Shown here: positions 1 to 64,000 of the stretch, piece by piece | How the letters are laid out: every line of letters begins with the position of its first letter | How positions within the stretch are numbered: the first letter of the stretch is position 1 | Source: Thiomicrorhabdus cannonii | GTDB taxonomy: Bacteria; Pseudomonadota; Gammaproteobacteria; Thiomicrospirales; Thiomicrospiraceae | Length of the DNA stretch: 64,000 bases | Direction: 5' to 3' | Assembly: GCF_013391695.1 (NCBI RefSeq) | Contig: NZ_JACBGH010000005.1 | Coordinates: 62,001-126,000 of the forward strand | Translations under genes and position numbers: made by a program | Notes under the pieces: generated by a model | Databases searched by the model: none | Seen by the model: the letters and a program-made list of their open reading frames with translations, nothing else | Told to the model about the DNA's origin: nothing

Positions 1-57
1 ATGCACAGAAACACCAGCGCAACCGCACGCGCACCAAAGGGCATGGCTGATGCCTAA
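1..57 (+). CDS. 3' end of an upstream gene, possibly rimK
   Basis: An open frame enters from the left edge and ends at TAA 55-57, giving an 18-residue tail ending in KGMADA. It overlaps the next gene by 8 bases. Genes of the next family often follow rimK (ribosomal protein S6 glutamate ligase), so this may be the RimK C-terminus. The identity is inferred from context only; the tail itself carries no diagnostic motif. Confidence 0.4.
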   Translation: MHRNTSATARAPKGMADA

Positions 58-1114
58 GCGCAATGCGCCCATCACCATCGGCGGGGTCACGGTCACCCCC
101 GGCACGCGCCGCACCATTGATCTGACCATCGGCAAACTCTACACGCATAGTGAGCTGACCATGCCGGTGCAGGTGTGGTGCGGCAAACAATCCGGCCCGG
201 TGCTGTTTATCAGTGCCGCCATTCACGGCGACGAACTCAACGGGGTGGAGATCATCCGCCGCTTGTTGAAAGTGAAGGCGCTGGAGCGCTTGAAAGGCAC
301 CTTGATTACCGTGCCGATTGTCAATTTGCACGGTTTTATCAACCACAGCCGCTATCTGCCCGACAGACGCGATTTAAACCGCAGCTTTCCCGGCTCAAGT
401 TCTGGTTCCATTGCTGGACGCTTGGCGAATATCTTCCTGAATGAAATTGTCAGCAAGTCCACTCACGGCATCGATTTACACACCGGCGCAATCAACCGCA
501 GCAATCTGCCGCAAATCCGCGCCGATCTGGACGACGACTGCACACGCCGTATGGCGCAGGCGTTTGGTGCGCCTTTGATGCTCAATTCCAACTTGCGTGA
601 CGGTTCTTTGCGTGCGGCGGCGGTCAAGCGCGGCATACCGATTTTGTTGTATGAGGCGGGCGAAGCCTTGCGGTTTGATGAGGTGTCGATTCGCGCCGGC
701 GTTCACGGCATTTTGAACGTTATGCGTGAGCTGCAGATGTTGGCGCCGTCGCGCCGCAAACACATAAAACAGATGCAACCGGTGGTGGCGCGCTCCAGTT
801 TCTGGGTCAGAGCGCCGCACAGCGGTATTTTCCGTTCACTGGTCGGCGACGGCCAGCGCGTACAGGCCAATAAAACCTTGATTGGCGTGGTTTCCGATCC
901 GTTTGGCGAAACCGAGGTGGAGGTCTATTCACCGTACAGCGGTCTGGTGATCGGCCAGATGAAGATGCCGTTGGTGAATGAGGGCGAGGCGCTGTTTCAC
1001 ATTGCCAAGTTTGCGCGTACCGATATCGCGCTGGGCAAGGTCGAGGAGTTTCACGAGGAGATGTTGGACGAGTCGATTCTGCCTTACCCGACGGATGATA
1101 TTCCGTCGCTGTAA
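50..1114 (+). CDS. succinylglutamate desuccinylase/aspartoacylase family protein
   Basis: This 354-residue protein belongs to the M14-like zinc deacylase family. The zinc motif HGDE lies at residues 59-62 and a second histidine sits in GIDLHTG near residue 142; DRRDLNR around 105 fits the substrate-binding region. The C-terminal third (from about 260) looks like the barrel domain common in this family. The ATG overlaps the stop of the preceding frame, so translation is probably coupled. In many Proteobacteria this gene is partnered with rimK. The substrate is not known; it should not be called AstE, since no arginine succinyltransferase genes are nearby. Confidence 0.85.
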   Translation: MPKRNAPITIGGVTVTPGTRRTIDLTIGKLYTHSELTMPVQVWCGKQSGPVLFISAAIHGDELNGVEIIRRLLKVKALERLKGTLITVPIVNLHGFINHSRYLPDRRDLNRSFPGSSSGSIAGRLANIFLNEIVSKSTHGIDLHTGAINRSNLPQIRADLDDDCTRRMAQAFGAPLMLNSNLRDGSLRAAAVKRGIPILLYEAGEALRFDEVSIRAGVHGILNVMRELQMLAPSRRKHIKQMQPVVARSSFWVRAPHSGIFRSLVGDGQRVQANKTLIGVVSDPFGETEVEVYSPYSGLVIGQMKMPLVNEGEALFHIAKFARTDIALGKVEEFHEEMLDESILPYPTDDIPSL

Positions 1115-1116
1115 TG

Positions 1117-1135
1117 ACCCGGCCTGTTGAGTTTC
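1117..1135 (+). repeat. dispersed 19-base repeat, forward copy
   Basis: The 12-base core ACCCGGCCTGTT is exact and the GAGTTTT tail has one change at its last base. The copy sits between two convergent genes, directly after the stop at 1114. Confidence 0.85.
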
Positions 1136-1156
1136 TGCCGGCGTAAAAAAACCGGG

Positions 1157-1951
1157 TTACAAATCGTACTCTGTCAGTTCATTGTGCTCAATAATCTGGC
1201 TGATGGATTCGATATAGGTTTGTTTTAGCGCCGAATAGGGCTCCAGACCCTGCACCAGAGTCAGGCCGTTAAAGGGCTGCTTTTGCTTGCGCGCCGTCAG
1301 TCTGACGTCACGCAACGGTTTAAAGGCCGGATGACTGTTGAGCATCAGCATATAGCTTTTAACCGATTCGAGCGCATTCGCGAATTTTTTCACTTCATGG
1401 TTATCGCCCGGGCGGCGCTGTTTGGGTACCAGACCGCAACCGGGGGTGAAACACCACTGGCCGAAGAAGTTATTGGCCTGGCGGGCAAAACGCGATGTAC
1501 CCCAGGACGACTCGTTGGCCGCCTGCGCCAGCGCCAGAGATTGCGGGATCACATCAATCTTTTTGAGTAGGGTTTTCTGGGTCTGCGGCGTGATTTCCGT
1601 GTATTTCAAACGGTATTTCTGCACCAGCTCGCTGACTTTAGCGCGCTGTGTGTCGCTGAGTTGTTCAAAATTCAGGGAAGCGATCCAGCGGCGTTCCTTG
1701 AGAATCGCCTCATTGGCATGTTTAATCAGCGGACGCATAAAGGCAAAAAATGCCTGTTTCCGTTCCGATACATTGGGGATTTCGGTAAAGTTGGGCGGCG
1801 ATATCGGCTGCAGCGATGCCGGTCTGGCAGCGGATTGAATGCTCGATAAGGAGAGGTATTCGCTATCGGGAGCGGGTTGTGCGGACAGCACTTCAGCGGT
1901 TAACAGACTGATTAATAACACTAAAATCGCAGCAATGCCTTTTGCAAGCAT
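1157..1951 (-). CDS. Bax-like glucosaminidase-domain exported protein
   Basis: About 264 residues. A hydrophobic signal segment covers the first 23 residues from the ATG at 1951; an upstream TTG at 1972 would add seven residues ahead of it and is less likely. The C-terminal half carries a glucosaminidase fold, with the signature NESSWGTSRFA and a following NNFFGQWCF stretch, as in E. coli Bax and flagellar FlgJ-type hydrolases. The Glu of NESSWG is the expected catalytic acid. Predicted role: periplasmic or outer-membrane-linked cleavage of peptidoglycan glycan strands. It is convergent with the upstream deacylase gene and stands alone. Confidence 0.8.
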   Translation of the reverse strand: MLAKGIAAILVLLISLLTAEVLSAQPAPDSEYLSLSSIQSAARPASLQPISPPNFTEIPNVSERKQAFFAFMRPLIKHANEAILKERRWIASLNFEQLSDTQRAKVSELVQKYRLKYTEITPQTQKTLLKKIDVIPQSLALAQAANESSWGTSRFARQANNFFGQWCFTPGCGLVPKQRRPGDNHEVKKFANALESVKSYMLMLNSHPAFKPLRDVRLTARKQKQPFNGLTLVQGLEPYSALKQTYIESISQIIEHNELTEYDL

Positions 1952-2065
1952 AACAAAACAGCTCTCACACAAAAACGCGGATTATACCGTTAAATGCCGT
2001 AAGTGACTAATTTTAGTGTGCGTAAGAGCCTTAAGCGCGGCAAGCGGGGGCAGTAAGGCTGTTGT

Positions 2066-2084
2066 AGCCGGCCTGTTGAGTTTT
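2066..2084 (+). repeat. dispersed 19-base repeat, forward copy
   Basis: Reads AGCCGGCCTGTTGAGTTTT: one mismatch in the core and a perfect tail. It lies in the intergenic interval, not next to a stop codon. Confidence 0.75.
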
Positions 2085-2128
2085 AAAAGGTATCCATATT
2101 TTGTGATTGATAAGTTGATGAAGATTTA

Positions 2129-2303
2129 AACCACGAAGAACACGAAGAGCACTAAGAGTACGAAGTTTTTCTAAGTAATTGATATATATTCTCAACCAAT
2201 CTTATTGATTTTAAATGTTGTTAAAACCGCTTTAAAACACAAAAATAACACCAACGACTGATTAACGTTCAAATTCTTCATGCTCTTCGTGTACTCTGTG
2301 GTT
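2129..2303. repeat. inverted pair of CACGAAG-rich repeats
   Basis: The left arm (2129-2165) contains AACCACGAAGAACACGAAG and continues with AGAGC units. The right arm (2272-2303), read on the minus strand, is GAACCACAGAGTACACGAAG followed by AGCATGAAG. The arms are imperfect copies flanking about 105 bases of AT-rich sequence without a gene. It resembles a small non-autonomous element or the remnant of one. Confidence 0.55.
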
Positions 2304-2350
2304 CAATAAATCAATCATAAAATGCGGTTATCCGTTTTAAAAAGCCCAAA

Positions 2351-2389
2351 CCTTTAAAAACACAAACCGCCCGATGAATGGGCGGTTTG
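2351..2389 (-). terminator. Rho-independent terminator of the TonB receptor gene
   Basis: A perfect 10-base stem CAAACCGCCC/GGGCGGTTTG (2363-2372 with 2380-2389) is followed on the minus strand by a T-rich run. It lies about 125 bases downstream of the receptor stop codon. Confidence 0.7.
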
Positions 2390-2515
2390 CAGGTAAGACG
2401 GGTTAAAGTGATGGTTAACGTCATTAAAGCAACGTTTTTTAAAGCGTTGCTTTACCATTGCACTTAATTCATTGCCCATAAACTATCGCTTTTAACCATC
2501 GCTTTTAAACCTTGA

Positions 2516-4645
2516 TTAGAAGGTAGCTTTCACGCCGGCATACACCAAGCGGCCGCGCAGCGGTCCCCAGATGTGACCCACGTCCCAGTCTTCCGAACCG
2601 GCAGAGTCGCCGTCAAAGAACAATGGGGAATCGCCCTCAGCCGTTTGCGTATAGTCAAACAGGTTGTTGACGCCGCCATAGATTTCCCAGTTTTTATCAA
2701 TGGTTTTCGCCAGACGCAGGTCGGCGGTGAAATAGGCCGGCGAGTGATCACCCTTGCTGTCCACACCATTTGCGGCATTGTAGTGCTCGTTGTAGGCGGC
2801 GCCCGCATAATCGCGGTAATCACGTTCGCCAATCGCAGTCACCGTCAGATTGGCTTCCCAACCGTGGCCGGTGTAATCGGCCATAAGCTTCAGGCGTTCT
2901 TCAACGGGAATGACACCGAAGGTTTCACGATAGGGTTTGTCGTAAATAAATCCTTCCAGACTCGCACCGATAGACCAGTGGCCGGTGAGTTGATGGGTCA
3001 TCATGATATCGGCGTGTTGCACGGTGCCGGTGCTGTCGGAGTTGACCAGTGTCGGGCGGGCATAGTTGTCCATGTCGATAAAGGTCAGGTTTTCAACCGA
3101 CGTCCACGAATAGCTGGTTTCAAAGAAAGTTTGCGCACCGTTATAGGTCAGTGAGTAGCGTGCCGAGTTGGATTTTTCCAGTTTATCGACATCAACACCG
3201 AAGCCATCGTCGAGAATGCCGTGATCGGCTTCGAAGAACTGCAGCGGAACCCGGTAACCCTGGCCGGCCGAAAGGCGTGACGTCCAGTTGAAGTTGTGGT
3301 CGTATTTAATATGCAGACGCGGGGCCAGAACAGTTTCGTCAAACGATTTGTTCTGATCCACAAAATCGACTTCGATTTTATCCGCACGCAGCGCCGCCGA
3401 AATCTCAAGATTGGAAGCCGGTGTCCAGATGTCGCGCAGGTAGACGCCGGTGGTGGTCATGTCGTAGGAGTCGTCGGCGGGATGGGAACCACCTGCGGAT
3501 TCGGAACGCATTTTATCGGTTTTGAAGTCCGCGCCGAAGGTCAGGGCGTTTTTGTCGTTGAGAAAATAATCGCCGCGCAGGTCAACGTAGTAGATGTCCT
3601 GTTCGGCGCGGTAAGTGGTGCCTTCATAAATAGCATCCATTTCCGAGTCCACAACCGAGAGGGTGGCGCGCGTTTGCAGGTCGCTGTTGACGTTGTGATA
3701 CCACTTGGCTGTATATGCCTGCTTTTTGGACTCGATGTTTTCGAGGAAGTCCTTGGCGGTAGTGGTGGCCGATGGACGGTTGTTGACATTGTCATCAATA
3801 AATCCGGGGCTGGTACCGGTGTCTTGGGTGCGGGCATCCGACTTTGAGCTGGCCAGGTCACTGCCGATCATCGGACCGCCGAAAATTTCCGAGGTTTGGT
3901 TTTCAATGCGCAGTTCGACTTTGTCGGCATTGGAGAGCTCGTGCCAAATGTGCGCGGTCATGCTTTCGTTGCTCAACGCCGGGGATTCGTTGACGTTGTT
4001 ATTGTCCTGATCATACTGATCCAGATTGTCAGATTGGGCGGATACCGCCAGCGCGGTTTTGTTGTCCTGGCTGACTTTGGTGCCGGCCAGTTGATATTTG
4101 TGATAGCCCTGGTTACCTTTGGACAGATCGATGGTCAAGGCATCCTTGCGCGGCTTGGAAGTGACCACATTGATTACGCCGCCGATTGCTTCGGAAGCGA
4201 TCAGGGAGGCGCCCGCGCCGCGCGAGATCTCAATCGCACTCACACCCGCCATCGGAATGGCGTCAAAACCGTAGAACCCTTCCACAATCGAACTGTTGGG
4301 TACGCCGTTCATCAAGAGTGTGGTGTGTTCGCCTTTTAAACCATTGAGCATAACGCGCTTCACACCGCACATTGAGCATTCGGTGCTGACTTTAACGCCG
4401 GGCTCGTCTTCAATCGCCTGTGCTAGATTGGCGGCTTGTTTCTTTTCGATTTTTTTCTGATTGATGACGTCGGTTTGAATGATGTCATCTTTGACTTGCA
4501 GCAGTCGGTTGTCGGACTTGGCAGAGCTTTGAGCGGAAACGTCAATGGTGCTTAAGCGCTCGACTTCCTGTGCCGCCATAACAGGGGAGGCTGACACTGA
4601 TGCTATAGCAGCAGCGATTAAAGTGCGACGGGCGGTGAATATCAT
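2516..4645 (-). CDS. TonB-dependent outer membrane receptor
   Basis: The protein has 709 residues with a signal peptide of about 24 residues ending PVMAA. A plug domain follows (roughly 45-165), containing the classic EISRGAGASL and GGVINVVTSKP motifs, and then a 22-strand-type barrel ending in an aromatic residue (VYAGVKATF). The plug contains CSMC (Cys90 and Cys93) just before GVKRVMLNGLKGEHTT; such a CxxC is unusual in receptor plugs and may bind metal or form a disulfide. A Fur-box-like site lies in the upstream region, so iron or haem/siderophore uptake is likely. The ligand cannot be told from sequence, and no TonB/ExbBD or ABC genes are adjacent. Confidence 0.9.
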   Translation of the reverse strand: MIFTARRTLIAAAIASVSASPVMAAQEVERLSTIDVSAQSSAKSDNRLLQVKDDIIQTDVINQKKIEKKQAANLAQAIEDEPGVKVSTECSMCGVKRVMLNGLKGEHTTLLMNGVPNSSIVEGFYGFDAIPMAGVSAIEISRGAGASLIASEAIGGVINVVTSKPRKDALTIDLSKGNQGYHKYQLAGTKVSQDNKTALAVSAQSDNLDQYDQDNNNVNESPALSNESMTAHIWHELSNADKVELRIENQTSEIFGGPMIGSDLASSKSDARTQDTGTSPGFIDDNVNNRPSATTTAKDFLENIESKKQAYTAKWYHNVNSDLQTRATLSVVDSEMDAIYEGTTYRAEQDIYYVDLRGDYFLNDKNALTFGADFKTDKMRSESAGGSHPADDSYDMTTTGVYLRDIWTPASNLEISAALRADKIEVDFVDQNKSFDETVLAPRLHIKYDHNFNWTSRLSAGQGYRVPLQFFEADHGILDDGFGVDVDKLEKSNSARYSLTYNGAQTFFETSYSWTSVENLTFIDMDNYARPTLVNSDSTGTVQHADIMMTHQLTGHWSIGASLEGFIYDKPYRETFGVIPVEERLKLMADYTGHGWEANLTVTAIGERDYRDYAGAAYNEHYNAANGVDSKGDHSPAYFTADLRLAKTIDKNWEIYGGVNNLFDYTQTAEGDSPLFFDGDSAGSEDWDVGHIWGPLRGRLVYAGVKATF

Positions 4646-4724
4646 GTTTTCTTCCTAAAATTACAAATAATAACGATTCGTGTTTGCATATATTAATCAA
4701 AACAAAGCCAATGTCAATGCAACT

Positions 4725-4743
4725 GATAATGATTTCTATTAAT
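4725..4743. promoter_or_regulatory. candidate Fur box
   Basis: GATAATGATTTCTATTAAT matches 13 of 19 positions of the Fur consensus GATAATGATAATCATTATC, with the first nine bases exact. It lies about 80 bases upstream of the receptor start and about 100 upstream of the divergent small gene, so it could control both. Confidence 0.55.
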
Positions 4744-4846
4744 AATTCTTTTCGATTTTGATAAAATAAACTTAAGCACTTTGTTTTATTGAAATTTTTG
4801 AATCAGATCGGTCGTCAGAAATATAAGCCTGCAGGAGGGATGGAAA

Positions 4847-5083
4847 ATGAGTGTCAATATCAGTTTGGACGAAAAACAGTTGGCCGCCATATTTGCGGCC
4901 GGGGTGTTGCATCCCAGCGAATTGAAATGCTTGGACAGCGCCTCACGCGACATTGTCAAAAAGCTCTGCTTGAGAATGTGCCAGCCCAAGTCTTGCCATG
5001 CCTGTGAAAACCATCATTTGTGCGGCGTCAGTGCGGGAACAAGCAAACCGTTAAGCCGTGTGGAGGTGGCTTTGCCGCGCTAG
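4847..5083 (+). CDS. small cysteine-rich protein of unknown function
   Basis: A 78-residue protein with a clear ribosome-binding site (AGGAGGG, 4835-4841) before its ATG. Six cysteines cluster at 28, 41, 45, 50, 53 and 59, including SCHAC, with a histidine pair at 56-57. This suggests a metal or Fe-S site. The N-terminal half is a short amphipathic helix. It is divergent from the TonB receptor, and the candidate Fur box lies between them, so it may be an iron-responsive accessory. I do not recognise the family. Confidence 0.65.
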   Translation: MSVNISLDEKQLAAIFAAGVLHPSELKCLDSASRDIVKKLCLRMCQPKSCHACENHHLCGVSAGTSKPLSRVEVALPR

Positions 5084-5200
5084 TTTTCAGGCAATATCAA
5101 AGCCGATCGGCGGCCTTTTATTTAAGCGGTTTTTTAGAGGTGAATCGACATAATCAGTTACAATAGCCGGATTTGGTTTTATTAAGGTGAGAACACGATT

Positions 5201-6574
5201 ATGTCAAAGCAGCAGCCGACCGTTGGCGTGATTAGTTTGGGTTGCCCCAAAGCAACGGTGGATACAGAACGCATCCTGACGCAACTGCGTAGCGAAGGCT
5301 ATCAGCTAACCAACTCCTATGAAGATGCCGATACGGTCATCGTCAATACCTGCGGGTTTATCGACAGCGCCGTGCAGGAGTCGTTGGATACCATCGGCGA
5401 AGCGCTGGAGGAAAACGGCAAGGTCATCGTGACCGGCTGCCTGGGCGCGCGCGAAGAAGAGATTCTGAAAGTGCATCCAAAGGTGCTGTCTGTCACCGGC
5501 CCTGCGGCTTACGAGCAGGTCGTGCAAGCGGTACATGACGTGATTGCGCCGCCGGCTCACAATCCGTTTGTGGATCTGGTGCCGCCGCAAGGCATCAAGC
5601 TGACGCCCAAGCATTACGCCTATCTGAAAATTTCAGAAGGCTGCAACCACCGTTGCACCTTCTGCATTATCCCGTCCATGCGCGGCGACTTGGTGAGCCG
5701 TCCGGTTTCCGATGTGTTGACAGAAGCCAAAAAGTTGAAAGCGGCCGGCGTCAAGGAGCTGTTGGTGGTGTCGCAAGACACCGCCGCTTATGGCGTGGAC
5801 GTTAAATACAAAACCGAGTTCGCGGACGGACGTCCCACCAAAACCTCGATGGTCGGTCTGTGCGAAGCGTTGGGCGAACTGGGCGGCGTGGACGAATTCT
5901 GGGTGCGTCTGCATTATGTTTATCCGTATCCCAACGTTGAAGAAGTCATTCCATTAATGGCCGCCGGTAAAATCCTGCCTTATCTGGATATGCCGTTGCA
6001 GCACGCCAATCCGCGTATTTTGAAAGCGATGAAGCGCCCTGGCAATGTCGAAAAGACGCTGGAGCGTATCAAGAAATGGCGTGAGCAGGTGCCTAATTTG
6101 ACGATCCGCTCGACGTTTATCGTCGGCTTCCCGGGCGAAACCGAAGAAGAATTCCAGGATTTGTTGGATTTCCTTGAGGAAGCGCAGTTGGATCGCGTCG
6201 GCTGTTTCCAATACTCGCCGGTTGAAGGCGCGGTGGCCAATGATCTGGCGCCGCCGGTGCCGGATGACGTCAAGCAGGAGCGTTGGGAGCGTTTTATGGA
6301 AACCCAGCAGCGCATCAGTGCCGACAAGATGCAGGCCAAGGTTGGCCAGATTATGACGGTGCTGGTGGATGAAATCGACGATGAAGGCGCGATTGCCCGT
6401 TCCATGGCGGATGCGCCGGAGATCGACGGTTTGGTGTTTATTGAAGACGGCTTCCATCTGCAGCCCGGCCAGTTCGTCAAGGTGGAGATTGTCGCCGCCG
6501 ACGAATACGACCTGTGGGCCAGACCGGTTGAGGAGTTCGTTGAGCAGGAAACGGCTTATGTAGAACTGGGTTAA
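5201..6574 (+). CDS. rimO: ribosomal protein S12 methylthiotransferase RimO
   Basis: A radical-SAM methylthiotransferase of 457 residues that adds a methylthio group to an aspartate of ribosomal protein S12. The N-terminal MTTase domain has its cluster cysteines at 15, 51 and 80. The radical-SAM CxxxCxxC motif is CNHRCTFC (Cys148, 152, 155), and a C-terminal TRAM domain spans about 385-450. The length is slightly above E. coli RimO. GGTGAGA upstream of the ATG serves as ribosome-binding site. The E. coli partner YcaO is encoded about 53 kb away in this same window. Confidence 0.97.
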
Positions 6575-6601
6575 CCCGCTCTGAATGTTTGGTTCCCAAT
6601 T

Positions 6602-6639
6602 AACCGCGAAGTATCCCTGCGATGCTTCGCGGTTTTTTT
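6602..6639 (+). terminator. Rho-independent terminator after rimO
   Basis: A 10-base stem AACCGCGAAG/CTTCGCGGTT (6602-6611 with 6625-6634) is followed by a run of seven T. Confidence 0.9.
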
Positions 6640-6664
6640 GTTTGCGGTGTTTGAATTTCATCTA

Positions 6665-6730
6665 ATAGTTTAAAACTATCAATTTCATTTAAATAATTGA
6701 CTTGAGCGATAAGTAGGGTGGGCGTATAGT
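6665..6730 (+). promoter_or_regulatory. OxyR-like site and sigma-70 promoter of the peroxiredoxin gene
   Basis: ATAGTTTAAAACTAT (6665-6679) matches the OxyR half-site ATAG-N-T-NNN-A-N-CTAT exactly. A weak second half-site may follow seven bases later. Directly downstream lies a promoter, TTGAGC (6702-6707), 17-base spacer, TATAGT (6725-6730). The placement just upstream of the -35 box is the usual activator position. That OxyR acts here is inference. Confidence 0.6.
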
Positions 6731-6800
6731 TGCACTCAAGCATTAAATAATCTTGTGCTTGAACTAGAATAATTTATCGTTACTCATTAGGAGAAATAAG

Positions 6801-7445
6801 ATGGAATCACAAGTTATCTCTTTACCACGTTTGAATGAAGCAGCTCCAGCATTTGATGCAGTTACCACTCACGGCCGCAAAACATTGGCGGACTACAAAG
6901 GCAAGTGGCTGATCCTGTTCTCCCATCCAGCCGACTTCACGCCTGTTTGTACCACTGAATTCATGGCGTTCCAGGCTCGCAAACCACAGTTCGACGCACT
7001 TAACTGCGAACTTTTGGGTCTGTCTATCGACTCTCACCACTCGCACAACGCTTGGGTGCTGAACATCAAAGAGAAATTTGGTGTAGATATCGAATTCCCG
7101 ATTATCGCCGATTTGGACATGAAAGTGGCGACGACTTACGGCATGGTTCACCCAGGTGCGGCAGATACCTCTGCGGTACGTGCTACCTTCATTATCGACG
7201 ACAAAGGTGTATTGCGCGCGATGATGTACTACCCGATGAGCAACGGCCGTTCAATGGACGAGTTCGTGCGTCTGGTTAAAGCGATGCAAACATCCGACGC
7301 ACACGCTTGTGCCACGCCAGAAGCCTGGCAGCCAGGTGACAAAGTCATCGTTCCTCCTGCGGCAACGGTTGAAGAAGCCAAAGCGCGCATGGCGTCCGGC
7401 GAGTATGAGTGTGTTGACTTCTACTTCTGCAAAAAGTCTATCTAA
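6801..7445 (+). CDS. peroxiredoxin, Prx6/AhpC-TSA family
   Basis: A thiol peroxidase of 214 residues that reduces hydrogen peroxide and organic hydroperoxides. The peroxidatic cysteine is Cys50 in the signature TPVCTTE. Four further cysteines include two near the C-terminus (YECVD, FCKK), as in the long archaeal-type Prx6 proteins that use a C-terminal resolving cysteine. The C-terminal dimerisation domain is complete. An OxyR-like site lies upstream. The ATG follows a good AGGAG site. It is flanked by terminators, so it is transcribed alone. Confidence 0.95.
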   Translation: MESQVISLPRLNEAAPAFDAVTTHGRKTLADYKGKWLILFSHPADFTPVCTTEFMAFQARKPQFDALNCELLGLSIDSHHSHNAWVLNIKEKFGVDIEFPIIADLDMKVATTYGMVHPGAADTSAVRATFIIDDKGVLRAMMYYPMSNGRSMDEFVRLVKAMQTSDAHACATPEAWQPGDKVIVPPAATVEEAKARMASGEYECVDFYFCKKSI

Positions 7446-7474
7446 TTCTATTCAACCGATAGTTGCTTTTAGCG

Positions 7475-7503
7475 AAAAAGCCATTGTTATAATGGCTTTT
7501 TTT
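7475..7503 (+). terminator. Rho-independent terminator after peroxiredoxin gene
   Basis: Stem AAAAAGCCATT/AATGGCTTTTT (7475-7485 with 7491-7501) with a 5-base loop, running into seven T. Confidence 0.9.
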
Positions 7504-7543
7504 ATAGCTTCATTTCGTCAATCTATTTTATAGGGTATTGGTT

Positions 7544-8008
7544 ATGATCAAAAAAATACTGCTTCCACTGCTGTTACTGTTGGCATTCAGCGCACAGGCC
7601 GCCGAACTCAAAAGCCTACAAGCGCACACTTTTATGGATCAATGGGATAAACCGCAAACGCTGAATGAGCAGACCGAGTGGCTGATTTTGTCGACTCATA
7701 AAGCGGGTGGTGAATGGGTCAAGAAAGCCTTGAGCGATCTGAAGATTCAGGATCTGGCTGCCAAAAACTGGCTTTATGTGGCCGATATTTCCGCTATGCC
7801 GAGCCTGATCACGCGTTTTGTCGCCATTCCTAAAATGCAGGATTACACCTTTGCGATTGCGCTCGAAAAAGAGGGCGAGGTGACCGCCAACTGGCCTAAA
7901 CAGGCCGATAAAGTCAGCGTCTACAAGCTGAAAGGGTTACAGATAGAGGAAGTTCACACGCTCGATTCCGAGCAGGCCGTGCTGAACTTTATCAAACTCA
8001 TCAAATAA
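7544..8008 (+). CDS. exported protein of unknown function
   Basis: The ATG at 7544 gives 154 residues with a clear signal peptide (IKKILLPLLLLLAFSAQA, cleavage near 20). The mature part is about 135 residues and looks like a compact alpha/beta fold: WLILSTHKAGGEWVKKAL, then a region ending in FIKLIK. Its layout recalls thioredoxin-like periplasmic proteins, but no CxxC is present and there is no cysteine in the mature chain. Function unknown. An inverted repeat terminator follows directly. Confidence 0.7.
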   Translation: MIKKILLPLLLLLAFSAQAAELKSLQAHTFMDQWDKPQTLNEQTEWLILSTHKAGGEWVKKALSDLKIQDLAAKNWLYVADISAMPSLITRFVAIPKMQDYTFAIALEKEGEVTANWPKQADKVSVYKLKGLQIEEVHTLDSEQAVLNFIKLIK

Positions 8009-8014
8009 AAGCAG

Positions 8015-8052
8015 TCAACCCGGCCTGTTGAGTTTTGAACAGGCCGGGTTGA
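8015..8052 (+). terminator. terminator made from two facing copies of the dispersed repeat
   Basis: A forward copy (8018-8036, perfect 19-base match) and a reverse core (8038-8049) make a perfect 15-base stem TCAACCCGGCCTGTT/AACAGGCCGGGTTGA with an 8-base loop. It follows the upstream stop by 7 bases. T-content after the stem is modest. Confidence 0.75.
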
Positions 8053-8074
8053 GTTGTTTCAGGTTATTGCCGCT

Positions 8075-8575
8075 ATGAGTCAATGCAACGGCTTTCGGCC
8101 GATTGAACCGCTTTCAGCCAAGGTCTTGATTCTGGGCACCATGCCGAGTGTCGAATCGCTCAATCAAGCCTTTTATTATGCCCACCCGCGCAACGCCTTC
8201 TGGCCGATTATGCAAAAGCTGCTGGGTCGTGCTTTGTCGTCCGTTGAAGAAAAAACCGCCTCTTTGCAAGAAGCCGGCATTTTTTTATGGGATGTGCTCG
8301 AAGCCTGTCATCGCCAGGGCAGTCTGGACAGTGCCATTCAACAACCGCAAGCCAATGACTTCACTTGGATTTTTGCCAAACATCCCCATTTAAAAACCGT
8401 GATATTCAACGGTAAAGCCGCCGAAACGCTCTTCAAACGCCATGTGCTCAAAGCGCAAACCTTGCCGCACGATTTGCAGTTTTTTACCTTGCCCTCCACC
8501 AGCCCGGCTAACGCACGTTTAAGTTTTGAAGATAAATACTTGTTATGGCAAGAAAAACTGGCCGAATTGTTGTAG
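8075..8575 (+). CDS. DNA-deoxyinosine/uracil glycosylase family protein
   Basis: Starting at the ATG at 8075 gives 166 residues; a TTG at 8054 would overlap the upstream terminator and is less likely. The N-terminal block VLILGTMPSVESLNQAFYYAHPRNAFW is that of the hypoxanthine/deoxyinosine branch of the uracil-DNA glycosylase superfamily, with GTMPS as motif 1 and HPRNAFW following. LPSTSPANA near the C-terminus is motif 2. Predicted role: excision of deaminated bases from DNA. It lies just downstream of a terminator and may start its own unit. Confidence 0.85.
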   Translation: MSQCNGFRPIEPLSAKVLILGTMPSVESLNQAFYYAHPRNAFWPIMQKLLGRALSSVEEKTASLQEAGIFLWDVLEACHRQGSLDSAIQQPQANDFTWIFAKHPHLKTVIFNGKAAETLFKRHVLKAQTLPHDLQFFTLPSTSPANARLSFEDKYLLWQEKLAELL

Positions 8576-8663
8576 AATACGCGCCACACTTTCAAACTCG
8601 TTATGTGACGTTTTTTAGAAGTTCTTTAAATCCTTACCAATTCATAACTTTAGGAGATTTGCC

Positions 8664-10178
8664 TTGGAAGCAGAAAGCCTGAAGAGACCAGTTGTCTCAG
8701 AACTCTTGTCCCCCGCGGGCACCCTCAAAAACATGGAATACGCCTTCGCTTACGGCGCCGATGCGGTTTACGCCGGCCAGCCGCGTTACAGCCTGCGCGT
8801 GCGCAATAACGAGTTTGATGAAGAAAATCTGGAAAAGGGCATCAAGCGCGCCCATGAACTCGGCAAAAAGTTCTATGTGGTGTCGAACATCGCCGCGCAC
8901 AACTCCAAGGTCAACACCTACATGAAGGACATCGCGCCGATTATCGCCATGAAACCGGACGCATTGATTATGTCCGATCCCGGCCTGATTGCGATGGTGC
9001 ATGCCGAATATCCGGAGCAGGAAATCCATCTGTCGGTGCAGTCCAATGCGGTCAACTGGGCCACAGTCAAATTCTGGTACAACAACGGCGTGCGCCGCGT
9101 GGTGCTGTCGCGCGAACTGTCGATTGCCGAAATCCGCGAAATCCGCGAAAAAGTACCGGAAATGGAATTGGAAGTTTTCGTGCACGGCGCGCTGTGTATC
9201 GCCTATTCAGGCCGTTGTCTGCTGTCGGGTTACATCAACAAGCGCGACGCCAACCAAGGCACCTGCACCAACGCCTGCCGCTGGAACTACAACACCTACG
9301 AAGCCAAAGAGGACGAATCCGGCGATGTGGTCGGCGTCAGAGTCGAAAACATTACCGATCTGACCGGCACGACCGGTCGCAATGCTCCCGAACAGAATAT
9401 TTACAATCCAACATTGGGTGAAGGTGAAACCACCGACCAGATGATGCTGTTGGAAGAAGAGGGGCGTCCGGGCGAACTGATGCCGGCGTTTGAAGACGAG
9501 CACGGCACTTACATCATGAACTCCAAGGATTTGCGTGCCGTCGAGCTGATTCCGGAACTGGTCGATATGGGCGTTCACTCCTTGAAGATCGAAGGGCGTA
9601 CCAAGTCGCATTATTATGTGGCGCGTACCGCGCAGGTCTATCGCAAGGCGATTGACGATGCGTTGGCCGGCAAACCGTTTGACCGTTCATTGCTGGATGA
9701 CCTGGAAAGCCTGGCAAGCCGTGGTTATACCGAAGGCTTCCTGCGTCGCCACGTGCATTCCGAATACCAAAACTACGAATACGGCGTGTCTAAATCCGAG
9801 CGCCAGCGTTTTGTGGGCGAGGTGGTGGATGTGGTCGAGCGCGACGGGCGTTCGCTGCTGGAAATCGACGTTAAAAACAAATTCTGCGTGGGCGATTCGC
9901 TGGAGATTATGACCCCGGCGGGCAATGTGTCGCTGGTGCTGGATCACATGCAGACCCATCACGATGAAGTGGTCGATTGTGCATTGGGTTCCGGCTGGCG
10001 CGTGCGTATTCCGAATCCGTTCAAAGATTTGGATAAAGAAACGCTGCTGTTCGGTCTGATTATGCGTAACGAAGCGTGGGGCGGCGACGTCAAACGCGAT
10101 GCCGCAGCGCGTGAAGCCAAAGCCAAGCAGGATGAAATGGACGCGGCCAACCGCGCCAAAGCCAAGGCAACGGCCTGA
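8664..10178 (+). CDS. trhP: U32-family tRNA hydroxylation protein TrhP (YegQ)
   Basis: A U32-family protein of 504 residues. The family signature VFVHGALCIAYSGRC and four cysteines (178, 185, 201, 205; last pair CTNAC) are present and are expected to hold an iron-sulfur cluster. In E. coli TrhP makes 5-hydroxyuridine at wobble position 34 of certain tRNAs using prephenate. The start is TTG, chosen because AGGAG (8653-8657) is well spaced before it and the next ATG lies inside the first conserved block. A charged, Ala/Lys-rich C-terminal tail and a short insertion near 230-250 make it longer than E. coli YegQ. A YfhL-type ferredoxin gene follows after 15 bases. Confidence 0.9.
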   Translation: MEAESLKRPVVSELLSPAGTLKNMEYAFAYGADAVYAGQPRYSLRVRNNEFDEENLEKGIKRAHELGKKFYVVSNIAAHNSKVNTYMKDIAPIIAMKPDALIMSDPGLIAMVHAEYPEQEIHLSVQSNAVNWATVKFWYNNGVRRVVLSRELSIAEIREIREKVPEMELEVFVHGALCIAYSGRCLLSGYINKRDANQGTCTNACRWNYNTYEAKEDESGDVVGVRVENITDLTGTTGRNAPEQNIYNPTLGEGETTDQMMLLEEEGRPGELMPAFEDEHGTYIMNSKDLRAVELIPELVDMGVHSLKIEGRTKSHYYVARTAQVYRKAIDDALAGKPFDRSLLDDLESLASRGYTEGFLRRHVHSEYQNYEYGVSKSERQRFVGEVVDVVERDGRSLLEIDVKNKFCVGDSLEIMTPAGNVSLVLDHMQTHHDEVVDCALGSGWRVRIPNPFKDLDKETLLFGLIMRNEAWGGDVKRDAAAREAKAKQDEMDAANRAKAKATA

Positions 10179-10193
10179 TTTTAGGATTGGGTT

Positions 10194-10451
10194 ATGGCGT
10201 TAAAAATCATTAAGGGCTGCATTAACTGCGACATGTGCGAGCCGGAGTGTCCCAACAAGGCGATCTCGATGGGTGACAAAATCTACGAGATCAACCCCGA
10301 CCTCTGCACGGAATGCGTCGGGTTTTACGACACCCCAACCTGCATCAGCGTCTGCCCACTGGATTGCATTATCACCGATCCCGAGCGGGTAGAGGATCAC
10401 GAAACCCTCTACGAAAAGTTCAAAGAACTCGTTAAAGCCGATAAGATTTGA
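10194..10451 (+). CDS. yfhL: YfhL-type 2[4Fe-4S] ferredoxin
   Basis: An 85-residue ferredoxin with two cluster motifs. The first is Cys9, 12, 15 and 19 (CINCDMCEPEC); the second begins with Cys38 and Cys41, has an eight-residue loop to Cys50, then CISVC, and Cys58 beyond. The long loop in the second motif marks the Allochromatium/YfhL type of low-potential ferredoxin. It shares an operon with trhP (15-base gap), which suggests it feeds electrons or a cluster to TrhP; that link is inference from adjacency. Confidence 0.93.
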   Translation: MALKIIKGCINCDMCEPECPNKAISMGDKIYEINPDLCTECVGFYDTPTCISVCPLDCIITDPERVEDHETLYEKFKELVKADKI

Positions 10452-10469
10452 ATTTTTGCATAAACTAGA

Positions 10470-10492
10470 AAGCGCCCTTTGGCGCTTTTTTT
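10470..10492 (+). terminator. Rho-independent terminator after yfhL
   Basis: Stem AAGCGCC/GGCGCTT (10470-10476 with 10481-10487), loop CTTT, followed by a T run. Confidence 0.9.
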
Positions 10493-10503
10493 ATACCTCG
10501 CAG

Positions 10504-10522
10504 ACCCGGCCTGTTGAGTTTT
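10504..10522 (+). repeat. dispersed 19-base repeat, forward copy (perfect)
   Basis: Exact ACCCGGCCTGTTGAGTTTT, single and unpaired, downstream of the yfhL terminator and at the distal edge of the integron array. Confidence 0.9.
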
Positions 10523-10567
10523 TGAAATAGAAACAATCAATGGAGTCTGACCCCGTTGATTCATGGT

Positions 10568-10642
10568 AGCTAACGCTTCAAACAGCGGCGCGCTTTAGCG
10601 CGTCCAGCCACGAAGTGGCGTTGCTGCTTTGACTTGTTAGCT
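10568..10642 (-). other. attC site 1 (distal end of array)
   Basis: On the minus strand it begins AGCTAACAAGTCAAAGCAGC and ends CCGCTGTTTGAAGCGTTAGCT; the outer 7-mers AGCTAAC and GTTAGCT are perfect inverse repeats. The inner part can fold into hairpins (CGCCACTTCGTGG and GCGCGCTAAAGCGCGC). Confidence 0.88.
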
Positions 10643-10648
10643 GATTTT

Positions 10649-11539
10649 TCAAATGGCATAGCCTGCACTACGAAGCTCTGTATCTAGCTCGTCTTTCCAG
10701 CTGCCAGCTGCATCCATTGATACATAAACAACTCCACTAATGTCATTCGGAGTTTCAACGCTACCCTTAACCAACGCAGCGACACGCTGGCGCGAAAGCT
10801 TTGCAATCAAATATCCGTGTTCGAATACTACGTTTTGCCTAGCTCTCCATTTGTAACTTAATGAGTCTCTCTTTGCTCCTACATCACATTCCGTATAAAG
10901 AACAATCCCAAAACCCACATTACTGTAGTGATCAATTTTCTCTATAATTGTCCGCCCACCACTGGCTTGCAAATGAAGAATAATTGGTTCTAGACCTTTT
11001 GATTCAACATAAGCCTTAACGTCATTTTTGGCGTACTCATCATGACCATGAACTATAAAGACCTGATTCTTATTGAATTGCTCGCCAGCCTCTGCTGGTT
11101 TGTTTTCAAAAGCAAACTCGGCTTCAGCTTCGGGAACTACAGGAGTTTGTCTAGAGGCTAAGAGCTTACGTAAATCAGCTCTTTTGACAGCCCAATGGGT
11201 GCGGTGAAATTCAAAACTTTCGATACAAAGTTCTAATGTTAAATCTTCGATTTCTTGAGGTGTAAGCACCTCAACATCAGTATCTCTTTCAAACCTAATA
11301 CGGTAATCATAATTTGATCTAGTTATATTTGTGATTGTCGCGACAAAGGCGCCATCTTCATATTGTTCTTGCATCAATAGGGCAGGAAACCCTTTAATCT
11401 CTCCGACATTTTCAGCACTCAGATTTCTAAATCTCATCTGTGTTTCTGAATCGGTATATTCAAGGAATCTTGAAGCAGAAACCGTGATTTCATTTTCTGG
11501 GTCATTTGGACCTATGTATCCAATAATCAGGTTATACAT
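10649..11539 (-). CDS. cassette-borne protein with C-terminal TIR-like domain (Cap12/PycTIR type)
   Basis: A 296-residue protein. Residues about 158-290 form a predicted nucleotide-binding TIR-like domain: VFIVHGHD (160-167), GRTIIEKIDHY (195-205, Glu200 a candidate catalytic acid), then ARQNVVFEHGYLIAKL (233-248). This family occurs as the NAD-cleaving effector in CBASS and Pycsar phage defence. Residues 1-130 form an unrecognised N-terminal domain, joined by an acidic Ala/Glu-rich linker (135-155). AGGAAAACGG precedes the ATG. The stop lies 6 bases before attC1, as expected of a cassette gene. NAD cleavage and defence are inference; no cyclase partner is nearby. Confidence 0.85.
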   Translation of the reverse strand: MYNLIIGYIGPNDPENEITVSASRFLEYTDSETQMRFRNLSAENVGEIKGFPALLMQEQYEDGAFVATITNITRSNYDYRIRFERDTDVEVLTPQEIEDLTLELCIESFEFHRTHWAVKRADLRKLLASRQTPVVPEAEAEFAFENKPAEAGEQFNKNQVFIVHGHDEYAKNDVKAYVESKGLEPIILHLQASGGRTIIEKIDHYSNVGFGIVLYTECDVGAKRDSLSYKWRARQNVVFEHGYLIAKLSRQRVAALVKGSVETPNDISGVVYVSMDAAGSWKDELDTELRSAGYAI

Positions 11540-11553
11540 CCGTTTTCCTATTC

Positions 11554-11614
11554 AGCTAACGTTTAAGCTAACCAGCCGCGCTTTAGCGCGGTCGGGTTGA
11601 GTGAATTGTTATGC
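11554..11614 (-). other. attC site 2
   Basis: On the minus strand it starts GCATAACAATTCACTCAACC and ends GGTTAGCTTAAACGTTAGCT, with central hairpin CCGCGCTAAAGCGCGG. Length 61 bases, typical for attC. Confidence 0.92.
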
Positions 11615-11619
11615 ATTTC

Positions 11620-12237
11620 TTACTGATACCTTTCAACTAAAGCATTCCAATATTTGGTTTTTATCTGTTCAACTTTTGCATGGGTAGAATAGTCAGCATG
11701 AATACAAGCCAATATTTCATGCGCAGTTACCCAAATTGCTATTTTAGGGTTATCTAACGTACAGTCTCTACGAGTTAATGACATACCTTTTATTGTGAAA
11801 TTTTCTTTTATTCCATGTCCAAAAGTAGATACAAAGTTTTTCTTCTGCTGTTTATCCAAGCCATCAATGTATTCTGTAAAAGAAAAATTTGTTGAAGAGA
11901 TTGTATGAACCAATTGATTTCTAAGCTCGGCCAGTTTTTTTAAAAACGTAAATTGTTCTTTATTGATTACTTCGAGTTTTTCTAAAAAAACTATTTTTCC
12001 AGACTTTGGATTTGCATATTCTAAATATGATACTGATTCAGTTATTTTTGAGTTACCGAATTTAATAGATAAAGCTTCAGTTGCCACAGCTTCAAATAAT
12101 GCACTTAACTTAATAACGAATGACCAGTCATCCTCAGGTAAAAGTCTTGAATAATAGCCTGATGACAGACCAATATTCTTTTCAAGTTGTGCAATATCCT
12201 TTTCCATTTTTTTATTTATGTCTGTCATTTGATACAT
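11620..12237 (-). CDS. cassette-borne HEPN-like protein
   Basis: A predicted mostly helical protein of 205 residues. ELRNQLVH places an RNxxVH (R-x4-H) motif at 106-111, preceded by a helix with LFEAVATEAL (47-56). This two-helix arrangement is typical of HEPN domains, many of which are metal-independent RNases in toxin and defence systems. The stop is 5 bases from attC2 and the ATG lies 15 bases after the preceding boundary. GGA before the first ATG is the only ribosome-binding signal. The sequence is AT-rich relative to the surroundings. HEPN assignment rests on the motif and helical context only; no partner antitoxin or MNT nucleotidyltransferase is present. Confidence 0.6.
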   Translation of the reverse strand: MYQMTDINKKMEKDIAQLEKNIGLSSGYYSRLLPEDDWSFVIKLSALFEAVATEALSIKFGNSKITESVSYLEYANPKSGKIVFLEKLEVINKEQFTFLKKLAELRNQLVHTISSTNFSFTEYIDGLDKQQKKNFVSTFGHGIKENFTIKGMSLTRRDCTLDNPKIAIWVTAHEILACIHADYSTHAKVEQIKTKYWNALVERYQ

Positions 12238-12252
12238 GAATCCATTTTTAAT

Positions 12253-12314
12253 ACATAACGATAAAACTAAGCGAGCTGCGCTTTAGCGCAGTCCGCTTGA
12301 GTGCCTTGTTATGT
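12253..12314 (-). other. attC site 3
   Basis: On the minus strand it starts ACATAACAAGGCACTCAAGC and ends GCTTAGTTTTATCGTTATGT; the outer 7-mers are perfect inverse repeats. The central hairpin is CTGCGCTAAAGCGCAG. Confidence 0.93.
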
Positions 12315-12382
12315 ACAGAGCTAAACTCTGCACAATGAAATTAGGTGGTTTGCCAGCCTAACTGAATACAAACCGGTTTGCC

Positions 12383-12532
12383 TTACACCTCTGCCAAGAA
12401 CTTTGTAACAACTAAGCTAATAGCTAGTGCTGTCACAGGTTCAAAGCTTACAAGCAATGTAACAAATAATGTTACGAATGCTGGTATACGAAGAGATAAA
12501 GCATCTGAACCCGTTAAAGCTGATTTTGCCAT
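12383..12532 (-). CDS. 49-residue cassette-borne membrane peptide
   Basis: An ATG at 12532, preceded by TTGGAGGATGCCT (a good ribosome-binding site), opens a 49-codon gene ending TAA at 12383-12385. The peptide starts MAKSALTGSDALSLRIPAF and has one or two hydrophobic stretches: VTLFVTLLVSF (residues 20-30) and VTALAISLVVTKFL (33-46). It sits in the correct orientation and place for a cassette gene, 68 bases before attC3. The function is unknown; a small pore-forming toxin, holin-like peptide or regulator would all fit. Confidence 0.6.
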   Translation of the reverse strand: MAKSALTGSDALSLRIPAFVTLFVTLLVSFEPVTALAISLVVTKFLAEV

Positions 12533-12544
12533 AGGCATCCTCCA

Positions 12545-12680
12545 ACTAACGTTACCCTAGGTCTCATGTTGAGTCGGGCTAGGATAGTTCAGACTTTGCT
12601 TCCTATTTAGGTTTTGTCAGTCACTAAGGTGGAAGCAACCCGACTGGTCGGTTGTAGAAGAAGTAACTAACTCCATTCTG
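12545..12680 (-). other. structured untranslated leader in cassette 3
   Basis: Between attC4 and the 49-codon gene lie about 150 bases without a gene. They hold nested inverted repeats: AGTCGGG pairing with CCCGACT, TTGCTTCC with GGAAGCAA, and an imperfect hairpin CAACCGACCAGTCGGGTTG read on the minus strand. It could be a structured RNA, a promoter region or a decayed attC. No standard riboswitch was recognised. Confidence 0.4.
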
Positions 12681-12689
12681 CAAACTGAT

Positions 12690-12750
12690 ACATAACGCTT
12701 GAACTAAGCGGCTGCGCGTTAGCGCAGTCGGCTTAAGTGTTTTGTTATAC
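12690..12750 (-). other. attC site 4
   Basis: On the minus strand it starts GTATAACAAAACACTTAAGCC and ends GCTTAGTTCAAGCGTTATGT; the central hairpin is CTGCGCTAACGCGCAG. It overlaps the 3' end of the membrane protein gene, whose stop codon lies inside the site. Confidence 0.93.
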
Positions 12751-13156
12751 GTAATTTACTGCGATATCTGATTAAGTCTTTAACTTTTAAGTCTTGATTT
12801 AACCAAATGAATTCAAATAAATAAACTGGGGCAGTCAAAACTAATGCAGCCAGAACACCCAAGCTTAGAAATTCTTGGATTGGTTTATAGGCCAACCAAC
12901 CTAAAAACGTTATACAAGTTATAAAAAAAACAACAAACCATGCCTGAGATTTTGCAATTTCGTAATTTATTGCTGATGAACTCCAGCGTATGTTTTTTAT
13001 GGTTTTTAATTTTTTGTATTGATATGCACGATATGACTTTTTGGTTACCGTAGGCAAAACTTTAAATAACCATTGGATTATTTTAGCCACTAAGATAAAA
13101 AATATCCCAGTAAACCACCATTCAATATTTGAAAGATTATTTGCTATTTGTTCCAT
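12719..13156 (-). CDS. cassette-borne membrane protein, unknown function
   Basis: A 145-residue protein with three clear membrane segments: about 13-31 (WWFTGIFFILVAKIIQWLF), 72-91 (WFVVFFITCITFLGWLAY) and 96-119 (LSLGVLAALVLTAPVYLFEFIWL). A basic cytoplasmic-type loop (KKSYRAYQYKKLKTIK) lies between the first two. The C-terminus runs 31 bases into attC4, so the last ten residues are encoded by the recombination site. The gene starts 12 bases after the boundary GTTATAC. It is the first cassette in reading order. I do not recognise the family. Confidence 0.7.
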   Translation of the reverse strand: MEQIANNLSNIEWWFTGIFFILVAKIIQWLFKVLPTVTKKSYRAYQYKKLKTIKNIRWSSSAINYEIAKSQAWFVVFFITCITFLGWLAYKPIQEFLSLGVLAALVLTAPVYLFEFIWLNQDLKVKDLIRYRSKLRITKHLSRLR

Positions 13157-13174
13157 AATTTTCTGTTGTATAAC

Positions 13175-13473
13175 ATTTATTATCAGGCAATATTGCCTAC
13201 CTATTGGGTATTGAGTCTCTTTTCATGTCCAATTTTCCGTGTATCGGGAAAGTTGTTGGTTTGACAGGTTATGCGAAATTTCCCATAAGACCCTGTTATT
13301 TCATGAAAAGCCGCTGTGGTGTAATAATCAGGTTAGGGTAGTTTTATTTGTTGACTTCACCCGATATGAAAAGCAGTTTCACGAATCCTACCTCAAAACG
13401 CTTAAACAAACTAGCTTAAGTACGTATCAAGAGGCTGTTAATTGTTTAGGTTTTTTGAGCGTTTTAAATTTCG
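13175..13473. other. proximal flank of the integron array, no integrase found
   Basis: This is where attI and a divergent intI gene would be expected. No attC or intI-like sequence is visible on either strand. A perfect 14-base palindrome AGGCAATATTGCCT lies at 13184-13197, next to the first recombination boundary, and might be part of an attI remnant. One weak plus-strand frame is described separately. Confidence 0.55.
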
Positions 13474-13487
13474 AACAGGCCGGGTAA
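13239..13487 (+). CDS. doubtful small open frame beside the array
   Basis: A GTG-initiated frame of 82 residues. It has no good ribosome-binding site and no recognised motif; its stop codon lies inside a repeat-derived terminator stem. The part from residue 43 (RYEKQFHESYLKTLKQTSLSTYQEA) is helix-like and could be a fragment of a larger lost gene. It does not resemble an integron integrase. The presence of a plus-strand terminator at its end is the only argument for real expression. Confidence 0.25.
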   Translation: MYRESCWFDRLCEISHKTLLFHEKPLWCNNQVRVVLFVDFTRYEKQFHESYLKTLKQTSLSTYQEAVNCLGFLSVLNFEQAG

Positions 13488-13518
13488 AAGGCACCTTACC
13501 CGGCCTGTTGAGTTTTTT
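13474..13518 (+). terminator. terminator made from two facing copies of the dispersed repeat
   Basis: Reverse core (13474-13485) and a perfect forward copy (13498-13516) form the stem AACAGGCCGGGTAA/TTACCCGGCCTGTT, followed by GAG and six T. Confidence 0.85.
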
Positions 13519-13621
13519 GAAATCAATTTTTTGTGAAAAACGTTGCTATGGCGTTGCACTTGTTGGCTGAGTGGGTAAGATGAAAAACTCGTATTTATCT
13601 CACTCTTTAAAGGAGCAGATT

Positions 13622-14341
13622 ATGTCGTCAACCATGCCGTCAACTATGCAGACTAACGCGCAGCCTAAACTCGAACTGATCAGCTTTAAACTTTGCCCGT
13701 TTGTGCAGCGCGCCGTGGTGGTGTTGAAGCACAAGAACGTCGATTTTGACATCACTTATATCGACCTCAACGAGCCGCCGGAGTGGTTCAAGGCCATTTC
13801 GCCGCTGGGGCAGGTGCCGGTGCTTAAGGTGATGACCTCTGCGGGCACGGAAGTGCTGTTTGAGTCTGCGGTGATTCAGGAGTATGTGGACGAGATTACG
13901 CCGCCGAGCCTGCATCCGGCCGATGCGTTGATTAAAGCCAAGAACCGCGCGTGGATCAGTTTTGGCGGCGAAATTCTGGGCGCGATGCATGGCATGATCA
14001 GCGCCAAAGAGGAGGCGGCCTGCAATGACAAGCGCGCTGCGGTGCAGCAGAGGTTGGCGCGTTTGGAGGCGGCGCACAGTGGCGGCGATTATTTTAACGG
14101 CGCCGACTTTAACCTGATTGACGCGGCCTATGCGCCGATGTTGATGCGTTTGGATTTTATTAAGCAGCTGACCGGTGAGGATTTGCTGGCCGACACGCCC
14201 AAGCTGGCGCATTGGTCGAGTGTATTGCTGGCGCTGCCCAGCGTGCAGAATTCCGTGGTGGAAGGGTTGGTTAATCTGTATGCGATGATGCTGAAAAAAC
14301 TCGACGGCCATTTTGCCTGCAAGCTTAAACCCCGTGATTAA
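13622..14341 (+). CDS. glutathione S-transferase family protein
   Basis: Starting at the ATG at 13622 (AAGGAG ribosome-binding site nine bases upstream) gives 239 residues. The N-terminal thioredoxin-like domain shows FKLCPFVQRAVVVLKHKNV, with a CPFxQR active-site block. SPLGQVPVL and ESAVIQEYVDE are the conserved glutathione-binding segments, and an all-helical C-terminal domain with GADFNLIDAAYAPM follows. The cysteine type recalls omega- or stringent-starvation-like transferases. Substrate unknown. It overlaps the next gene by a few bases. Confidence 0.92.
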   Translation: MSSTMPSTMQTNAQPKLELISFKLCPFVQRAVVVLKHKNVDFDITYIDLNEPPEWFKAISPLGQVPVLKVMTSAGTEVLFESAVIQEYVDEITPPSLHPADALIKAKNRAWISFGGEILGAMHGMISAKEEAACNDKRAAVQQRLARLEAAHSGGDYFNGADFNLIDAAYAPMLMRLDFIKQLTGEDLLADTPKLAHWSSVLLALPSVQNSVVEGLVNLYAMMLKKLDGHFACKLKPRD

Positions 14342-15218
14342 ACCCGCCTTAGCCCGCGCTTTGCAAGCCGGCCTGTTGAGTTTGACGTTTTTGGGAATCG
14401 TGCAGGCACAGCCGCAAACGCCTCAAATCGGGTCAAAACTGACTGGGCTGCCCGAACAGGATTATGCGTGGATTGGCGAGCGCATCTACCAAAACGAGTG
14501 TGCCGGCCAAACCCGCTATTTGACGCATTGGGGCAAAGGCGAGGCGTTTCCGTCGTTTGGAATCGCGCATTTCATCTGGTTTCCCAAAGGCGTGGACGCG
14601 CCTTTTGAGGAAACCTTTCCTGCGCTGTTTGATTTTTTAATGAAAACCTCAACACCACAAACATCTGCACCGCCGTCATGGCTGGCATCGCTGTGGTCTC
14701 AAAACGGGGCGCAGACGGCGGGCTTTGATGCGCCTTGGCAAAGCAAAATACAATTTGAACAGGCCGGGTCCAGCCCGGAAATGGCGGCATTGCGTGACTG
14801 GCTTAGTCAAACCCGCCGCGAACAGGCCGAGTTTGTTGTGCAAAGTTTTCACACTCGCTGGCAGCAAACCGTGCAAACTAAAGCGCAGGCCGAACAGCAG
14901 TCGCTCCAACAAAAGCTATCCCGGCTCATGCAGTTTAAAGCAGGCACCTTTGCAATTGTAGATTACTTTAATTTCAAGGGGATAGGTGGCAATGATAAAG
15001 AACAGTATCAAGGGGTTGGCTGGGGGCTGATAGAGGTATTGCAACAGATGCCCGCCGCGCTCTTTAACCAGCCGGACAATGTTTTGCTGTTGCAAGGATT
15101 TGTGGAAAGTGCCAAGCAACGCCTGCAAACCCGGGTTGATCTGGCGCCGGCGGAAAGAGCCGAATCACGCTGGTTGGCGGGTTGGTTTAAACGATTGGAC
15201 GGCTATTTGAATGAGTAA
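14334..15218 (+). CDS. exported protein of unknown function
   Basis: Starting at GTG 14334, whose GTGATTAA overlaps the glutathione transferase stop, gives 294 residues; a TTG at 14313 is an alternative. A signal peptide ends near FLGIVQA. The mature protein begins with a conserved-looking block, YQNECAGQTRYLTHWGKGEAFPSFGIAHFIWFPKG, and ends in a helical region; DYFNFKGIGGNDKEQYQGVGWGL lies in the middle. The fold of the first block recalls glycan-active or lysozyme-like proteins, but I cannot support a function. Three copies of the dispersed repeat core (14366, 14758, and 14821 with one mismatch) lie within the coding sequence, one of them inside the signal peptide. Confidence 0.7.
   Translation: MIKPALARALQAGLLSLTFLGIVQAQPQTPQIGSKLTGLPEQDYAWIGERIYQNECAGQTRYLTHWGKGEAFPSFGIAHFIWFPKGVDAPFEETFPALFDFLMKTSTPQTSAPPSWLASLWSQNGAQTAGFDAPWQSKIQFEQAGSSPEMAALRDWLSQTRREQAEFVVQSFHTRWQQTVQTKAQAEQQSLQQKLSRLMQFKAGTFAIVDYFNFKGIGGNDKEQYQGVGWGLIEVLQQMPAALFNQPDNVLLLQGFVESAKQRLQTRVDLAPAERAESRWLAGWFKRLDGYLNE
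14366..14384 (+). repeat. dispersed repeat copy inside a signal-peptide coding region
   Basis: AGCCGGCCTGTTGAGTTTG: one mismatch in the core and one in the tail. It encodes part of the hydrophobic stretch QAGLLSLT of the exported protein. Confidence 0.75.
14758..14769 (-). repeat. dispersed repeat core inside coding sequence
   Basis: Exact AACAGGCCGGGT on the plus strand (reverse copy), within the exported protein gene; a one-mismatch copy AACAGGCCGAGT lies at 14821-14832. Confidence 0.8.
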
Positions 15219-15248
15219 ATTTCGCGTTGTTAACAATACAGGATCTTG

Positions 15249-16196
15249 ATGGAACAGACACTCACGCCTTCTTCTTTGCCTTCTTTTTGTTGGAAAACCC
15301 TGATTCGCAGCAGCCGGCCGCCGTTTCTGCTGTTGAGCATGGTGATGGTGCTGTTGGGCACGGCGCTGGCCTATCATCAGGGACGCGAGAACGCGGTCTT
15401 TGTGTTTGACGGCGCGCTTCTGGCGGTATTGCTGGTAGCCGCTTTATTGGCGCACGCCAGCGTGAATCTGCTAAACGAGTACCACGATTTTAAATCGGGG
15501 CTGGATTTGCTGACGGCCAAAACGCCGTTCAGCGGCGGCAGCGGCGCTTTGCCGTCCAATCCCGACATGGCAAAGTGGGTGGGCGTCGCCGGCTGGCTTA
15601 CCTTGGGCGGCAGCGTATTGTTGGGCGCATTGCTGATTTGGCTGAAAGGTTGGCTGCTGTTGCCGCTGGGGATAGTGGGGATTTTACTGGTGGTTGCTTA
15701 TACACCGTTGATTACGCGCTGGCCGTGGTTGTGTTTGATTGCCCCCGGACTCGGATTTGGGCCGGTGATGGTGCTGGGAACCTATTATGTCTGGCTGGGC
15801 GAGCTGAGCTGGCTGGCGGTATTGGTGTCGCTGATTCCGTTTTTATTGGTGAATAACCTGCTGTTATTGAACCAGTTTCCCGATCAGGAAGCCGACAAGC
15901 AGGTGGGACGACATAATCTGCTGTTGCATTTGGGGCCGAATGCGGCGGCCGGCGTGTTTGTACTGTTCTATGTGCTGGCATTTTTGCTGGTCACGGCGCT
16001 GGCTTTGTTTTCCGGTTTGCCTTTGGCATTGCTGGCCGCTTTGTTGTGGTTGCCGTTGGCGTTTAAAATGGTGAAAATAGTCAGCCAGCATAGACAAAAC
16101 ACGCAGAAACTTGCGCCGGCTTTGGGCATGAATGTCATAATAAACCTCCTGTTGCCGCTGACACTGGCTTTGCTGCTGGTGATGGACCTAGGTTGA
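15249..16196 (+). CDS. UbiA-family prenyltransferase, MenA-like
   Basis: An integral membrane protein of 315 residues with eight or nine membrane segments. The two aspartate-rich motifs of the UbiA family are present: NLLNEYHDFKSGLD near residue 74 and NQFPDQEADKQVG near 213. They bind the prenyl diphosphate through magnesium. The GGSGALP segment between them is typical of MenA-like members. It should attach a polyprenyl chain to an aromatic acceptor; whether menaquinone is made here cannot be seen, as no other men genes are in the window. ATG 15249 follows AGGA at a good distance; the TTG just before it is unlikely. Confidence 0.85.
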   Translation: MEQTLTPSSLPSFCWKTLIRSSRPPFLLLSMVMVLLGTALAYHQGRENAVFVFDGALLAVLLVAALLAHASVNLLNEYHDFKSGLDLLTAKTPFSGGSGALPSNPDMAKWVGVAGWLTLGGSVLLGALLIWLKGWLLLPLGIVGILLVVAYTPLITRWPWLCLIAPGLGFGPVMVLGTYYVWLGELSWLAVLVSLIPFLLVNNLLLLNQFPDQEADKQVGRHNLLLHLGPNAAAGVFVLFYVLAFLLVTALALFSGLPLALLAALLWLPLAFKMVKIVSQHRQNTQKLAPALGMNVIINLLLPLTLALLLVMDLG

Positions 16197-16235
16197 TGGT
16201 AAGCGGACGGTAAACAATCGAGAACAGATTTCAAC

Positions 16236-17129
16236 ATGATGAATTTTCCAACCTTAATGGACTTTGTCGGCAATACGCCTTTGGTGAAATTGCAGCGTAT
16301 GGTCAACCCGGATACCAACAGTGTCGTGCTGGCCAAGCTGGAGGGCAATAACCCGGCCGGTTCGGTCAAGGACCGTCCGGCAATCAACATGATCAAGCAG
16401 GCCGAACAGCGCGGCGATATCAAGCCCGGCGATACCTTGATTGAAGCCACCAGCGGCAATACCGGCATTGCGCTGGCGATGGCGGCGGCGTTGATGGGCT
16501 ATAAGATGAAACTGATTATGCCCGACAATATGAGCATGGAACGCAAAGCCTCCATGGCGGCCTACGGCGCGGAATTCATCACCGTTTCCCAGCAGCAGGG
16601 CATGGAAGGCGCACGCGATCTGGCGCTGGCAATGCAGGCCAGTGGCGAAGGCATCGTGCTCGATCAGTTCTCCAATCCCGATAATCCGTTGTCACACTAC
16701 CACTCCACCGGCCCGGAAATCTGGCGTGACACCCACGGCAAAATCACCCATTTTGTCAGTGCGATGGGCACGACGGGCACCATTATGGGCACCTCGATGT
16801 ATCTGAAAGAACAGAATCCCAATGTGCAGATCGTCGGCGTGCAGCCCGAAGAGGGCGCGGCTATTCCGGGTATCCGCCGCTGGCCGGTGGAATATATGCC
16901 CAAAATTTACGAATCGACGCGGGTGGATCGCATTATCGATATGGGGCAGCAGCGTGCGGAACAGACGATGCGCGAACTGGCCAAAATCGAAGGTATTTTT
17001 GGCGGCGTTTCATCCGGAGGGGCGATGGCGGCCGCTTTGCAGGTGGCGCAAGAGGTGGAGAATGCGGTGATTGTGACGATCGTGTGCGATCGTGGCGACC
17101 GCTATTTATCAACGGGTGTTTACGGCTGA
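16236..17129 (+). CDS. cysM: cysteine synthase B
   Basis: A PLP enzyme of 297 residues that makes cysteine from O-acetylserine and sulfide or thiosulfate. The PLP lysine is Lys45 in NPAGSVKDRPA. The phosphate-binding loop is GTTGTIMGTS, and the substrate loop is EATSGNTGIAL. The short length and the RRWPVEYMPKIYE segment are typical of CysM rather than CysK. Two adjacent ATG codons are possible starts. Confidence 0.96.
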   Translation: MMNFPTLMDFVGNTPLVKLQRMVNPDTNSVVLAKLEGNNPAGSVKDRPAINMIKQAEQRGDIKPGDTLIEATSGNTGIALAMAAALMGYKMKLIMPDNMSMERKASMAAYGAEFITVSQQQGMEGARDLALAMQASGEGIVLDQFSNPDNPLSHYHSTGPEIWRDTHGKITHFVSAMGTTGTIMGTSMYLKEQNPNVQIVGVQPEEGAAIPGIRRWPVEYMPKIYESTRVDRIIDMGQQRAEQTMRELAKIEGIFGGVSSGGAMAAALQVAQEVENAVIVTIVCDRGDRYLSTGVYG

Positions 17130-17148
17130 AACGCGACGGATAGTGAAC

Positions 17149-17655
17149 ATGGCAAGAGAAATAGAACGTAAGTTTTTGGTCAAAGGGCAGGATTGGAAGG
17201 CCTTGGCGTTTAAAAGCACGCATTTTGCACAGGGGTATCTTAACGACATCCATGACGCGACCTCCAAGAGTTCGGTGCGGGTGCGCATTGAAGGCGACAA
17301 GGCGAACCTAAACATCAAAAGTTTGGAAATCGGCCTGAGTCGCGATGAATACGAGTTTGTGATCCCGATGCAGGAGGCGCAAAAAATCCTCAAAACCCTG
17401 ACGGTGGGGCCGGTGATTGAAAAGGTGCGTTATCTGGTGCGTTACGGCAATCATATCTGGGAGATTGATGAGTTTCAGGGGGACAATGCCGGCCTGATTA
17501 TCGCCGAGGTGGAAATGGATTCAGAAGAGGATGTGATTGTCATGCCATCTTGGGCAGGCCCCGAGGTGACGCATGAGTCGCGTTTTTACAATGTCAGTTT
17601 AAGCAGCTACCCGTATAAAGATTGGAGCGAAGATGAAAAAGCAAAATCGGTCTAA
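17149..17655 (+). CDS. CYTH-domain protein (inorganic triphosphatase-like)
   Basis: A 168-residue protein starting with AREIERKFLV, the ExExK motif of the CYTH superfamily. Alternating acidic and basic strands follow (SSVRVRIEGDKANLNIK, WEIDEFQGDNAGLIIAEVEM), building the triphosphate tunnel. Bacterial members of this short class usually hydrolyse inorganic triphosphate. The start at 17149 places the ExExK motif at residues 4-8, as usual. It overlaps tolC by 23 bases. Confidence 0.92.
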   Translation: MAREIERKFLVKGQDWKALAFKSTHFAQGYLNDIHDATSKSSVRVRIEGDKANLNIKSLEIGLSRDEYEFVIPMQEAQKILKTLTVGPVIEKVRYLVRYGNHIWEIDEFQGDNAGLIIAEVEMDSEEDVIVMPSWAGPEVTHESRFYNVSLSSYPYKDWSEDEKAKSV

Positions 17656-19036
17656 AAGTACCATGTTATGGCGTTCAACTTTAAAACCGCTGGCGCTGGC
17701 ATTGGCAATGGGTTCTTCGGGCGTGCTCGCCAATCCGGGGGCATCCGGATTGTTGGATGTCTATCAGATGGCATTGTTGCAAGATGCCAAACTGGCTCAG
17801 GCGCGTGCCCAATATGACGCCAATCAGCAGCTTTTACAGCAGGCAAAAGGGGCCTTGTTGCCTAATATCAGCGCCAGCGGCAGCTATACGATCGGCGACA
17901 TCGACTATACCGACCGCACCAGCACCAATGTGGGCGTTAACCTAACGCAACCCCTTTATAACCGGGCCGCCTGGTCGGGCTATGAACAGGCCAAGAGCGT
18001 GGTGCAGCAGGCTGATTACACGTTCAAGAGCGCTGAGCAGGACTTGATCGTGCGCACCACGGACGTTTACTTCAAGGTCTTGCTGGCGCAGGAGGATTTG
18101 AATCTGGCATTGGCACAGGAAGCCGCCGATAAGATTCAATGGGAACGCGCCGAGGCGTCAGCCGAAGTCGGCCTGGCGAGTCTGACGGATGTGCTGCAAG
18201 CCAAATCGAGTTACGATCTGTCCAAGTCTAACCGCATCAATGCCGAAAATGCGTTGGATGTCGCGAATGAAGCGTTGTTGAAGCTGACCGGTAAGAACAT
18301 TGCCTCCTTGAAAGTATTGGCGCTGCAAGTTGCGCTGCCGCAGGAGCATTTGGCGATGTCGGATTGGGAGGCACGTGCCGAGAACGACAATCTGACCGTT
18401 AAAAATCTGCAAAGCCAGGTCGATATCGCCACGCACAATATCGAAACGCAGAAATCCGGACATTGGCCAACCGCCAACCTGCAAGCCAACTATTCCAATA
18501 CCGACTACAACGGCTATCCGTCCACCATCACCGGTAAGGAAGATGTGCAAAATACCAGCGTCGGTATCAATGTGAGCGTGCCGCTTTATGCGGGCGGCGC
18601 AACCACCGCCAAAGTGAGTGAGGCGCGCTATCAGCTGCAGGCGGCCGAACAGGCGCTGCGTGACAGCCGTGAACAGGCGCGTTTGGATGCGCGTGTACAG
18701 GTGCGCACTGTGGAGCGCGGCCAGAGTCTGGTTGCCGCCTTGCGTGAAGCGGTCAAATCCGGCAGCGCCTTTTTGGAGGCCGCTGAAGAGAGTTACAAGG
18801 TCGGCTTGAAGAGCCTGCTGGAAGTCTTGACGGCGCGTTCCAACTATTTCAGCGCACGCCGCAATCTGGTGGAAGCCCTGCACAATCAGGTGGTCAATCG
18901 CCTGAAATTGGAAGCGACAGCCGGCGATTTGCAGGCGGACGACTTGCAGACCTATGACCGTTTGCTCACCGCGCCCGAAGCGCCCAATATGATGCAAGAC
19001 CATACGTTGGTTGAAAACGCCGCACAAGGTTCGTAA
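17633..19036 (+). CDS. tolC: TolC-family outer membrane channel
   Basis: A protein of 467 residues with an N-terminal signal sequence (to about 35). Two repeats of the outer membrane efflux domain follow, each with long coiled-coil helices and short beta segments (GVNLTQPLYNR and GINVSVPLYAGG). It forms the trimeric outer-membrane exit duct for type I secretion and multidrug efflux. GGAG sits ten bases upstream of the ATG. No partner membrane fusion protein or inner pump is adjacent. Confidence 0.92.
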   Translation: MKKQNRSKSTMLWRSTLKPLALALAMGSSGVLANPGASGLLDVYQMALLQDAKLAQARAQYDANQQLLQQAKGALLPNISASGSYTIGDIDYTDRTSTNVGVNLTQPLYNRAAWSGYEQAKSVVQQADYTFKSAEQDLIVRTTDVYFKVLLAQEDLNLALAQEAADKIQWERAEASAEVGLASLTDVLQAKSSYDLSKSNRINAENALDVANEALLKLTGKNIASLKVLALQVALPQEHLAMSDWEARAENDNLTVKNLQSQVDIATHNIETQKSGHWPTANLQANYSNTDYNGYPSTITGKEDVQNTSVGINVSVPLYAGGATTAKVSEARYQLQAAEQALRDSREQARLDARVQVRTVERGQSLVAALREAVKSGSAFLEAAEESYKVGLKSLLEVLTARSNYFSARRNLVEALHNQVVNRLKLEATAGDLQADDLQTYDRLLTAPEAPNMMQDHTLVENAAQGS

Positions 19037-19045
19037 TTTTTGTTC

Positions 19046-20551
19046 ATGCCTAGTCGCCGCGGTTTAATTAAAACGCTTTTGCCCCTGGCGGGGCTGGGAT
19101 TGACGGCCTGTAACCGCAGCGAAAACCCGCATAGCATTCGCATGGGCGTCAACGCGCGCCCGCGTATGCTCGATCCGCGCAAGGCCACCGATGCCTTGTC
19201 GAGCCGCGTCAACCGTTTGCTCTACCGCCAGTTGGTGGATTTTAACGAACGCTTTGAAGCGGTGGCCGATTTGGCAGAATGGCAACAACTCACGCCGCAG
19301 CACTATCGTTTTACCCTCCTTGAAAGCAGTCAATTCCATAACGGCGAGTCGCTCACTGCCGCCGATGTGGTCGCCACCTATCAAAGCGTGTTGAATCCCG
19401 ATTTTGGCTCACCACACCAAGGCTCGCTTAAAAACATTAAACAAGTGGTTCAAGTTGATGATAAACAAGTGGATTTTTGGCTTCATGCGCCTGATCCGCT
19501 GTTTGTCGGCCGCCTGGTCATCGGGATTTTACCCAAGTCATTGATTGACTCGAATCATCCGTTTCATGAACGCCCGGTGGGGTCTGGTGCGTGCCGTTTT
19601 ATCAGCCTGAATGAGCAGAAATTGGTGCTGCAACGGCCGGACAAAGTGACTCTGGAATTCATTAACGTCAAAGACCCGACCGTACGCGTGCTCAAGTTGA
19701 AGAAGGGCGAGATCGACCTGCTGCAGAATGATCTGTCGCCCGAACTGATCCATTACTGCGAGCAGCAAAGCGGTTTGCAGGTGCAGTGGCAGCATGGCAC
19801 CGGATTCGGCTATCTGGGCTTTAACTTTGACGACGCGCTGCTGTCGCAACTCGCCGTGCGCAAAGCGATTGCCTACGGCATTGACCGGCAGGCGATCGTG
19901 GATGCCTTGTTCAACGGCCACGCGCGTCTGGCGGGCGGGCTGTTGGTACCGGAACATTGGGCAGGCGTGCCGGATATCCACGGCTTTGCATATGACCCCG
20001 AACTAGCGAAACTCAAATTGACAGAGGCGCAGATTCCGCAAACATCGCGTAACGCGGAAGGGCTGATCGAACTGAGTTTCAAAACCTCCAATGACCCGAC
20101 ACGCATCCGTTTGGCCACCATCTACCAGTCGCAATTGCGCCGCATCGGCATTCATTTGAACATCCAAAGTTACGACTGGGGCACCTTTTACAGCGATATC
20201 AAGCAGGGAAGGTTTCAGCTTTACAGTCTGGCGTGGGTGGGGATCAAAAGCCCGGATATTTTCCAGTATGTGTTTGCCAGTAATGCGATTCCGCCAAACG
20301 GCGCAAACCGTGGGCGTTACCGTGATAGCGATGCCGATCGTTTGATTGCATTGGCAGCGAATCAGCAGAGCTTATCCGAGCAGGCGGAAACTTACCGTGC
20401 TTTGCAACGCCATCTGCAGCAGACATTGGCTGCCATGCCGTTATGGTATGAGGATCAGTATGCGGTCAGTCGCAACAACGTGCACGGTATGCAACTCTAT
20501 GCCGACGGACGCTTGGACGGGTTATTAAAGGTTAAGAAAGTCACGCTTTAA
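19046..20551 (+). CDS. ABC transporter substrate-binding lipoprotein, family 5 (peptide type)
   Basis: About 501 residues from ATG 19046 (a TTG six bases earlier is possible). A lipoprotein signal ends in LTAC, with the lipidated cysteine at residue 22. The rest is the two-lobe solute-binding fold of the oligopeptide/dipeptide/nickel family: RMGVNARPRMLDP, then YRFTLLESSQFHNGESLTAADVVATYQ, and IAYGIDRQAIVDALFNGHA. It starts nine bases after tolC. Two permeases of the matching type lie 4-5 kb downstream, but no ATPase genes are in the window. Confidence 0.9.
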   Translation: MPSRRGLIKTLLPLAGLGLTACNRSENPHSIRMGVNARPRMLDPRKATDALSSRVNRLLYRQLVDFNERFEAVADLAEWQQLTPQHYRFTLLESSQFHNGESLTAADVVATYQSVLNPDFGSPHQGSLKNIKQVVQVDDKQVDFWLHAPDPLFVGRLVIGILPKSLIDSNHPFHERPVGSGACRFISLNEQKLVLQRPDKVTLEFINVKDPTVRVLKLKKGEIDLLQNDLSPELIHYCEQQSGLQVQWQHGTGFGYLGFNFDDALLSQLAVRKAIAYGIDRQAIVDALFNGHARLAGGLLVPEHWAGVPDIHGFAYDPELAKLKLTEAQIPQTSRNAEGLIELSFKTSNDPTRIRLATIYQSQLRRIGIHLNIQSYDWGTFYSDIKQGRFQLYSLAWVGIKSPDIFQYVFASNAIPPNGANRGRYRDSDADRLIALAANQQSLSEQAETYRALQRHLQQTLAAMPLWYEDQYAVSRNNVHGMQLYADGRLDGLLKVKKVTL

Positions 20552-20562
20552 AACGTGATTTT

Positions 20563-20581
20563 AAAACTGAACAGGCCGGGT
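20563..20581 (-). repeat. dispersed 19-base repeat, reverse copy
   Basis: The core AACAGGCCGGGT (20570-20581) is exact; the tail AAAACTG has one change. It lies 11 bases after the substrate-binding protein stop. Confidence 0.85.
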
Positions 20582-20641
20582 GGTAACCATTGCAAACAAC
20601 TGCATATCAGTGAAATATGCAGCCGTTTGCCTTTATCGCCC

Positions 20642-20824
20642 TTAGAACTCCCGCTTTAATGTATTAAGTGCTTCGTCCTGATGGTGCGATAGCGGTTTGT
20701 GTTGCATAAAATCCGTTACCGTGGCGATGGAGTTGGCAATGACTTCTGCCGGACTCACACTGACAATGGCAATGGAGAGTACTGACGCTTTAAACAGCGT
20801 CTGAAAAAAAGATGAACGTCTCAT
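20642..20824 (-). CDS. 60-residue exported peptide under riboswitch control
   Basis: The ATG at 20824 is preceded by AAGGAAGG, a strong ribosome-binding site. The first 30 residues form a signal peptide (RRSSFFQTLFKASVLSIAIVS, likely cut near EVIA). The mature peptide is only about 30 residues, hydrophilic, with a histidine pair and a charged C-terminus (NTLKREF). No family is recognised. It is the only gene downstream of a c-di-GMP-I riboswitch, so its expression probably tracks the biofilm/motility signal. It is convergent with the substrate-binding protein gene. Confidence 0.75.
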   Translation of the reverse strand: MRRSSFFQTLFKASVLSIAIVSVSPAEVIANSIATVTDFMQHKPLSHHQDEALNTLKREF

Positions 20825-20954
20825 TTTAACCTTCCTTTTTTAGAGTCGTACCGAGCGTGATATTCAACGCAGCGGCGTGATGACAATGAAAAATTGAAGG
20901 CACAAAAATGTTAGAAGTGACACGAATAAACCCACGACCCGAATGTTTCGCGGG
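20825..20954 (-). promoter_or_regulatory. expression platform and 5' leader between riboswitch and peptide gene
   Basis: Reading on the minus strand, the hairpin CCCGCG/CGTGGG (20949-20954 with 20931-20936) is followed by TTTATTC, a weak terminator-like element directly after the aptamer. About 100 further untranslated bases precede the ribosome-binding site. Whether ligand turns the gene on or off cannot be told. Confidence 0.45.
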
Positions 20955-20956
20955 GA

Positions 20957-21059
20957 TTATTTGGCAACCGGCTGTCTTAGCAGAGTAACGTCACCGTTTC
21001 CCGTCTAAGACCCTTGGCTTTCCGTCCTTGCTTCACAACAAGTTTGGCACAACAAATAA
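20957..21059 (-). ncRNA. c-di-GMP-I (GEMM) riboswitch
   Basis: Read on the minus strand, outer helix P1 is TTATTTG/CAAATAA (21053-21059 with 20957-20963). Next come GCCAAA, a helix CTTGTT/AGCAAG capped by the GNRA loop GTGA, then GGACGGAAAGCC (family consensus GACGCAAAGCC). After that comes a long helix with perfect base GTCTTAG/CTAAGAC, and finally CAGCCGGTTGCC. This order and the GNRA loop with distal helix match GEMM-I throughout. One departure is G instead of C in GACGCAAAGCC. The upstream AT-rich sequence to about 21120 holds the likely promoter. Nothing else is seen up to 21191. Confidence 0.8.
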
Positions 21060-21191
21060 TAAGCCCATTAATTTAATGGACTTAGTTGAATTTTACTCTT
21101 AAATAATCCTTTTTTAAAAGTATTTTTTTATTAAAGCTCTTCATTATTAACGGGTTATCTTCACTACTTTGGCGTGATTCTTAGCAATCAT

Positions 21192-22298
21192 TCAGGTATT
21201 CAAGCGCACCGGCAGGCGGCGGTTGCCCCAGGTGCCGTGACTGGCCGCAAATACGCCGGCAACCGCTGCGCCGCAGGCATCGCAGCAACCCTTTCCGTTT
21301 TCATTAAGATGCAGGTGCCAATCGGTAATTTCGTAGTGCTGTCTGCCAATGAGTTTTTGGGCACACTCCGGACAATAGGTGGCCTGACCTTGCGGGTTGA
21401 AGACATTGCCGGTATAGACATATTTCAATCCGGCCTGCATGGCGATTTCGCGCGCCATTTCAAGCGTTGAAGCCGGGGTGGGCGGGTTGTTCATCATGCG
21501 GTAATCGGGATGGTAAGCGGTGAAGTGCAACGGCACTTCGGCGCCACAGTGGTTGATAATCCACTTGCACATCGCTTCGATCTCTTCTTTGGAATCGTTT
21601 TCGCCCGGAATCAGCAAGGTGGTGAGTTCAAGCCAGCAATCGGTCTCATTGGCCACATATTCGATGGTGTCCAATACGGGCTGTAATTTCGCGCCGGTCA
21701 GCTTCTCGTAAAAGGTGTCGCTGAACGCTTTCAAATCGATATTGGCGGCATCCATCCATTTAAAGAACTCTTTGCGCGGTGCTTCGCTGATGTAGCCGGC
21801 AGTGACCGCGACATTTTTGATTCCCAACGCGCGGCACGCTTTGGCGGTGTCGATGGCGTATTCGTAAAAAATCACCGGATCGTTGTAGGTATAGGCAACG
21901 GAGGCGCAACCGTAATACTTGGCGGCTTGGGCAAGCGCTTCGGGTTTGGCCTGATCCAGCAGGCGATCCATATCGCGTGCTTTCGACATATCCCAGTTCT
22001 GGCAGAATTTACAGGCCAGATTGCAGCCTGCCGTACCAAAGGAGAGCACCGAACTGCCCGGCAGAAAGTGGTTGAGCGGCTTCTTCTCGATCGGGTCGAT
22101 ACAGAAGCCGCTGGAGCGTCCGTAGGAGGTCAGCCACATTTTGTCGTCCTTGCGACCGCGTACAAAACAGAAGCCGCGCTGGCCTTCACGCAAGGTGCAT
22201 TCGCGTGGACACAGGTCACACTGAATCAGACCGTTGTCGAGGGCGTGCCAGTGCTCGACTGGAATGACCGACGGGTGTGAAAGGTCAATATTTTTCAT
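21192..22298 (-). CDS. amrS: AmmeMemoRadiSam system radical-SAM enzyme
   Basis: A 368-residue radical-SAM protein of the PflA-like branch. The cluster motif CNLACKFC has Cys92, 96 and 99. Extra cysteines at 27, 30, 34 and 44 near the N-terminus and a CPEC/CCDAC zinc-ribbon-like tail are typical of the family. It is divergent from the genes for the two partner proteins (Memo-like and AMMECR1-like), completing the three-part system named by comparative genomics. The reaction it catalyses is not known to me. Confidence 0.93.
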   Translation of the reverse strand: MKNIDLSHPSVIPVEHWHALDNGLIQCDLCPRECTLREGQRGFCFVRGRKDDKMWLTSYGRSSGFCIDPIEKKPLNHFLPGSSVLSFGTAGCNLACKFCQNWDMSKARDMDRLLDQAKPEALAQAAKYYGCASVAYTYNDPVIFYEYAIDTAKACRALGIKNVAVTAGYISEAPRKEFFKWMDAANIDLKAFSDTFYEKLTGAKLQPVLDTIEYVANETDCWLELTTLLIPGENDSKEEIEAMCKWIINHCGAEVPLHFTAYHPDYRMMNNPPTPASTLEMAREIAMQAGLKYVYTGNVFNPQGQATYCPECAQKLIGRQHYEITDWHLHLNENGKGCCDACGAAVAGVFAASHGTWGNRRLPVRLNT

Positions 22299-22374
22299 TT
22301 TTGATTACCTTGAAAACTTGAATCGTTGTATCCATATATAGTGGTAACTTATTAAAATTCAAGAGAATGCCTTT

Positions 22375-23217
22375 ATGCATACTAGCAGACCTACCGCGGT
22401 GGCCGGACTGTTTTATCCGGCAGACCAATCTGTTTTGCAGCGCTGGTTGGACGACGCCTTAAGCGATACCAATATACCTAAAAAGGCTGGCATTACAGCC
22501 GTACCCCGCGCCTTGATCGCTCCACACGCCGGTTATATCTATTCGGGCCAAACGGCGGCCAAGGCGTTCAAATTATGGGAAGCCGCCGCACAGATAAAAA
22601 CGGTGGTTATTATGGGGCCCGCACATCGCGTCGGGTTTCATGGCATGACAACCATCGACTACGATGCTATGGACACACCTTTAGGGGAGGTCGCTGTTGA
22701 TACGAATTTGCGGGATGCACTGGTAGAAAAGTTCGATTTTTTACGCTATCACAATATGGCACACGCTCCCGAACACAGTCTCGAAGTGATGCTGCCGTTT
22801 ATTAAAACCGTGTTACCGCAGGCCAAGGTAGTGCCGCTTCTGAATGGCGCCATTTCCGCTCAAGAGGTGGCATCCATACTCGAAGCACTATTACAGCAGG
22901 AAGGGGTCTATGTGGTGATTAGCAGTGATCTGAGCCATTTCCACCCTTATGCCGAAGCGCAAAAGATGGATGCACAAACGGCTCAGTGGATCGAGGCTAA
23001 ACAGTGGCGCTATCTGGATGGCGAACATGCCTGCGGCTACAAAGGCATACAGGGTTTACTGGCGATGCATGGCGCTGAACATTGGCAAGTGCAACCGATA
23101 GAGTGCGTGAATTCCGGCGATACGGCCGGCAGCAAAGACAGCGTGGTCGGTTACGGCAGCTGGGCGATTTACGAAAACGACGAAACCGCGAGGAAGGAAA
23201 GTGATGCAATTGAATGA
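22375..23217 (+). CDS. amrB: AmmeMemoRadiSam system protein B (Memo-like)
   Basis: A 280-residue member of the MEMO family, related in fold to class III nonhaem iron dioxygenases. Conserved blocks are AGLFYPAD, LIAPHAGYIYSGQTAAKAF, VIMGPAHRVGF and SSDLSHFHPY, which hold the metal-binding and active-site histidines. It overlaps the AMMECR1-like gene by 14 bases, indicating coupled translation. Confidence 0.95.
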   Translation: MHTSRPTAVAGLFYPADQSVLQRWLDDALSDTNIPKKAGITAVPRALIAPHAGYIYSGQTAAKAFKLWEAAAQIKTVVIMGPAHRVGFHGMTTIDYDAMDTPLGEVAVDTNLRDALVEKFDFLRYHNMAHAPEHSLEVMLPFIKTVLPQAKVVPLLNGAISAQEVASILEALLQQEGVYVVISSDLSHFHPYAEAQKMDAQTAQWIEAKQWRYLDGEHACGYKGIQGLLAMHGAEHWQVQPIECVNSGDTAGSKDSVVGYGSWAIYENDETARKESDAIE

Positions 23218-23779
23218 ACAGCAACAGCAGGTTTTGCTCTCAGCGGCTAAAAGCAGTATTCAACAGGCCTGGTCGGACGGTGAAGTGATGGCCGATACAT
23301 TACTCAATGAACACGGTCTAATGGAACACGGTGCGAGTTTTGTCACTTTGAACAAGCACAATCAGCTGCGCGGCTGCATCGGCACCTTGCAGGCGATGCG
23401 CCCCTTGGCGAAAGACGTGGTTTATAACGCCTTCAATGCAGCCTTTCGGGATCCGCGATTTTCGCCCTTGCAGACGCATGAGGTAGCCAGTTTGGAGGTT
23501 GAGATTTCAGCCTTGAGCCAGCCGGAACCTATGCATGACTGTGACAGTAAAGAGGCGCTATTAGAGCAATTACGTCCGTTTGAAGATGGCTTGATCTTAA
23601 CGGACGGCTACAAACGCTCAACCTTCCTGCCGTCAGTTTGGGAACAGCTCCCCGATAAGCAGGCGTTTGTCGACTATCTGCTGCGTAAAGGCGGAATGAC
23701 CGCTTGGAGTGAAACCATGCGTTGCGAGCGTTACACCACCTTCAAGTTCGGCGCCCACTGGCATGACATAAACACATAA
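23204..23779 (+). CDS. amrA: AmmeMemoRadiSam system protein A (AMMECR1-like)
   Basis: A protein of 191 residues. The family signature LRGCIGTLQA appears near residue 55, followed by AFRDPRFSPL and EISALSQPEP. ATG 23204 is favoured over the GTG directly before it because AAGGAAAG is placed correctly. It belongs with the Memo-like gene upstream and the divergent radical-SAM gene. Biochemical role unknown. Confidence 0.95.
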   Translation: MQLNEQQQQVLLSAAKSSIQQAWSDGEVMADTLLNEHGLMEHGASFVTLNKHNQLRGCIGTLQAMRPLAKDVVYNAFNAAFRDPRFSPLQTHEVASLEVEISALSQPEPMHDCDSKEALLEQLRPFEDGLILTDGYKRSTFLPSVWEQLPDKQAFVDYLLRKGGMTAWSETMRCERYTTFKFGAHWHDINT

Positions 23780-23912
23780 ATCCCCGCTATTTTGATGCGG
23801 CGTTTCGCAGCCAGATTCAAAGTGCTGACATACCTGTAACACATGAGGCAAAGCGGGTTACAATAGTTTCTTCATTTAGATTTCCGAATTTGACGAACGA
23901 GTAACCCCGCTT

Positions 23913-24395
23913 TTGAACCAGACTATTGTCATCTCCATTCAAGATCAGCAGTTGCGGCTCTTTTCCCAAAATGAGCTCGTCAAAACCTATTCCGTCAGTA
24001 CCGCGCTCAAAGGCAGCGGTAACCTCAAAGGCTCCTATCAAACCCCTCTGGGATTGCATTACATTCGCGCCAAAATTGGCGCAGACCAGCCCGTTAATAG
24101 CGTGTTTGTGGGACGCCGTCCGACAGGTGAAGTCTATTCGCCGCAGCTGGCGCAAGCCCAGCCCGAGCGCGATTGGATTCTGACGCGTATTCTCTGGCTG
24201 TGCGGCCGCGAAATCGGCATCAACCGTTTGGGGAAGGTCGATACGATGCAGCGTTATATCTATATACACGGCACCCCGGACAGCGAACCGATGGGCGTGC
24301 CACGCTCGCACGGCTGCATCCGCATGCGTAACGAGGAGCTTATCGAGCTTTTCGATCATGTTGCCTGCGGTGTGCCCGTGGAGATCGTGGCATGA
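23913..24395 (+). CDS. YkuD-type L,D-transpeptidase-like protein without signal peptide
   Basis: A 160-residue single-domain protein. The catalytic motif IHGTPDSEPMG...SHGCIRM is complete, with His119 and Cys135. L,D-transpeptidases crosslink peptidoglycan or attach proteins to it in the periplasm, yet this one starts (TTG) right at the catalytic domain, and the frame upstream is closed by a stop within 12 codons without offering a signal sequence. It overlaps the following permease gene by ATGA, so they are one operon. A role in handling murein peptides would fit, but is inference. Confidence 0.85.
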   Translation: MNQTIVISIQDQQLRLFSQNELVKTYSVSTALKGSGNLKGSYQTPLGLHYIRAKIGADQPVNSVFVGRRPTGEVYSPQLAQAQPERDWILTRILWLCGREIGINRLGKVDTMQRYIYIHGTPDSEPMGVPRSHGCIRMRNEELIELFDHVACGVPVEIVA

Positions 24396-25315
24396 TCGGT
24401 TATCTGTTGCGCCTGAGCCTTTCGGTGGTGTTTGTTTCCTGGATTGTCGGCACCTTGGTGTTTATGTTGATTCATCTGGTGCCGGGCGATCCAGTGGCGG
24501 TCATGCTCGGCGATTGGGCGAGTCCGGCCGATGAAAGCGCCTTGCGCCGCCAGCTGGGGTTGGATGAACCCTTGTATCTGCAATATTGGCACTATCTTGT
24601 GGGGCTGGCGCAACTCGATTTGGGCAACTCGCTTTTCTTCCAGCAGCCGGTCACATCGCTGATCGCCGAAAGCTTTCCGATGACGCTACAATTGGCATTG
24701 ATGGCACTGGCGATCGCCGTACTCATCGCCTTTCCGCTGGGGCTTTGGGCGGCGCTACGCGCCGGAAAATGGCCCGACCATCTGGCCATGACGGTGTCGT
24801 TGCTGGGGGTTTCCATTCCCAATTTCTGGCTGGGGCCGATGCTGATTTTGCTGTTTTCATTGGCGCTTGGCTGGTTGCCGGTGAGCGGTGCAGAGCAGCC
24901 TTGGGCGTGGGTCTTGCCGGCTATCACGCTGGGCACGGCCTTGGCGGCGATACTGGCGCGTATGCTGCGCGCCTCCTTGTTGGAAGTGATGCACGAAGAC
25001 TATATTCGCACCGCACAGGCCAAAGGCTTGAGCGGCTGGCGGGTGTATGGCCAGCATGCCCTGTTCAATGCGCTGCTGCCGGTTGTGACGATTTTGGGGC
25101 TGCAGCTCGGTACGCTGTTGGGTGGCGCGGTCATCACCGAGGTGGTATTCGACTGGCCTGGTCTGGGGCAGTTGCTGGTGGAGTCGATTCAGCGCCGCGA
25201 TTATCCGGTGGTGCAAGCATGCATTTTGATTATCAGTGTCGCTTATATCACGGTAAACGGCCTCACCGAACTGGTTTATGCCTGGCTCGATCCGCGCATC
25301 AGGATTGCGCAATGA
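24392..25315 (+). CDS. ABC transporter permease, DppB/OppB type
   Basis: A 307-residue inner-membrane protein with six membrane segments. The N-terminal DppB-type start (LRLSLSVVFVSWIVGTLVFML, then LVPGDPVAVMLG) and the EAA loop VMHEDYIRTAQAKGLSGWRV, which contacts the ATPase, are both present. It imports peptides or related substrates together with the next gene product. The ATP-binding subunits are not in the window. Confidence 0.93.
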   Translation: MIGYLLRLSLSVVFVSWIVGTLVFMLIHLVPGDPVAVMLGDWASPADESALRRQLGLDEPLYLQYWHYLVGLAQLDLGNSLFFQQPVTSLIAESFPMTLQLALMALAIAVLIAFPLGLWAALRAGKWPDHLAMTVSLLGVSIPNFWLGPMLILLFSLALGWLPVSGAEQPWAWVLPAITLGTALAAILARMLRASLLEVMHEDYIRTAQAKGLSGWRVYGQHALFNALLPVVTILGLQLGTLLGGAVITEVVFDWPGLGQLLVESIQRRDYPVVQACILIISVAYITVNGLTELVYAWLDPRIRIAQ

Positions 25316-25325
25316 GGGGCCGGGC

Positions 25326-26135
25326 ATGATTCTGAAAACCTTCAGTTATGCGATGATTGCGCTGTGGTGCCTGATGGCATTGGCTGCGGTGTGGATTGGC
25401 GCCGAGGCGAATGAAGTGGTGTTGCAGCAGTTCCTGGCGCCGCCGTCTTTGAGCCAGTGGTTGGGAACCGATGAACTCGGTCGTCCGGTATTGGAACGTC
25501 TGGTGCAGGGCGCGCAAACCTCGCTACTGGTCGCTGTGGGGGTGGTAACGCTGTCGGCGCTGATTGGTACGACGATCGGCATTTACAGCGGTTATCGTGG
25601 CGGTTGGGTAGATCGTGTGATCACCAAAATCATCGATGTGTTTCTGGCATTTCCGGGATTGCTGCTGGCGATTGCGTTGGCGGCCATTTTGGGGCCGGGG
25701 ATTGAAAACGTGGTGTTTGCCCTGGTGGTGGTCGGCTGGGTCGGTTACGCCCGACTGGCGCGCGCGCAGACCTTGAGCTTGCGTAATCGAGAACATATTC
25801 TGGCGGCGCGTGCTTTGGGTGTGCCCACCTGGCGCATTCTATGGCGTCATCTGCTACCGCTGTTGCTTGCGCCTTTGGGGGTCGAGGCGACTTTTGGCGT
25901 GGCCGGCGCGGTGATTTCCGAGGCAGGTCTGTCGTTTCTGGGACTGGGCGTGCAGCCGCCCGATGCGTCCTGGGGCAGTATGATCAAAGAGGGCACGCGC
26001 TACTTACTGGTGGCGCCGCATCTGGTGTTGGCGCCGGGTATCGCCTTGATGCTAGTGGTGCTGGCGGTCAATCTGTTGGGCGACCGCTGGCGTGATTATC
26101 TGGATGTGAAGAACCGTCATCAGCAGCGCGCCTGA
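25326..26135 (+). CDS. ABC transporter permease, DppC/OppC type
   Basis: Starting at ATG 25326 gives 269 residues with six membrane segments. HWLGTDELGRPVLERL-like start (here LGTDELGRPV) and the EAA loop REHILAARALGVPTWRILWRHLLP identify the DppC type. It follows the DppB-type gene after 10 bases and pairs with it. The substrate-binding lipoprotein at 19046-20551 is the likely third partner. Four bases of spacing and GAGGGG serve as ribosome-binding site. Confidence 0.93.
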   Translation: MILKTFSYAMIALWCLMALAAVWIGAEANEVVLQQFLAPPSLSQWLGTDELGRPVLERLVQGAQTSLLVAVGVVTLSALIGTTIGIYSGYRGGWVDRVITKIIDVFLAFPGLLLAIALAAILGPGIENVVFALVVVGWVGYARLARAQTLSLRNREHILAARALGVPTWRILWRHLLPLLLAPLGVEATFGVAGAVISEAGLSFLGLGVQPPDASWGSMIKEGTRYLLVAPHLVLAPGIALMLVVLAVNLLGDRWRDYLDVKNRHQQRA

Positions 26136-26148
26136 GAATTTGACGGAA

Positions 26149-26167
26149 AAAACTCAACAGGCCGGGT
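26149..26167 (-). repeat. dispersed 19-base repeat, reverse copy (perfect)
   Basis: Exact AAAACTCAACAGGCCGGGT on the plus strand, 13 bases after the permease stop. Confidence 0.9.
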
Positions 26168-26203
26168 AGGCGTCTGCCTGTAAAAAGAATCCAATAAAAA
26201 GAA

Positions 26204-26653
26204 TTAAACGCGTTTGAGCAGATGAACCTGATCGCCCAGTTGAATGTCGCCGGCGCGTAGCACCTTACAACGAGCGCCGCCGCGCCAATCGGGCATCATC
26301 GCCTGTTTCAACCCCGGCTGCAAGGCCTCCATGCGCGAGCAAGGATCGGTTTCGCAGACGATTTCCAACAATACCTGACCTACCTGCACCTGCATGCCGA
26401 TCATGGATGCGTCGAAATCCATCTCATCCACGAGCAAATTGGCGCGTCTTTCGGTCCAGGGCAGGGTTTTTCCGGCCTCTTCGCAGGCCGCCTGCCAGCT
26501 TTTCAGCGAGAGAAGGGTCACCTGTTTAATCGGGTTTTTGGCGCCTTGATAGTCGTTTTCCAGACCCGATTCAACAGAAACATGAATGCGTTCGTGCGTC
26601 TGAATCGGTCCTTTGGATGCCTGATGGGTGGCAATACCGATGAGTTTGGCCAT
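26204..26653 (-). CDS. MOSC-domain protein
   Basis: A 149-residue stand-alone MOSC domain, a fold related to molybdenum-cofactor sulfurases that carries sulfur on a cysteine. The conserved parts are RANLLVDEMDF, ETDPCSRMEALQPGL (candidate cysteine) and DWRGGARCKVLRAGDI. The ATG at 26653, with AAGGAA upstream, is preferred to the TTG six bases before it. Substrate and partner enzyme are unknown. Confidence 0.9.
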   Translation of the reverse strand: MAKLIGIATHQASKGPIQTHERIHVSVESGLENDYQGAKNPIKQVTLLSLKSWQAACEEAGKTLPWTERRANLLVDEMDFDASMIGMQVQVGQVLLEIVCETDPCSRMEALQPGLKQAMMPDWRGGARCKVLRAGDIQLGDQVHLLKRV

Positions 26654-26732
26654 CGTCAATTCCTTTGATACCTTGTTTTTGCAGGCGTACTATAAAGCCG
26701 TTATATGACATTTAATTGAAGATCGTACACAA

Positions 26733-26757
26733 CGGCGGTTCAGCCCGCCGCTTTTTT
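26733..26757 (+). terminator. terminator-like hairpin ahead of nagZ
   Basis: Stem CGGCGG/CCGCCG (26733-26738 with 26745-26750), then C and seven T. There is no plus-strand gene upstream, because the MOSC gene runs the other way. It may be an attenuator in the nagZ leader or the end of a small RNA. Confidence 0.6.
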
Positions 26758-26835
26758 TGGTTATCATAGCGGAAATTTTGTCCGTTTCGCACTGCGAATC
26801 ACGCCAATCCCATCCTACAGCAATAAGGAAACGCT

Positions 26836-27906
26836 ATGAATTTAAGCGCCGGTAAAGCCATGTCGTTAGGCTCGGTCATGGTTGATATTGAGGGCACCGT
26901 TTTGCAGCCGCACGAAATCGAGCGTCTGATGGATCCGTTGGTGGCCGGTGTGATTTTGTTCAGTCGCAATTTTGAATCGGTCGAGCAGCTGCAAAAACTG
27001 ACGGCGTCGATTCACGCCTTGCGCCATCCGCGCCTGCTGATCGGCGTGGATCACGAGGGCGGGCGCGTGCAGCGTTTCCGTGACGGTTTCAGCCGCATCC
27101 CGCCGATGCGCACCCTGGGGCAGGCCTATGCGCAGAATCCGCAGTTTGCCTGCGATGCGGCCGAAAAAATCGGCTGGCTGTTGGCGACCGAATTGCTGGC
27201 GGTGGGCGTGGATTTCAGTTTTGCGCCGGTGCTCGACTTGGATTATGGCGGCAGCAAGGTGATTGGCGACCGCGCCTTTGCGATGCAACCGCAAACGGTG
27301 GCCAAGTTGGCGTTCCATTTGATGACGGGGATGCGCAAGGCGGGCATGGCTTCGGTGGCCAAACATTTTCCGGGTCACGGCTATATCGAAGCCGATACGC
27401 ATACCGAAGTCGCCGTGGACGAACGACCTTTTGCGGAAATTCAGCAGAAGGACATGCAGCCGTTTCTGAGCCTGATCGAAAACGGCGTGGATGCGATTAT
27501 GCCGGCGCATGTCATCTATTCGAAAGTCGATCCGCTGCCGGCCGGTTTTTCGCACTATTGGCTGCAGACCGTACTGCGCAAGCAGTGCCATTTTGAAGGG
27601 GCGATTATCAGCGACGATATGAGTATGCGCGCCGCCGTGGCCTACGGCTCGGCTTCGGAACGTGTGCTTAAAGCCTTAGAGGCGGGTTGCGATCTGGTGC
27701 TGGTGTGTAACGATCCCATCGCCGCAGACGAGGTGCTGGCGCACGTGAATTGGCATGCCGGGGCTTTGTCGCACGCGCGCCTGATCCGCCTGCATGCGCA
27801 TGAACGCGTCGAGTTCCGCAAGTTGCCTTACCATCCGCTGTGGCAGGCGGCGGTGACGGCATTGCATGAACTCAATCGCCACAACGAACAGCAGGAGCTG
27901 ATTTGA
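26836..27906 (+). CDS. nagZ: beta-N-acetylglucosaminidase NagZ
   Basis: A 356-residue glycoside hydrolase family 3 enzyme that removes GlcNAc from anhydro-muropeptides during cell-wall recycling in the cytoplasm. The signature KHFPGHG is at 176-182, with the acid/base histidine in DTHTEV just after, and the nucleophile lies in ISDDMSM (about 258-263). AAGGA precedes the ATG well. Its stop overlaps the start of the mechanosensitive channel gene (TGATG). Confidence 0.96.
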   Translation: MNLSAGKAMSLGSVMVDIEGTVLQPHEIERLMDPLVAGVILFSRNFESVEQLQKLTASIHALRHPRLLIGVDHEGGRVQRFRDGFSRIPPMRTLGQAYAQNPQFACDAAEKIGWLLATELLAVGVDFSFAPVLDLDYGGSKVIGDRAFAMQPQTVAKLAFHLMTGMRKAGMASVAKHFPGHGYIEADTHTEVAVDERPFAEIQQKDMQPFLSLIENGVDAIMPAHVIYSKVDPLPAGFSHYWLQTVLRKQCHFEGAIISDDMSMRAAVAYGSASERVLKALEAGCDLVLVCNDPIAADEVLAHVNWHAGALSHARLIRLHAHERVEFRKLPYHPLWQAAVTALHELNRHNEQQELI

Positions 27907-29024
27907 TGGCGTGGATGGAGCAAAGCTGGGCGCAACTGGTCGGCCTGTTTGGCAGTCAGGCGTGGATATTGATGGTCTGCGGCATCTTGTTGGTGACACT
28001 GTTAATCGACGTGGTTCAACGCAGTGTGCTGCGCCGTTTGCACTACCATCTGCTCAAAGCGCATAAAGTCTGGATTGACAGTTTTGTGGATGCCGCACGG
28101 GCGCCGTTTTCGTTTTTTATCTGGCTCAACGGCAGTTTCCTGGCGCTGACGACTGTGATTCTGCAGTTTCAGCTTTTTGTGGACAGTCTTGCCTGGATTC
28201 AGTCGCTCAAATCGACGGTTCTGACGTTATCGTTCGGCTGGTTTGTAATCCGTCTGGTACAGCGTTTGGAGTTGCATCTGAAGGAGTATGCGCGTGAAAC
28301 GGAGCGGCTCGACCAGGTGACCGTGGAAGCCTTTGCCAAAATCATCAAGCTGGTGGCGTTTGTGGTCACCATTCTGTTTTTCCTGAATGCGTTTGGCGTG
28401 AGCCTCACCGGCTTGCTGGCATTTGGCGGGGTAGGCGGCATTGCCGTCGGTTTTGCGGCCAAAGATTTGCTGGGCAATCTGTTTGGCGGCCTGATGCTGT
28501 ATATGGATAAACCTTTTACGGTCGGCGACTGGATCCGTTCGCCCGACAAGGAGATCGAAGGTACGGTGGAGCATATCGGCTGGCGTATGACCACCGTGAG
28601 AACCTTCGACAAGCGGCCGCTCTACATTCCCAACGGTATCTTCTCGAATATTGCCATCGAGAACCCGTCACGCATGACCAATCGCCGCATCAAGGAGACC
28701 ATCGGCATCCGCTATGCCGACGTGCATAAGATGCACGCCATTACCACGGCGGTCAAGGAGATGCTGCGCGCGCACCCGGAGATTGATGTGAACCAGACCA
28801 TGATCGTCAATTTCAACCAGTTCGGGCCGTCATCGCTGGATTTCTTTATCTATACCTTTACCAAGACCACCGAGTGGATCCGTTTTCACGAGATCAAAGA
28901 GGATGTGTTGCTGAAAGTCGCCGAGATCATCGAAGCAGAGGGCGCCGAAATCGCTTTCCCGACGCGCACATTGCATCTGTTTAATGAAACCGAGCAGCAG
29001 TCTTTATCGCCTAACGCTAAATAA
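27906..29024 (+). CDS. MscS-family mechanosensitive channel
   Basis: A 372-residue protein with about four membrane segments in the first half. The pore-lining block is LLAFGGVGGIAVGFAAKDLLGNLFGGLML, with the Gly/Ala packing of TM3. The cytoplasmic beta domain follows (KPFTVGDWIRSPDKEIEGTVEHIGWR). It releases solutes at hypo-osmotic shock. The longer N-terminus suggests a YnaI/YbdG-like subtype rather than MscS proper. Translation is coupled to nagZ. A repeat-built terminator follows. Confidence 0.92.
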   Translation: MAWMEQSWAQLVGLFGSQAWILMVCGILLVTLLIDVVQRSVLRRLHYHLLKAHKVWIDSFVDAARAPFSFFIWLNGSFLALTTVILQFQLFVDSLAWIQSLKSTVLTLSFGWFVIRLVQRLELHLKEYARETERLDQVTVEAFAKIIKLVAFVVTILFFLNAFGVSLTGLLAFGGVGGIAVGFAAKDLLGNLFGGLMLYMDKPFTVGDWIRSPDKEIEGTVEHIGWRMTTVRTFDKRPLYIPNGIFSNIAIENPSRMTNRRIKETIGIRYADVHKMHAITTAVKEMLRAHPEIDVNQTMIVNFNQFGPSSLDFFIYTFTKTTEWIRFHEIKEDVLLKVAEIIEAEGAEIAFPTRTLHLFNETEQQSLSPNAK

Positions 29025-29054
29025 CAGCGCTAAATAACAGCCATTTTAAAACCG

Positions 29055-29099
29055 AACAGGCCGGGTATGTCATGGTGCATACCCGGCCTGTTGAGTTTT
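29055..29099 (+). terminator. terminator made from two facing copies of the dispersed repeat
   Basis: Reverse core (29055-29066) and a perfect forward copy (29081-29099) form the stem AACAGGCCGGGTATG/CATACCCGGCCTGTT with an 8-base loop, then GAGTTTT. It lies between the convergent mscS-type and murB genes. Confidence 0.85.
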
Positions 29100-29118
29100 G
29101 ATAACATTCAAAAAATGC

Positions 29119-30141
29119 TTAGATAATAATGACTTCCGGTTCCAAGTGAATGCCGAATTTATGGTCAACGGCCTCCTGAACCATCTGTGATAGTTCGACG
29201 ATATCCTGACCTTTGGCGCCACCGCGGTTTTCCAAAACCAGCGCGTGTTTGTCCGAAACGCCGGCCGCTCCGCAGCGTTGCCCTTTCCAGTTCACCTGCT
29301 CAATCAACCAGGCCGCCGGGATTTTATAGAAGCCTTCCAGCGTCTTATGATGCGGCACATCGGGATAGCGCGTCAGAAGTTCCTCAAAATAGGATTGCCC
29401 CACCACCGGATTTTTGAAAAAACTGCCGGCATTGCCGAAGACGTTTGGATCGGGAATGCGCTCTTTGCGCAATTTGATGACGGTGTCGTAAATGATTTTA
29501 GGCGTCAGTTCCGTTTTGGGAATCTCGCTGAGTGCCTCTTTAAGCGGCTCGTAAACCAGATTAGGGTGGCCTGCGTGTAATTTACGCAAACGGAAGGTGA
29601 CGCGGTGCACCAGGATTTTGTCGGCATATTCCTGCTTGAAGATGCTGGTGCGGTAGCCGAAATTGCATTCCGAATTGCGGAACTCCTGGCGATGGCCGGA
29701 GTAGAGATTGAGGGTTTGCACCCGGGTAATCGCATCACGCGCTTCCGCGCCATAGGCGCCCACATTCTGTACCGGTGCCGCGCCGACCGTTCCGGGAATC
29801 AGCGCAAGGTTTTCCAGGCCCCACCAGTTGTGTTCCACGGTATAGGTGACCAGGTCGTGCCAGTTCATGCCGGCGCCGACCGACAGCCAGACACTGTCTT
29901 CGTCCTGCTTGACGATTTTAAGCTGCTTGTATCCGCAATGCACCATGACGCCTTCGATGTCGTGGGTGAAGAGGATGTTGCTGCCGCCGCCGATAATACG
30001 CCACGGAAGAGAAGCCAACGTCAAATCCGAACGCAGCGTGGTGATATCGCTTTGGCGGTTGATTTCAACGTAGTACTGCGTTTTGACATCGATCTTGAAC
30101 GTATTGTGTTTTTTGAGCGAATAGTTGGCCTGAATGTGCAT
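29119..30141 (-). CDS. murB: UDP-N-acetylenolpyruvoylglucosamine reductase
   Basis: A 340-residue FAD enzyme of peptidoglycan precursor synthesis. FAD-binding motifs are GGGSNILF and IPGTVGAAPVQNVGAYG; the catalytic serine is in GNAGSFFKNP and the late glutamate in LEPEV. It is the E. coli-like type I enzyme, with the extra YRTSIFKQEY loop. The start overlaps the upstream region of the divergent symporter gene. Confidence 0.97.
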   Translation of the reverse strand: MHIQANYSLKKHNTFKIDVKTQYYVEINRQSDITTLRSDLTLASLPWRIIGGGSNILFTHDIEGVMVHCGYKQLKIVKQDEDSVWLSVGAGMNWHDLVTYTVEHNWWGLENLALIPGTVGAAPVQNVGAYGAEARDAITRVQTLNLYSGHRQEFRNSECNFGYRTSIFKQEYADKILVHRVTFRLRKLHAGHPNLVYEPLKEALSEIPKTELTPKIIYDTVIKLRKERIPDPNVFGNAGSFFKNPVVGQSYFEELLTRYPDVPHHKTLEGFYKIPAAWLIEQVNWKGQRCGAAGVSDKHALVLENRGGAKGQDIVELSQMVQEAVDHKFGIHLEPEVIII

Positions 30142-30229
30142 TTTGGTCTTTGTTATAATGACGAAAAAACAACATTATAAAGGAAGCGGAGCACTTTGCA
30201 CGTGCCATGCGCCAAGAGAAGGAAGATTC

Positions 30230-31666
30230 ATGAGTCAATTAAAACTTTCCAAACAGGGATGGTCTAACCAGACAGTGTTTATTCTTGCCGCGGTGGGTTC
30301 TGCGGTCGGCTTGGGTAATATCTGGAAATTTCCTTATATCACCGGCGAAAACGGCGGCGGTGCCTTTGTTCTGGTGTATTTGGCCTGTGTGCTGTTGATC
30401 GGCATTCCCGTCCTGCTTTCCGAAATTGCCTTGGGGCGCGCCGGCGGCGCCAACCCCGTGCAGGGCATGGCCAATCTGGCGCATGAACACCGTGCCAATC
30501 CGTTGTGGTTTTTGCTGGGTTTGAACGGCGTGCTGGCCGGTGCCTTGATTCTCTCTTTCTATACGGTGATTGCCGGCTGGGGCGTGGCTTACTTTTATGA
30601 AAGTGTTAAGGGGGTTTTTCAGGCGCTGACGCCGGATGAAGTCGGGGCGCACTTCAAGACGTTTCTGGCCAATCCGTACGAACTGCTCTTCTGGCATACC
30701 GTGGTCAGCATCTTCACAGTGCTGGTAGTGGCCAAGGGCGTCAAAAGCGGCATCGAGCGTGCCATCAGCTGGATGATGCCGGGACTGTTTTTAATTTTAT
30801 TGGTCTTATTGGGCTATGCGGCAACCACCGGTTATTTTGCACAAAGTTTCAGCTTTCTGTTTTCACCCGATTTCTCCAAGTTAAGCTGGCAGGCGGTTTT
30901 GACGGCGATGGGCCATGCGTTCTTTACGCTGAGCATCGGTCTGGGAACCATGATGGTCTACGGCTCATACATTTCTCAAAAATATTCGATAGTCAGAGCG
31001 GGCATGTGGATTGCCTTTGCCGATACGCTGGTCGCGTTGATGGCCGGGTTGGTGATTTTTTCGATCGTTTTTGCCAACGGTTTGGAGCCGGGGGCTGGGC
31101 CGGGGCTGCTGTTTCAGACGCTGCCGATCGCCTTTGGGCAGATGGGCGGCGGCTGGTTTTTCGGCTCGCTGTTTTTCGCACTGGTGGTCATGGCGGCGCT
31201 GAGTTCGGCGATTTCGCTGATCGAACCGGCTGTAAGCTGGTTTGAGCAGAACTGGGGAATTCAACGCTTGAAAGCCGCCTGGATTCTGGGGGGGCTGATC
31301 TGGTTGATCGGCATAGGATCGGTGTTGTCGTTTAACGATTGGTCTGGCGTTCACTTCCTCGGCGAACGCAATTTCTTTGAAAGTGTCGATTTCATTACCG
31401 CCAATATCATGTTGCCGTTGGGCGGTCTGTTAATGTCCATTTTTGTGGCCTGGGTGTTTGATGATGCAACGCGCGCCGAGCAGATCGGTTTGTCGCCCCG
31501 TATGATGAAATGGTATCTGTTGGATTTGCGCTGGCTGGCACCGGTGGCGATTCTGATTGTTTTTGCGACGAATCTGGTGGCGGCGGAGAGTGTCTGGTTT
31601 ATGGTTGCGATTGCTTTGACAGCCTATGCCGCCTATGTGCTCAATGCGATGCGCAAAGCCGGTTGA
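30230..31666 (+). CDS. sodium-dependent transporter, NSS/SNF family
   Basis: Starting at ATG 30230 with GAAGGAAG upstream gives 478 residues; earlier in-frame starts overlap murB and have no support. About eleven or twelve membrane segments are visible. AAVGSAVGLGNIWKFPYITGENGGGAFVL is the hallmark first segment of LeuT-like sodium symporters, binding sodium and substrate. It probably imports amino acids; the substrate is not predictable. Confidence 0.94.
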   Translation: MSQLKLSKQGWSNQTVFILAAVGSAVGLGNIWKFPYITGENGGGAFVLVYLACVLLIGIPVLLSEIALGRAGGANPVQGMANLAHEHRANPLWFLLGLNGVLAGALILSFYTVIAGWGVAYFYESVKGVFQALTPDEVGAHFKTFLANPYELLFWHTVVSIFTVLVVAKGVKSGIERAISWMMPGLFLILLVLLGYAATTGYFAQSFSFLFSPDFSKLSWQAVLTAMGHAFFTLSIGLGTMMVYGSYISQKYSIVRAGMWIAFADTLVALMAGLVIFSIVFANGLEPGAGPGLLFQTLPIAFGQMGGGWFFGSLFFALVVMAALSSAISLIEPAVSWFEQNWGIQRLKAAWILGGLIWLIGIGSVLSFNDWSGVHFLGERNFFESVDFITANIMLPLGGLLMSIFVAWVFDDATRAEQIGLSPRMMKWYLLDLRWLAPVAILIVFATNLVAAESVWFMVAIALTAYAAYVLNAMRKAG

Positions 31667-31668
31667 AA

Positions 31669-31724
31669 TCAACACAAAAAAATCAACACAAAAAAATCAA
31701 CACAAAAAAATCAACACAAAAAAA
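31669..31724. repeat. four perfect tandem copies of a 14-base unit
   Basis: TCAACACAAAAAAA is repeated four times without change, starting two bases after the symporter stop and running into the terminator stem. A slippage-prone microsatellite-like tract. Confidence 0.97.
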
Positions 31725-31746
31725 GGAGGCGAATGCCTCCTTTTTT
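31725..31746 (+). terminator. Rho-independent terminator after the symporter gene
   Basis: Stem GGAGGC/GCCTCC with loop GAAT, followed by six T; the A tract on the other side lets it work in both directions, also for the convergent gene. Confidence 0.9.
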
Positions 31747-31775
31747 ATTAGCGTTTTGCTGTGGCACAAAACGAT

Positions 31776-32255
31776 TCAATATTGCGCCGTGTATTGATTT
31801 TGGATCATGCGCTGCATTTCCAGATATTTGGCGGTCATTTTGCGCTGCAGCGTGTGAGAGTAACGCAGAATCGAACGCATTACATGAAAGGTCACCAACG
31901 GATGGGATTCGACCAGCGCTTCAAACTTGTCGCGGTGCAGCATCAACACCTCCGAATCCTGCTTGGCCACAACGCGAAGCGAGTGGGGCACGCCATCCAG
32001 GAAGCTCAATTCGCCGATCATCGAGCCTTCTTTTAACACTTCAATCGAAACCGAGGTCTCGCCGCTGATCATCTTCAGCACTTCCAGTTTTCCGCTGATC
32101 AACAGATAGAGCATGTCGTCCTTGGAGCCTTCCTCAAACAGAACTTCACCCTTAGCAAGTTTGCGGTTTTCGACGACTTGGCCGAGAATTTCGCACCCCT
32201 GCGCGGTGACATCCTGGCCGAGAACGGAATTGGCGATTTTTTTGGCAACGGTCAT
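31776..32255 (-). CDS. stand-alone cyclic nucleotide-binding domain protein
   Basis: A 159-residue protein with one cNMP-binding beta-roll (about 20-140). The phosphate-binding cassette is GSMIGELSFLDGVPHSLRVVA; the arginine in place and the GEL motif fit ligand binding. There is no DNA-binding helix-turn-helix as in Crp, so it is not a classic transcription factor. It may work as a signalling adaptor. The ligand is unproven. Confidence 0.85.
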   Translation of the reverse strand: MTVAKKIANSVLGQDVTAQGCEILGQVVENRKLAKGEVLFEEGSKDDMLYLLISGKLEVLKMISGETSVSIEVLKEGSMIGELSFLDGVPHSLRVVAKQDSEVLMLHRDKFEALVESHPLVTFHVMRSILRYSHTLQRKMTAKYLEMQRMIQNQYTAQY

Positions 32256-32362
32256 AGCATTCCCTTATTGGTAAGTGGTTAATAACATCATCATTCTATG
32301 GGGCTCGCGCCTTCATTACCAGTCCTGGCATCAATTGCGGTAGTTTGCATGGCGCTTGAGTC

Positions 32363-32626
32363 TCAGGGCGCGGATGGCGCTTTAGGCAGATCAAGACGTT
32401 CAACCGGAAAGAACGCGTCGAAAAAACTGCTCATGCCCAGCACGAAAAGCAGTATCAGCCCCATCACAATCAGCAACGAAAGCGCCTGCTTATTGTGGAT
32501 GAATTTCTCTTTCCAGCGCTCGCTTCTGAGCAACGGCCAGATAAAGTAAAGAAAGACCACCAACGCCAGTAACTGCAGGGCAATCAGCATGAATTGGATG
32601 GCAAATGGCAGCTCTTTTTCGATCAT
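32363..32626 (-). CDS. small two-helix membrane protein
   Basis: An 87-residue protein with two membrane segments (about 11-31 and 50-71) joined by a basic loop RSERWKEKFIHNKQ; the C-terminus is Pro-rich. It starts 13 bases after the dapE stop and is probably in that operon. No family recognised. Confidence 0.75.
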   Translation of the reverse strand: MIEKELPFAIQFMLIALQLLALVVFLYFIWPLLRSERWKEKFIHNKQALSLLIVMGLILLFVLGMSSFFDAFFPVERLDLPKAPSAP

Positions 32627-32638
32627 ACAAACACCACT

Positions 32639-33772
32639 TTAGTGTGACAGCAGATGGACTAAGGTCCGATAATAAATCTCCGTCAACTGCTCGAGATCGG
32701 ACACGCTGACACATTCGTTGACCTTGTGAATGGTCGCGTTAAGCGGCCCCATTTCGATCACCTGTGCGCCGGTCGGCGCGATGAATCGCCCGTCGGATGT
32801 GCCGCCGCCGGTGGATAATTTGGGTTCATAGCCTACCACCTCTTGGCACGCCTGTTTAACCGCCTGAATCAATTCGCCCTGCGCGGGGGTGATAAACGGC
32901 AAGCCGGACAGGTTCCAGTCGAGGCTGTAGTTGAGGTTGTGGTGATCGAGAATGGCATGCACGCCTTCTTTCAAGGTCTCAGGGGTGTGTTCGGTTGAGA
33001 AACGGAAATTGAACTGCACCACCACATTGCCGGGAATCACATTGGTTGCCCCCGTACCGCCGTTGATATTGGAGACCTGAAAAGAGGTCGGCGGGAAATA
33101 TTCGTTGCCGTGGTCCCATTGCACATGCACCAGTTGCTCGAGCGCCGGCGCCAACGCATGAATCGGGTTTTCGGCCAGCTCGGGGTAGGCGATGTGGCCT
33201 TGCACGCCATGAACGGTCAGCGTGCCGCTCAAAGAGCCGCGGCGTCCATTTTTAATCGAATCGCCCAGTTGTTTGTCGCTGGAGGGTTCGCCCACCAGAC
33301 AGTAATCGATTTTTTCATTGCGCGCTTCCAGGGTTTCAATCACCTTGACGGTGCCGTCCACCGCCGGGCCTTCTTCGTCGCTGGTAATTAAAAAACCGAT
33401 GGAGCCTTGGTGTGCCGGATGCTTCTCCACAAAGCGCTTTGTCGCCACCATAAAACAGGCGATGCTGCTTTTCATATCTGCGGCACCGCGTGCATACAGC
33501 ATGTCGCCGTCAATCTGTGCCGAAAACGGCGGGTAGGTCCACGCGGTTTCGGGACCGGTCGGTACCACATCGGTATGGCCGGCAAACACGTAAAGCGGGC
33601 CGTCGGTGCCGCGTCTGGCCCAGAGATTGGAGACTTCGCCAAACGGCATAGGCTCGATATGGAAGCCAAGCGGTGCAAGATAATCGGCAATGAGCTGCTG
33701 GCAGCCCTTGTCGTTTGGCGTGACGGAGTCGATCCGCAGCAGTTGCTGGGCTAGTTGAATGGTTTCACTCAT
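32639..33772 (-). CDS. dapE: succinyl-diaminopimelate desuccinylase
   Basis: A 377-residue M20-family dizinc hydrolase of the lysine and meso-diaminopimelate pathway. Metal ligands appear in [21 protein letters not shown] and SDEEGPA (catalytic Glu). GTSDGRF near the end is the usual substrate-binding block. The partner enzyme DapD is encoded 600 bases away, on the other strand. Confidence 0.97.
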
Positions 33773-33859
33773 GGACGCGGAATTCCTGTTATTTAAAAAT
33801 CACCAACAAATTATTGTACGGCTTTGCCGGGGCAAATGTTAATCAAAACATCCGTGCGT

Positions 33860-34198
33860 TCAGCCAGGCAGGGCTTCATAGGCTTTTTCGTCAAAACCGA
33901 TGATAACATCATTTGCGCTCACCAAAACCGGGCGTTTGATCAAGGTAGGCGTCGTCAGCAGTACGTTTAAGTCGCCGTTCAACAGGGCTGTTTTCTGTGC
34001 ATCGTCAAGCTGTTTCCAACTGGTGCTGCGCTTGTTGACGAGTTTTTCCAGCGGCTGGAACTGTAGCCAGGATTCCAGCAGGGCAATATCCAGCCCTTGC
34101 TTTTTGAAATCGTGAAAATCGTATGCCAGCTGATGCGTTTCTAAATACTTCCGGGCCTTTTTAACCGTGTCGCAATTGGGAATGCCGTACATTTTCAT
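33860..34198 (-). CDS. yffB: ArsC/Spx-family protein YffB
   Basis: A 112-residue thioredoxin-fold protein of the ArsC/Spx family. The single conserved cysteine is in YGIPNCDTVKKARKYL. LIKRPVL is the conserved cis-proline segment. In E. coli yffB sits directly beside dapE, as here. The physiological substrate is not known. AGGAAAAG is placed upstream of the ATG. Confidence 0.9.
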   Translation of the reverse strand: MKMYGIPNCDTVKKARKYLETHQLAYDFHDFKKQGLDIALLESWLQFQPLEKLVNKRSTSWKQLDDAQKTALLNGDLNVLLTTPTLIKRPVLVSANDVIIGFDEKAYEALPG

Positions 34199-34381
34199 CG
34201 TTCTTTTCCTGCTGATTCAAGGTGTGCTAATTATATAGTTAAAATGGCATAAATACCCGATGTTTGCCGCGAACAGGGCGCAAACGGCTTATTTGCATGC
34301 CACTAATTTTGTATCTCCGTTGCCAAGCGGGTATACTTCACGGTTTATTTATTCTTAACAATTTTTAAAGAGAATGGAATT

Positions 34382-35281
34382 ATGACGATCAAGCGAATTG
34401 GACACCGTTATACCGACGCTAAAACCGGCGTAACCCTCGATGTGTGGTTTCCGCGTTCTAATAAAGAAATTGCCCGCAACTGTCTGGCGTTGAAAGCCGG
34501 CGTGATTAAAAGCGATTTTGTGACGGTGGAAATCGCCTCTGTTGACGATGCGCCGACATCGACGGAAGACGCTTACCTTCGCCTGCATCTATTGTCAGAA
34601 TGCGCCTACAAACCGCATGAAATCAATCTGGACGGCATTTTCGGCCTGTTGACGAATGTGGCATGGACCAATGCCGGCCCGGTTTTGCCCTCAGAGGTTG
34701 AAACCTTGCGTGAAGTCATTGCCGGTGAACAGATTCAGTTCACGGTGACGGCCATCGATAAGTTCCCGCGTATGGTCGATTACGTGATTCCCGAAGGCGT
34801 GCGCATTGCCGATGCCGACCGCGTGCGTCTGGGTGCGCATTTGGCGCCGGGCACGACCATCATGCACGAAGGTTTTGTAAACTTTAATGCCGGCACCCTG
34901 GGCAACTCCATGGTGGAAGGGCGTATCAGCGCGGGTGTTGTGGTCGGTGAAAACAGCGATATCGGTGGCGGTGCGTCGATTATGGGTACGCTTTCCGGCG
35001 GCGGCAAGCAAGTTATCTCCATGGGGCAGCGCAACCTGTTGGGCGCCAATGCCGGCCTGGGTATCTCTCTGGGTGACGACTGTATCGTCGAATCGGGGCT
35101 GTATCTGACAGCGGGCACTAAAGTGCAGATGCCTGACGGTTCCGTGGTTTCTGCGCGCGAGCTATCCGGTCAGTCAAAACTTTTGTTTAGACGCCACAGC
35201 CAAACCGGCCAGGTTCAGGCGATCGTGACCGATGGTTCGGTGTGGGGCGGCTTGAACAGCGTACTGCACAGCAACGACTAA
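34382..35281 (+). CDS. dapD: tetrahydrodipicolinate N-succinyltransferase
   Basis: A 299-residue acyltransferase with a left-handed beta-helix built from hexapeptide turns ([26 protein letters not shown] and onwards). It adds succinate to tetrahydrodipicolinate, the step before DapC and DapE. The sequence is of the actinobacterial/Pseudomonas-like DapD type rather than the shorter E. coli type. AGAGAATGG precedes the ATG. Confidence 0.93.
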
Positions 35282-35304
35282 TTGAGCCGACGGCTTGAAC
35301 ATTA

Positions 35305-35366
35305 GGCTGGCCGTGCGGTCAGCCGTGACTGAATTTTTACGCTCCGGCCTGTCTGACCGGGGCGCT
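35305..35366 (+). terminator. double hairpin after dapD
   Basis: The first stem GGCTGGCC/GGTCAGCC (35305-35324) is followed by a T5 run after a short gap, and a second GC-rich hairpin (GCTCCGG/CCGGGGC type, about 35341-35366) lies beyond. Probable termination region; the T tracts are not immediately adjacent. Confidence 0.5.
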
Positions 35367-35439
35367 TATCCCTTCTGCAATCCTGCACTTTCAAAATTGT
35401 CCGATTTATCTGTTTAGAACATTTTAGAGGGACTGTCTT

Positions 35440-35817
35440 ATGGCTAAGGTACTTGGCTTGGATCACGTGAGTATTATCGTTAAGGACGCTGACGCGGCGC
35501 TAGAGTTTTACCAGACGCTGTTAGGGTTGGAAAAACTGGATAGGCCGGAGTTGGGATTTCCCGGTTATTGGCTGGATTTGTATCATGGTCAAAGTCTGCA
35601 TATCATGCAATTGCCCGATCCCAATAGCGATACGCAGCGTCCCGAACATGGCGGGCGAGATTACCATTTTGCATTACGGGTGGATTCGATCGAAACCTTT
35701 GCGGAGAAACTGCAGCAGTGGCAGTTGCCTTTTACCCGCAGCCGTTCCGGCAGAAAGGCCTTATTTGCCAAGGATCCGGACAATAATGCCTTTGAGTTGT
35801 TTGAATACCGGCAATAG
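35440..35817 (+). CDS. VOC/glyoxalase-family protein
   Basis: A 125-residue single VOC domain: LDHVSIIVKDADAALEFYQTLLGLE at the start and DPDNNAFELFEY at the end, holding the usual His and Glu metal ligands. A metal-dependent isomerase, dioxygenase or resistance-type function is possible; none can be chosen. Ribosome-binding site AGAGGGA upstream. Confidence 0.88.
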   Translation: MAKVLGLDHVSIIVKDADAALEFYQTLLGLEKLDRPELGFPGYWLDLYHGQSLHIMQLPDPNSDTQRPEHGGRDYHFALRVDSIETFAEKLQQWQLPFTRSRSGRKALFAKDPDNNAFELFEYRQ

Positions 35818-35851
35818 ACTTTGCAAGGAACTTGCAAAATTTGCGCTCCAA

Positions 35852-35870
35852 AAAACTCAACAGGCCGGGT
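35852..35870 (-). repeat. dispersed 19-base repeat, reverse copy (perfect)
   Basis: Exact AAAACTCAACAGGCCGGGT, in the 56-base gap between the convergent VOC and glnD genes, ending just before the glnD stop. Confidence 0.9.
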
Positions 35871-35873
35871 CTG

Positions 35874-38525
35874 TTAAGTCTGAGTCGCTTTTTCAATCAG
35901 TGAGAGCAGGGCTTCGCTGAGTTTTTCCTGTTCGGCTTTATCGGTAATGGCTTGATTATCGGTATTGCTGATCAAAAATACATCTTCCGCTTTTTCACCC
36001 ACCGTGTTGATTTTCGCATCGTGCAGACGGATATTGAAACTCTTGAGTGCATAACCGATGCGCGAAAGCAGTCCCGGGGTGTCTTTGGTGATGATGACCA
36101 GTTCGGTGAATTTCTGGTTGATCTGGTTGAAGACAATTTCCGTCGGCGTGCTAAAGCATTTCATCCTGCGCGAGTGCACCATCGGTTTGAGTTCCTGCGG
36201 TTCCATTTCCGGCAATGCCAGCTGGTGTTTGATCTTGTCGATAATCGCATCCAGAATGGCCTGATCGCTGACATGGTGCAAATCGTTATCGAGGATATAT
36301 AAAATCACCAGCGTCATGTTCAGCGCGGTTGAATAGATGCGCGCTTCCATAATATTGAGATGCAGCTTGTCCAGCGCATGGGTGATATGCGCAAACAGGA
36401 AATCGCGGTCGGGCATGTAAATCAGCAGTTCGGTTGCGCCGCGTTGTGCTTGATTTTGCAGGTAAATATGGGTGGAACTCAAATCTGCCTGGTAAATGAG
36501 CTGGGTAATGCGTGCAATATCATTTGGATTCTGACGGCTGAAGAATTCCGTTTTGCTCAAACTGTCCCATAGCGGCTGATAATCTGTCGATTTAAGGTCG
36601 CGTTTAAGCAGGATGTCTTTGGCGCGTTCCTGGGTTTGCAGCGCCTTCTTCGCCCGGTTCTTCGGTGTGCTTGAGCGCGCTTCGAGCATATTGGAGGTTT
36701 CGTTATAAAGCTCGAGGAACAGGGCGTTTTTCCATTCATTCCAGACTTCATCCGACGTGGCGCAGACATCCGCGACCGTCAGCAGGTAGAGATAATCCAG
36801 ATGCTGGTGATCCTTGACCAGTTCGGCAAAGGCCTGAATCACGGCCGGATCGCTGAGATCCTTTTTCTGCGCAATCCCGGAGAAATCGAGATGATGACGC
36901 ACCAGCCAGCTCAGCAGGGCGCAGTCTTGCTGCGGCAAATTGTGCGATTGCGCGAATGCCAGTGCATCGTCCGCACCCAGGATTTCATGTTCGCCGCCGC
37001 GTCCCTTGGCAATATCGTGAAACAGTCCGGCGAGAAAAAGCACTTCGGGTTTGCAGATGTTTTTAGCAATCTGATGGGCGGTGGGGAATTCGTACGCAAA
37101 CTCCTCAACAAAAAATCGGCGGAGGTTGCGGATGACAAAAATGGTATGTTCATCAACCGTATAGGCATGAAAGATATTAAACTGCATTAAGCCGGTGATC
37201 TGTTTGAATACCGGCAGATAGGCCGCCAGAATACCGTAGCTGTGCATACGTCGCAACGCCGCGTTGACGCCGTTGGGCTGGCGGAAAATTTCGATAAACA
37301 ACGCCTTGTTGATCGAGTCCTTGCGGAAATCATTGTCGATCAGATGCAGGTTGTCACGGATTGAACGTATGGTATTGGAGCGGATGCCCTGAATTTCAGG
37401 GTGGTGTTGCAGTATCAAAAAAACTTCCAATAAGGCGGTGGGAAACTGCGCAAACACCTGCGGATGCTGAATATCGAGATAATGATCGACCAGTTTGAAG
37501 CGGCTATTAAGCTGTTCAATAATCGGCGTATTCGTGCAAAAAATCTCTTCACGGAAATGCTGCAGCAAAATCTCGTTAAGTTTCACGACATTTTGCACAT
37601 TGCGGTAGTAGCTGTTCATAAACTGCTCAACCGCCATTTTCTCCGGCGTATCACGATAGCCGAAACTTTCCGCCAGATGCTGCTGGTGATCGAACAGCAG
37701 GCGGTCCTCGCGGCGGCGCTTCATGCGATGCAGCGAGAAACGCACGCGGTTCAGATACTTGTAGGCAGCTTCCAGCTCCCTGTACTCTTCAATCGTCAGA
37801 AAGTGATGTTGTACCAGCTGGTTGATCGAGGAGGCTTTGAAATGGCGCTTGGCCACCCAGTAGATTGTCTGCAGGTCGCGCAGGCCGCCGGGGCTTTCCT
37901 TGACGTTGGGTTCAAGCTGATAGGTGGTGTCGTGAAAGCGACGATGGCGTGTGACCTGCTCTTCGAATTTGGCCTGAAAAAATGCCTGGCTAGGCCAGAA
38001 GTCGGGACGGTTCCATATTTTTTTAAGCGCTTGATAGAGTTCATAGTCGCCGGTGATCCAACGCGCCTCCAATAGGTTGGTGGCGGTTGAAAGGTCTTCC
38101 TGGCCGGCAATGACGCATTCCTCCACCGTGCGGATGGCATGGCCGACATCAAAGCCCAAATCCCATAAGAAAGTGATAAATTGCGAAAACACTTCCGAAT
38201 TGGCTTGGTCTGGCGCGGTTAGAATCAGCAGGTCAATATCAGAGTAGGGATGCAGTTCGCCGCGCCCATAACCGCCAACGGCCAACAGCGCGGCCGTATT
38301 GGGTTCGGGCATGAAATGCTGCCAGATGCGCTTGAGAATCTGGTCGATGTAGGTGGCGCGCTCTTTGACCAGTTCCGCTACGGCGGCACCTTCGTCAAAT
38401 TGCTTGAACTGATACTCGATAAACTGTTTTAAGGCTTCCCGTCCCGCTTTGATGGCCTGTAACGGCTGGTCACGGTTTTCGAGCGCTTTAACAAAACTGG
38501 GAACGGAAGGCGATTCGGCTGTCAT
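35874..38525 (-). CDS. glnD: bifunctional uridylyltransferase/uridylyl-removing enzyme
   Basis: An 883-residue nitrogen sensor that uridylylates and deuridylylates PII proteins. The nucleotidyltransferase motif GGYGRGELHPYSDID covers 84-98 with Asp96 and Asp98. An HD domain (FHDIAKGRGGEHE) lies near the middle and two ACT glutamine-sensing domains at the end (after about 690). Full length. It is followed upstream by map on the same strand, as in E. coli in a different order. Confidence 0.97.
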   Translation of the reverse strand: MTAESPSVPSFVKALENRDQPLQAIKAGREALKQFIEYQFKQFDEGAAVAELVKERATYIDQILKRIWQHFMPEPNTAALLAVGGYGRGELHPYSDIDLLILTAPDQANSEVFSQFITFLWDLGFDVGHAIRTVEECVIAGQEDLSTATNLLEARWITGDYELYQALKKIWNRPDFWPSQAFFQAKFEEQVTRHRRFHDTTYQLEPNVKESPGGLRDLQTIYWVAKRHFKASSINQLVQHHFLTIEEYRELEAAYKYLNRVRFSLHRMKRRREDRLLFDHQQHLAESFGYRDTPEKMAVEQFMNSYYRNVQNVVKLNEILLQHFREEIFCTNTPIIEQLNSRFKLVDHYLDIQHPQVFAQFPTALLEVFLILQHHPEIQGIRSNTIRSIRDNLHLIDNDFRKDSINKALFIEIFRQPNGVNAALRRMHSYGILAAYLPVFKQITGLMQFNIFHAYTVDEHTIFVIRNLRRFFVEEFAYEFPTAHQIAKNICKPEVLFLAGLFHDIAKGRGGEHEILGADDALAFAQSHNLPQQDCALLSWLVRHHLDFSGIAQKKDLSDPAVIQAFAELVKDHQHLDYLYLLTVADVCATSDEVWNEWKNALFLELYNETSNMLEARSSTPKNRAKKALQTQERAKDILLKRDLKSTDYQPLWDSLSKTEFFSRQNPNDIARITQLIYQADLSSTHIYLQNQAQRGATELLIYMPDRDFLFAHITHALDKLHLNIMEARIYSTALNMTLVILYILDNDLHHVSDQAILDAIIDKIKHQLALPEMEPQELKPMVHSRRMKCFSTPTEIVFNQINQKFTELVIITKDTPGLLSRIGYALKSFNIRLHDAKINTVGEKAEDVFLISNTDNQAITDKAEQEKLSEALLSLIEKATQT

Positions 38526-38557
38526 ATCAGGTCATTGGCGATGGATTCAAAACTTCT

Positions 38558-39343
38558 TTAACGTGGAAGGAAAGGCATTTCACCCTGGCGCAAGGTGAAA
38601 ATTTCATATCCCGTTTCGGTCACAGCCAGAGTGTGTTCCCATTGTGCCGATAATTTGCGGTCTTTGGTGATGACCGTCCAGTTATCACCGAGCAGTTTGA
38701 CATCCGCTTTGCCCAGATTGATCATGGGCTCAACGGTAAACACCATACCGGGTTTTAACACTATGTTCTTCAATTCCTGCGCGGCATAATGCAGCACCTG
38801 AGGTTCCTCGTGGAAATCGGCACCGATGCCGTGCCCGCAATACTCGCGCACAACCGAAAAGCCGTTGGCTTCGGCATGTTTCTGAATGGCGCTGGCAACA
38901 TCAAACAAGGTGGCTTGCGGTTTTACCTGCTCGATACCCAGCCACAGACATTCGCGGGCCACATCGCACAGGCGATGCGCAAACGGTTTCACCTCGCCCA
39001 CCTCAAACATCATACTGGTATCGCCGTGGTAGCCGTCTTTAATGACGGTCACATCGATATTGACGATGTCGCCTTTTTTCAGTTTCTTGTTATCGTCGGG
39101 AATGCCGTGGCACACCACGTGGTTGATTGAAATACAGCTTGAAGCAGGGAAGCCATGATAATTAAGGGTTGCGGGAACCGTGCCTTGTACATTGACCATG
39201 TAATCGTGCATGATACGATTGAGTTCACCCGTGGAAACACCGGCTTGTACATGGGGCGCAATCATGTCGAGGACATTTGCCGCCAGTTGTCCGGCGATGC
39301 GCATTTTTTCGATTTCTTCCGCAGTTTTGATTTTAATGGCCAT
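38558..39343 (-). CDS. map: type I methionine aminopeptidase
   Basis: A 261-residue dimetal peptidase that removes the initiator methionine. Ligand motifs: NIDVTVIKDGYHGDTS (two Asp), GHGIGADFHEEP (His and Glu) and the final Glu in QWEHTLAVT. It is divergent from rpsB and shares the intergenic region with it. Confidence 0.97.
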   Translation of the reverse strand: MAIKIKTAEEIEKMRIAGQLAANVLDMIAPHVQAGVSTGELNRIMHDYMVNVQGTVPATLNYHGFPASSCISINHVVCHGIPDDNKKLKKGDIVNIDVTVIKDGYHGDTSMMFEVGEVKPFAHRLCDVARECLWLGIEQVKPQATLFDVASAIQKHAEANGFSVVREYCGHGIGADFHEEPQVLHYAAQELKNIVLKPGMVFTVEPMINLGKADVKLLGDNWTVITKDRKLSAQWEHTLAVTETGYEIFTLRQGEMPFLPR

Positions 39344-39441
39344 CTTGATTCTTTATATTTGCTTGCATTTTAAATAGTGTACGAATTGTAAGGCTTGCAT
39401 GGGCTGAATGACACAAAATCTTTCATTTAAAGAGATTAAGT

Positions 39442-39607
39442 TTGTATCCTTTAGCCAAATATGATATAAATGCCGCGCCTCAGAAATGAGAGGCAATTTT
39501 AACAGAAAATCCGCACGTTTACCGACACATGAAACGGGGTGCCGAAATCGTTATTTCGGTTCGTTTTATGGGTGAACGGAGGCTTAACCCAAAATGGAGT
39601 ATATAAA
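39442..39607 (+). promoter_or_regulatory. rpsB promoter and structured S2-type leader
   Basis: TTGTAT, 17-base spacer, TATAAA (39442-39470) is a good promoter. About 120 untranslated bases follow with hairpins: CCTCAGAAATGAGAGG near 39478 and CCGAAATCGTTATTTCGG at 39542-39560. An S2 autoregulatory leader (t44-type RNA) lies between map and rpsB in many gammaproteobacteria, so feedback by S2 is likely; assigning this leader to that family needs a covariance search. Confidence 0.6.
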
Positions 39608-40348
39608 ATGGCAAAAGTTACCATGCGCCAAATGCTTGAAGCAGGCGTTCATTTCGGTCACCAAACACGTTACTGGAACCCTAAAATGGGTCAATACATC
39701 TTTGGTGCACGCAACAAGATTCATATCATCAACCTAGAGAAAACTGTACCAATGTTCAACGACGCTTTGAACATGCTGGGTGGTGTTGCTGCAAACAAAG
39801 GTAAAGTACTTTTCGTTGGCACCAAACGCGCTGCGCGTGACATCGTTGCAGAAGAAGCGAAACGTTGTGGTATGCCATACGTTAACTACCGCTGGTTGGG
39901 TGGTATGTTGACTAACTTCAAAACCATCAAACAATCTATCAAGCGTTTGAAAGAACTGGAAGCGATGGAACAGGACGGTACATTTGAGAAAATGACCAAA
40001 AAAGAAGCCCTGAACATGACTCGCCAAAAAGAGAAGTTGGAACTGTCTCTTGGCGGGATCAAAGATATGCGCGCCATGCCAGACGCTATTTTCATTATCG
40101 ATACCGGTAATGAAGACATCGCTATCCAGGAAGCTCAAAACCTGGGTATCCCAGTTGTAGGTGTTGTAGATACCAACAACGATCCTCGTGGTGTGGATTA
40201 TGTTATTCCTGGTAACGACGATGCAATCCGTGCAATCAAATTGTACCTGTCTGCCGTTGCTGACGCGATCAATGAAGGTAAAGCAACCATCACGACCGCT
40301 GTTGAAGGCGATGATTTCGTAGAAGCTGAAGAAAAAGCAGCTGAATAA
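39608..40348 (+). CDS. rpsB: 30S ribosomal protein S2
   Basis: A 246-residue S2 protein; starts [29 protein letters not shown] 39608 has GGAG at a good distance; earlier in-frame starts lie within the leader. The codon use is that of a highly expressed gene. A leaky terminator separates it from tsf, as is usual. Confidence 0.98.
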
Positions 40349-40351
40349 TAA

Positions 40352-40379
40352 AACAGGCCTGGTAAAACCGGGCCTTTTT
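40352..40379 (+). terminator. terminator between rpsB and tsf
   Basis: Stem AGGCCTGGT/ACCGGGCCT (40355-40363 with 40367-40375, one G-T pair), loop AAA, then T run. The left arm AACAGGCCTGGT differs by one base from the dispersed repeat core. Confidence 0.85.
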
Positions 40380-40417
40380 CATTGCAACGAATTGAATTAA
40401 CAGAAAAAGGATTAAAG

Positions 40418-41305
40418 ATGTCTATTACTGCTGGTATGGTAAAACAGCTGCGTGAAACGACTGGCGCAGGTATGATGGATTGCAAAAAAGCGCTTGCAGA
40501 AACCAATGGTGACATGGATGCAGCGGTTGAATTCCTGCGTAAGAAAGGGATGGCTGGTGCAGACAAGAAAGCTGGTCGTGTAGCAGCGGAAGGCGTTATT
40601 GCGATTGCTGTGTCTGACGACAAGAAAAAAGCGGCGATTGCTGAAGTAAACTGTGAAACTGACTTTGTTGCCAAAGGCGACGAATTCAAAGATTTCGCTA
40701 ACGAAATCGCACAAATCGCACTGAAAACTGGTTCTACAGACATTGAAGCGCTTTACGGCGAAACCATGGCGAACGGCAAGACAATCGATGAGCGTCGTCG
40801 TGAACTGATCGCTAAAATCGGTGAGAACATGGCGGTACGCCGTTTGGAATTGATCGAAACCAATGGTCAGATTGGTCAGTATCAGCACGGTGAGAAGATC
40901 GGTGTTGTGGTTGATATGACTGGTGGTGACGAAGCGCTTTCACGCGATGTTGCAATGCACATCGCTGCGTTGAAACCAACTGCGGTATCGGCTGACAATG
41001 TTGATCAGGAAGTGATCGAAAAAGAGCGTCGTTTCCAGATTGAACAGGCGCAAGAAAGCGGCAAGCCAATGGAAATCATTGAGAAGATGATTGAAGGGCG
41101 TATGCGTAAATTCCTGCAAGACATCACACTGGTTGGCCAGTCATTCGTTAAGAACCCTGATGTGACCATTGACAAGTTGTTGAAAGACAACAATGCCAGC
41201 GTTGCTCAGTTCATTCGTCTGGAAGTTGGCGAAGGTATCGAAATCGAAGAAACCAACTTTGCTGATGAAGTAGCGGCTGCAGCTAAAGCGGCGTTGGGCG
41301 GCTAA
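40418..41305 (+). CDS. tsf: elongation factor Ts
   Basis: A 295-residue nucleotide exchange factor for EF-Tu. The N-terminal block VKQLRETTGAGMMDCKKAL and the core VNCETDFVAK are diagnostic. Start at ATG 40418 behind AAAAAGGA; an upstream TTG would overlap the terminator. Confidence 0.98.
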   Translation: MSITAGMVKQLRETTGAGMMDCKKALAETNGDMDAAVEFLRKKGMAGADKKAGRVAAEGVIAIAVSDDKKKAAIAEVNCETDFVAKGDEFKDFANEIAQIALKTGSTDIEALYGETMANGKTIDERRRELIAKIGENMAVRRLELIETNGQIGQYQHGEKIGVVVDMTGGDEALSRDVAMHIAALKPTAVSADNVDQEVIEKERRFQIEQAQESGKPMEIIEKMIEGRMRKFLQDITLVGQSFVKNPDVTIDKLLKDNNASVAQFIRLEVGEGIEIEETNFADEVAAAAKAALGG

Positions 41306-41325
41306 TTAACCTTTCTGCCTGTATG

Positions 41326-41369
41326 AGCCACAGTCGCTTAGCCAAGGTTTGAGCGACTGTGGCTTTTTT
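41326..41369 (+). terminator. Rho-independent terminator after tsf
   Basis: A 13-base perfect stem AGCCACAGTCGCT/AGCGACTGTGGCT (41326-41338 with 41352-41364), then a T run. Confidence 0.95.
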
Positions 41370-41426
41370 GTATGCGCAATTTAAAAGACTGGAATAGCAG
41401 TCTGTAAAATTAAGATGGAGTGGCCA

Positions 41427-42137
41427 ATGGCTCTGCGATACAAACGTATTCTATTAAAATTTAGCGGCGAAGCCCTGATGGGCGATAATGATTTCGGCCT
41501 TGACGCGGCAACGCTAAAAAAAGTGGTGGCACAAGTCAGCGCATTGCGCGAACTTGGGGTCGAGGTCGGCATTGTTGTGGGTGGCGGTAATATCTTCCGC
41601 GGCGCACAAATCCAGGGTTCAGGTATTCAACGTACCACTGGCGATCATATGGGCATGATGGCAACGGTCATCAATGCGTTGGCTTTGCGCGACGTGATTG
41701 AAAGCGTCGGGATTCGCGCGCAAGTTTTGTCCGCGATGACGATTGAAGGGATTTCTTCCGGTTTCAATGCCAATCAGGTCAAAAAACAGTTGAGTGACGG
41801 CGAAGTGCTGATTTTTGCAGCGGGGACTGGAAGTCCTTTCTTTACAACGGACACGGCCGCAGCCTTGCGCGGCATCGAAATCGATGCGGACATCGTGCTG
41901 AAAGCCACCAAGGTGGACGGTATCTATACGGCCGACCCCAAGAAAGACCCGGCTGCGACCCGTTATTCAAGCTTGAGTTACGAAGAGGTCATTCAGAAAA
42001 ATCTGCAGGTGATGGATCAGACGGCTTTTGTGCTGTGCCGTGACCATAATATGCCCATTCGCGTTTTTGACATGTTTAAAGACAATGCGGTAATTCGAAT
42101 TGTTCAAGGTGAAGACGAAGGTACCTTGGTCAGTTAA
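41427..42137 (+). CDS. pyrH: UMP kinase
   Basis: A 236-residue amino-acid-kinase-fold enzyme making UDP from UMP. [15 protein letters not shown] and VGGGNIFRG bind the phosphates; [32 protein letters not shown]-like block is complete. ATG 41427 is preferred because GGAG lies six bases ahead; the ATG at 41415 would place the ribosome-binding site inside the gene. Confidence 0.97.
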   Translation: [236 protein letters not shown]

Positions 42138-42148
42138 GGAGAGAAGAG

Positions 42149-42706
42149 ATGATTAAAGAAATTCGTGAAGATGCCAAACAGAGAATGCAAAAATCGTTCG
42201 AAAATCTAGAAGCGAACTTTGCAAAAATCCGAACAGGCCGGGCTCATCCAAGTATTTTGGATGCGATCAGCGTTAACTATTACGGTTCTGAAGTGCCGAT
42301 TAGTCAGGTGGCCAATATCAATATCGAAGACGCACGTACCTTAACCGTACAGCCTTGGGAGCAGAACATGGTTTCTGTGGTTGAAAAGGCGATTATGATG
42401 TCTGACCTGGGAATCAACCCGGTTACAACCGGCAATATGATGCGTATTCCGATGCCTCCGCTAACCGAGGAACGTCGTCGTGACTTTACCCGCGTTGCGC
42501 GCAACGAAGCCGAGCAGGCCCGCGTGGCCATCCGTAATATCCGCCGTGATGCCAACAGCGATATTAAGGCTTTGTTGAAGGACAAGGAGATCACCGAGGA
42601 CGAATCGCGCCAAGGCGAGGACCAGGTTCAAAAACTGACAGATGAATTTATCGCAAAAGTCGATAAAATCCTGGCGGAAAAAGAGAGTAGCTTATTGGAA
42701 ATTTAA
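42149..42706 (+). CDS. frr: ribosome recycling factor
   Basis: A 185-residue factor that splits post-termination ribosomes with EF-G. KIRTGRAHPSILDAI and QPWEQNMVSVVEKAI are the conserved helices. It starts 11 bases after pyrH with AAGGAGAG. The codons for RTGRA happen to contain AACAGGCCGGGC, one base away from the dispersed repeat core. Confidence 0.98.
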   Translation: MIKEIREDAKQRMQKSFENLEANFAKIRTGRAHPSILDAISVNYYGSEVPISQVANINIEDARTLTVQPWEQNMVSVVEKAIMMSDLGINPVTTGNMMRIPMPPLTEERRRDFTRVARNEAEQARVAIRNIRRDANSDIKALLKDKEITEDESRQGEDQVQKLTDEFIAKVDKILAEKESSLLEI

Positions 42707-42755
42707 GTCGATATTTACGCCGTTTTACGGCATAATTTAATCGTTTTTCTTATAG

Positions 42756-42803
42756 AACGGCCTGTAAAACAGTAGAGCTTTCTATTGTTTTTGGCCGTTT
42801 TTT
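42756..42803 (+). terminator. long terminator hairpin between frr and uppS
   Basis: The outer stem AACGGCC/GGCCGTT (42756-42762 with 42793-42799) and the inner stem AAAACAGTAGA/TCTATTGTTTT enclose loop GCTT; six T follow. It covers the upstream TTG at 42785, which argues against that codon as the uppS start. Confidence 0.85.
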
Positions 42804-42826
42804 CTATCTGCATTTCGGGGTTTGGT

Positions 42827-43564
42827 TTGCAAAAACAACAATATCAACAGCTTAAGGCACCCAGACACATCGCCATTATTATGGACGGCAATGGCCGCTG
42901 GGCAAAAAAACGTCTTTTGCCGCGTTTTATTGGGCACCAAAAAGGGCTTAATGCCGTCAAGCGCGTCGTATCCCATTGCGCATCCATTGGCGTGGAGTCA
43001 CTGACATTGTTCGCGTTTAGCACCGAAAACTGGCGCAGACCCGAAGAAGAGGTGAGCAAGCTCATGAGCTTGTTTTTAAAGGCTCTGCAGCGTGAGGTCA
43101 GTAAGCTGGACGAAAACAATGTGCGCCTGCAGATTATCGGCGACCGTTCAGCGTTCAGTGAAGAGATTCAATCCAACATCGCATTGGCCGAAAGCAAAAC
43201 ATCGAGCAACAGCGGTTTGGTTTTAAACATTGCCGCCAACTACGGCGGACGCTGGGATATTGTAGAAGCGGTCAAGAAGTGGCAAAAAGCACATCCGGAA
43301 AACAGCATCGAACAGCTGGACGAATACGCCCTGAATGACTACCTTTGCCTAGCCGGCCTGCCTGAACCCGATTTACTGATTCGCACCGGCGGGGAGCAAC
43401 GTATCAGCAATTTCTTGATCTGGCAAATGGCCTACACAGAATTCTATTTCAGCGACGTCTTGTGGCCTGACTTTGATGAAGCCGCACTGGATAAAGCCAT
43501 TCAATCTTTTTCTATGCGCCAGAGACGATTTGGAAAAACCGGGGAACAGATTACCGCATGTTAA
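42827..43564 (+). CDS. uppS: undecaprenyl diphosphate synthase
   Basis: A 245-residue cis-prenyltransferase that makes the C55 lipid carrier for peptidoglycan and LPS. The catalytic block HIAIIMDGNGRWAKKR and the end RTGGEQRISNFLIWQMAYTEFYF are intact. The start is a TTG with GGGG six bases ahead; a TTG at 42785 lies in the terminator stem and would add a hydrophobic tail foreign to the family. Overlaps cdsA by 7 bases. Confidence 0.95.
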   Translation: MQKQQYQQLKAPRHIAIIMDGNGRWAKKRLLPRFIGHQKGLNAVKRVVSHCASIGVESLTLFAFSTENWRRPEEEVSKLMSLFLKALQREVSKLDENNVRLQIIGDRSAFSEEIQSNIALAESKTSSNSGLVLNIAANYGGRWDIVEAVKKWQKAHPENSIEQLDEYALNDYLCLAGLPEPDLLIRTGGEQRISNFLIWQMAYTEFYFSDVLWPDFDEAALDKAIQSFSMRQRRFGKTGEQITAC

Positions 43565-44373
43565 AGCAACGTATTTTGACGGCTAGCTTGTTGGCATTGC
43601 TGGCCATTGCGGCCTTGTTTATCGCACCGGACTGGTTGTGGTCCGGACTTATCCTGCTCATCGCCACAATCGGTGCCTGGGAATGGGGCGGATTTGCTCG
43701 TATTACCAAGACTTGGCAACGAGTCTTGTATGCAGTCCTCCCCGCTGGCATCACACTGCTTGCCCTTCAAGGATTGACGTTACCGGTCTCTCTCGGTTGG
43801 TTGGTGATGGAAATGCTGCTACTTATGTTAGTGGTTACACGCTACCAGAAAAGTTCCGGCAAGCAGGGGCTCGATTCCCCCATATTCATTCTCCTGGCGG
43901 GCATTTTGGGCCTGGCGCTGTTTGCGTTTGCAATGATTCAGTTTCGCGCTGCGGCCGGCCCGGCAGCCTTGTTGTTGAGTTTATTCACCATCTGGGCGAT
44001 GGATACTGGCGCTTATTTTACCGGGCGCCGCTTTGGCAAGCACAAACTGGCACCCCATGTCAGCCCCGGAAAGACCTGGGAAGGGGTTTGGGGTGGCGCA
44101 GTTTTGGCTGGCCTAGTTGCACTTATAGGCACGTTTTTGATCTCTGAACCCACTCCGATTTCACTATTGCCGTTTGTACTGTTAAGTGCGTTTATCGCGA
44201 TGTTTTCCGTGTTTGGCGATCTGTTTGAAAGCGTACTCAAACGTCAGGTGGATCTAAAAGATAGCGGACAGCTGCTTCCCGGACATGGCGGCATACTGGA
44301 TCGAATCGACAGCCTGTTAATCGCCATGCCGATGTTTTATTTGCTTTGGTCGCTTGGAGTCCTCTTACAATGA
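43558..44373 (+). CDS. cdsA: phosphatidate cytidylyltransferase
   Basis: A 271-residue inner-membrane enzyme forming CDP-diacylglycerol. It has about seven membrane segments, and the C-terminal signature SVLKRQVDLKDSGQLLPGHGGILDRIDSL is complete. Start overlaps uppS; stop overlaps rseP (ATGA). dxr, which commonly sits between cdsA and rseP, is absent here. Confidence 0.97.
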   Translation: MLKQRILTASLLALLAIAALFIAPDWLWSGLILLIATIGAWEWGGFARITKTWQRVLYAVLPAGITLLALQGLTLPVSLGWLVMEMLLLMLVVTRYQKSSGKQGLDSPIFILLAGILGLALFAFAMIQFRAAAGPAALLLSLFTIWAMDTGAYFTGRRFGKHKLAPHVSPGKTWEGVWGGAVLAGLVALIGTFLISEPTPISLLPFVLLSAFIAMFSVFGDLFESVLKRQVDLKDSGQLLPGHGGILDRIDSLLIAMPMFYLLWSLGVLLQ

Positions 44374-45740
44374 CGGTTTTGTGGTCATTGCTAGGCTTTG
44401 TCATTGTCATAGGTATCTTGGTCACCATTCACGAATGGGGACACTTCCAGGCAGCGCGTTTTTTCAACATCAAGGTAGTGCGCTTTTCCATCGGATTCGG
44501 CCCTGCGCTGTGGAGAAAACAGGGCGTGGAAACCGAATACCGTATTGCACTGATTCCGCTGGGGGGCTACGTTAAGTTTGTAGATGAAGCCGAAGGACCT
44601 GTCGAGCAGGCGGATTTAGCTAGAGCCTTTAACCGCCAAAGTGTCTATAAACGCTTTGTCGTAGTCGCTGCCGGCCCTTTGATTAATCTCATTTTTGCGT
44701 GGTTGGTCTTCACGGCAGTCTACATAATCGGCGTGTCCGGGCTTAAGCCCATCTTTAACCAGCCGATTGCCAATACCGTCTTGTCCGAGGCGCTTCCCGA
44801 CAATCAACAGTCCTGGTTGGTGCTGCAGGCTAACCAGCAGCCGGTACATACTTGGCATGAACTTAATCAGGCGGTTCTGGCGGCTTTGGTGGATGACACC
44901 ACGCACTTGCGCTTGCAACTTGAAGATTTGCAAACCGCCGAGTTGGTACAGATTGACGTGCCGTTATCCTCCTTGGATATGAACAATAACAAGCAGAATT
45001 GGCTCAGCATTCTCGGATTTAAACCTGTCGAAATTGATGTGGCGCCGGTGATCGGCCATATTGCTGAGGAGGGGCCTGCGGCGCAAGCGGATCTACAAAG
45101 TGGCGACCTGATCCTATCCATAGACGGCGTATCCACTGCAACGTGGCAGGATGTGGTTAACACCGTACGCAGCCGTGCCAATAAAAGTGTCGAGTTAGTG
45201 GTAGCACGCCATGGCCAAACCCAGACCACGCAGGTTAATCTTGCCGGACAAAAAAACGGCAACGACTCTGTCGGTTACTTAGGGGTAGGGGTCAAAGTAG
45301 ATGAGGATGCGATGGCACCTTTCATTGCTCAGGTACGTTACCCATTGCTGTCTGCTATGCGATTAGGTTTTGACAAGTGTATCGATCTGACAAACATGAC
45401 GGTGCAAATGCTCAAAAAGATGATAATGGGCGATGTAGGCCTTGAACATTTATCCGGTCCGGTTAGTATCGCACAATTCTCCGGCCAGGCCCTACAGACC
45501 GGTTTAATCTCTTTTTTGGGGTTGCTTGGGCTTTTGAGTCTAAGTTTAGGTATACTCAATCTTTTGCCGATACCTGTATTGGACGGTGGCCATTTACTTT
45601 ATTATGTCATCGAAATGGTTAAAGGTTCTCCACTGGATGAGCGGGCAATGGCAATTGGCCAGCAGATTGGGTTGGTTCTGATACTCGGTTTGACAATTCT
45701 TGCTCTCACAAATGATATTTTGCGCATAACAAATGGTTAA
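44370..45740 (+). CDS. rseP: site-2 protease RseP
   Basis: A 456-residue intramembrane zinc protease that cleaves RseA to release sigma E and clears signal peptides. HEWGH (21-25) is the zinc motif, and NLLPIPVLDGGHLL near the C-terminus supplies the third ligand. Two PDZ domains lie between; the first is weakly conserved, the second shows GPAAQADLQSGDLILSIDGV. Start ATG overlaps the cdsA stop. Confidence 0.97.
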   Translation: MTVLWSLLGFVIVIGILVTIHEWGHFQAARFFNIKVVRFSIGFGPALWRKQGVETEYRIALIPLGGYVKFVDEAEGPVEQADLARAFNRQSVYKRFVVVAAGPLINLIFAWLVFTAVYIIGVSGLKPIFNQPIANTVLSEALPDNQQSWLVLQANQQPVHTWHELNQAVLAALVDDTTHLRLQLEDLQTAELVQIDVPLSSLDMNNNKQNWLSILGFKPVEIDVAPVIGHIAEEGPAAQADLQSGDLILSIDGVSTATWQDVVNTVRSRANKSVELVVARHGQTQTTQVNLAGQKNGNDSVGYLGVGVKVDEDAMAPFIAQVRYPLLSAMRLGFDKCIDLTNMTVQMLKKMIMGDVGLEHLSGPVSIAQFSGQALQTGLISFLGLLGLLSLSLGILNLLPIPVLDGGHLLYYVIEMVKGSPLDERAMAIGQQIGLVLILGLTILALTNDILRITNG

Positions 45741-48036
45741 TATGAAACAGAAACGCTCTAAACATAATGTCGCCTACGGTCTGTTCTTGGGATTAATGGC
45801 AAATGCAACGGTCAGTTACGGTTTTACAGTCGATAAGATCGAAGTAGAAGGCTCTCAGCGCATTGGTTTTGAAACCATCAACACCTATTTACCCATTTCA
45901 ATCGGTCAAGAGGTTGATCAGTCTCTGATTCAGGAAAGCATCCAGAAACTTTACAAAACCGGTTTCTTTAAAGATGTGTCTCTCTATTTGCGCGATACGG
46001 GAACCCTTGTAGTCAAAGTGGTTGAGCGCCCGTCCATTACCGACATCAAGATTGAGGGTAACTCGCTGATCTCCACTGACGACTTTATGCAGGCCTTGAA
46101 TTCATTAGGGATCAAACAGGGTCGCATTTTCAATCAAACAGAGTTGGATCGTGTCATTCTTGATCTAAAACGTCGTTACCAGAACCAAGGGTATTATGCC
46201 GCCGAGGTTAAATTCATCAGCGAAGAACTGCCGCGTAACCGCGTGAGCCTTAAAATTGAAGTAGAGGAAGGTGAAGCGGCAACGATTGGCGGCATTCATC
46301 TGGTAGGTAACACCACCTATTCCGATAAACGCCTAAAGGGGTTGCTTTCGCTTTCCGACAGCACGTTGCTGGGTGGTGGTGATAAATACTCCAAACCAAA
46401 GCTGCAAGCGGATATTGAAACCATAAAATCCTATTACATGGATAGAGGTTTTGCTGAGTTCGAAATTCGCTCTTCGCAAGTGAGTTTGTCGGTAGATAAA
46501 ACCAAGGTGTTCATTACCATCAATATGAGCGAAGGGCCTCAATACTCGATTGCCAGCATCGATTATACGGGGGATACGCGCCTGTCATCGGAAGAGTTGA
46601 GCGGTCTTGAATCCATTAAGCCGAATGATCTTTTCTCTCGCAGCGAAGTAATCAATACAATGAACGCCATTCGCGATCGTTTAAGCGAAGAGGGTTATGC
46701 TTACGCAGAGGTCAAGCCTGACACCGTGCTCAATAAGGAGGCCCGAACCGTCGCCTTAAAATTTGACGTGGATCCCAAAGACCGTGTCTATGTCAGACGC
46801 ATTGAAATCGAAGGCAATACCAGAACGCGCGATTATGTTATCCGCCGCGAAATGCGTCAACTGGAAAGCGCACCTTACTCCCTTAAACAGGTGAGACGTT
46901 CTACCACCCGCTTGAATCGCCTCGGCTATTTCACCAAGGCAGATATTGAAACCAAGCGCGTGGCGGCCGACCAGGTCGATCTGATAGTCAAAGTGGAAGA
47001 GCAGTCAACCGGCTCCTTTACCGCGGGTATCGGCTATTCGCAGATAGATGGCGTGAGTTTTAACGTCGGCGTTTCCGAGAGGAACTTCATCGGTAGCGGC
47101 AATCAGCTTGATTTTAAAGTGAACACTTCAAGTGCGCGCAAATCCGCAGATATCGGGATGACCAATCCTTATTTCACCGCAGACGGGGTCAGTCTTGGCG
47201 CCGGTTTCTATCTGAGTGAAATCGATGCGAATGAATTGGGGATTTCCGACTATACGACTAATAACTACGGTTTACGTATGTCCCTTGGCTATCCATTGAG
47301 CGAATACAGCCGCATCAGTTATGGTGTTAAATTGAACCATCAAACGTTGGTGTGCGCGGATAGCTTTACGGTGTGTAACGGCTACATCGCGGATAACGGT
47401 GAAAACGAAACAGCGGCGATTTTGAGTGCAGGCTGGAGTTACGATACCAAGAATGCCTTTTATTTCCCAAGCAGCGGACAGGCGTTCAGTCTCTCGGCGG
47501 AGGTAAATGCGCCATTGTCATCCGATACCGCTTTTTACAAGCTATTTATGGATGAAAAGTGGTATTATCCTTTGACGGATAATTTTACGATGAAATTAAA
47601 ATTAGGCCTGGCCTACGGTGATGGATTGGGCGGCACTCGAAGCCTGCCATTCTATGAAAACTTCTATGCGGGTGGTATCGGTTCGGTACGCGGTTATGAG
47701 CCTAATACCCTTGGTCCGGCTTATGACTTCGCCACGCAAGGCAGTGACCGTCCTATTGGTGGCAATACACGGTTAGTCACCAATGCCGAGCTTGTCTTCC
47801 CGATGCCGTTTGTTGAAGACTCCAGTAATATGCGTGTCAGCCTTTTCTTTGACGCGGGGAATGTCTTTAATGATTTTTCGTCCATCGAAGCAGGTGAGCT
47901 CAGAACCTCTACGGGGATCGGATTCTCGTGGATAACGCCGGTAGGTCCACTCTCGTTTAGTTATGCGCTACCTTTAAGTTATACCAAAGACGATAAACTG
48001 CAGGCATTCCAATTCAATTTGGGCGTGCCGCTGTAA
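45733..48036 (+). CDS. bamA: outer membrane assembly factor BamA
   Basis: A 767-residue Omp85 protein (ATG 45742 would give three residues fewer). A signal peptide ends near VSYG. Five POTRA domains follow to about 420, then a 16-strand barrel with the lid-lock motif VRGYEPNTLGP. It is the core of the machine that folds outer membrane proteins. It overlaps rseP by 8 bases and is followed by skp. Confidence 0.98.
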   Translation: MVNMKQKRSKHNVAYGLFLGLMANATVSYGFTVDKIEVEGSQRIGFETINTYLPISIGQEVDQSLIQESIQKLYKTGFFKDVSLYLRDTGTLVVKVVERPSITDIKIEGNSLISTDDFMQALNSLGIKQGRIFNQTELDRVILDLKRRYQNQGYYAAEVKFISEELPRNRVSLKIEVEEGEAATIGGIHLVGNTTYSDKRLKGLLSLSDSTLLGGGDKYSKPKLQADIETIKSYYMDRGFAEFEIRSSQVSLSVDKTKVFITINMSEGPQYSIASIDYTGDTRLSSEELSGLESIKPNDLFSRSEVINTMNAIRDRLSEEGYAYAEVKPDTVLNKEARTVALKFDVDPKDRVYVRRIEIEGNTRTRDYVIRREMRQLESAPYSLKQVRRSTTRLNRLGYFTKADIETKRVAADQVDLIVKVEEQSTGSFTAGIGYSQIDGVSFNVGVSERNFIGSGNQLDFKVNTSSARKSADIGMTNPYFTADGVSLGAGFYLSEIDANELGISDYTTNNYGLRMSLGYPLSEYSRISYGVKLNHQTLVCADSFTVCNGYIADNGENETAAILSAGWSYDTKNAFYFPSSGQAFSLSAEVNAPLSSDTAFYKLFMDEKWYYPLTDNFTMKLKLGLAYGDGLGGTRSLPFYENFYAGGIGSVRGYEPNTLGPAYDFATQGSDRPIGGNTRLVTNAELVFPMPFVEDSSNMRVSLFFDAGNVFNDFSSIEAGELRTSTGIGFSWITPVGPLSFSYALPLSYTKDDKLQAFQFNLGVPL

Positions 48037-48084
48037 TTGCAATTTTATATAGCCTTAAATTTTTAAAAAAATCAGGAAGAATAA

Positions 48085-48621
48085 ATGCTTAATATTCGTA
48101 AATGGGTCTTAGCCGTTTTTTTTGCCAGCATGCCACTTGCAGCCATGGCGGATGCCCCTGTTAAACTTGGTGTTGTTAACGTGGCCTTGTTACTTGAGCA
48201 AGCCCCACAAGCCAAAGACGCTACGGCTAATCTTGAGAAGGAGTTTGCGCCTCAGCAAGCAGAGCTCAAAGCGCTTGCAACTAAGTTAGAAAAGAAGCAG
48301 AGCGATTATCAAAAAGATAAGGCCGTCATGAGTGAAAGTCAGCAAATGACGAAAGAGCGCGAAATCTCGATGATGACGCGTGAAATTCAACGTCGTCGCA
48401 ATGATATTCAGGAATTGTTGAATCTGCGTCGCAACGAAGAGTTGGCAAAATTGCAAACCCTGGTAAACGACGCCATTAAAGCGATCGGCAAGGAAAAAGA
48501 ATTCGATCTGATTCTTTATGAAGGCATTGCTTATACCAACAACCGTTTGGATGTCACTCAGGATGTACTTAAGCATCTGCAAGAAGTCAGTCAAAAACAA
48601 CGAGCCAATTTTAATAAGTAG
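48085..48621 (+). CDS. skp: periplasmic chaperone Skp/OmpH
   Basis: A 178-residue protein with signal peptide (cut after AAMA near 22), followed by KLGVVNVALLLEQAPQ and a long charged coiled coil (about 45-130), the tentacles of the Skp trimer. It carries unfolded outer membrane proteins to BamA, its operon neighbour. AGGAAGA before ATG. Confidence 0.95.
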   Translation: MLNIRKWVLAVFFASMPLAAMADAPVKLGVVNVALLLEQAPQAKDATANLEKEFAPQQAELKALATKLEKKQSDYQKDKAVMSESQQMTKEREISMMTREIQRRRNDIQELLNLRRNEELAKLQTLVNDAIKAIGKEKEFDLILYEGIAYTNNRLDVTQDVLKHLQEVSQKQRANFNK

Positions 48622-48655
48622 ACAGCGTCTGCCTTAATTACATTCAAGATCTGCG

Positions 48656-49717
48656 ATGCGTTTAAAAGATATAGTCAATCATCTAACAGAGAATGGGATT
48701 GTCGCCGTATTGGAGGGCGATCCAGATATCGAGATCAATCAAATTGCAGGTTTAGATCGAGCCCAGGCCGGGCAAATCAGCTTTTTGTCTGACAAAAAAC
48801 GTCTCCCCCAATTGAAAGGCAGTGCTGCTTCCGCCATCATATTGAGAGCCGAACACCGCGAACAGTGCCCTTGCGCTGTTTTGGTGGTGGATAATCCTTA
48901 TTATGCTTACGCGGTTGTTGCGCAGCTATTGAATCCGGCGCCACAACCTTCTCCCGGCATTCACCATACGGCAGTAGTCGCTTTAAGTGCACAGATAGGC
49001 AATAATGTGACGATTATGGCGCACGCCACGATTGGTGAGAATGTCGTTATCGGCGACGATTCGATCATCATGGCGGGCTGCGTTCTTGAAGATAAAGTCG
49101 TGGTTGGCGCCGGCTGCAGGATTGGTCACAACGTAGTTGTGATGCATCATTGCGAAATAGGCAACCATTCTACCATTGAGGCCGGGACCGTGATTGGCGG
49201 TGATGGTTTTGGCTGGGCTAACCATCGCGGCCAGTGGATCAAGGTGCCCCAAATTGGTAAAGTCATCATCGGAGAAGGGGTCTCAATCGGCAATAATTGT
49301 ACGATTGACCGCGGTGCAATAGAAAACACGATTATTGCAGATGGCTGTATAATCGACAACTTGGTGCATATTGCACATAACGTGCAACTCGGTGAGGGGT
49401 GTGCGATAGCTGGTCAGGTAGGGTTTGCAGGCAGTACAACCCTAGGAAAACATTGCACCGTAGCTGGACAGGCCGGATTCGCCGGACACATCCATATCGC
49501 CGACAACTCGCATATTCTAGCCAAGGGCGGCGTCACCCATAACCTCAAGGAACCCGGGGTCTATGGTGGCTTCCCGGCGATACCGGTTTCAGAATGGCAG
49601 AAAAACAATGTCCGTTCCCGCCAGTTGGAGAAAATGGCGCGACAGTTAAAGGCTCTCGAACAAGAGATTGAACGGATTAAACAGCAACAATCAACTGAAA
49701 CGAACTCAAATCTCTAA
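48656..49717 (+). CDS. lpxD: UDP-3-O-acylglucosamine N-acyltransferase
   Basis: A 353-residue left-handed beta-helix acyltransferase of lipid A synthesis. The N-terminal uridine-binding domain contains ISFLSDKKRLPQL; hexapeptide repeats run from about 100 to 310 with the catalytic histidine in HNVQLGEGCAIAGQ. The C-terminal helix is Gln/Glu-rich. Confidence 0.97.
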   Translation: MRLKDIVNHLTENGIVAVLEGDPDIEINQIAGLDRAQAGQISFLSDKKRLPQLKGSAASAIILRAEHREQCPCAVLVVDNPYYAYAVVAQLLNPAPQPSPGIHHTAVVALSAQIGNNVTIMAHATIGENVVIGDDSIIMAGCVLEDKVVVGAGCRIGHNVVVMHHCEIGNHSTIEAGTVIGGDGFGWANHRGQWIKVPQIGKVIIGEGVSIGNNCTIDRGAIENTIIADGCIIDNLVHIAHNVQLGEGCAIAGQVGFAGSTTLGKHCTVAGQAGFAGHIHIADNSHILAKGGVTHNLKEPGVYGGFPAIPVSEWQKNNVRSRQLEKMARQLKALEQEIERIKQQQSTETNSNL

Positions 49718-49747
49718 TCTTGCATTGATAATTTGGATAAAAAAGAC

Positions 49748-50185
49748 ATGATGGAAGTCAAAGACATTTTTGAATATTTACCGCACCGCTACCCATTTCT
49801 ACTCGTGGATCGCGTCACGGATTATGTGGAAGGTGAATCGCTTAAAGCTTACAAAAACGTAACCTTTAACGAACCGCAATTTACCGGACATTTCCCTAAT
49901 AATCCGATCATGCCGGGCGTTATGATTATCGAGGCAATGGCGCAATGTACGGGAATCCTTGCCTTCCGCAGTCAGGGCGTAAAACCGGACGGTACTTCCA
50001 TGTATTATCTTGCCGCAGTAGACAACTGCCGTTTCAGACAGCCGGCTGTACCGGGTGACCGCCTGGACTTTGAAGTTAAAGCGCTGGGTAATAAACGCGG
50101 TATCTGGAAATTTGAATGTGTGACGAAAGTGGATGGCAAAGTGATTGCCTCTGCTGATTTATTGTGTGCTGAAAGAAAGGTATAA
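49748..50185 (+). CDS. fabZ: 3-hydroxyacyl-ACP dehydratase FabZ
   Basis: A 145-residue hot-dog-fold dehydratase of fatty acid elongation. [14 protein letters not shown] carries the catalytic histidine, and [11 protein letters not shown] the helix with the glutamate. ATG 49748 is chosen; a TTG at 49733 and an ATG at 49751 are alternatives. It competes with LpxA for the hydroxyacyl pool, which is why they are clustered. Confidence 0.96.
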
Positions 50186-50188
50186 AAA

Positions 50189-50959
50189 TTGATCCACGCT
50201 ACCGCTCTTATTGACCCCAAGGCACGGATTGCCGAAGGCGTCAAGATTGGCCCTTATTGTGTGATTGAAGGGGAGGTATCTATTGCTGAAGGTACTATCC
50301 TGGAGGCGCATGTCGTCATTAGCGGACCAACCCAAATCGGTAAAAACAACCATTTCTATTCTTTTGGCAGTATTGGCGGCGCGCCACAAGACAAAAAGTA
50401 TGCCGGTGAAGCCACCACTCTGGTGATCGGTGACAATAACACCTTTCGTGAGAACGTCACCATCAATCGCGGTACTGTGCAGGATCGCGGCGAAACCCGT
50501 ATTGGTAACAATAACTGGGTGATGGCGGGTGTGCATATTGCTCATGATTGCGTTATCGGCAACCAATGTATTTTTGCCAATGCGGTTGCACTGGCGGGCC
50601 ATGTTACCGTATCGGACTGGGCGATTCTGGGTGGCTACACCTTGGTACACCAGTTCTGTAAAATCGGCGCTCATAGTTTTTGCGGCATGGGAAGTGTCAT
50701 CAATCAGGACATTCCCAATTTTGTGGTGGTTTCCGGTAATTTGGCACAACCGCGCGGCATCAACCTCGAGGGCTTAAAACGCCGCGGATTCACTTCCGAT
50801 CAGATGGCTCTGGTCAAAAAAGCCTACCGTACGCTGTATCGCAGCGGTTTCAAACTACAGGATGCCATTGTGCAACTTGAAACCCTGAACGACAGCAGTG
50901 ACACTCTGACTGATTTAATTACTTTCCTTAAGCATTCCGAGCGTGGCATTGTTCGCTAG
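50189..50959 (+). CDS. lpxA: UDP-N-acetylglucosamine acyltransferase
   Basis: A 256-residue beta-helix acyltransferase for the first step of lipid A synthesis. IHATALIDPKARIAEGVKIGPYCVIEG opens the helix, and MAGVHIAHDCVIGNQ holds the catalytic histidine. Start TTG, three bases after the fabZ stop, with AAAGG ahead. Overlaps lpxB by 17 bases. Confidence 0.97.
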   Translation: MIHATALIDPKARIAEGVKIGPYCVIEGEVSIAEGTILEAHVVISGPTQIGKNNHFYSFGSIGGAPQDKKYAGEATTLVIGDNNTFRENVTINRGTVQDRGETRIGNNNWVMAGVHIAHDCVIGNQCIFANAVALAGHVTVSDWAILGGYTLVHQFCKIGAHSFCGMGSVINQDIPNFVVVSGNLAQPRGINLEGLKRRGFTSDQMALVKKAYRTLYRSGFKLQDAIVQLETLNDSSDTLTDLITFLKHSERGIVR

Positions 50960-52145
50960 TTCTACCCTGTCTGCAAAAGAGCGCGCTGCTACGCCTGTTA
51001 TTGCCATGGTGGCTGGTGAGGCCTCGGGCGACACTCTAGGCGCCGATTTAATGGCCGCTCTGAAACAACGTTATCCTCAGGCACGTTTTATCGGCATCGG
51101 TGGCCCTAAAATGATCGCACAGGGTTTTGAAACCTGGGCGCCGATGGAAAAGCTCTCGGTCATGGGGTTTTTCGAAGTGCTCAAACATCTGCCGGAGCTG
51201 TTGCAGCTGCGTAAGCAAACAATACAACATCTGCTTGAGCTGAAACCCGATGTCTTTATTGGGATCGATGCCCCCGACTTTAATTTCAGAATTGAATCCC
51301 GCTTAAAAGAGCACGGCATTACGGCGATCCATTACGTCGGTCCTTCCGTTTGGGCATGGCGAGAGAAACGTCTGTTGAAGATCAAACGCAGCGTAGATGG
51401 CGTCTTGGTGCTCTTTCCGTTTGAACCGCCTTATTATGATCGCTATGGCATTCCGGTTAAATTCGTCGGTCATCCTCTGGCACACCGATTTCCCATGCAT
51501 CCGGATCAACAGGCTGCCCGCCAGCAGCTCGGGTTGTCGAATGATGCCAACATCACCGCCATCCTTCCTGGATCGCGCATGAGCGAAATTGAGCGCATGG
51601 CAGATGTCTATATTCAGGCTGCGGTATTGGTTCAGCAAAAACATCCCGACATGCTTTTCATCGTTCCCTGCATTCATCAGAAAGCCCGCCTGCGTATTCA
51701 AGAGGCGATTCACTCTTTCGGAAAAACGCTTAAGATTCACCTCTATGATCAACAGTCACAGACCGTTCTGGAAGCCTGCGACCAAGCCATCGTAACGTCG
51801 GGCACCGCCACCCTGGAATGCGCTTTATTAAAACGCCCCATGGTGTTGGCGATCAAAATCCATCCCATCTCTTATTGGATTATGAAGCGTCTGGCTACGA
51901 CCCCGTGGATCGGTTTACCCAATATTTTAGCGGGGGAAAGTCTGGTTACGGAGTTGATTCAACACGATGCCACCGCAAAGAACATTGCCGGCGAAATCAA
52001 TCAGCTCATCGATAACCCGGAACTTCGCCAGCGCCAATTAAGCGCCTTTGAAAAACAGCACACCGCGCTGAAACAGAACGCTTCTGAACTTGCCAGCGAC
52101 GCCATTGTTGAATGGGCCGCTTTGCCATCGCCAGGAGAGTCATAA
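50943..52145 (+). CDS. lpxB: lipid A disaccharide synthase
   Basis: A 400-residue GT19 glycosyltransferase joining two acylated glucosamines. VAGEASGDTLGADLM at the start, FIGIDAPDFNFRIE, PGSRMSEIERM and SGTATLECAL are diagnostic. The start is GTG inside lpxA; an in-frame start further down would cut conserved sequence. Confidence 0.97.
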   Translation: MALFASSTLSAKERAATPVIAMVAGEASGDTLGADLMAALKQRYPQARFIGIGGPKMIAQGFETWAPMEKLSVMGFFEVLKHLPELLQLRKQTIQHLLELKPDVFIGIDAPDFNFRIESRLKEHGITAIHYVGPSVWAWREKRLLKIKRSVDGVLVLFPFEPPYYDRYGIPVKFVGHPLAHRFPMHPDQQAARQQLGLSNDANITAILPGSRMSEIERMADVYIQAAVLVQQKHPDMLFIVPCIHQKARLRIQEAIHSFGKTLKIHLYDQQSQTVLEACDQAIVTSGTATLECALLKRPMVLAIKIHPISYWIMKRLATTPWIGLPNILAGESLVTELIQHDATAKNIAGEINQLIDNPELRQRQLSAFEKQHTALKQNASELASDAIVEWAALPSPGES

Positions 52146-52148
52146 CCC

Positions 52149-52799
52149 ATGGACGCCAGCCAACAAACCAGCCTGCTTTTTACCGATACACCGGATGACA
52201 ATCCCGCAATGCTGTCAGGCTACGTGATTGGGGTGGATGAGGTTGGCAGGGGGCCGTTGATCGGCGATGTGGTTGCCGCCGCCGTCATTCTTGCAGAGGA
52301 TTGCCAACTGCCGTTAATGGATTCCAAGAAGCTCTCCGAAAGCAAGCGCAGTGTGTTGAACGAGCAGATTAAAGCACAGGCAATCGCTTATGCGGTGGCG
52401 GTAGCCACGCCCGAAGAGATCGACCGGCTCAATATTTTAAACGCCACGCTTCTGGCCATGCGCAGAGCGGTGGACGAGGTTGTACGGCAGGTGGGGGATG
52501 TTGCCGAAGTCTTGGTTGACGGTAATCGCTGCCCGCAACTGCCGCACCGTTGCCAGGCGATTGTCAAAGGGGATGCCAAGATTCCCGCTATCAGCGCGGC
52601 CTCCATCCTCGCCAAAGTGCATCGCGACGCGCAAATGTTAGAACTGGATACCTTGTATCCGCACTACGGCTTCGCGCAACACAAAGGCTATCCGACCGAA
52701 CAGCACCTTGCGGCTATACAAAAACACGGTTTGATTGCCGGTTACCGTAAGTCTTTCAAGCCGATTAAAGCACTTTGTCAGGATGCCTTGAGCGGCTGA
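52149..52799 (+). CDS. rnhB: ribonuclease HII
   Basis: A 216-residue nuclease that removes ribonucleotides from DNA. The active-site block GVDEVGRGPLIGDVVAAAVIL (Asp30, Glu31) and SAASILAKVHRD are present. The N-terminus is about 20 residues longer than the minimal family. In E. coli dnaE follows; here it does not. Confidence 0.97.
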   Translation: MDASQQTSLLFTDTPDDNPAMLSGYVIGVDEVGRGPLIGDVVAAAVILAEDCQLPLMDSKKLSESKRSVLNEQIKAQAIAYAVAVATPEEIDRLNILNATLLAMRRAVDEVVRQVGDVAEVLVDGNRCPQLPHRCQAIVKGDAKIPAISAASILAKVHRDAQMLELDTLYPHYGFAQHKGYPTEQHLAAIQKHGLIAGYRKSFKPIKALCQDALSG

Positions 52800-52898
52800 G
52801 CAATGCAAATTTTTTTTGCTTGATAGCGCAACTCACAGTATATTTTCAAGAAATCATAGTACCGATAGCGACATCCCGCTTTTACAAAGGTTAACCGC

Positions 52899-53885
52899 AT
52901 GAGCACGACTTTAGAACAGGTTGAAAAAACAGCCCAGTTAAGCAAAAACAATCAGATGAGCCTGATGATATTTCAGGTTCAATTTCCCAAAGGCACTAAA
53001 GCACCGGCCTATTACGGCCTGAATGTTTTCAAAGTCCGCGAAGTGCTGGAAGCGCGCGCTTATGAAATCTCGCCGATACCCGATTCAAATCCGCTCGTGG
53101 AAGGCATGATCGAGCTGCGCGGCGTTTACCTGCCCGTCATCGATCTGCCCAAATGGATGGGGTTTGAAATGACCCCCGAAGAGCGCGACAAATCGATTAT
53201 CATCGTTTCCGATTTCAGCCATAACTTTGTCGGCCTGCGTGTGGCGCACATTCACGGCGTGGAAGAGAAGAACTGGACGGACATTCACCCGGCCGCCAAC
53301 TACAAGGTGGACGTGAACACCAACCAGGTTGTTAACCATACCTATCTGGATAACAGCGAAACTCTGTGCTTTATTCTGGACATTGAGAAATTGCTGATCG
53401 AAGCCATGCCCGCTATGGCAGAAAAAATCTTTTCATCCGCCAAAGCCATCCAGAACAATGCGTTCAAATTCCATCCGCAGATGCATGAGAAAACCATTCT
53501 GTTCGCCGAAGACAGTCAGGCCATTCAAAAATATATGGGCATGGTTTTTGACCAGCTGCAACTGAAGCACAAAGCCTTCGATAATGGCCGTCTGCTGATT
53601 GACTACATCAACTCCCTCGACAATCTCGATTCGGTTGCGATCGTCTTCACCGACCTGGAAATGCCGGTGGCTTCCGGCCATACGGTTATTAAAGAGCTCA
53701 AGTCCAATCGTGCTACGCGCCATTTGCCGATTGTGGTTCACACCTCCATGACCAGCGAAAACAACAGTCGCGAAGTCTTAAGCATGGGAGCGGACTATTT
53801 TATCGGCAAGGTCGACACCGATCTGATTCTGGATGTGGTTGGGCAAATTGACGAGAAGCTGTTTGGCAGCCAAGCAAACGCATAA
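52899..53885 (+). CDS. cheV: CheV-type chemotaxis coupling protein
   Basis: A 328-residue protein with an N-terminal CheW domain (about 20-170; NPLVEGMIELRGVYLPVIDLP) and a C-terminal receiver domain (198-325). The receiver has Asp205 in the acidic pocket, phospho-acceptor Asp252 in FTDLEMP and Lys in IGKVD. It links chemoreceptors to CheA and adapts the signal. No other che genes are nearby. Confidence 0.94.
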   Translation: MSTTLEQVEKTAQLSKNNQMSLMIFQVQFPKGTKAPAYYGLNVFKVREVLEARAYEISPIPDSNPLVEGMIELRGVYLPVIDLPKWMGFEMTPEERDKSIIIVSDFSHNFVGLRVAHIHGVEEKNWTDIHPAANYKVDVNTNQVVNHTYLDNSETLCFILDIEKLLIEAMPAMAEKIFSSAKAIQNNAFKFHPQMHEKTILFAEDSQAIQKYMGMVFDQLQLKHKAFDNGRLLIDYINSLDNLDSVAIVFTDLEMPVASGHTVIKELKSNRATRHLPIVVHTSMTSENNSREVLSMGADYFIGKVDTDLILDVVGQIDEKLFGSQANA

Positions 53886-53948
53886 GCACAAGCGGAGAGG
53901 GGCTTTCTGTGACATTCTGGCAGAAGCCCCAAAATAAAAAAAGGAAAT

Positions 53949-53979
53949 AAAAAAGGCGCCTGATCAGGGCGCCTTTTTT
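53949..53979. terminator. bidirectional terminator between cheV and rpmJ
   Basis: Stem AAGGCGCC/GGCGCCTT with loop TGATCAG, A tract before and six T after; serves both convergent genes. Confidence 0.92.
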
Positions 53980-53999
53980 CTTCCTAAGAAGCGGTCAGA

Positions 54000-54125
54000 T
54001 TAACGCTGACGTGCTTTGAACTTAGGGTTGGTTTTGTTAATTACGTACACTTTACCGCGACGCTTAACAACCTGACAGTCTTTATGACGCGTTTTAGCTG
54101 ATTTCAATGATGATAGGATTTTCAT
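54000..54125 (-). CDS. rpmJ: 50S ribosomal protein L36, zinc-free type (YkgO-like)
   Basis: A 41-residue protein [20 protein letters not shown]... ending KFKARQR. It has one cysteine only, so the four-ligand zinc site of classic L36 is missing, as in the YkgO paralogue. The ATG at 54125 has GGAAA ahead; the longer frame to 54182 is not supported. YkgO-type genes are under Zur control in some bacteria, but I see no clear Zur box upstream. Confidence 0.92.
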
Positions 54126-54348
54126 TATTTTATTTCCATAATTATGGTCTATATTCAAAAGCAAAGAGTAAAAACCATTCACTTTTAGCTCAAATTTGAA
54201 GCGCCGTATATTACTGGTTCAAGGGCGTTTTGTCCAGCCCTCCAGCTAAAAAACCTTAAAAATAAAGACCTTTGCGCCTATTTGGCATTCGCTGAACCCA
54301 CTTTTTCGGGAAGAGTTGCCAAGCCAAGAACTTTCTGAGCCGGGTTTT

Positions 54349-54367
54349 AAAACTCAACAGGCCGAGT
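54349..54367 (-). repeat. dispersed 19-base repeat, reverse copy
   Basis: AAAACTCAACAGGCCGAGT: one mismatch in the core, perfect tail. It lies 27 bases before the helicase gene. Confidence 0.85.
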
Positions 54368-54393
54368 CTGATTCAGTATAATCTCAAGCTTTA

Positions 54394-56370
54394 ATGAATT
54401 TTGGCACCTCATCGGCTCGGCGCATGGCAAAAAAACAGCAGACTCCACTCACAATCGAATCCGTTATGGGAGAAGAGGGTACCCTGGCCGAATCGGTAAA
54501 GGGCTATAAACCGCGTCAATCCCAACTGGATATGGCACAGGAAGTCGCTGAGCTGATTGAAACCCAATCCACACTTTTGGCTGAGGCGGGGACAGGCACC
54601 GGTAAAACCTTCGCCTATTTGGTGCCGGCGCTGCTCAGCGGTAAGAAAATCATTATCTCCACCGCCACCAAAACCCTGCAAGAACAGCTGATTCAAAAAG
54701 ACCTGCCGCTGTTACTGAAAGCCACGCAAACCAACGGCAAGGCCCGTTTACTCAAAGGTCGCGATAACTATCTATGTCCGCAGCGTCTGGAACTGACCGA
54801 AACCACCGAACAGCACAGCCGCGAGGACTGGAAAAAACTCGCCATTATCCGCGACTGGTCGGAGAAAACCCGCCTGGGTGACCGTGCCGAACTTTCGGAA
54901 GTGGCCGAAAACGATCCCATCTGGCGCAAGGTCTGCGCGCGGCTGGAGTTTTGCCAGGCGGCCGAATGCCAAAGCGACAAGGGCTGTTTTTATCCGCATG
55001 TCAAAGAACTCGCTAGCGACGCACAAGTATTAGTGGTCAATCACCACCTGTTCTGTGCCGACCTGTCGTTGCGTGAACAAGGTTTTGGCGAACTGCTGCC
55101 GGAAGCCGATGTCTATATCTTTGACGAAGCCCATCAACTGCCGGACATTGCCGCGCAATTTTTGGGTTTCTCCATTACCCGCGGGCAGTTGGAAGAGCTG
55201 GTGCGCGACATTCGCCACGCTCAAAAGATCGAGGCGCCGGACAGCAAGGATATCGCCGATCTGGCGCAACGTTTTGAGGAGCAGGTCAAGCAATTCAACG
55301 AAACGCTCGGCAAATGGGAAAAGCGCTGGACATGGGAGCAACTGGAACGCGAAGCGGCTTTTATGGAGGCCAGCAAACGCCTGCGCAATCAGCTGGAATT
55401 CATGGCCGACAGCCTCAAAACCATCACCGAACGCGGCAAGCAGCTCACGGCGGTTTACAAACGCGCCAAAGAGTTTCAGGAGCAATTGCAAGAGTGGTTC
55501 AGCACGCACTCCGAAAACCAGATCCGCTGGATTGAATCTTCGCAGGCGCGTTTCAAACTCAATCTGACACCGCTTTCGGTGTCCGCGGCATTTAGCCGTC
55601 AGCGCGAAGCGATTGGCGGCGCCTGGCTGTTTACCTCTGCGACGCTCAGTGTACGCAATCAATTTGATTATTTTGCCAACCGACTAGGGCTTGGCGAAGC
55701 CAAATCGGTGCGCTGGCCGAGCCCTTTCGATTATGCGACCCAAGGGGTGATTTATCATCCTATCGGGCTGCCCGATCCAAGGGATCCCAACTATATCAAA
55801 ATCTGTTTGCGGGCTGCCTGGCCATTATTGAAAGCGAGTGAAGGCCGCGCCTTTATGCTGTTCACCAGCCACCGTGCTATGCAAGAAGCCTATGCACTGC
55901 TCAAACCGCATTGGGACGGCAAACTGTTGGTGCAGGGCGAATCGCCCAAACTGGTGCTGCTCAATCAATTCAAAAACAGCGAACGCGTGATTCTGCTGGG
56001 AACCAGCAGTTTTTGGGAGGGTGTGGATGTGAAAGGCGATGCCTTGAAGCTGGTGATTATCGACCGCATTCCGTTTGCGCCGCCGGACGACCCGATTGTG
56101 CAGGCGCGTGAAGCCTATCTCAAACAAAAGGGGCTCAATGCCTTCGCGCATTTTCAGTTGCCCGAAGCGGTCATTGCCATGAAGCAGGGGGCCGGGCGCC
56201 TGATCCGTGATTTGGAGGATTACGGCGTGCTGATGCTGTGCGATCCAAGATTAAGCAATAAAGGTTACGGCGCCGCGATACGCGAGAGCCTTCCGGCATT
56301 CCCCTGGGTGTATGAACCGCAGGCCGCGATCGACAAATTAACCTCGCAACCGCCGCAAAAACATTCATAA
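54394..56370 (+). CDS. yoaA: YoaA/DinG-type ATP-dependent DNA helicase
   Basis: A 658-residue superfamily 2 (XPD-like) helicase. Walker A is AEAGTGTGKT (about residues 65-74). Iron-sulfur cluster cysteines appear in CPQRLE and in CARLEFCQAAECQSDKGC. Walker B is FDEAHQLPD, and helicase motif VI is in QGAGRLIRDLEDYGVLMLCDPR. It matches YoaA more than DinG by size. Role: repair of damaged or stalled replication intermediates. A second ATG 30 bases downstream is possible. Confidence 0.92.
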   Translation: MNFGTSSARRMAKKQQTPLTIESVMGEEGTLAESVKGYKPRQSQLDMAQEVAELIETQSTLLAEAGTGTGKTFAYLVPALLSGKKIIISTATKTLQEQLIQKDLPLLLKATQTNGKARLLKGRDNYLCPQRLELTETTEQHSREDWKKLAIIRDWSEKTRLGDRAELSEVAENDPIWRKVCARLEFCQAAECQSDKGCFYPHVKELASDAQVLVVNHHLFCADLSLREQGFGELLPEADVYIFDEAHQLPDIAAQFLGFSITRGQLEELVRDIRHAQKIEAPDSKDIADLAQRFEEQVKQFNETLGKWEKRWTWEQLEREAAFMEASKRLRNQLEFMADSLKTITERGKQLTAVYKRAKEFQEQLQEWFSTHSENQIRWIESSQARFKLNLTPLSVSAAFSRQREAIGGAWLFTSATLSVRNQFDYFANRLGLGEAKSVRWPSPFDYATQGVIYHPIGLPDPRDPNYIKICLRAAWPLLKASEGRAFMLFTSHRAMQEAYALLKPHWDGKLLVQGESPKLVLLNQFKNSERVILLGTSSFWEGVDVKGDALKLVIIDRIPFAPPDDPIVQAREAYLKQKGLNAFAHFQLPEAVIAMKQGAGRLIRDLEDYGVLMLCDPRLSNKGYGAAIRESLPAFPWVYEPQAAIDKLTSQPPQKHS

Positions 56371-56402
56371 TAATCTCAACATTACCAACCGACGGAATAC
56401 AG

Positions 56403-57113
56403 ATGAAAACCGTACTTGCCATTGAAACTTCCACCGCAGCCTGCTCCGTTGCTTTGCTGCACGGTAAGGAGTGTTTCAGCGTGTTTGAAATGCAGCCACA
56501 GAAGCACGCCATTCGCGTATTGCCGATGGTGGATGAGGTGCTTGCGCAAGCCGGCATTCAACCCGAGCAGATTGATCTGCTGGCATTCGGCGAAGGGCCG
56601 GGGGCTTTTACCGGTATCCGCATTGCCGCCGGTGTGGTGCAGGGGTTGGCGCTGGGGTGGAACAAGCCGGTTCAGGGCATCTCCTCGCTGGAAGCGACAG
56701 CGTATAGCGGGCTGCAACAAAGTACACATGCGGGTGAGCAAACCTGGCTGGCGCTGCTGGATGCGCGCATGGGGGAAATCTATCTGCAGTATGGATATTA
56801 CAATGCAACACAGGCGCTCTGGCAGGCCGATTCCGCCCAGTTGCTGGATATGCCGCATCTCAATGCCGTGTTGGATGAATTGCTCGCGGCACAGGTTCCC
56901 GTAGCGTTTGGCGACATCGATTTGGCATATCCAGAAGTCAGCGCCCGTTTTACCGATTGGACGCATGTGCTGCCATCCGCCGAAGCGGTCGCCCATTTGG
57001 CCAGAATCAAACAGCTGTCAGGCAAACCGCTCGCTGAAACCGTGCCCTTACCGGTGTATTTGCGTAATCAGGTGGCCGAAACCATTGAGCAGCGTCGCGC
57101 CAAAACGCTTTGA
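56403..57113 (+). CDS. tsaB: tRNA t6A synthesis protein TsaB
   Basis: A 236-residue ASKHA-fold partner of TsaD in threonylcarbamoyl-adenosine synthesis. VLAIETSTAACSVAL and FGEGPGAFTGIRIAAGVVQGLALG are the signature blocks. It starts 32 bases after the helicase gene, the same neighbourhood as yoaA-tsaB in E. coli. Confidence 0.96.
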   Translation: MKTVLAIETSTAACSVALLHGKECFSVFEMQPQKHAIRVLPMVDEVLAQAGIQPEQIDLLAFGEGPGAFTGIRIAAGVVQGLALGWNKPVQGISSLEATAYSGLQQSTHAGEQTWLALLDARMGEIYLQYGYYNATQALWQADSAQLLDMPHLNAVLDELLAAQVPVAFGDIDLAYPEVSARFTDWTHVLPSAEAVAHLARIKQLSGKPLAETVPLPVYLRNQVAETIEQRRAKTL

Positions 57114-57124
57114 AAGCACGCAAA

Positions 57125-57143
57125 AAAACTCAACAGGCCGGGT
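57125..57143 (-). repeat. dispersed 19-base repeat, reverse copy (perfect)
   Basis: Exact AAAACTCAACAGGCCGGGT, 11 bases after the tsaB stop. Confidence 0.9.
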
Positions 57144-57224
57144 TGTGCCTATAAAATAAGCAGAATTGCAGAAGTTTAAGAGATTATTGGATTTTTTGGA
57201 TTTGAACATTCCTTACGCACAATT

Positions 57225-57247
57225 TTATCCACAGTATTTGTGAATAA
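57225..57247. promoter_or_regulatory. pair of inverted DnaA boxes
   Basis: TTATCCACA (57225-57233) and TGTGAATAA (57239-57247, i.e. TTATTCACA on the minus strand) both match TTATNCACA exactly, spaced by 5 bases, in an AT-rich 200-base gap. A hairpin AAGCCCG/CGGGCTT (57271-57290) follows. Possibly DnaA-dependent control of the next gene. Confidence 0.5.
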
Positions 57248-57312
57248 AGCCGTGTTGTACACAACCCCTAAAGCCCGCCAAATCGGGCTTGTCGTCGGAT
57301 AAAGGAGGCGAT

Positions 57313-57762
57313 ATGCACCATTATCAAATCATTTTGGCCGCGGTGGACTTTTCCGCGCACAGCGAACAGGCTTTGGCACGCGCTGTACAACTGGCGCAAA
57401 TCTACCACGCACGCTTGCAGGTGTTGCATGTGGTCGATATCCCCACCTATCCGGTGCTTGAGGATGTCGCCGTCACCGGTATGCCGGGCGTATGGGATAC
57501 CGAGCTCAGCGGCGTGATGATGGAGGAGGCCAACAAAAAACTGGCCGCGCTGGGGGCAAGCCTGGCTATCCCGCAAGATCACCTCAAGATCACCCAAGGA
57601 TTGGCCGGTGATGAAATCGTGTCCTATGCGCAAGCCATTCACGCCGACCTGATTGTCATGGGAAAATACGGTTTGAGCGGCTGGAAACGTCTGCTGGGAT
57701 CAACGACCGATAACGTCATTCATCATGCCAAGTGCGATGTTTTGGCCATCAAATTGGATTAA
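57313..57762 (+). CDS. universal stress protein family protein
   Basis: A 149-residue Rossmann-like Usp domain. ILAAVDFSAHSEQALARAVQLA opens it and GKYGLSGWKRLLGSTTDNVIHHAKCDVLAIK closes it; the GxxG-x9-G(S/T) ATP motif is present, so nucleotide binding is expected. AAAGGAGG precedes ATG 57313 ideally. An inverted DnaA-box pair lies about 70 bases upstream. Confidence 0.94.
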   Translation: MHHYQIILAAVDFSAHSEQALARAVQLAQIYHARLQVLHVVDIPTYPVLEDVAVTGMPGVWDTELSGVMMEEANKKLAALGASLAIPQDHLKITQGLAGDEIVSYAQAIHADLIVMGKYGLSGWKRLLGSTTDNVIHHAKCDVLAIKLD

Positions 57763-57776
57763 CGCAAGGAAAACGT

Positions 57777-58622
57777 ATGCTACCCGTTGTATGCAAACCA
57801 CTACGCAAACTGTTTGGCGCCGCTTTGTTATTACTCGTCAGCACCTGGAGTTACGCTCAATCTTTTCAAGTCGGTGAGACCGTGTTTGTCGCCTTTCCCG
57901 CCGGCAATGTCAAAGATGACGCCTTTATTGTCGGCAAGGTCACTCGCATCACCCCGCAAGGCAATTACCAGCTTGCGGTCGAAGACTATGTCGAAGGACA
58001 TGATTACGGTTCCTCCTGCGTGCCGATCAGCAAACACACCCAAGACCAGGGACTTGGCGAAGGCTGGCACTTGTGGCAGGACACCACCAAACTGGATAAG
58101 CAACGTTTGGAATATGTCGTGCCTAAAAAATCCGTTATGAAACTTGACGAAGGCAAACACTTCTTCATCGAACGCAACAATCTCTATATTGTGTTTGGCC
58201 GCTGGAAGTCGGATGCGCCGATGTTGACCGTCGAGCGCCTCGAACGTGCCGAACGCGAAGCCAAAAACGCCGGTCTGGACGACATGATTCCTGCCCTCGA
58301 ACTGGCCAAGCTGCACCGCCAGAGCTTCTATGGCGAGAACGCCCGTCCGCTTTATACATTCGAAACGATCGCACCGCTCAATACAGCCGTTGAAGCGGCT
58401 CTGGCGCTGCTTGGCAAAGACGCGCAACTCAATAAGCTGTGGCGTGCCAACCCGCGCGACTGGCAGATAATCAGTCAGTCGAGCCGCGACTATTTTCTGG
58501 TGGATGCCATCGATAAGATTGTGGCGGACGCAAGAAGCCAGCTGTATGAAGAGGGCGCAGAGAACGCGGACCCTCAGATTTTGGCTAATCTGCAAAAGAA
58601 TCTGGAAAAGCTGAAGCGCTAA
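57777..58622 (+). CDS. exported protein of unknown function
   Basis: Starting at ATG 57777 (AAGGA ahead) gives 281 residues with a signal peptide (LFGAALLLLVSTWSYAQ, cut near 27). The first mature part (30-85) looks like a small beta-barrel, FQVGETVFVAFPAGNVKDDAFIVGKVTRI; later parts are helical with charged repeats (VERLERAEREAKNAG), ending ILANLQKNLEKLKR. The gene follows the universal stress protein after 14 bases, so co-transcription is likely. No family recognised. Confidence 0.75.
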   Translation: MLPVVCKPLRKLFGAALLLLVSTWSYAQSFQVGETVFVAFPAGNVKDDAFIVGKVTRITPQGNYQLAVEDYVEGHDYGSSCVPISKHTQDQGLGEGWHLWQDTTKLDKQRLEYVVPKKSVMKLDEGKHFFIERNNLYIVFGRWKSDAPMLTVERLERAEREAKNAGLDDMIPALELAKLHRQSFYGENARPLYTFETIAPLNTAVEAALALLGKDAQLNKLWRANPRDWQIISQSSRDYFLVDAIDKIVADARSQLYEEGAENADPQILANLQKNLEKLKR

Positions 58623-58630
58623 AGGGGAAA

Positions 58631-58663
58631 GCGGTGCCTGTTTTAAATAAGACCGGCACCCGC
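58631..58663. terminator. hairpin between two convergent genes
   Basis: GCGGTGCC (58631-58638) can pair with GGCACCCGC (58655-58663) with one bulged base; TTTAAAA follows. Probable terminator with a weak T tract. Confidence 0.5.
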
Positions 58664-58681
58664 TTTAAAAACGTGCGATAA

Positions 58682-58969
58682 CTATTTGTTAAAGTGATAA
58701 TATTCCTGATTCAGATAATCCGCCAATTGCTCCACTTCTTCTTCCCACATGCCGGCATTGAGATTGTCGTTACAGAACTGTACCGCCTTGACTAATTTGG
58801 GGTAACTATTGGTTTTTTGCGGATTATACGGCTTGGCGGTATGACAACTCATGCACTGGGCTTTATCATGTAAAACCTTGCCCGGATGGGGCTCGGCAAA
58901 AACATTGCCCGACATAAACATTAAACCGGCATAAGTAGCAACTGCAGATAAATTGACTGAGCGATTCAT
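58682..58969 (-). CDS. small monohaem cytochrome c
   Basis: Starting at ATG 58969 gives 95 residues; GGAGG sits five bases ahead. A signal peptide ends at NVFA. The haem motif CMSCH is near residue 40. The rest (KLVKAVQFCNDNLNAGMWEEEVEQLADYLNQEYYHF) is a conserved C-terminal pattern of small periplasmic cytochromes, with one extra cysteine. No partner redox gene is adjacent; the electron donor and acceptor are unknown. Confidence 0.88.
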   Translation of the reverse strand: MNRSVNLSAVATYAGLMFMSGNVFAEPHPGKVLHDKAQCMSCHTAKPYNPQKTNSYPKLVKAVQFCNDNLNAGMWEEEVEQLADYLNQEYYHFNK

Positions 58970-59111
58970 CATAACCTCCAATGTAATGAGCCAAACTCAA
59001 GTTCATTTTACAGAGTTGTTTTTATAAGTCCCATTTAATTTAGTTGCTTGAAAAACAATAATTTTTATAGACCATGTAAAGAGTGGTTGAATCATCCAAG
59101 AGAACGGAAAA

Positions 59112-60833
59112 ATGAGCGAATTAACGTTTATTAAAGGCAAGGATGCCTGTTTGGAAACCTCGATTGAACGTATGCAGACCCTGTTGAAGCAGGCCGGATT
59201 CGATATTGTCGAAGCCTCCTGGTTCAACCCGGTCAATCATGTTTACTCATTGCATATTCACGACCGACACTGCCCGGGGCTTTTTACCAACGGCAAAGGA
59301 ACCAGCCGCAAAGCGACGCTGGCAAGTGCTCTGGGTGAGTTTCTGGAACGTCTGTCGACCAACTATTTCTTTTCCGATTACTGGCTGGAAGCCGAGCCAA
59401 AATCGCTCAAGGCGGGCGACTGGCTATACTATCCCGATGAAAAAGCCATCCCGCTGGCGGACTACCGCAACTGTCTGAATGAGGCGCTTTGGCAGTTTTA
59501 TGACCCGGCCGATGAATATCAGGCGGAAGACCTGCTGAGCCTGAACGACTCCAGCAGACTGATTCGCACCTTGCCGCTTAAAGGCGCCGGCAACGGCGAG
59601 ACCGCCTATTTTCCGGCCAACCTCTTCAGTAACATTTACGCCAGCAATGGATTGTCGGCGGGTAATACGCTTTTGGAAGCGCAGGTTCAGGGCTTGTCTG
59701 AAGTGTTTGAACGCTGGGTCAAAAATAAAATCATGCGCGAAAACCTCTGCTTGCCGGAAATTCCCGAAGAGGCGATCGCCTCCTTCCATGCGGTGCTCGA
59801 GGCGCGTGAAGCGTTGCAACAGGAAGGAATTGAGGTTTCTATCCGCGATGCGTCGCTTGGCGGCCATTTCCCCGTGGTGAATGTCACCTTGTTTGAACAG
59901 AAGAGCGGGCGTTGCTTTGCTTCGTTTGGCGCCCATCCCATTTTCGAGGTGGCTTTGGAACGCACCCTGACGGAATCACTGCAGGGCCGCCAGCTCGGCA
60001 ATCTGGACGGCTTCCAGACCCCGGTATTCGATGCCGAACTGGTCGCGGAAGACGAAAATATCGAAAACCACTTCATCGATTCCAGCGGTCTGATACACGC
60101 TCGCTTCATCTCTCAGGAGGCCGATTTCGAATTTACCCCCTGGGATTATTCCGGCAGCACCGAATCGCAATGGCAACAGCTGGTCAGCCTGGTGCATCAG
60201 CAGGGCTGCGAGGTGTATGTTGCAGAGCATGAACACTACGGTTTTCCGGCCTGCCGTATTGTGGTGCCGGGCATGTCCGAAATTTATCCCTGCAGCGAAC
60301 TCGTTGACAGCAACCAGAATGTCGGCCGCGTGCTGCGCGAGCTTTTGCTGGAGGTCCATGCAAACTGCGATTTCATGTCGGTATTGGATGAAATCGACAG
60401 CCTGGGCCTGAGCGAACATCAGGGGGTTGCCTCTTTAATCGGCTTGATGCCTGACCCCAGCAGTTTCTGGGCGCAAATGAAAGTCAGTGACTTGCGCTTC
60501 TGGCTGGCGCTGAGCGCCCGGGATTACGAAGCGGCGCTGGATGCCGTGCAGGAGTCTTTGTATTTTATCGACCCGTTAAGCCAATGGGGTGTGACTTATA
60601 AGGCGTTTGAGTACGCCTTGCAAATGACGCTGGAAGGGGACGTGTGTGAAAGCGCCTTGAAACAACTCTTCGGCGACGCCGTTGCCAATCAGGTGATGGC
60701 CAATATCGCGGGGGATGAATGCTTCTGGGGCGCACCTTTAGGGTTGGATATCTTTAAACAGTCACAACGCCATCAGGCGCTTCTAACCATTTACCAGCGC
60801 ACCCAGCAAACCAAACAGGCCGGGTTGCGCTAA
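59112..60833 (+). CDS. ycaO: YcaO-domain protein, RimO accessory
   Basis: A 573-residue protein close in length and layout to E. coli YcaO (586). The ATP-binding YcaO domain covers about 45-390: GKGTSRKATLASALGEFLERLST, then EAQVQGLSEVFERWVK and ALERTLTESLQGRQL hold the magnesium-binding glutamates. A C-terminal helical part follows. In E. coli YcaO aids RimO in S12 methylthiolation. The last codons (KQAGLR, stop) are written by a copy of the dispersed repeat. Confidence 0.94.
   Translation: MSELTFIKGKDACLETSIERMQTLLKQAGFDIVEASWFNPVNHVYSLHIHDRHCPGLFTNGKGTSRKATLASALGEFLERLSTNYFFSDYWLEAEPKSLKAGDWLYYPDEKAIPLADYRNCLNEALWQFYDPADEYQAEDLLSLNDSSRLIRTLPLKGAGNGETAYFPANLFSNIYASNGLSAGNTLLEAQVQGLSEVFERWVKNKIMRENLCLPEIPEEAIASFHAVLEAREALQQEGIEVSIRDASLGGHFPVVNVTLFEQKSGRCFASFGAHPIFEVALERTLTESLQGRQLGNLDGFQTPVFDAELVAEDENIENHFIDSSGLIHARFISQEADFEFTPWDYSGSTESQWQQLVSLVHQQGCEVYVAEHEHYGFPACRIVVPGMSEIYPCSELVDSNQNVGRVLRELLLEVHANCDFMSVLDEIDSLGLSEHQGVASLIGLMPDPSSFWAQMKVSDLRFWLALSARDYEAALDAVQESLYFIDPLSQWGVTYKAFEYALQMTLEGDVCESALKQLFGDAVANQVMANIAGDECFWGAPLGLDIFKQSQRHQALLTIYQRTQQTKQAGLR
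60814..60825 (-). repeat. dispersed repeat core at the very end of ycaO
   Basis: Exact AACAGGCCGGGT, encoding the final residues of YcaO. Confidence 0.85.
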
Positions 60834-60866
60834 GTTATCTGAGCAATGTTATAAAACGCGGATAAT

Positions 60867-60891
60867 AAAAAACCGCCTTTGGCGGTTTTTT
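60867..60891. terminator. bidirectional terminator between ycaO and the DUF481 gene
   Basis: Stem AAAACCGCC/GGCGGTTTT, loop TTT, A tract and T tract on the two sides. Confidence 0.92.
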
Positions 60892-60910
60892 ATGGACGAA
60901 TCCTTACTGA

Positions 60911-61642
60911 TTAGAAATCATACATCAGTGTGGCCAGCGTCTGCGTATCGACCTTTTTTACGCCCGGTGCAGGATCGCTGTTGCTGCGGTATTGATAAGC
61001 CAGTTTCAGGCTCAAATTACCGTTCATTTTGACTTTCAAACCGGTATTGGTTTCCAGTTTGGTCTGCTCGCTCCCCGAGTAGACAATCGCGTCCTGCATG
61101 AATTTCACATGTTCGTTGAACAAGTAGCTAAAATCGCCTTTAAGACGCGCAATCACCTGATCCGTGTCATCGGCGCTAACATAATCGGTGGCCTGATAAC
61201 CCAGACCGGCTTCGGCTTTCAGTGTCATCTTATCGTCTTTTAAAAACGTCTTACCCAGACCCAGCGTCGCCAAACTGTCGAGTTCCAGGTCGGCAAAATG
61301 GTCGCGTTCAAAACGTGTTTGCACAAAGCTGTAATAGTTCTTGTCGGCCGCGTAAAAACGGTTGTATTGCAACTCGCCCACATAACGCTCCTGCGTTTGC
61401 TGGCCGTCTTCGGACTTATTGTTGATTTCAAATGCCGACTTGAATTCATAGACCTGCTGGATGTAATCGATTTTAAGCGCGCCGTAAATCGCGGTGCTGT
61501 CGGTATTGCCGGTGGTGTTGGCATAGCCCAGTTCACCCGATCCTTTCAGACCGTTTTCAGAAGTCTTATCACTCGCCATCGCCGCGCCGCTGACGGTAAG
61601 CGCCAGGACAGCCGCGCCCCAAATAGGTGTATTCAATTTCAT
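60911..61642 (-). CDS. DUF481-family outer membrane protein (YdiY-like)
   Basis: Starting at ATG 61642 with GGAGG seven bases ahead gives 243 residues. A signal peptide ends at GAAMA. The mature chain is a run of amphipathic beta strands (GSGELGYANTTGNTDS, EIKNKSEDGQ-like turns, LMYDF at the end), as in the DUF481 barrel family; the terminal Phe is the usual barrel-assembly signal. Function unknown; some relatives are induced by salt. Confidence 0.85.
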   Translation of the reverse strand: MKLNTPIWGAAVLALTVSGAAMASDKTSENGLKGSGELGYANTTGNTDSTAIYGALKIDYIQQVYEFKSAFEINNKSEDGQQTQERYVGELQYNRFYAADKNYYSFVQTRFERDHFADLELDSLATLGLGKTFLKDDKMTLKAEAGLGYQATDYVSADDTDQVIARLKGDFSYLFNEHVKFMQDAIVYSGSEQTKLETNTGLKVKMNGNLSLKLAYQYRSNSDPAPGVKKVDTQTLATLMYDF

Positions 61643-61821
61643 CTGTTTTCCTCCCGATTGTCGTTTCAAGGCATCTCAATAAAGTTGCGCATTATAGCAG
61701 AGCCGACCGGATTATGGCCCCGAAGTACTTAAGTAGAAAAAAAGCGGGGCTATACACATTTACGCCATAACTTTGGTAAAATGCGCAGACTATTTAGATA
61801 ACCGATGACGGAATTGCACGC

Positions 61822-62778
61822 ATGAAATTAGATTTTTTGGATTTTGAACAACCGATTGCCGAACTGGAAGCCAAAATCGACGAACTAAGACATCTAGACG
61901 GCGGCGGGATGGATCTTTTGCAAGAGATCGCGGCACTGGAAACCAAAAGCAAAAATCTGACCGAATCGATCTTCCGCAATCTGACTGACGTGCAAATTTC
62001 CCAGTTGGCCAGACACTCGCAACGTCCTTATACATTGGATTACATCAAGACCATCTTCACCGATTTTAAAGAGCTGCACGGCGACCGCGCCTTTGCCGAC
62101 GACAAGGCGATTGTGGCCGGTCTGGCGCGTCTTGACGGCCAATCCGTCATGGTTATCGGCCAGGAAAAAGGCCGCGACACCAAAGAGAAAATCCGTCGCA
62201 ACTTCGGCATGCCACGCCCAGAAGGCTACCGTAAAGCCCTGCGTTTGATGAAAATGGCGGAACGCTTCAACCTGCCGATCGTGACCTTTATCGACACCCC
62301 GGGCGCTTATCCCGGAATTGACGCGGAAGAGCGCGGCCAGAGCGAGGCAATCGCCCGCAATCTGATCGAAATGGCCGAATTGCGTGTACCGATTATCTGT
62401 ACGGTTATCGGCGAGGGCGGTTCCGGCGGCGCGCTGGCCATCGGTGTGGGTGATGTCACCATGATGTTGCAGTACAGCACCTATTCGGTGATTTCGCCTG
62501 AAGGTTGTGCTTCGATCCTCTGGAAAAATGCTGCTAATGCCAAAGATGCCGCCGAGGCGCTGGGGATCACCGCTACGCGCCTGAAATCGCTCGGCCTGAT
62601 TGACCACATTATTCCTGAGCCGCTGGGCGGCGCACATCGCGATCCTAAGGCGATGGCGGCCAATCTCAAACAGGCGTTGAAAATGCAGTTGGCGGAGGTC
62701 AGAAAAACCCCGATCAATGACCTGTTGGATAAACGCTATAACCGTTATATGGGTTATGGCAATTTTGAAGTTGCCTGA
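61822..62778 (+). CDS. accA: acetyl-CoA carboxylase carboxyltransferase alpha subunit
   Basis: A 318-residue subunit that, with AccD, moves carboxyl from biotin to acetyl-CoA. [17 protein letters not shown] at the N-terminus and the crotonase-type core [27 protein letters not shown] and [15 protein letters not shown] are diagnostic. It is followed by tilS, as in many gammaproteobacteria. Confidence 0.98.
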
Positions 62779-62790
62779 TTTCAAAATCTC

Positions 62791-62820
62791 AACAGGCCGG
62801 GTCAACCCGGCCTGTTTGGT
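62791..62820 (+). terminator. terminator made from two facing copies of the dispersed repeat
   Basis: AACAGGCCGGGT (62791-62802) and ACCCGGCCTGTT (62805-62816) face each other, folding with loop TCAA, then TTGGTTTT. It lies 12 bases after the accA stop and just before tilS. Confidence 0.85.
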
Positions 62821-62847
62821 TTTAAACCGCTCTAAAATTTAATCGCC

Positions 62848-64000
62848 GTGTCCCATAGTCACAGTATCCTGCTTTCGGCAGTAGCGCATTTCAAAAGCCT
62901 CGTTGCTCAAACGGAAGCACGCCTGGTTGTCGCATTCAGCGGCGGGCTGGACTCCACCGTGCTGCTGCATCTGCTCGCCCAAGACCCCACGCTGAAAACC
63001 CGTCTACAAGCCGTTCACATCAATCATCAGATTCATCCCGATGCGGCCGCTTGGGCCGCACACTGCCGGGCTTTCTGCCAAACAATCACGGTTGCGTACA
63101 CCCAAATCGACCTGCAGCTGCCAAACACCCGCCGCAAAGGACTGGAGGCCATCGCCCGCAAAGCACGCTACGAGGCGCTTTTTGCGCAACTGCACGCCGG
63201 CGACTGGCTGTTAACCGCCCACCATCAGCGCGATCAGGCCGAAACGCTTCTGCTGAATTTAACCCGCGGAGCCGGGGTGCTCGGGCTGGCCGGCATGCCT
63301 TACGAAAAGCCGGTCAGCTTGATCTCGGGAGGGAGCGCAATGCACGGCCGGCCGCTGTTATCCGTCGGTTATGCGCATTTGCAGCACTATGCCGCTGATC
63401 ACTCTCTTGCGTGGGTAGACGACCCGAGTAACGCCAGTGTAAAGCATACCCGCAACCGGATTCGCCATTGCATCCTGCCGGAACTGGAACGGATCAGGGA
63501 GCGCAGCACCGCGCAGATTGCACTCTGCGCCGAACATATGGGAGAGGCGCAGAACCTGTTGGAGCGCATGGCGCGGCAACAGCTTAATGAAACCGGACAC
63601 TATTCAAACGTCTCCATCGACCTCAATGCCTATCAGCATCTTGACTGGATCGCCCAAAAAAACCTGCTGCGTTACTGGGCCAGACACCATGCCGGACTGC
63701 AATTAAACGCGGCGGAATTGAACTGGATTCAACACTACACGCAACCCGCCACCGCGCTCCAGGCCGATTACCGGCTCTCGCAGGGATGCTTAAAGCTATT
63801 TAAAGGAAAGCTGTTTTATCTAACTGATAAATTAGAAGAATTTGATTTTAAATTAGTTGACGTTTGGCAGTACAGTGCTCTTCGAGAGACTCCGCACGAA
63901 CCCGTTTTCACCCAGTCATTGCCTCAATCCTGGCTGGAAGCAAACCGGCACTGTCTACGGCTGTGCAGTATGGACAGTGTCGCAAAAGCGCATCGCAAAC
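62848..64000 (+). CDS. tilS: tRNA(Ile)-lysidine synthase, cut by the window edge
   Basis: A GTG at 62848 opens a frame that runs without a stop to the end of the window (384 codons seen). The PP-loop VVAFSGGLDSTVLL lies near residue 36. AHHQRDQAETLLLNLTRGAGVLGLAGM and WVDDPSN...TRNRIRH are the conserved substrate-binding blocks, and the C-terminal domain has begun. The enzyme makes lysidine at position 34 of the AUA-reading isoleucine tRNA. It follows accA after a repeat-built terminator. Confidence 0.95.
   Translation, partial: MSHSHSILLSAVAHFKSLVAQTEARLVVAFSGGLDSTVLLHLLAQDPTLKTRLQAVHINHQIHPDAAAWAAHCRAFCQTITVAYTQIDLQLPNTRRKGLEAIARKARYEALFAQLHAGDWLLTAHHQRDQAETLLLNLTRGAGVLGLAGMPYEKPVSLISGGSAMHGRPLLSVGYAHLQHYAADHSLAWVDDPSNASVKHTRNRIRHCILPELERIRERSTAQIALCAEHMGEAQNLLERMARQQLNETGHYSNVSIDLNAYQHLDWIAQKNLLRYWARHHAGLQLNAAELNWIQHYTQPATALQADYRLSQGCLKLFKGKLFYLTDKLEEFDFKLVDVWQYSALRETPHEPVFTQSLPQSWLEANRHCLRLCSMDSVAKAHRK

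Follow-up and report, generated by a model that had tools for sequence, protein, structure and literature searches.

The 60-codon reading frame that follows a c-di-GMP-I riboswitch in this DNA is probably the shrunken successor of a riboswitch-controlled gene for an exported DUF2202 protein, with a leader that would control translation by sequestering the ribosome-binding site (RBS). In seven relatives from the same genus, the orthologous riboswitch drives an exported-type DUF2202 (PF09968) protein of normal size, and the original prediction that the tiny size of the target marks a special c-di-GMP output is not supported. The window shares with these loci the place, the leader element and an exported-type product, and differs from them in that its product has only 60 residues and no DUF2202 domain. 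A tiny riboswitch target need not, then, be an important new output, as reading the locus across the genus exposes a lost target of normal size. Should the peptide prove functional, the locus would be a clear example of a novel exported peptide that arose behind an inherited riboswitch.

The riboswitch, its leader and the short reading frame

The window, that is, the whole 64,000-nucleotide stretch of Thiomicrorhabdus cannonii DNA analysed here, was searched in its entirety with cmscan against 4227 Rfam families. Two matches reached the gathering score, a c-di-GMP-I (GEMM-I) riboswitch aptamer on the minus strand (RF01051, 20960..21058) and a t44 RNA on the plus strand (RF00127, 39494-39588, 65.6 bits). 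The aptamer aligned with the full length of its covariance model (positions 1-87 of 87) at 59.6 bits, where 35 is the gathering score, with an E-value of 4e-9, and the loop of its P1b hairpin is GUGA, of the GNRA type. These results bear out the GEMM-I identity that had been proposed from the sequence alone. In the cmscan alignment, model position 11 carries G and not A; we take this position to be G20 of Vc2 and G11 of Cd1. In place of Vc2 G20, A is the cGAMP base. With the G at this presumed ligand-selectivity position, the window aptamer reads as an ordinary c-di-GMP-I member that is predicted to bind c-di-GMP. No difference from RF01051 was seen in the aptamer, and any novelty lies in the tiny target. 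One published study treats G20 of Vc2 and G11 of Cd1 as a factor in selectivity among cyclic dinucleotides and not as a hard filter (PMC9262584).

Two hairpins flank the aptamer on the same strand. An AT-rich hairpin of 11 pairs stands immediately 5' of it (21060..21084, minus strand) and was the sole terminator-like site returned by a consensus scan in which 0.8 would be expected by chance. A similar palindrome is found at the equivalent position in the close relative G004. The promoter-like sequence TAAAAT ends at 21090, before this hairpin, and the transcript may accordingly start just before the hairpin. Right after the aptamer, RNA folding gives the hairpin CCCGCGA/UCGUGGG followed by UUUAUU (20931..20954, minus strand), which might act as a terminator or pair with the 3' strand of P1. 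For most of the nine leaders compared below, folding also predicts a hairpin near this point. Farther along the minus strand lie the leader element CAUUUUUGUGCCUUC (20896..20910), identified by alignment and, in the predicted folds, paired with the Shine-Dalgarno sequence and the start codon; the Shine-Dalgarno sequence GGAAGG itself (20830..20835), read from the sequence; and the ATG-initiated reading frame of 60 codons (20642..20824), at the place of the relatives' DUF2202 gene. The upstream neighbour encodes an AmmeMemoRadiSam-system radical SAM enzyme (21192..22298, minus strand; NCBIfam TIGR04337, 613.9 bits). On the other side, a gene for a family-5 solute-binding protein (19040..20551, plus strand; PF00496) is convergent and served as the synteny anchor.

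The aptamer, the CAUUUUUG element and the RBS are alike across nine leaders, namely those of the seven DUF2202 loci, of the window genome (G000) and of G004. CAUUUUUG is the first eight bases of CAUUUUUGUGCCUUC and is invariant in all nine, while the rest of CAUUUUUGUGCCUUC is kept in seven and differs in G021 and G030. The element is complementary to the RBS plus start codon, and in each of the nine minimum-energy folds it forms pairs within the 17 bases that end with the AUG, engaging 5-14 of them. Of 200 shuffles, 199 were less stable than the leader part of the window (138 nt; z -3.08); in four of the nine leaders the z-score was only -1.1 to -1.5. When the plain duplex between element and RBS was compared with 69 decoy sites, at most 3 decoys were as good in G015, G009, G005, G000, G004 and G030, and the duplex was weak in G018, G021 and G025, where 9-12 decoys equalled it. 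The modelling suggests that element-RBS pairing is a translational expression platform common to the nine loci. In the mechanism that we propose, the c-di-GMP-I riboswitch with its RBS-sequestering leader would control translation of the short reading frame through this predicted pairing, and binding of c-di-GMP would shift the pairing, in either direction. Enforcing part of the aptamer helices in the folds left the accessibility of the Shine-Dalgarno sequence nearly constant in all nine leaders and that of the AUG nearly constant in seven. In G000 and G004, AUG accessibility fell from 0.24 to 0.10 and from 0.56 to 0.09, respectively; this fall, seen in these two models only, gives a hint of an OFF switch on which we do not rely.

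The 60-codon frame is the sole gene downstream of the aptamer, the next gene being the convergent one, and the expectation of a short exported-type precursor as the only downstream gene was correct. Judged by eye, its N-terminus resembles a signal peptide with a possible cut between VIA and NS, which would leave a mature part of about 30 residues; the peptide is thus presumably exported. It matched no family in Pfam (E <= 1) or NCBIfam (E <= 0.1), and hence no DUF2202 domain. The peptide of G004 is 98% identical to that of the window genome. The frame had been expected to be conserved behind the aptamer in relatives; this holds for G004 and, at E <= 0.1, for no other of the 32 genus genomes, two more rows at E 0.0975 being read as non-relatives. 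A scan of wider genome contigs, which reaches close relatives only and may exclude the records of the window genome itself, returned one record that we take to be that of G004. No copy of the peptide was found on plasmids.

The same locus in related genomes

In the set of 32 genus genomes, which includes the window genome, the anchor gene was found in 30 and its surroundings were readable in 28; G011 and G023 were dropped as the frame-finding motif failed there. A motif search behind the anchor gene gave the aptamer with DUF2202 in seven of the 28 (G005, G009, G015, G018, G021, G025 and G030), the aptamer with the 60-residue peptide in two (G000 and G004) and neither pair in the other 19, with G001 and G028 offering fewer than 450 bases to search. 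The product behind the aptamer in the seven is an exported-type precursor of 209-237 residues. G005, G018 and G025 share one arrangement, in which the radical SAM gene is followed by the aptamer, the DUF2202 gene and the convergent solute-binding protein gene. The orthologous locus of the window is laid out alike, with the peptide where these genomes have DUF2202. The radical SAM and solute-binding protein genes are adjacent with nothing in between in G020 and G026, and the radical SAM gene is located elsewhere in G014 and G031. The G004 genome yielded no radical SAM gene and the sequence upstream differs from that of the window, with the aptamer-peptide unit itself kept. We also observed that the G004 locus (L051, C216) is missing 224 bases of a TolC-like gene relative to window positions 18286-18509, through either a deletion or an assembly error.

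In a tree of the anchor gene, which is a single-gene tree with a midpoint root and several open forks, G000 and G004 are sisters (100/100). They group with G018, G005, G025, G008, G014 and G031 (support 90/96), the forks inside this group being among those left open. The other four DUF2202 genomes fall in a second group alongside G010 and G016, which do not have the pair. Within the first group, the 1480 bases that follow the solute-binding protein gene of G008, G014 and G031 contained neither the aptamer nor the DUF2202 motif. No DUF2202 match was present in G000 and G004 at E <= 0.001 in a search that spanned 36 genomes and left out G023-G031. The simplest history, as far as these sequences go, is that a common ancestor of both groups had the riboswitch-DUF2202 pair and that the domain was lost in the G000/G004 lineage. 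The ancestral riboswitch would then have controlled an exported DUF2202 protein of the ferritin-like MJ0754 type, and in the G000/G004 lineage the gene would have shrunk to 60 codons, retaining the signal peptide and about 30 residues.

The proteins of G005, G009, G015, G018 and G021 matched PF09968 directly, and those of G025 and G030, which are 76% and 67% identical to that of G018, were assigned to DUF2202 on this ground. The G018 protein matched MJ0754 in phmmer at 2e-52. The best of five structure models of this protein had a mean pLDDT of 82.4, the remaining four reaching 53-56. In Foldseek the model matched the crystal structures of MJ0754 (PDB 3q4n and 3q4r) at 1.9e-14, with a TM-score of up to 0.96 by target length; the next, far weaker matches were aldehyde-deformylating oxygenases, Dps and bacterioferritins. 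In these relatives, the place of the peptide is held by a protein with the fold of an MJ0754-type ferritin-like protein. The first bundle helix in the model spans residues 46-73, so that 60 residues are not enough for a four-helix bundle, and the peptide could not adopt this fold.

The association of aptamer and DUF2202 was also followed outward from the protein. Around the DUF2202 matches of genus genomes, an aptamer lies within reach at five of 15 loci; the sixth aptamer of that scan belongs to a 10-kb locus of G025 that lies beyond the 15. Among 20 class-wide loci, drawn from 23 class-wide DUF2202 matches and comprising 19 outside the genus and one of G026, none had a GEMM-I aptamer within reach, with about 1.5 kb of flank available for each. 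In the samples taken, GEMM-I before DUF2202 seems limited to this genus. A literature search, made under the genus name Thiomicrospira for the riboswitch targets, found nothing in print on DUF2202, MJ0754 or the c-di-GMP-I targets of this group.

Origin and present role of the peptide

Descent of the peptide from DUF2202 was probed in its two parts. In local alignments, its signal peptide beat composition shuffles against the DUF2202 signal peptides of six of the seven relatives (0.001-0.009), with G005 at 0.229. When a profile of DUF2202 N-termini was run against 1801 reading frames, the peptide appeared at E 0.15 and rank 36-37, below DUF2202-type proteins and at least one seemingly unrelated signal-peptide frame (L110, E 0.014). 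Since this unrelated frame outranks the peptide, the likeness of the signal peptides is weak and not specific. The mature part has no significant likeness to DUF2202 in the seven relatives. Shuffled tails scored as well in 716 of 5000 trials for the best relative and in 1954 of 5000 for the next, and the other five gave no gain. Sequence proof that the mature part descends from DUF2202 was consequently dropped as not significant, despite the end of the peptide aligning near the MREEEK motif. With no significant likeness in the mature part, the case for truncation is built on the position, the leader and the signal peptide, and another short gene may instead have taken over the place; we infer shortening of the DUF2202 gene as the origin.

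The two genomes that carry the peptide differ by about 9% in the flanking genes. The unit from aptamer to stop codon has 12 changes in 417 bases, compared with 29-47 in flanking windows of the same size. Within the reading frame there are 3 changes in 183 bases (1.6%), two synonymous and one V15L; flanking windows of equal length have 16 on average, and none of the 2395 has fewer than 4. The leader behind the aptamer has 3 changes in 135 bases, and the aptamer, with 6 in 99, is the most changed part of the unit. The frame is intact in both genomes, with no frameshift and no stop. Parts of the solute-binding protein gene are also low, with four or fewer changes in 15 of 433 sixty-codon windows. 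The unit of leader and reading frame may still be in use, unless it was recently exchanged. Given two sequences with two synonymous changes and one non-synonymous change, constraint on the peptide, constraint on the RNA and recent exchange are indistinguishable. Given the unusual conservation of leader and frame between the two species, the peptide may have a role.

The readings weighed here concern mainly the present role of the stub, and the standing that we give them does not exclude the explanation by shortening. That the riboswitch now drives a dead stub, a decaying remnant on its way to being lost, is doubtful but deserves real weight. No DUF2202 match is left in the window genome, the members G008, G014 and G031 of the same group have already neither the aptamer nor the DUF2202 motif behind the anchor, and the codon usage of the frame is mediocre, with a relative adaptiveness of 0.54 compared with 0.60-0.79 in 11 neighbouring genes, even as the frame is the best-scoring of the six by this measure. 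Neutral decay, however, predicts a divergence at least as high as the ~9% of the flanks, and the observed 1.6%, free of frameshifts and stops, speaks against it unless the unit was recently exchanged. The same low divergence, below every flanking window of that size, is what favours the view put forward in the original prediction, that the 60-residue precursor is a dedicated c-di-GMP output such as a secreted matrix component, a signal or a modulator of a surface machine. The RBS-sequestering fold predicted in both G000 and G004 agrees with it, as does the survival of the unit in G004 behind a differing upstream sequence and with no radical SAM gene found. Still, the peptide occurs in two close species only, at the place of the relatives' DUF2202 gene, and belongs to no Pfam or NCBIfam family; synonymous sites are equally frozen, which may reflect recent exchange or constraint at the RNA level and not selection on the peptide. 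We consider a dedicated output unlikely. Slightly less credence goes to the view that the lineage, by shrinking the target of its riboswitch, made out of an exported ferritin-like protein a secreted, c-di-GMP-controlled peptide of about 30 residues with a function of its own, with both peptide and leader under strong purifying selection.

Conservation across the whole 417-base unit would also be expected if the transcript acted mainly as RNA, for example as a c-di-GMP sponge, with the reading frame incidental. There is a published parallel in merRNA of Bdellovibrio bacteriovorus, a massively expressed, lineage-restricted c-di-GMP riboswitch RNA that is proposed to store c-di-GMP and for which no conserved downstream reading frame was found (PMC3627812). 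Of the cases known to us, merRNA is the nearest to a c-di-GMP riboswitch without a normal-size target. The likeness lies in the missing normal-size downstream gene and in the restriction to one lineage, and the difference in that merRNA has no conserved reading frame whereas the window unit has an intact frame with an RBS, kept in G000 and G004. A role as RNA appears improbable, as the aptamer carries most of the changes of the unit, the frame is intact in both species, and predicted structure is concentrated in the leader around the RBS, the RNA of the reading frame being no more structured than shuffles (z -0.73). A literature search on c-di-GMP riboswitches together with small peptides, small signal-peptide reading frames or pseudogenes found nothing relevant.

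Other c-di-GMP-I aptamers in the genus

GEMM-I aptamers were found in 16 of the 32 genus genomes, the window's own included, and in 20 of 58 genomes overall. Together they outline a set of c-di-GMP-I targets in the genus, in which the ferritin-like DUF2202 proteins of exported type stand alongside products that look like chemoreceptors, PEP-CTERM proteins and small proteins of exported type. The window genome has a second GEMM-I aptamer (C1:124221-124308, L001) before a chemoreceptor-like gene. No conserved small reading frame was found behind this aptamer, where a 61-codon frame with a TTG start has no counterpart of at least 45 codons ahead of the chemoreceptor-like gene in G005. Both this locus and L004 of G005 place the aptamer before an apparent methyl-accepting chemotaxis receptor, recognised as such by its N-terminal sequence.

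At L016, L018, L020, L021 and L030 (in G027, G008, G007 and G022), GEMM-I aptamers precede exported-type proteins with a PEP-CTERM-like sorting tail, which Pfam confirmed in G027, the sole one scanned. These sequences suggest control of surface or matrix proteins by c-di-GMP through targets of the PEP-CTERM type. Tandem GEMM-I aptamers about 100 bases apart occur at L009, L010/L024 and L025 (G018, G025 and G002), before exported-type products of 106 residues in G018 and G025 and 90 residues in G002, of which those of G025 and G002 had no Pfam match over the cut-off. On one contig of G007 (C125, L020/L029), where the copy at 381-464 was followed by no exported-type reading frame in the 380 bases before the contig end, three GEMM-I aptamers lie within 2.2 kb.
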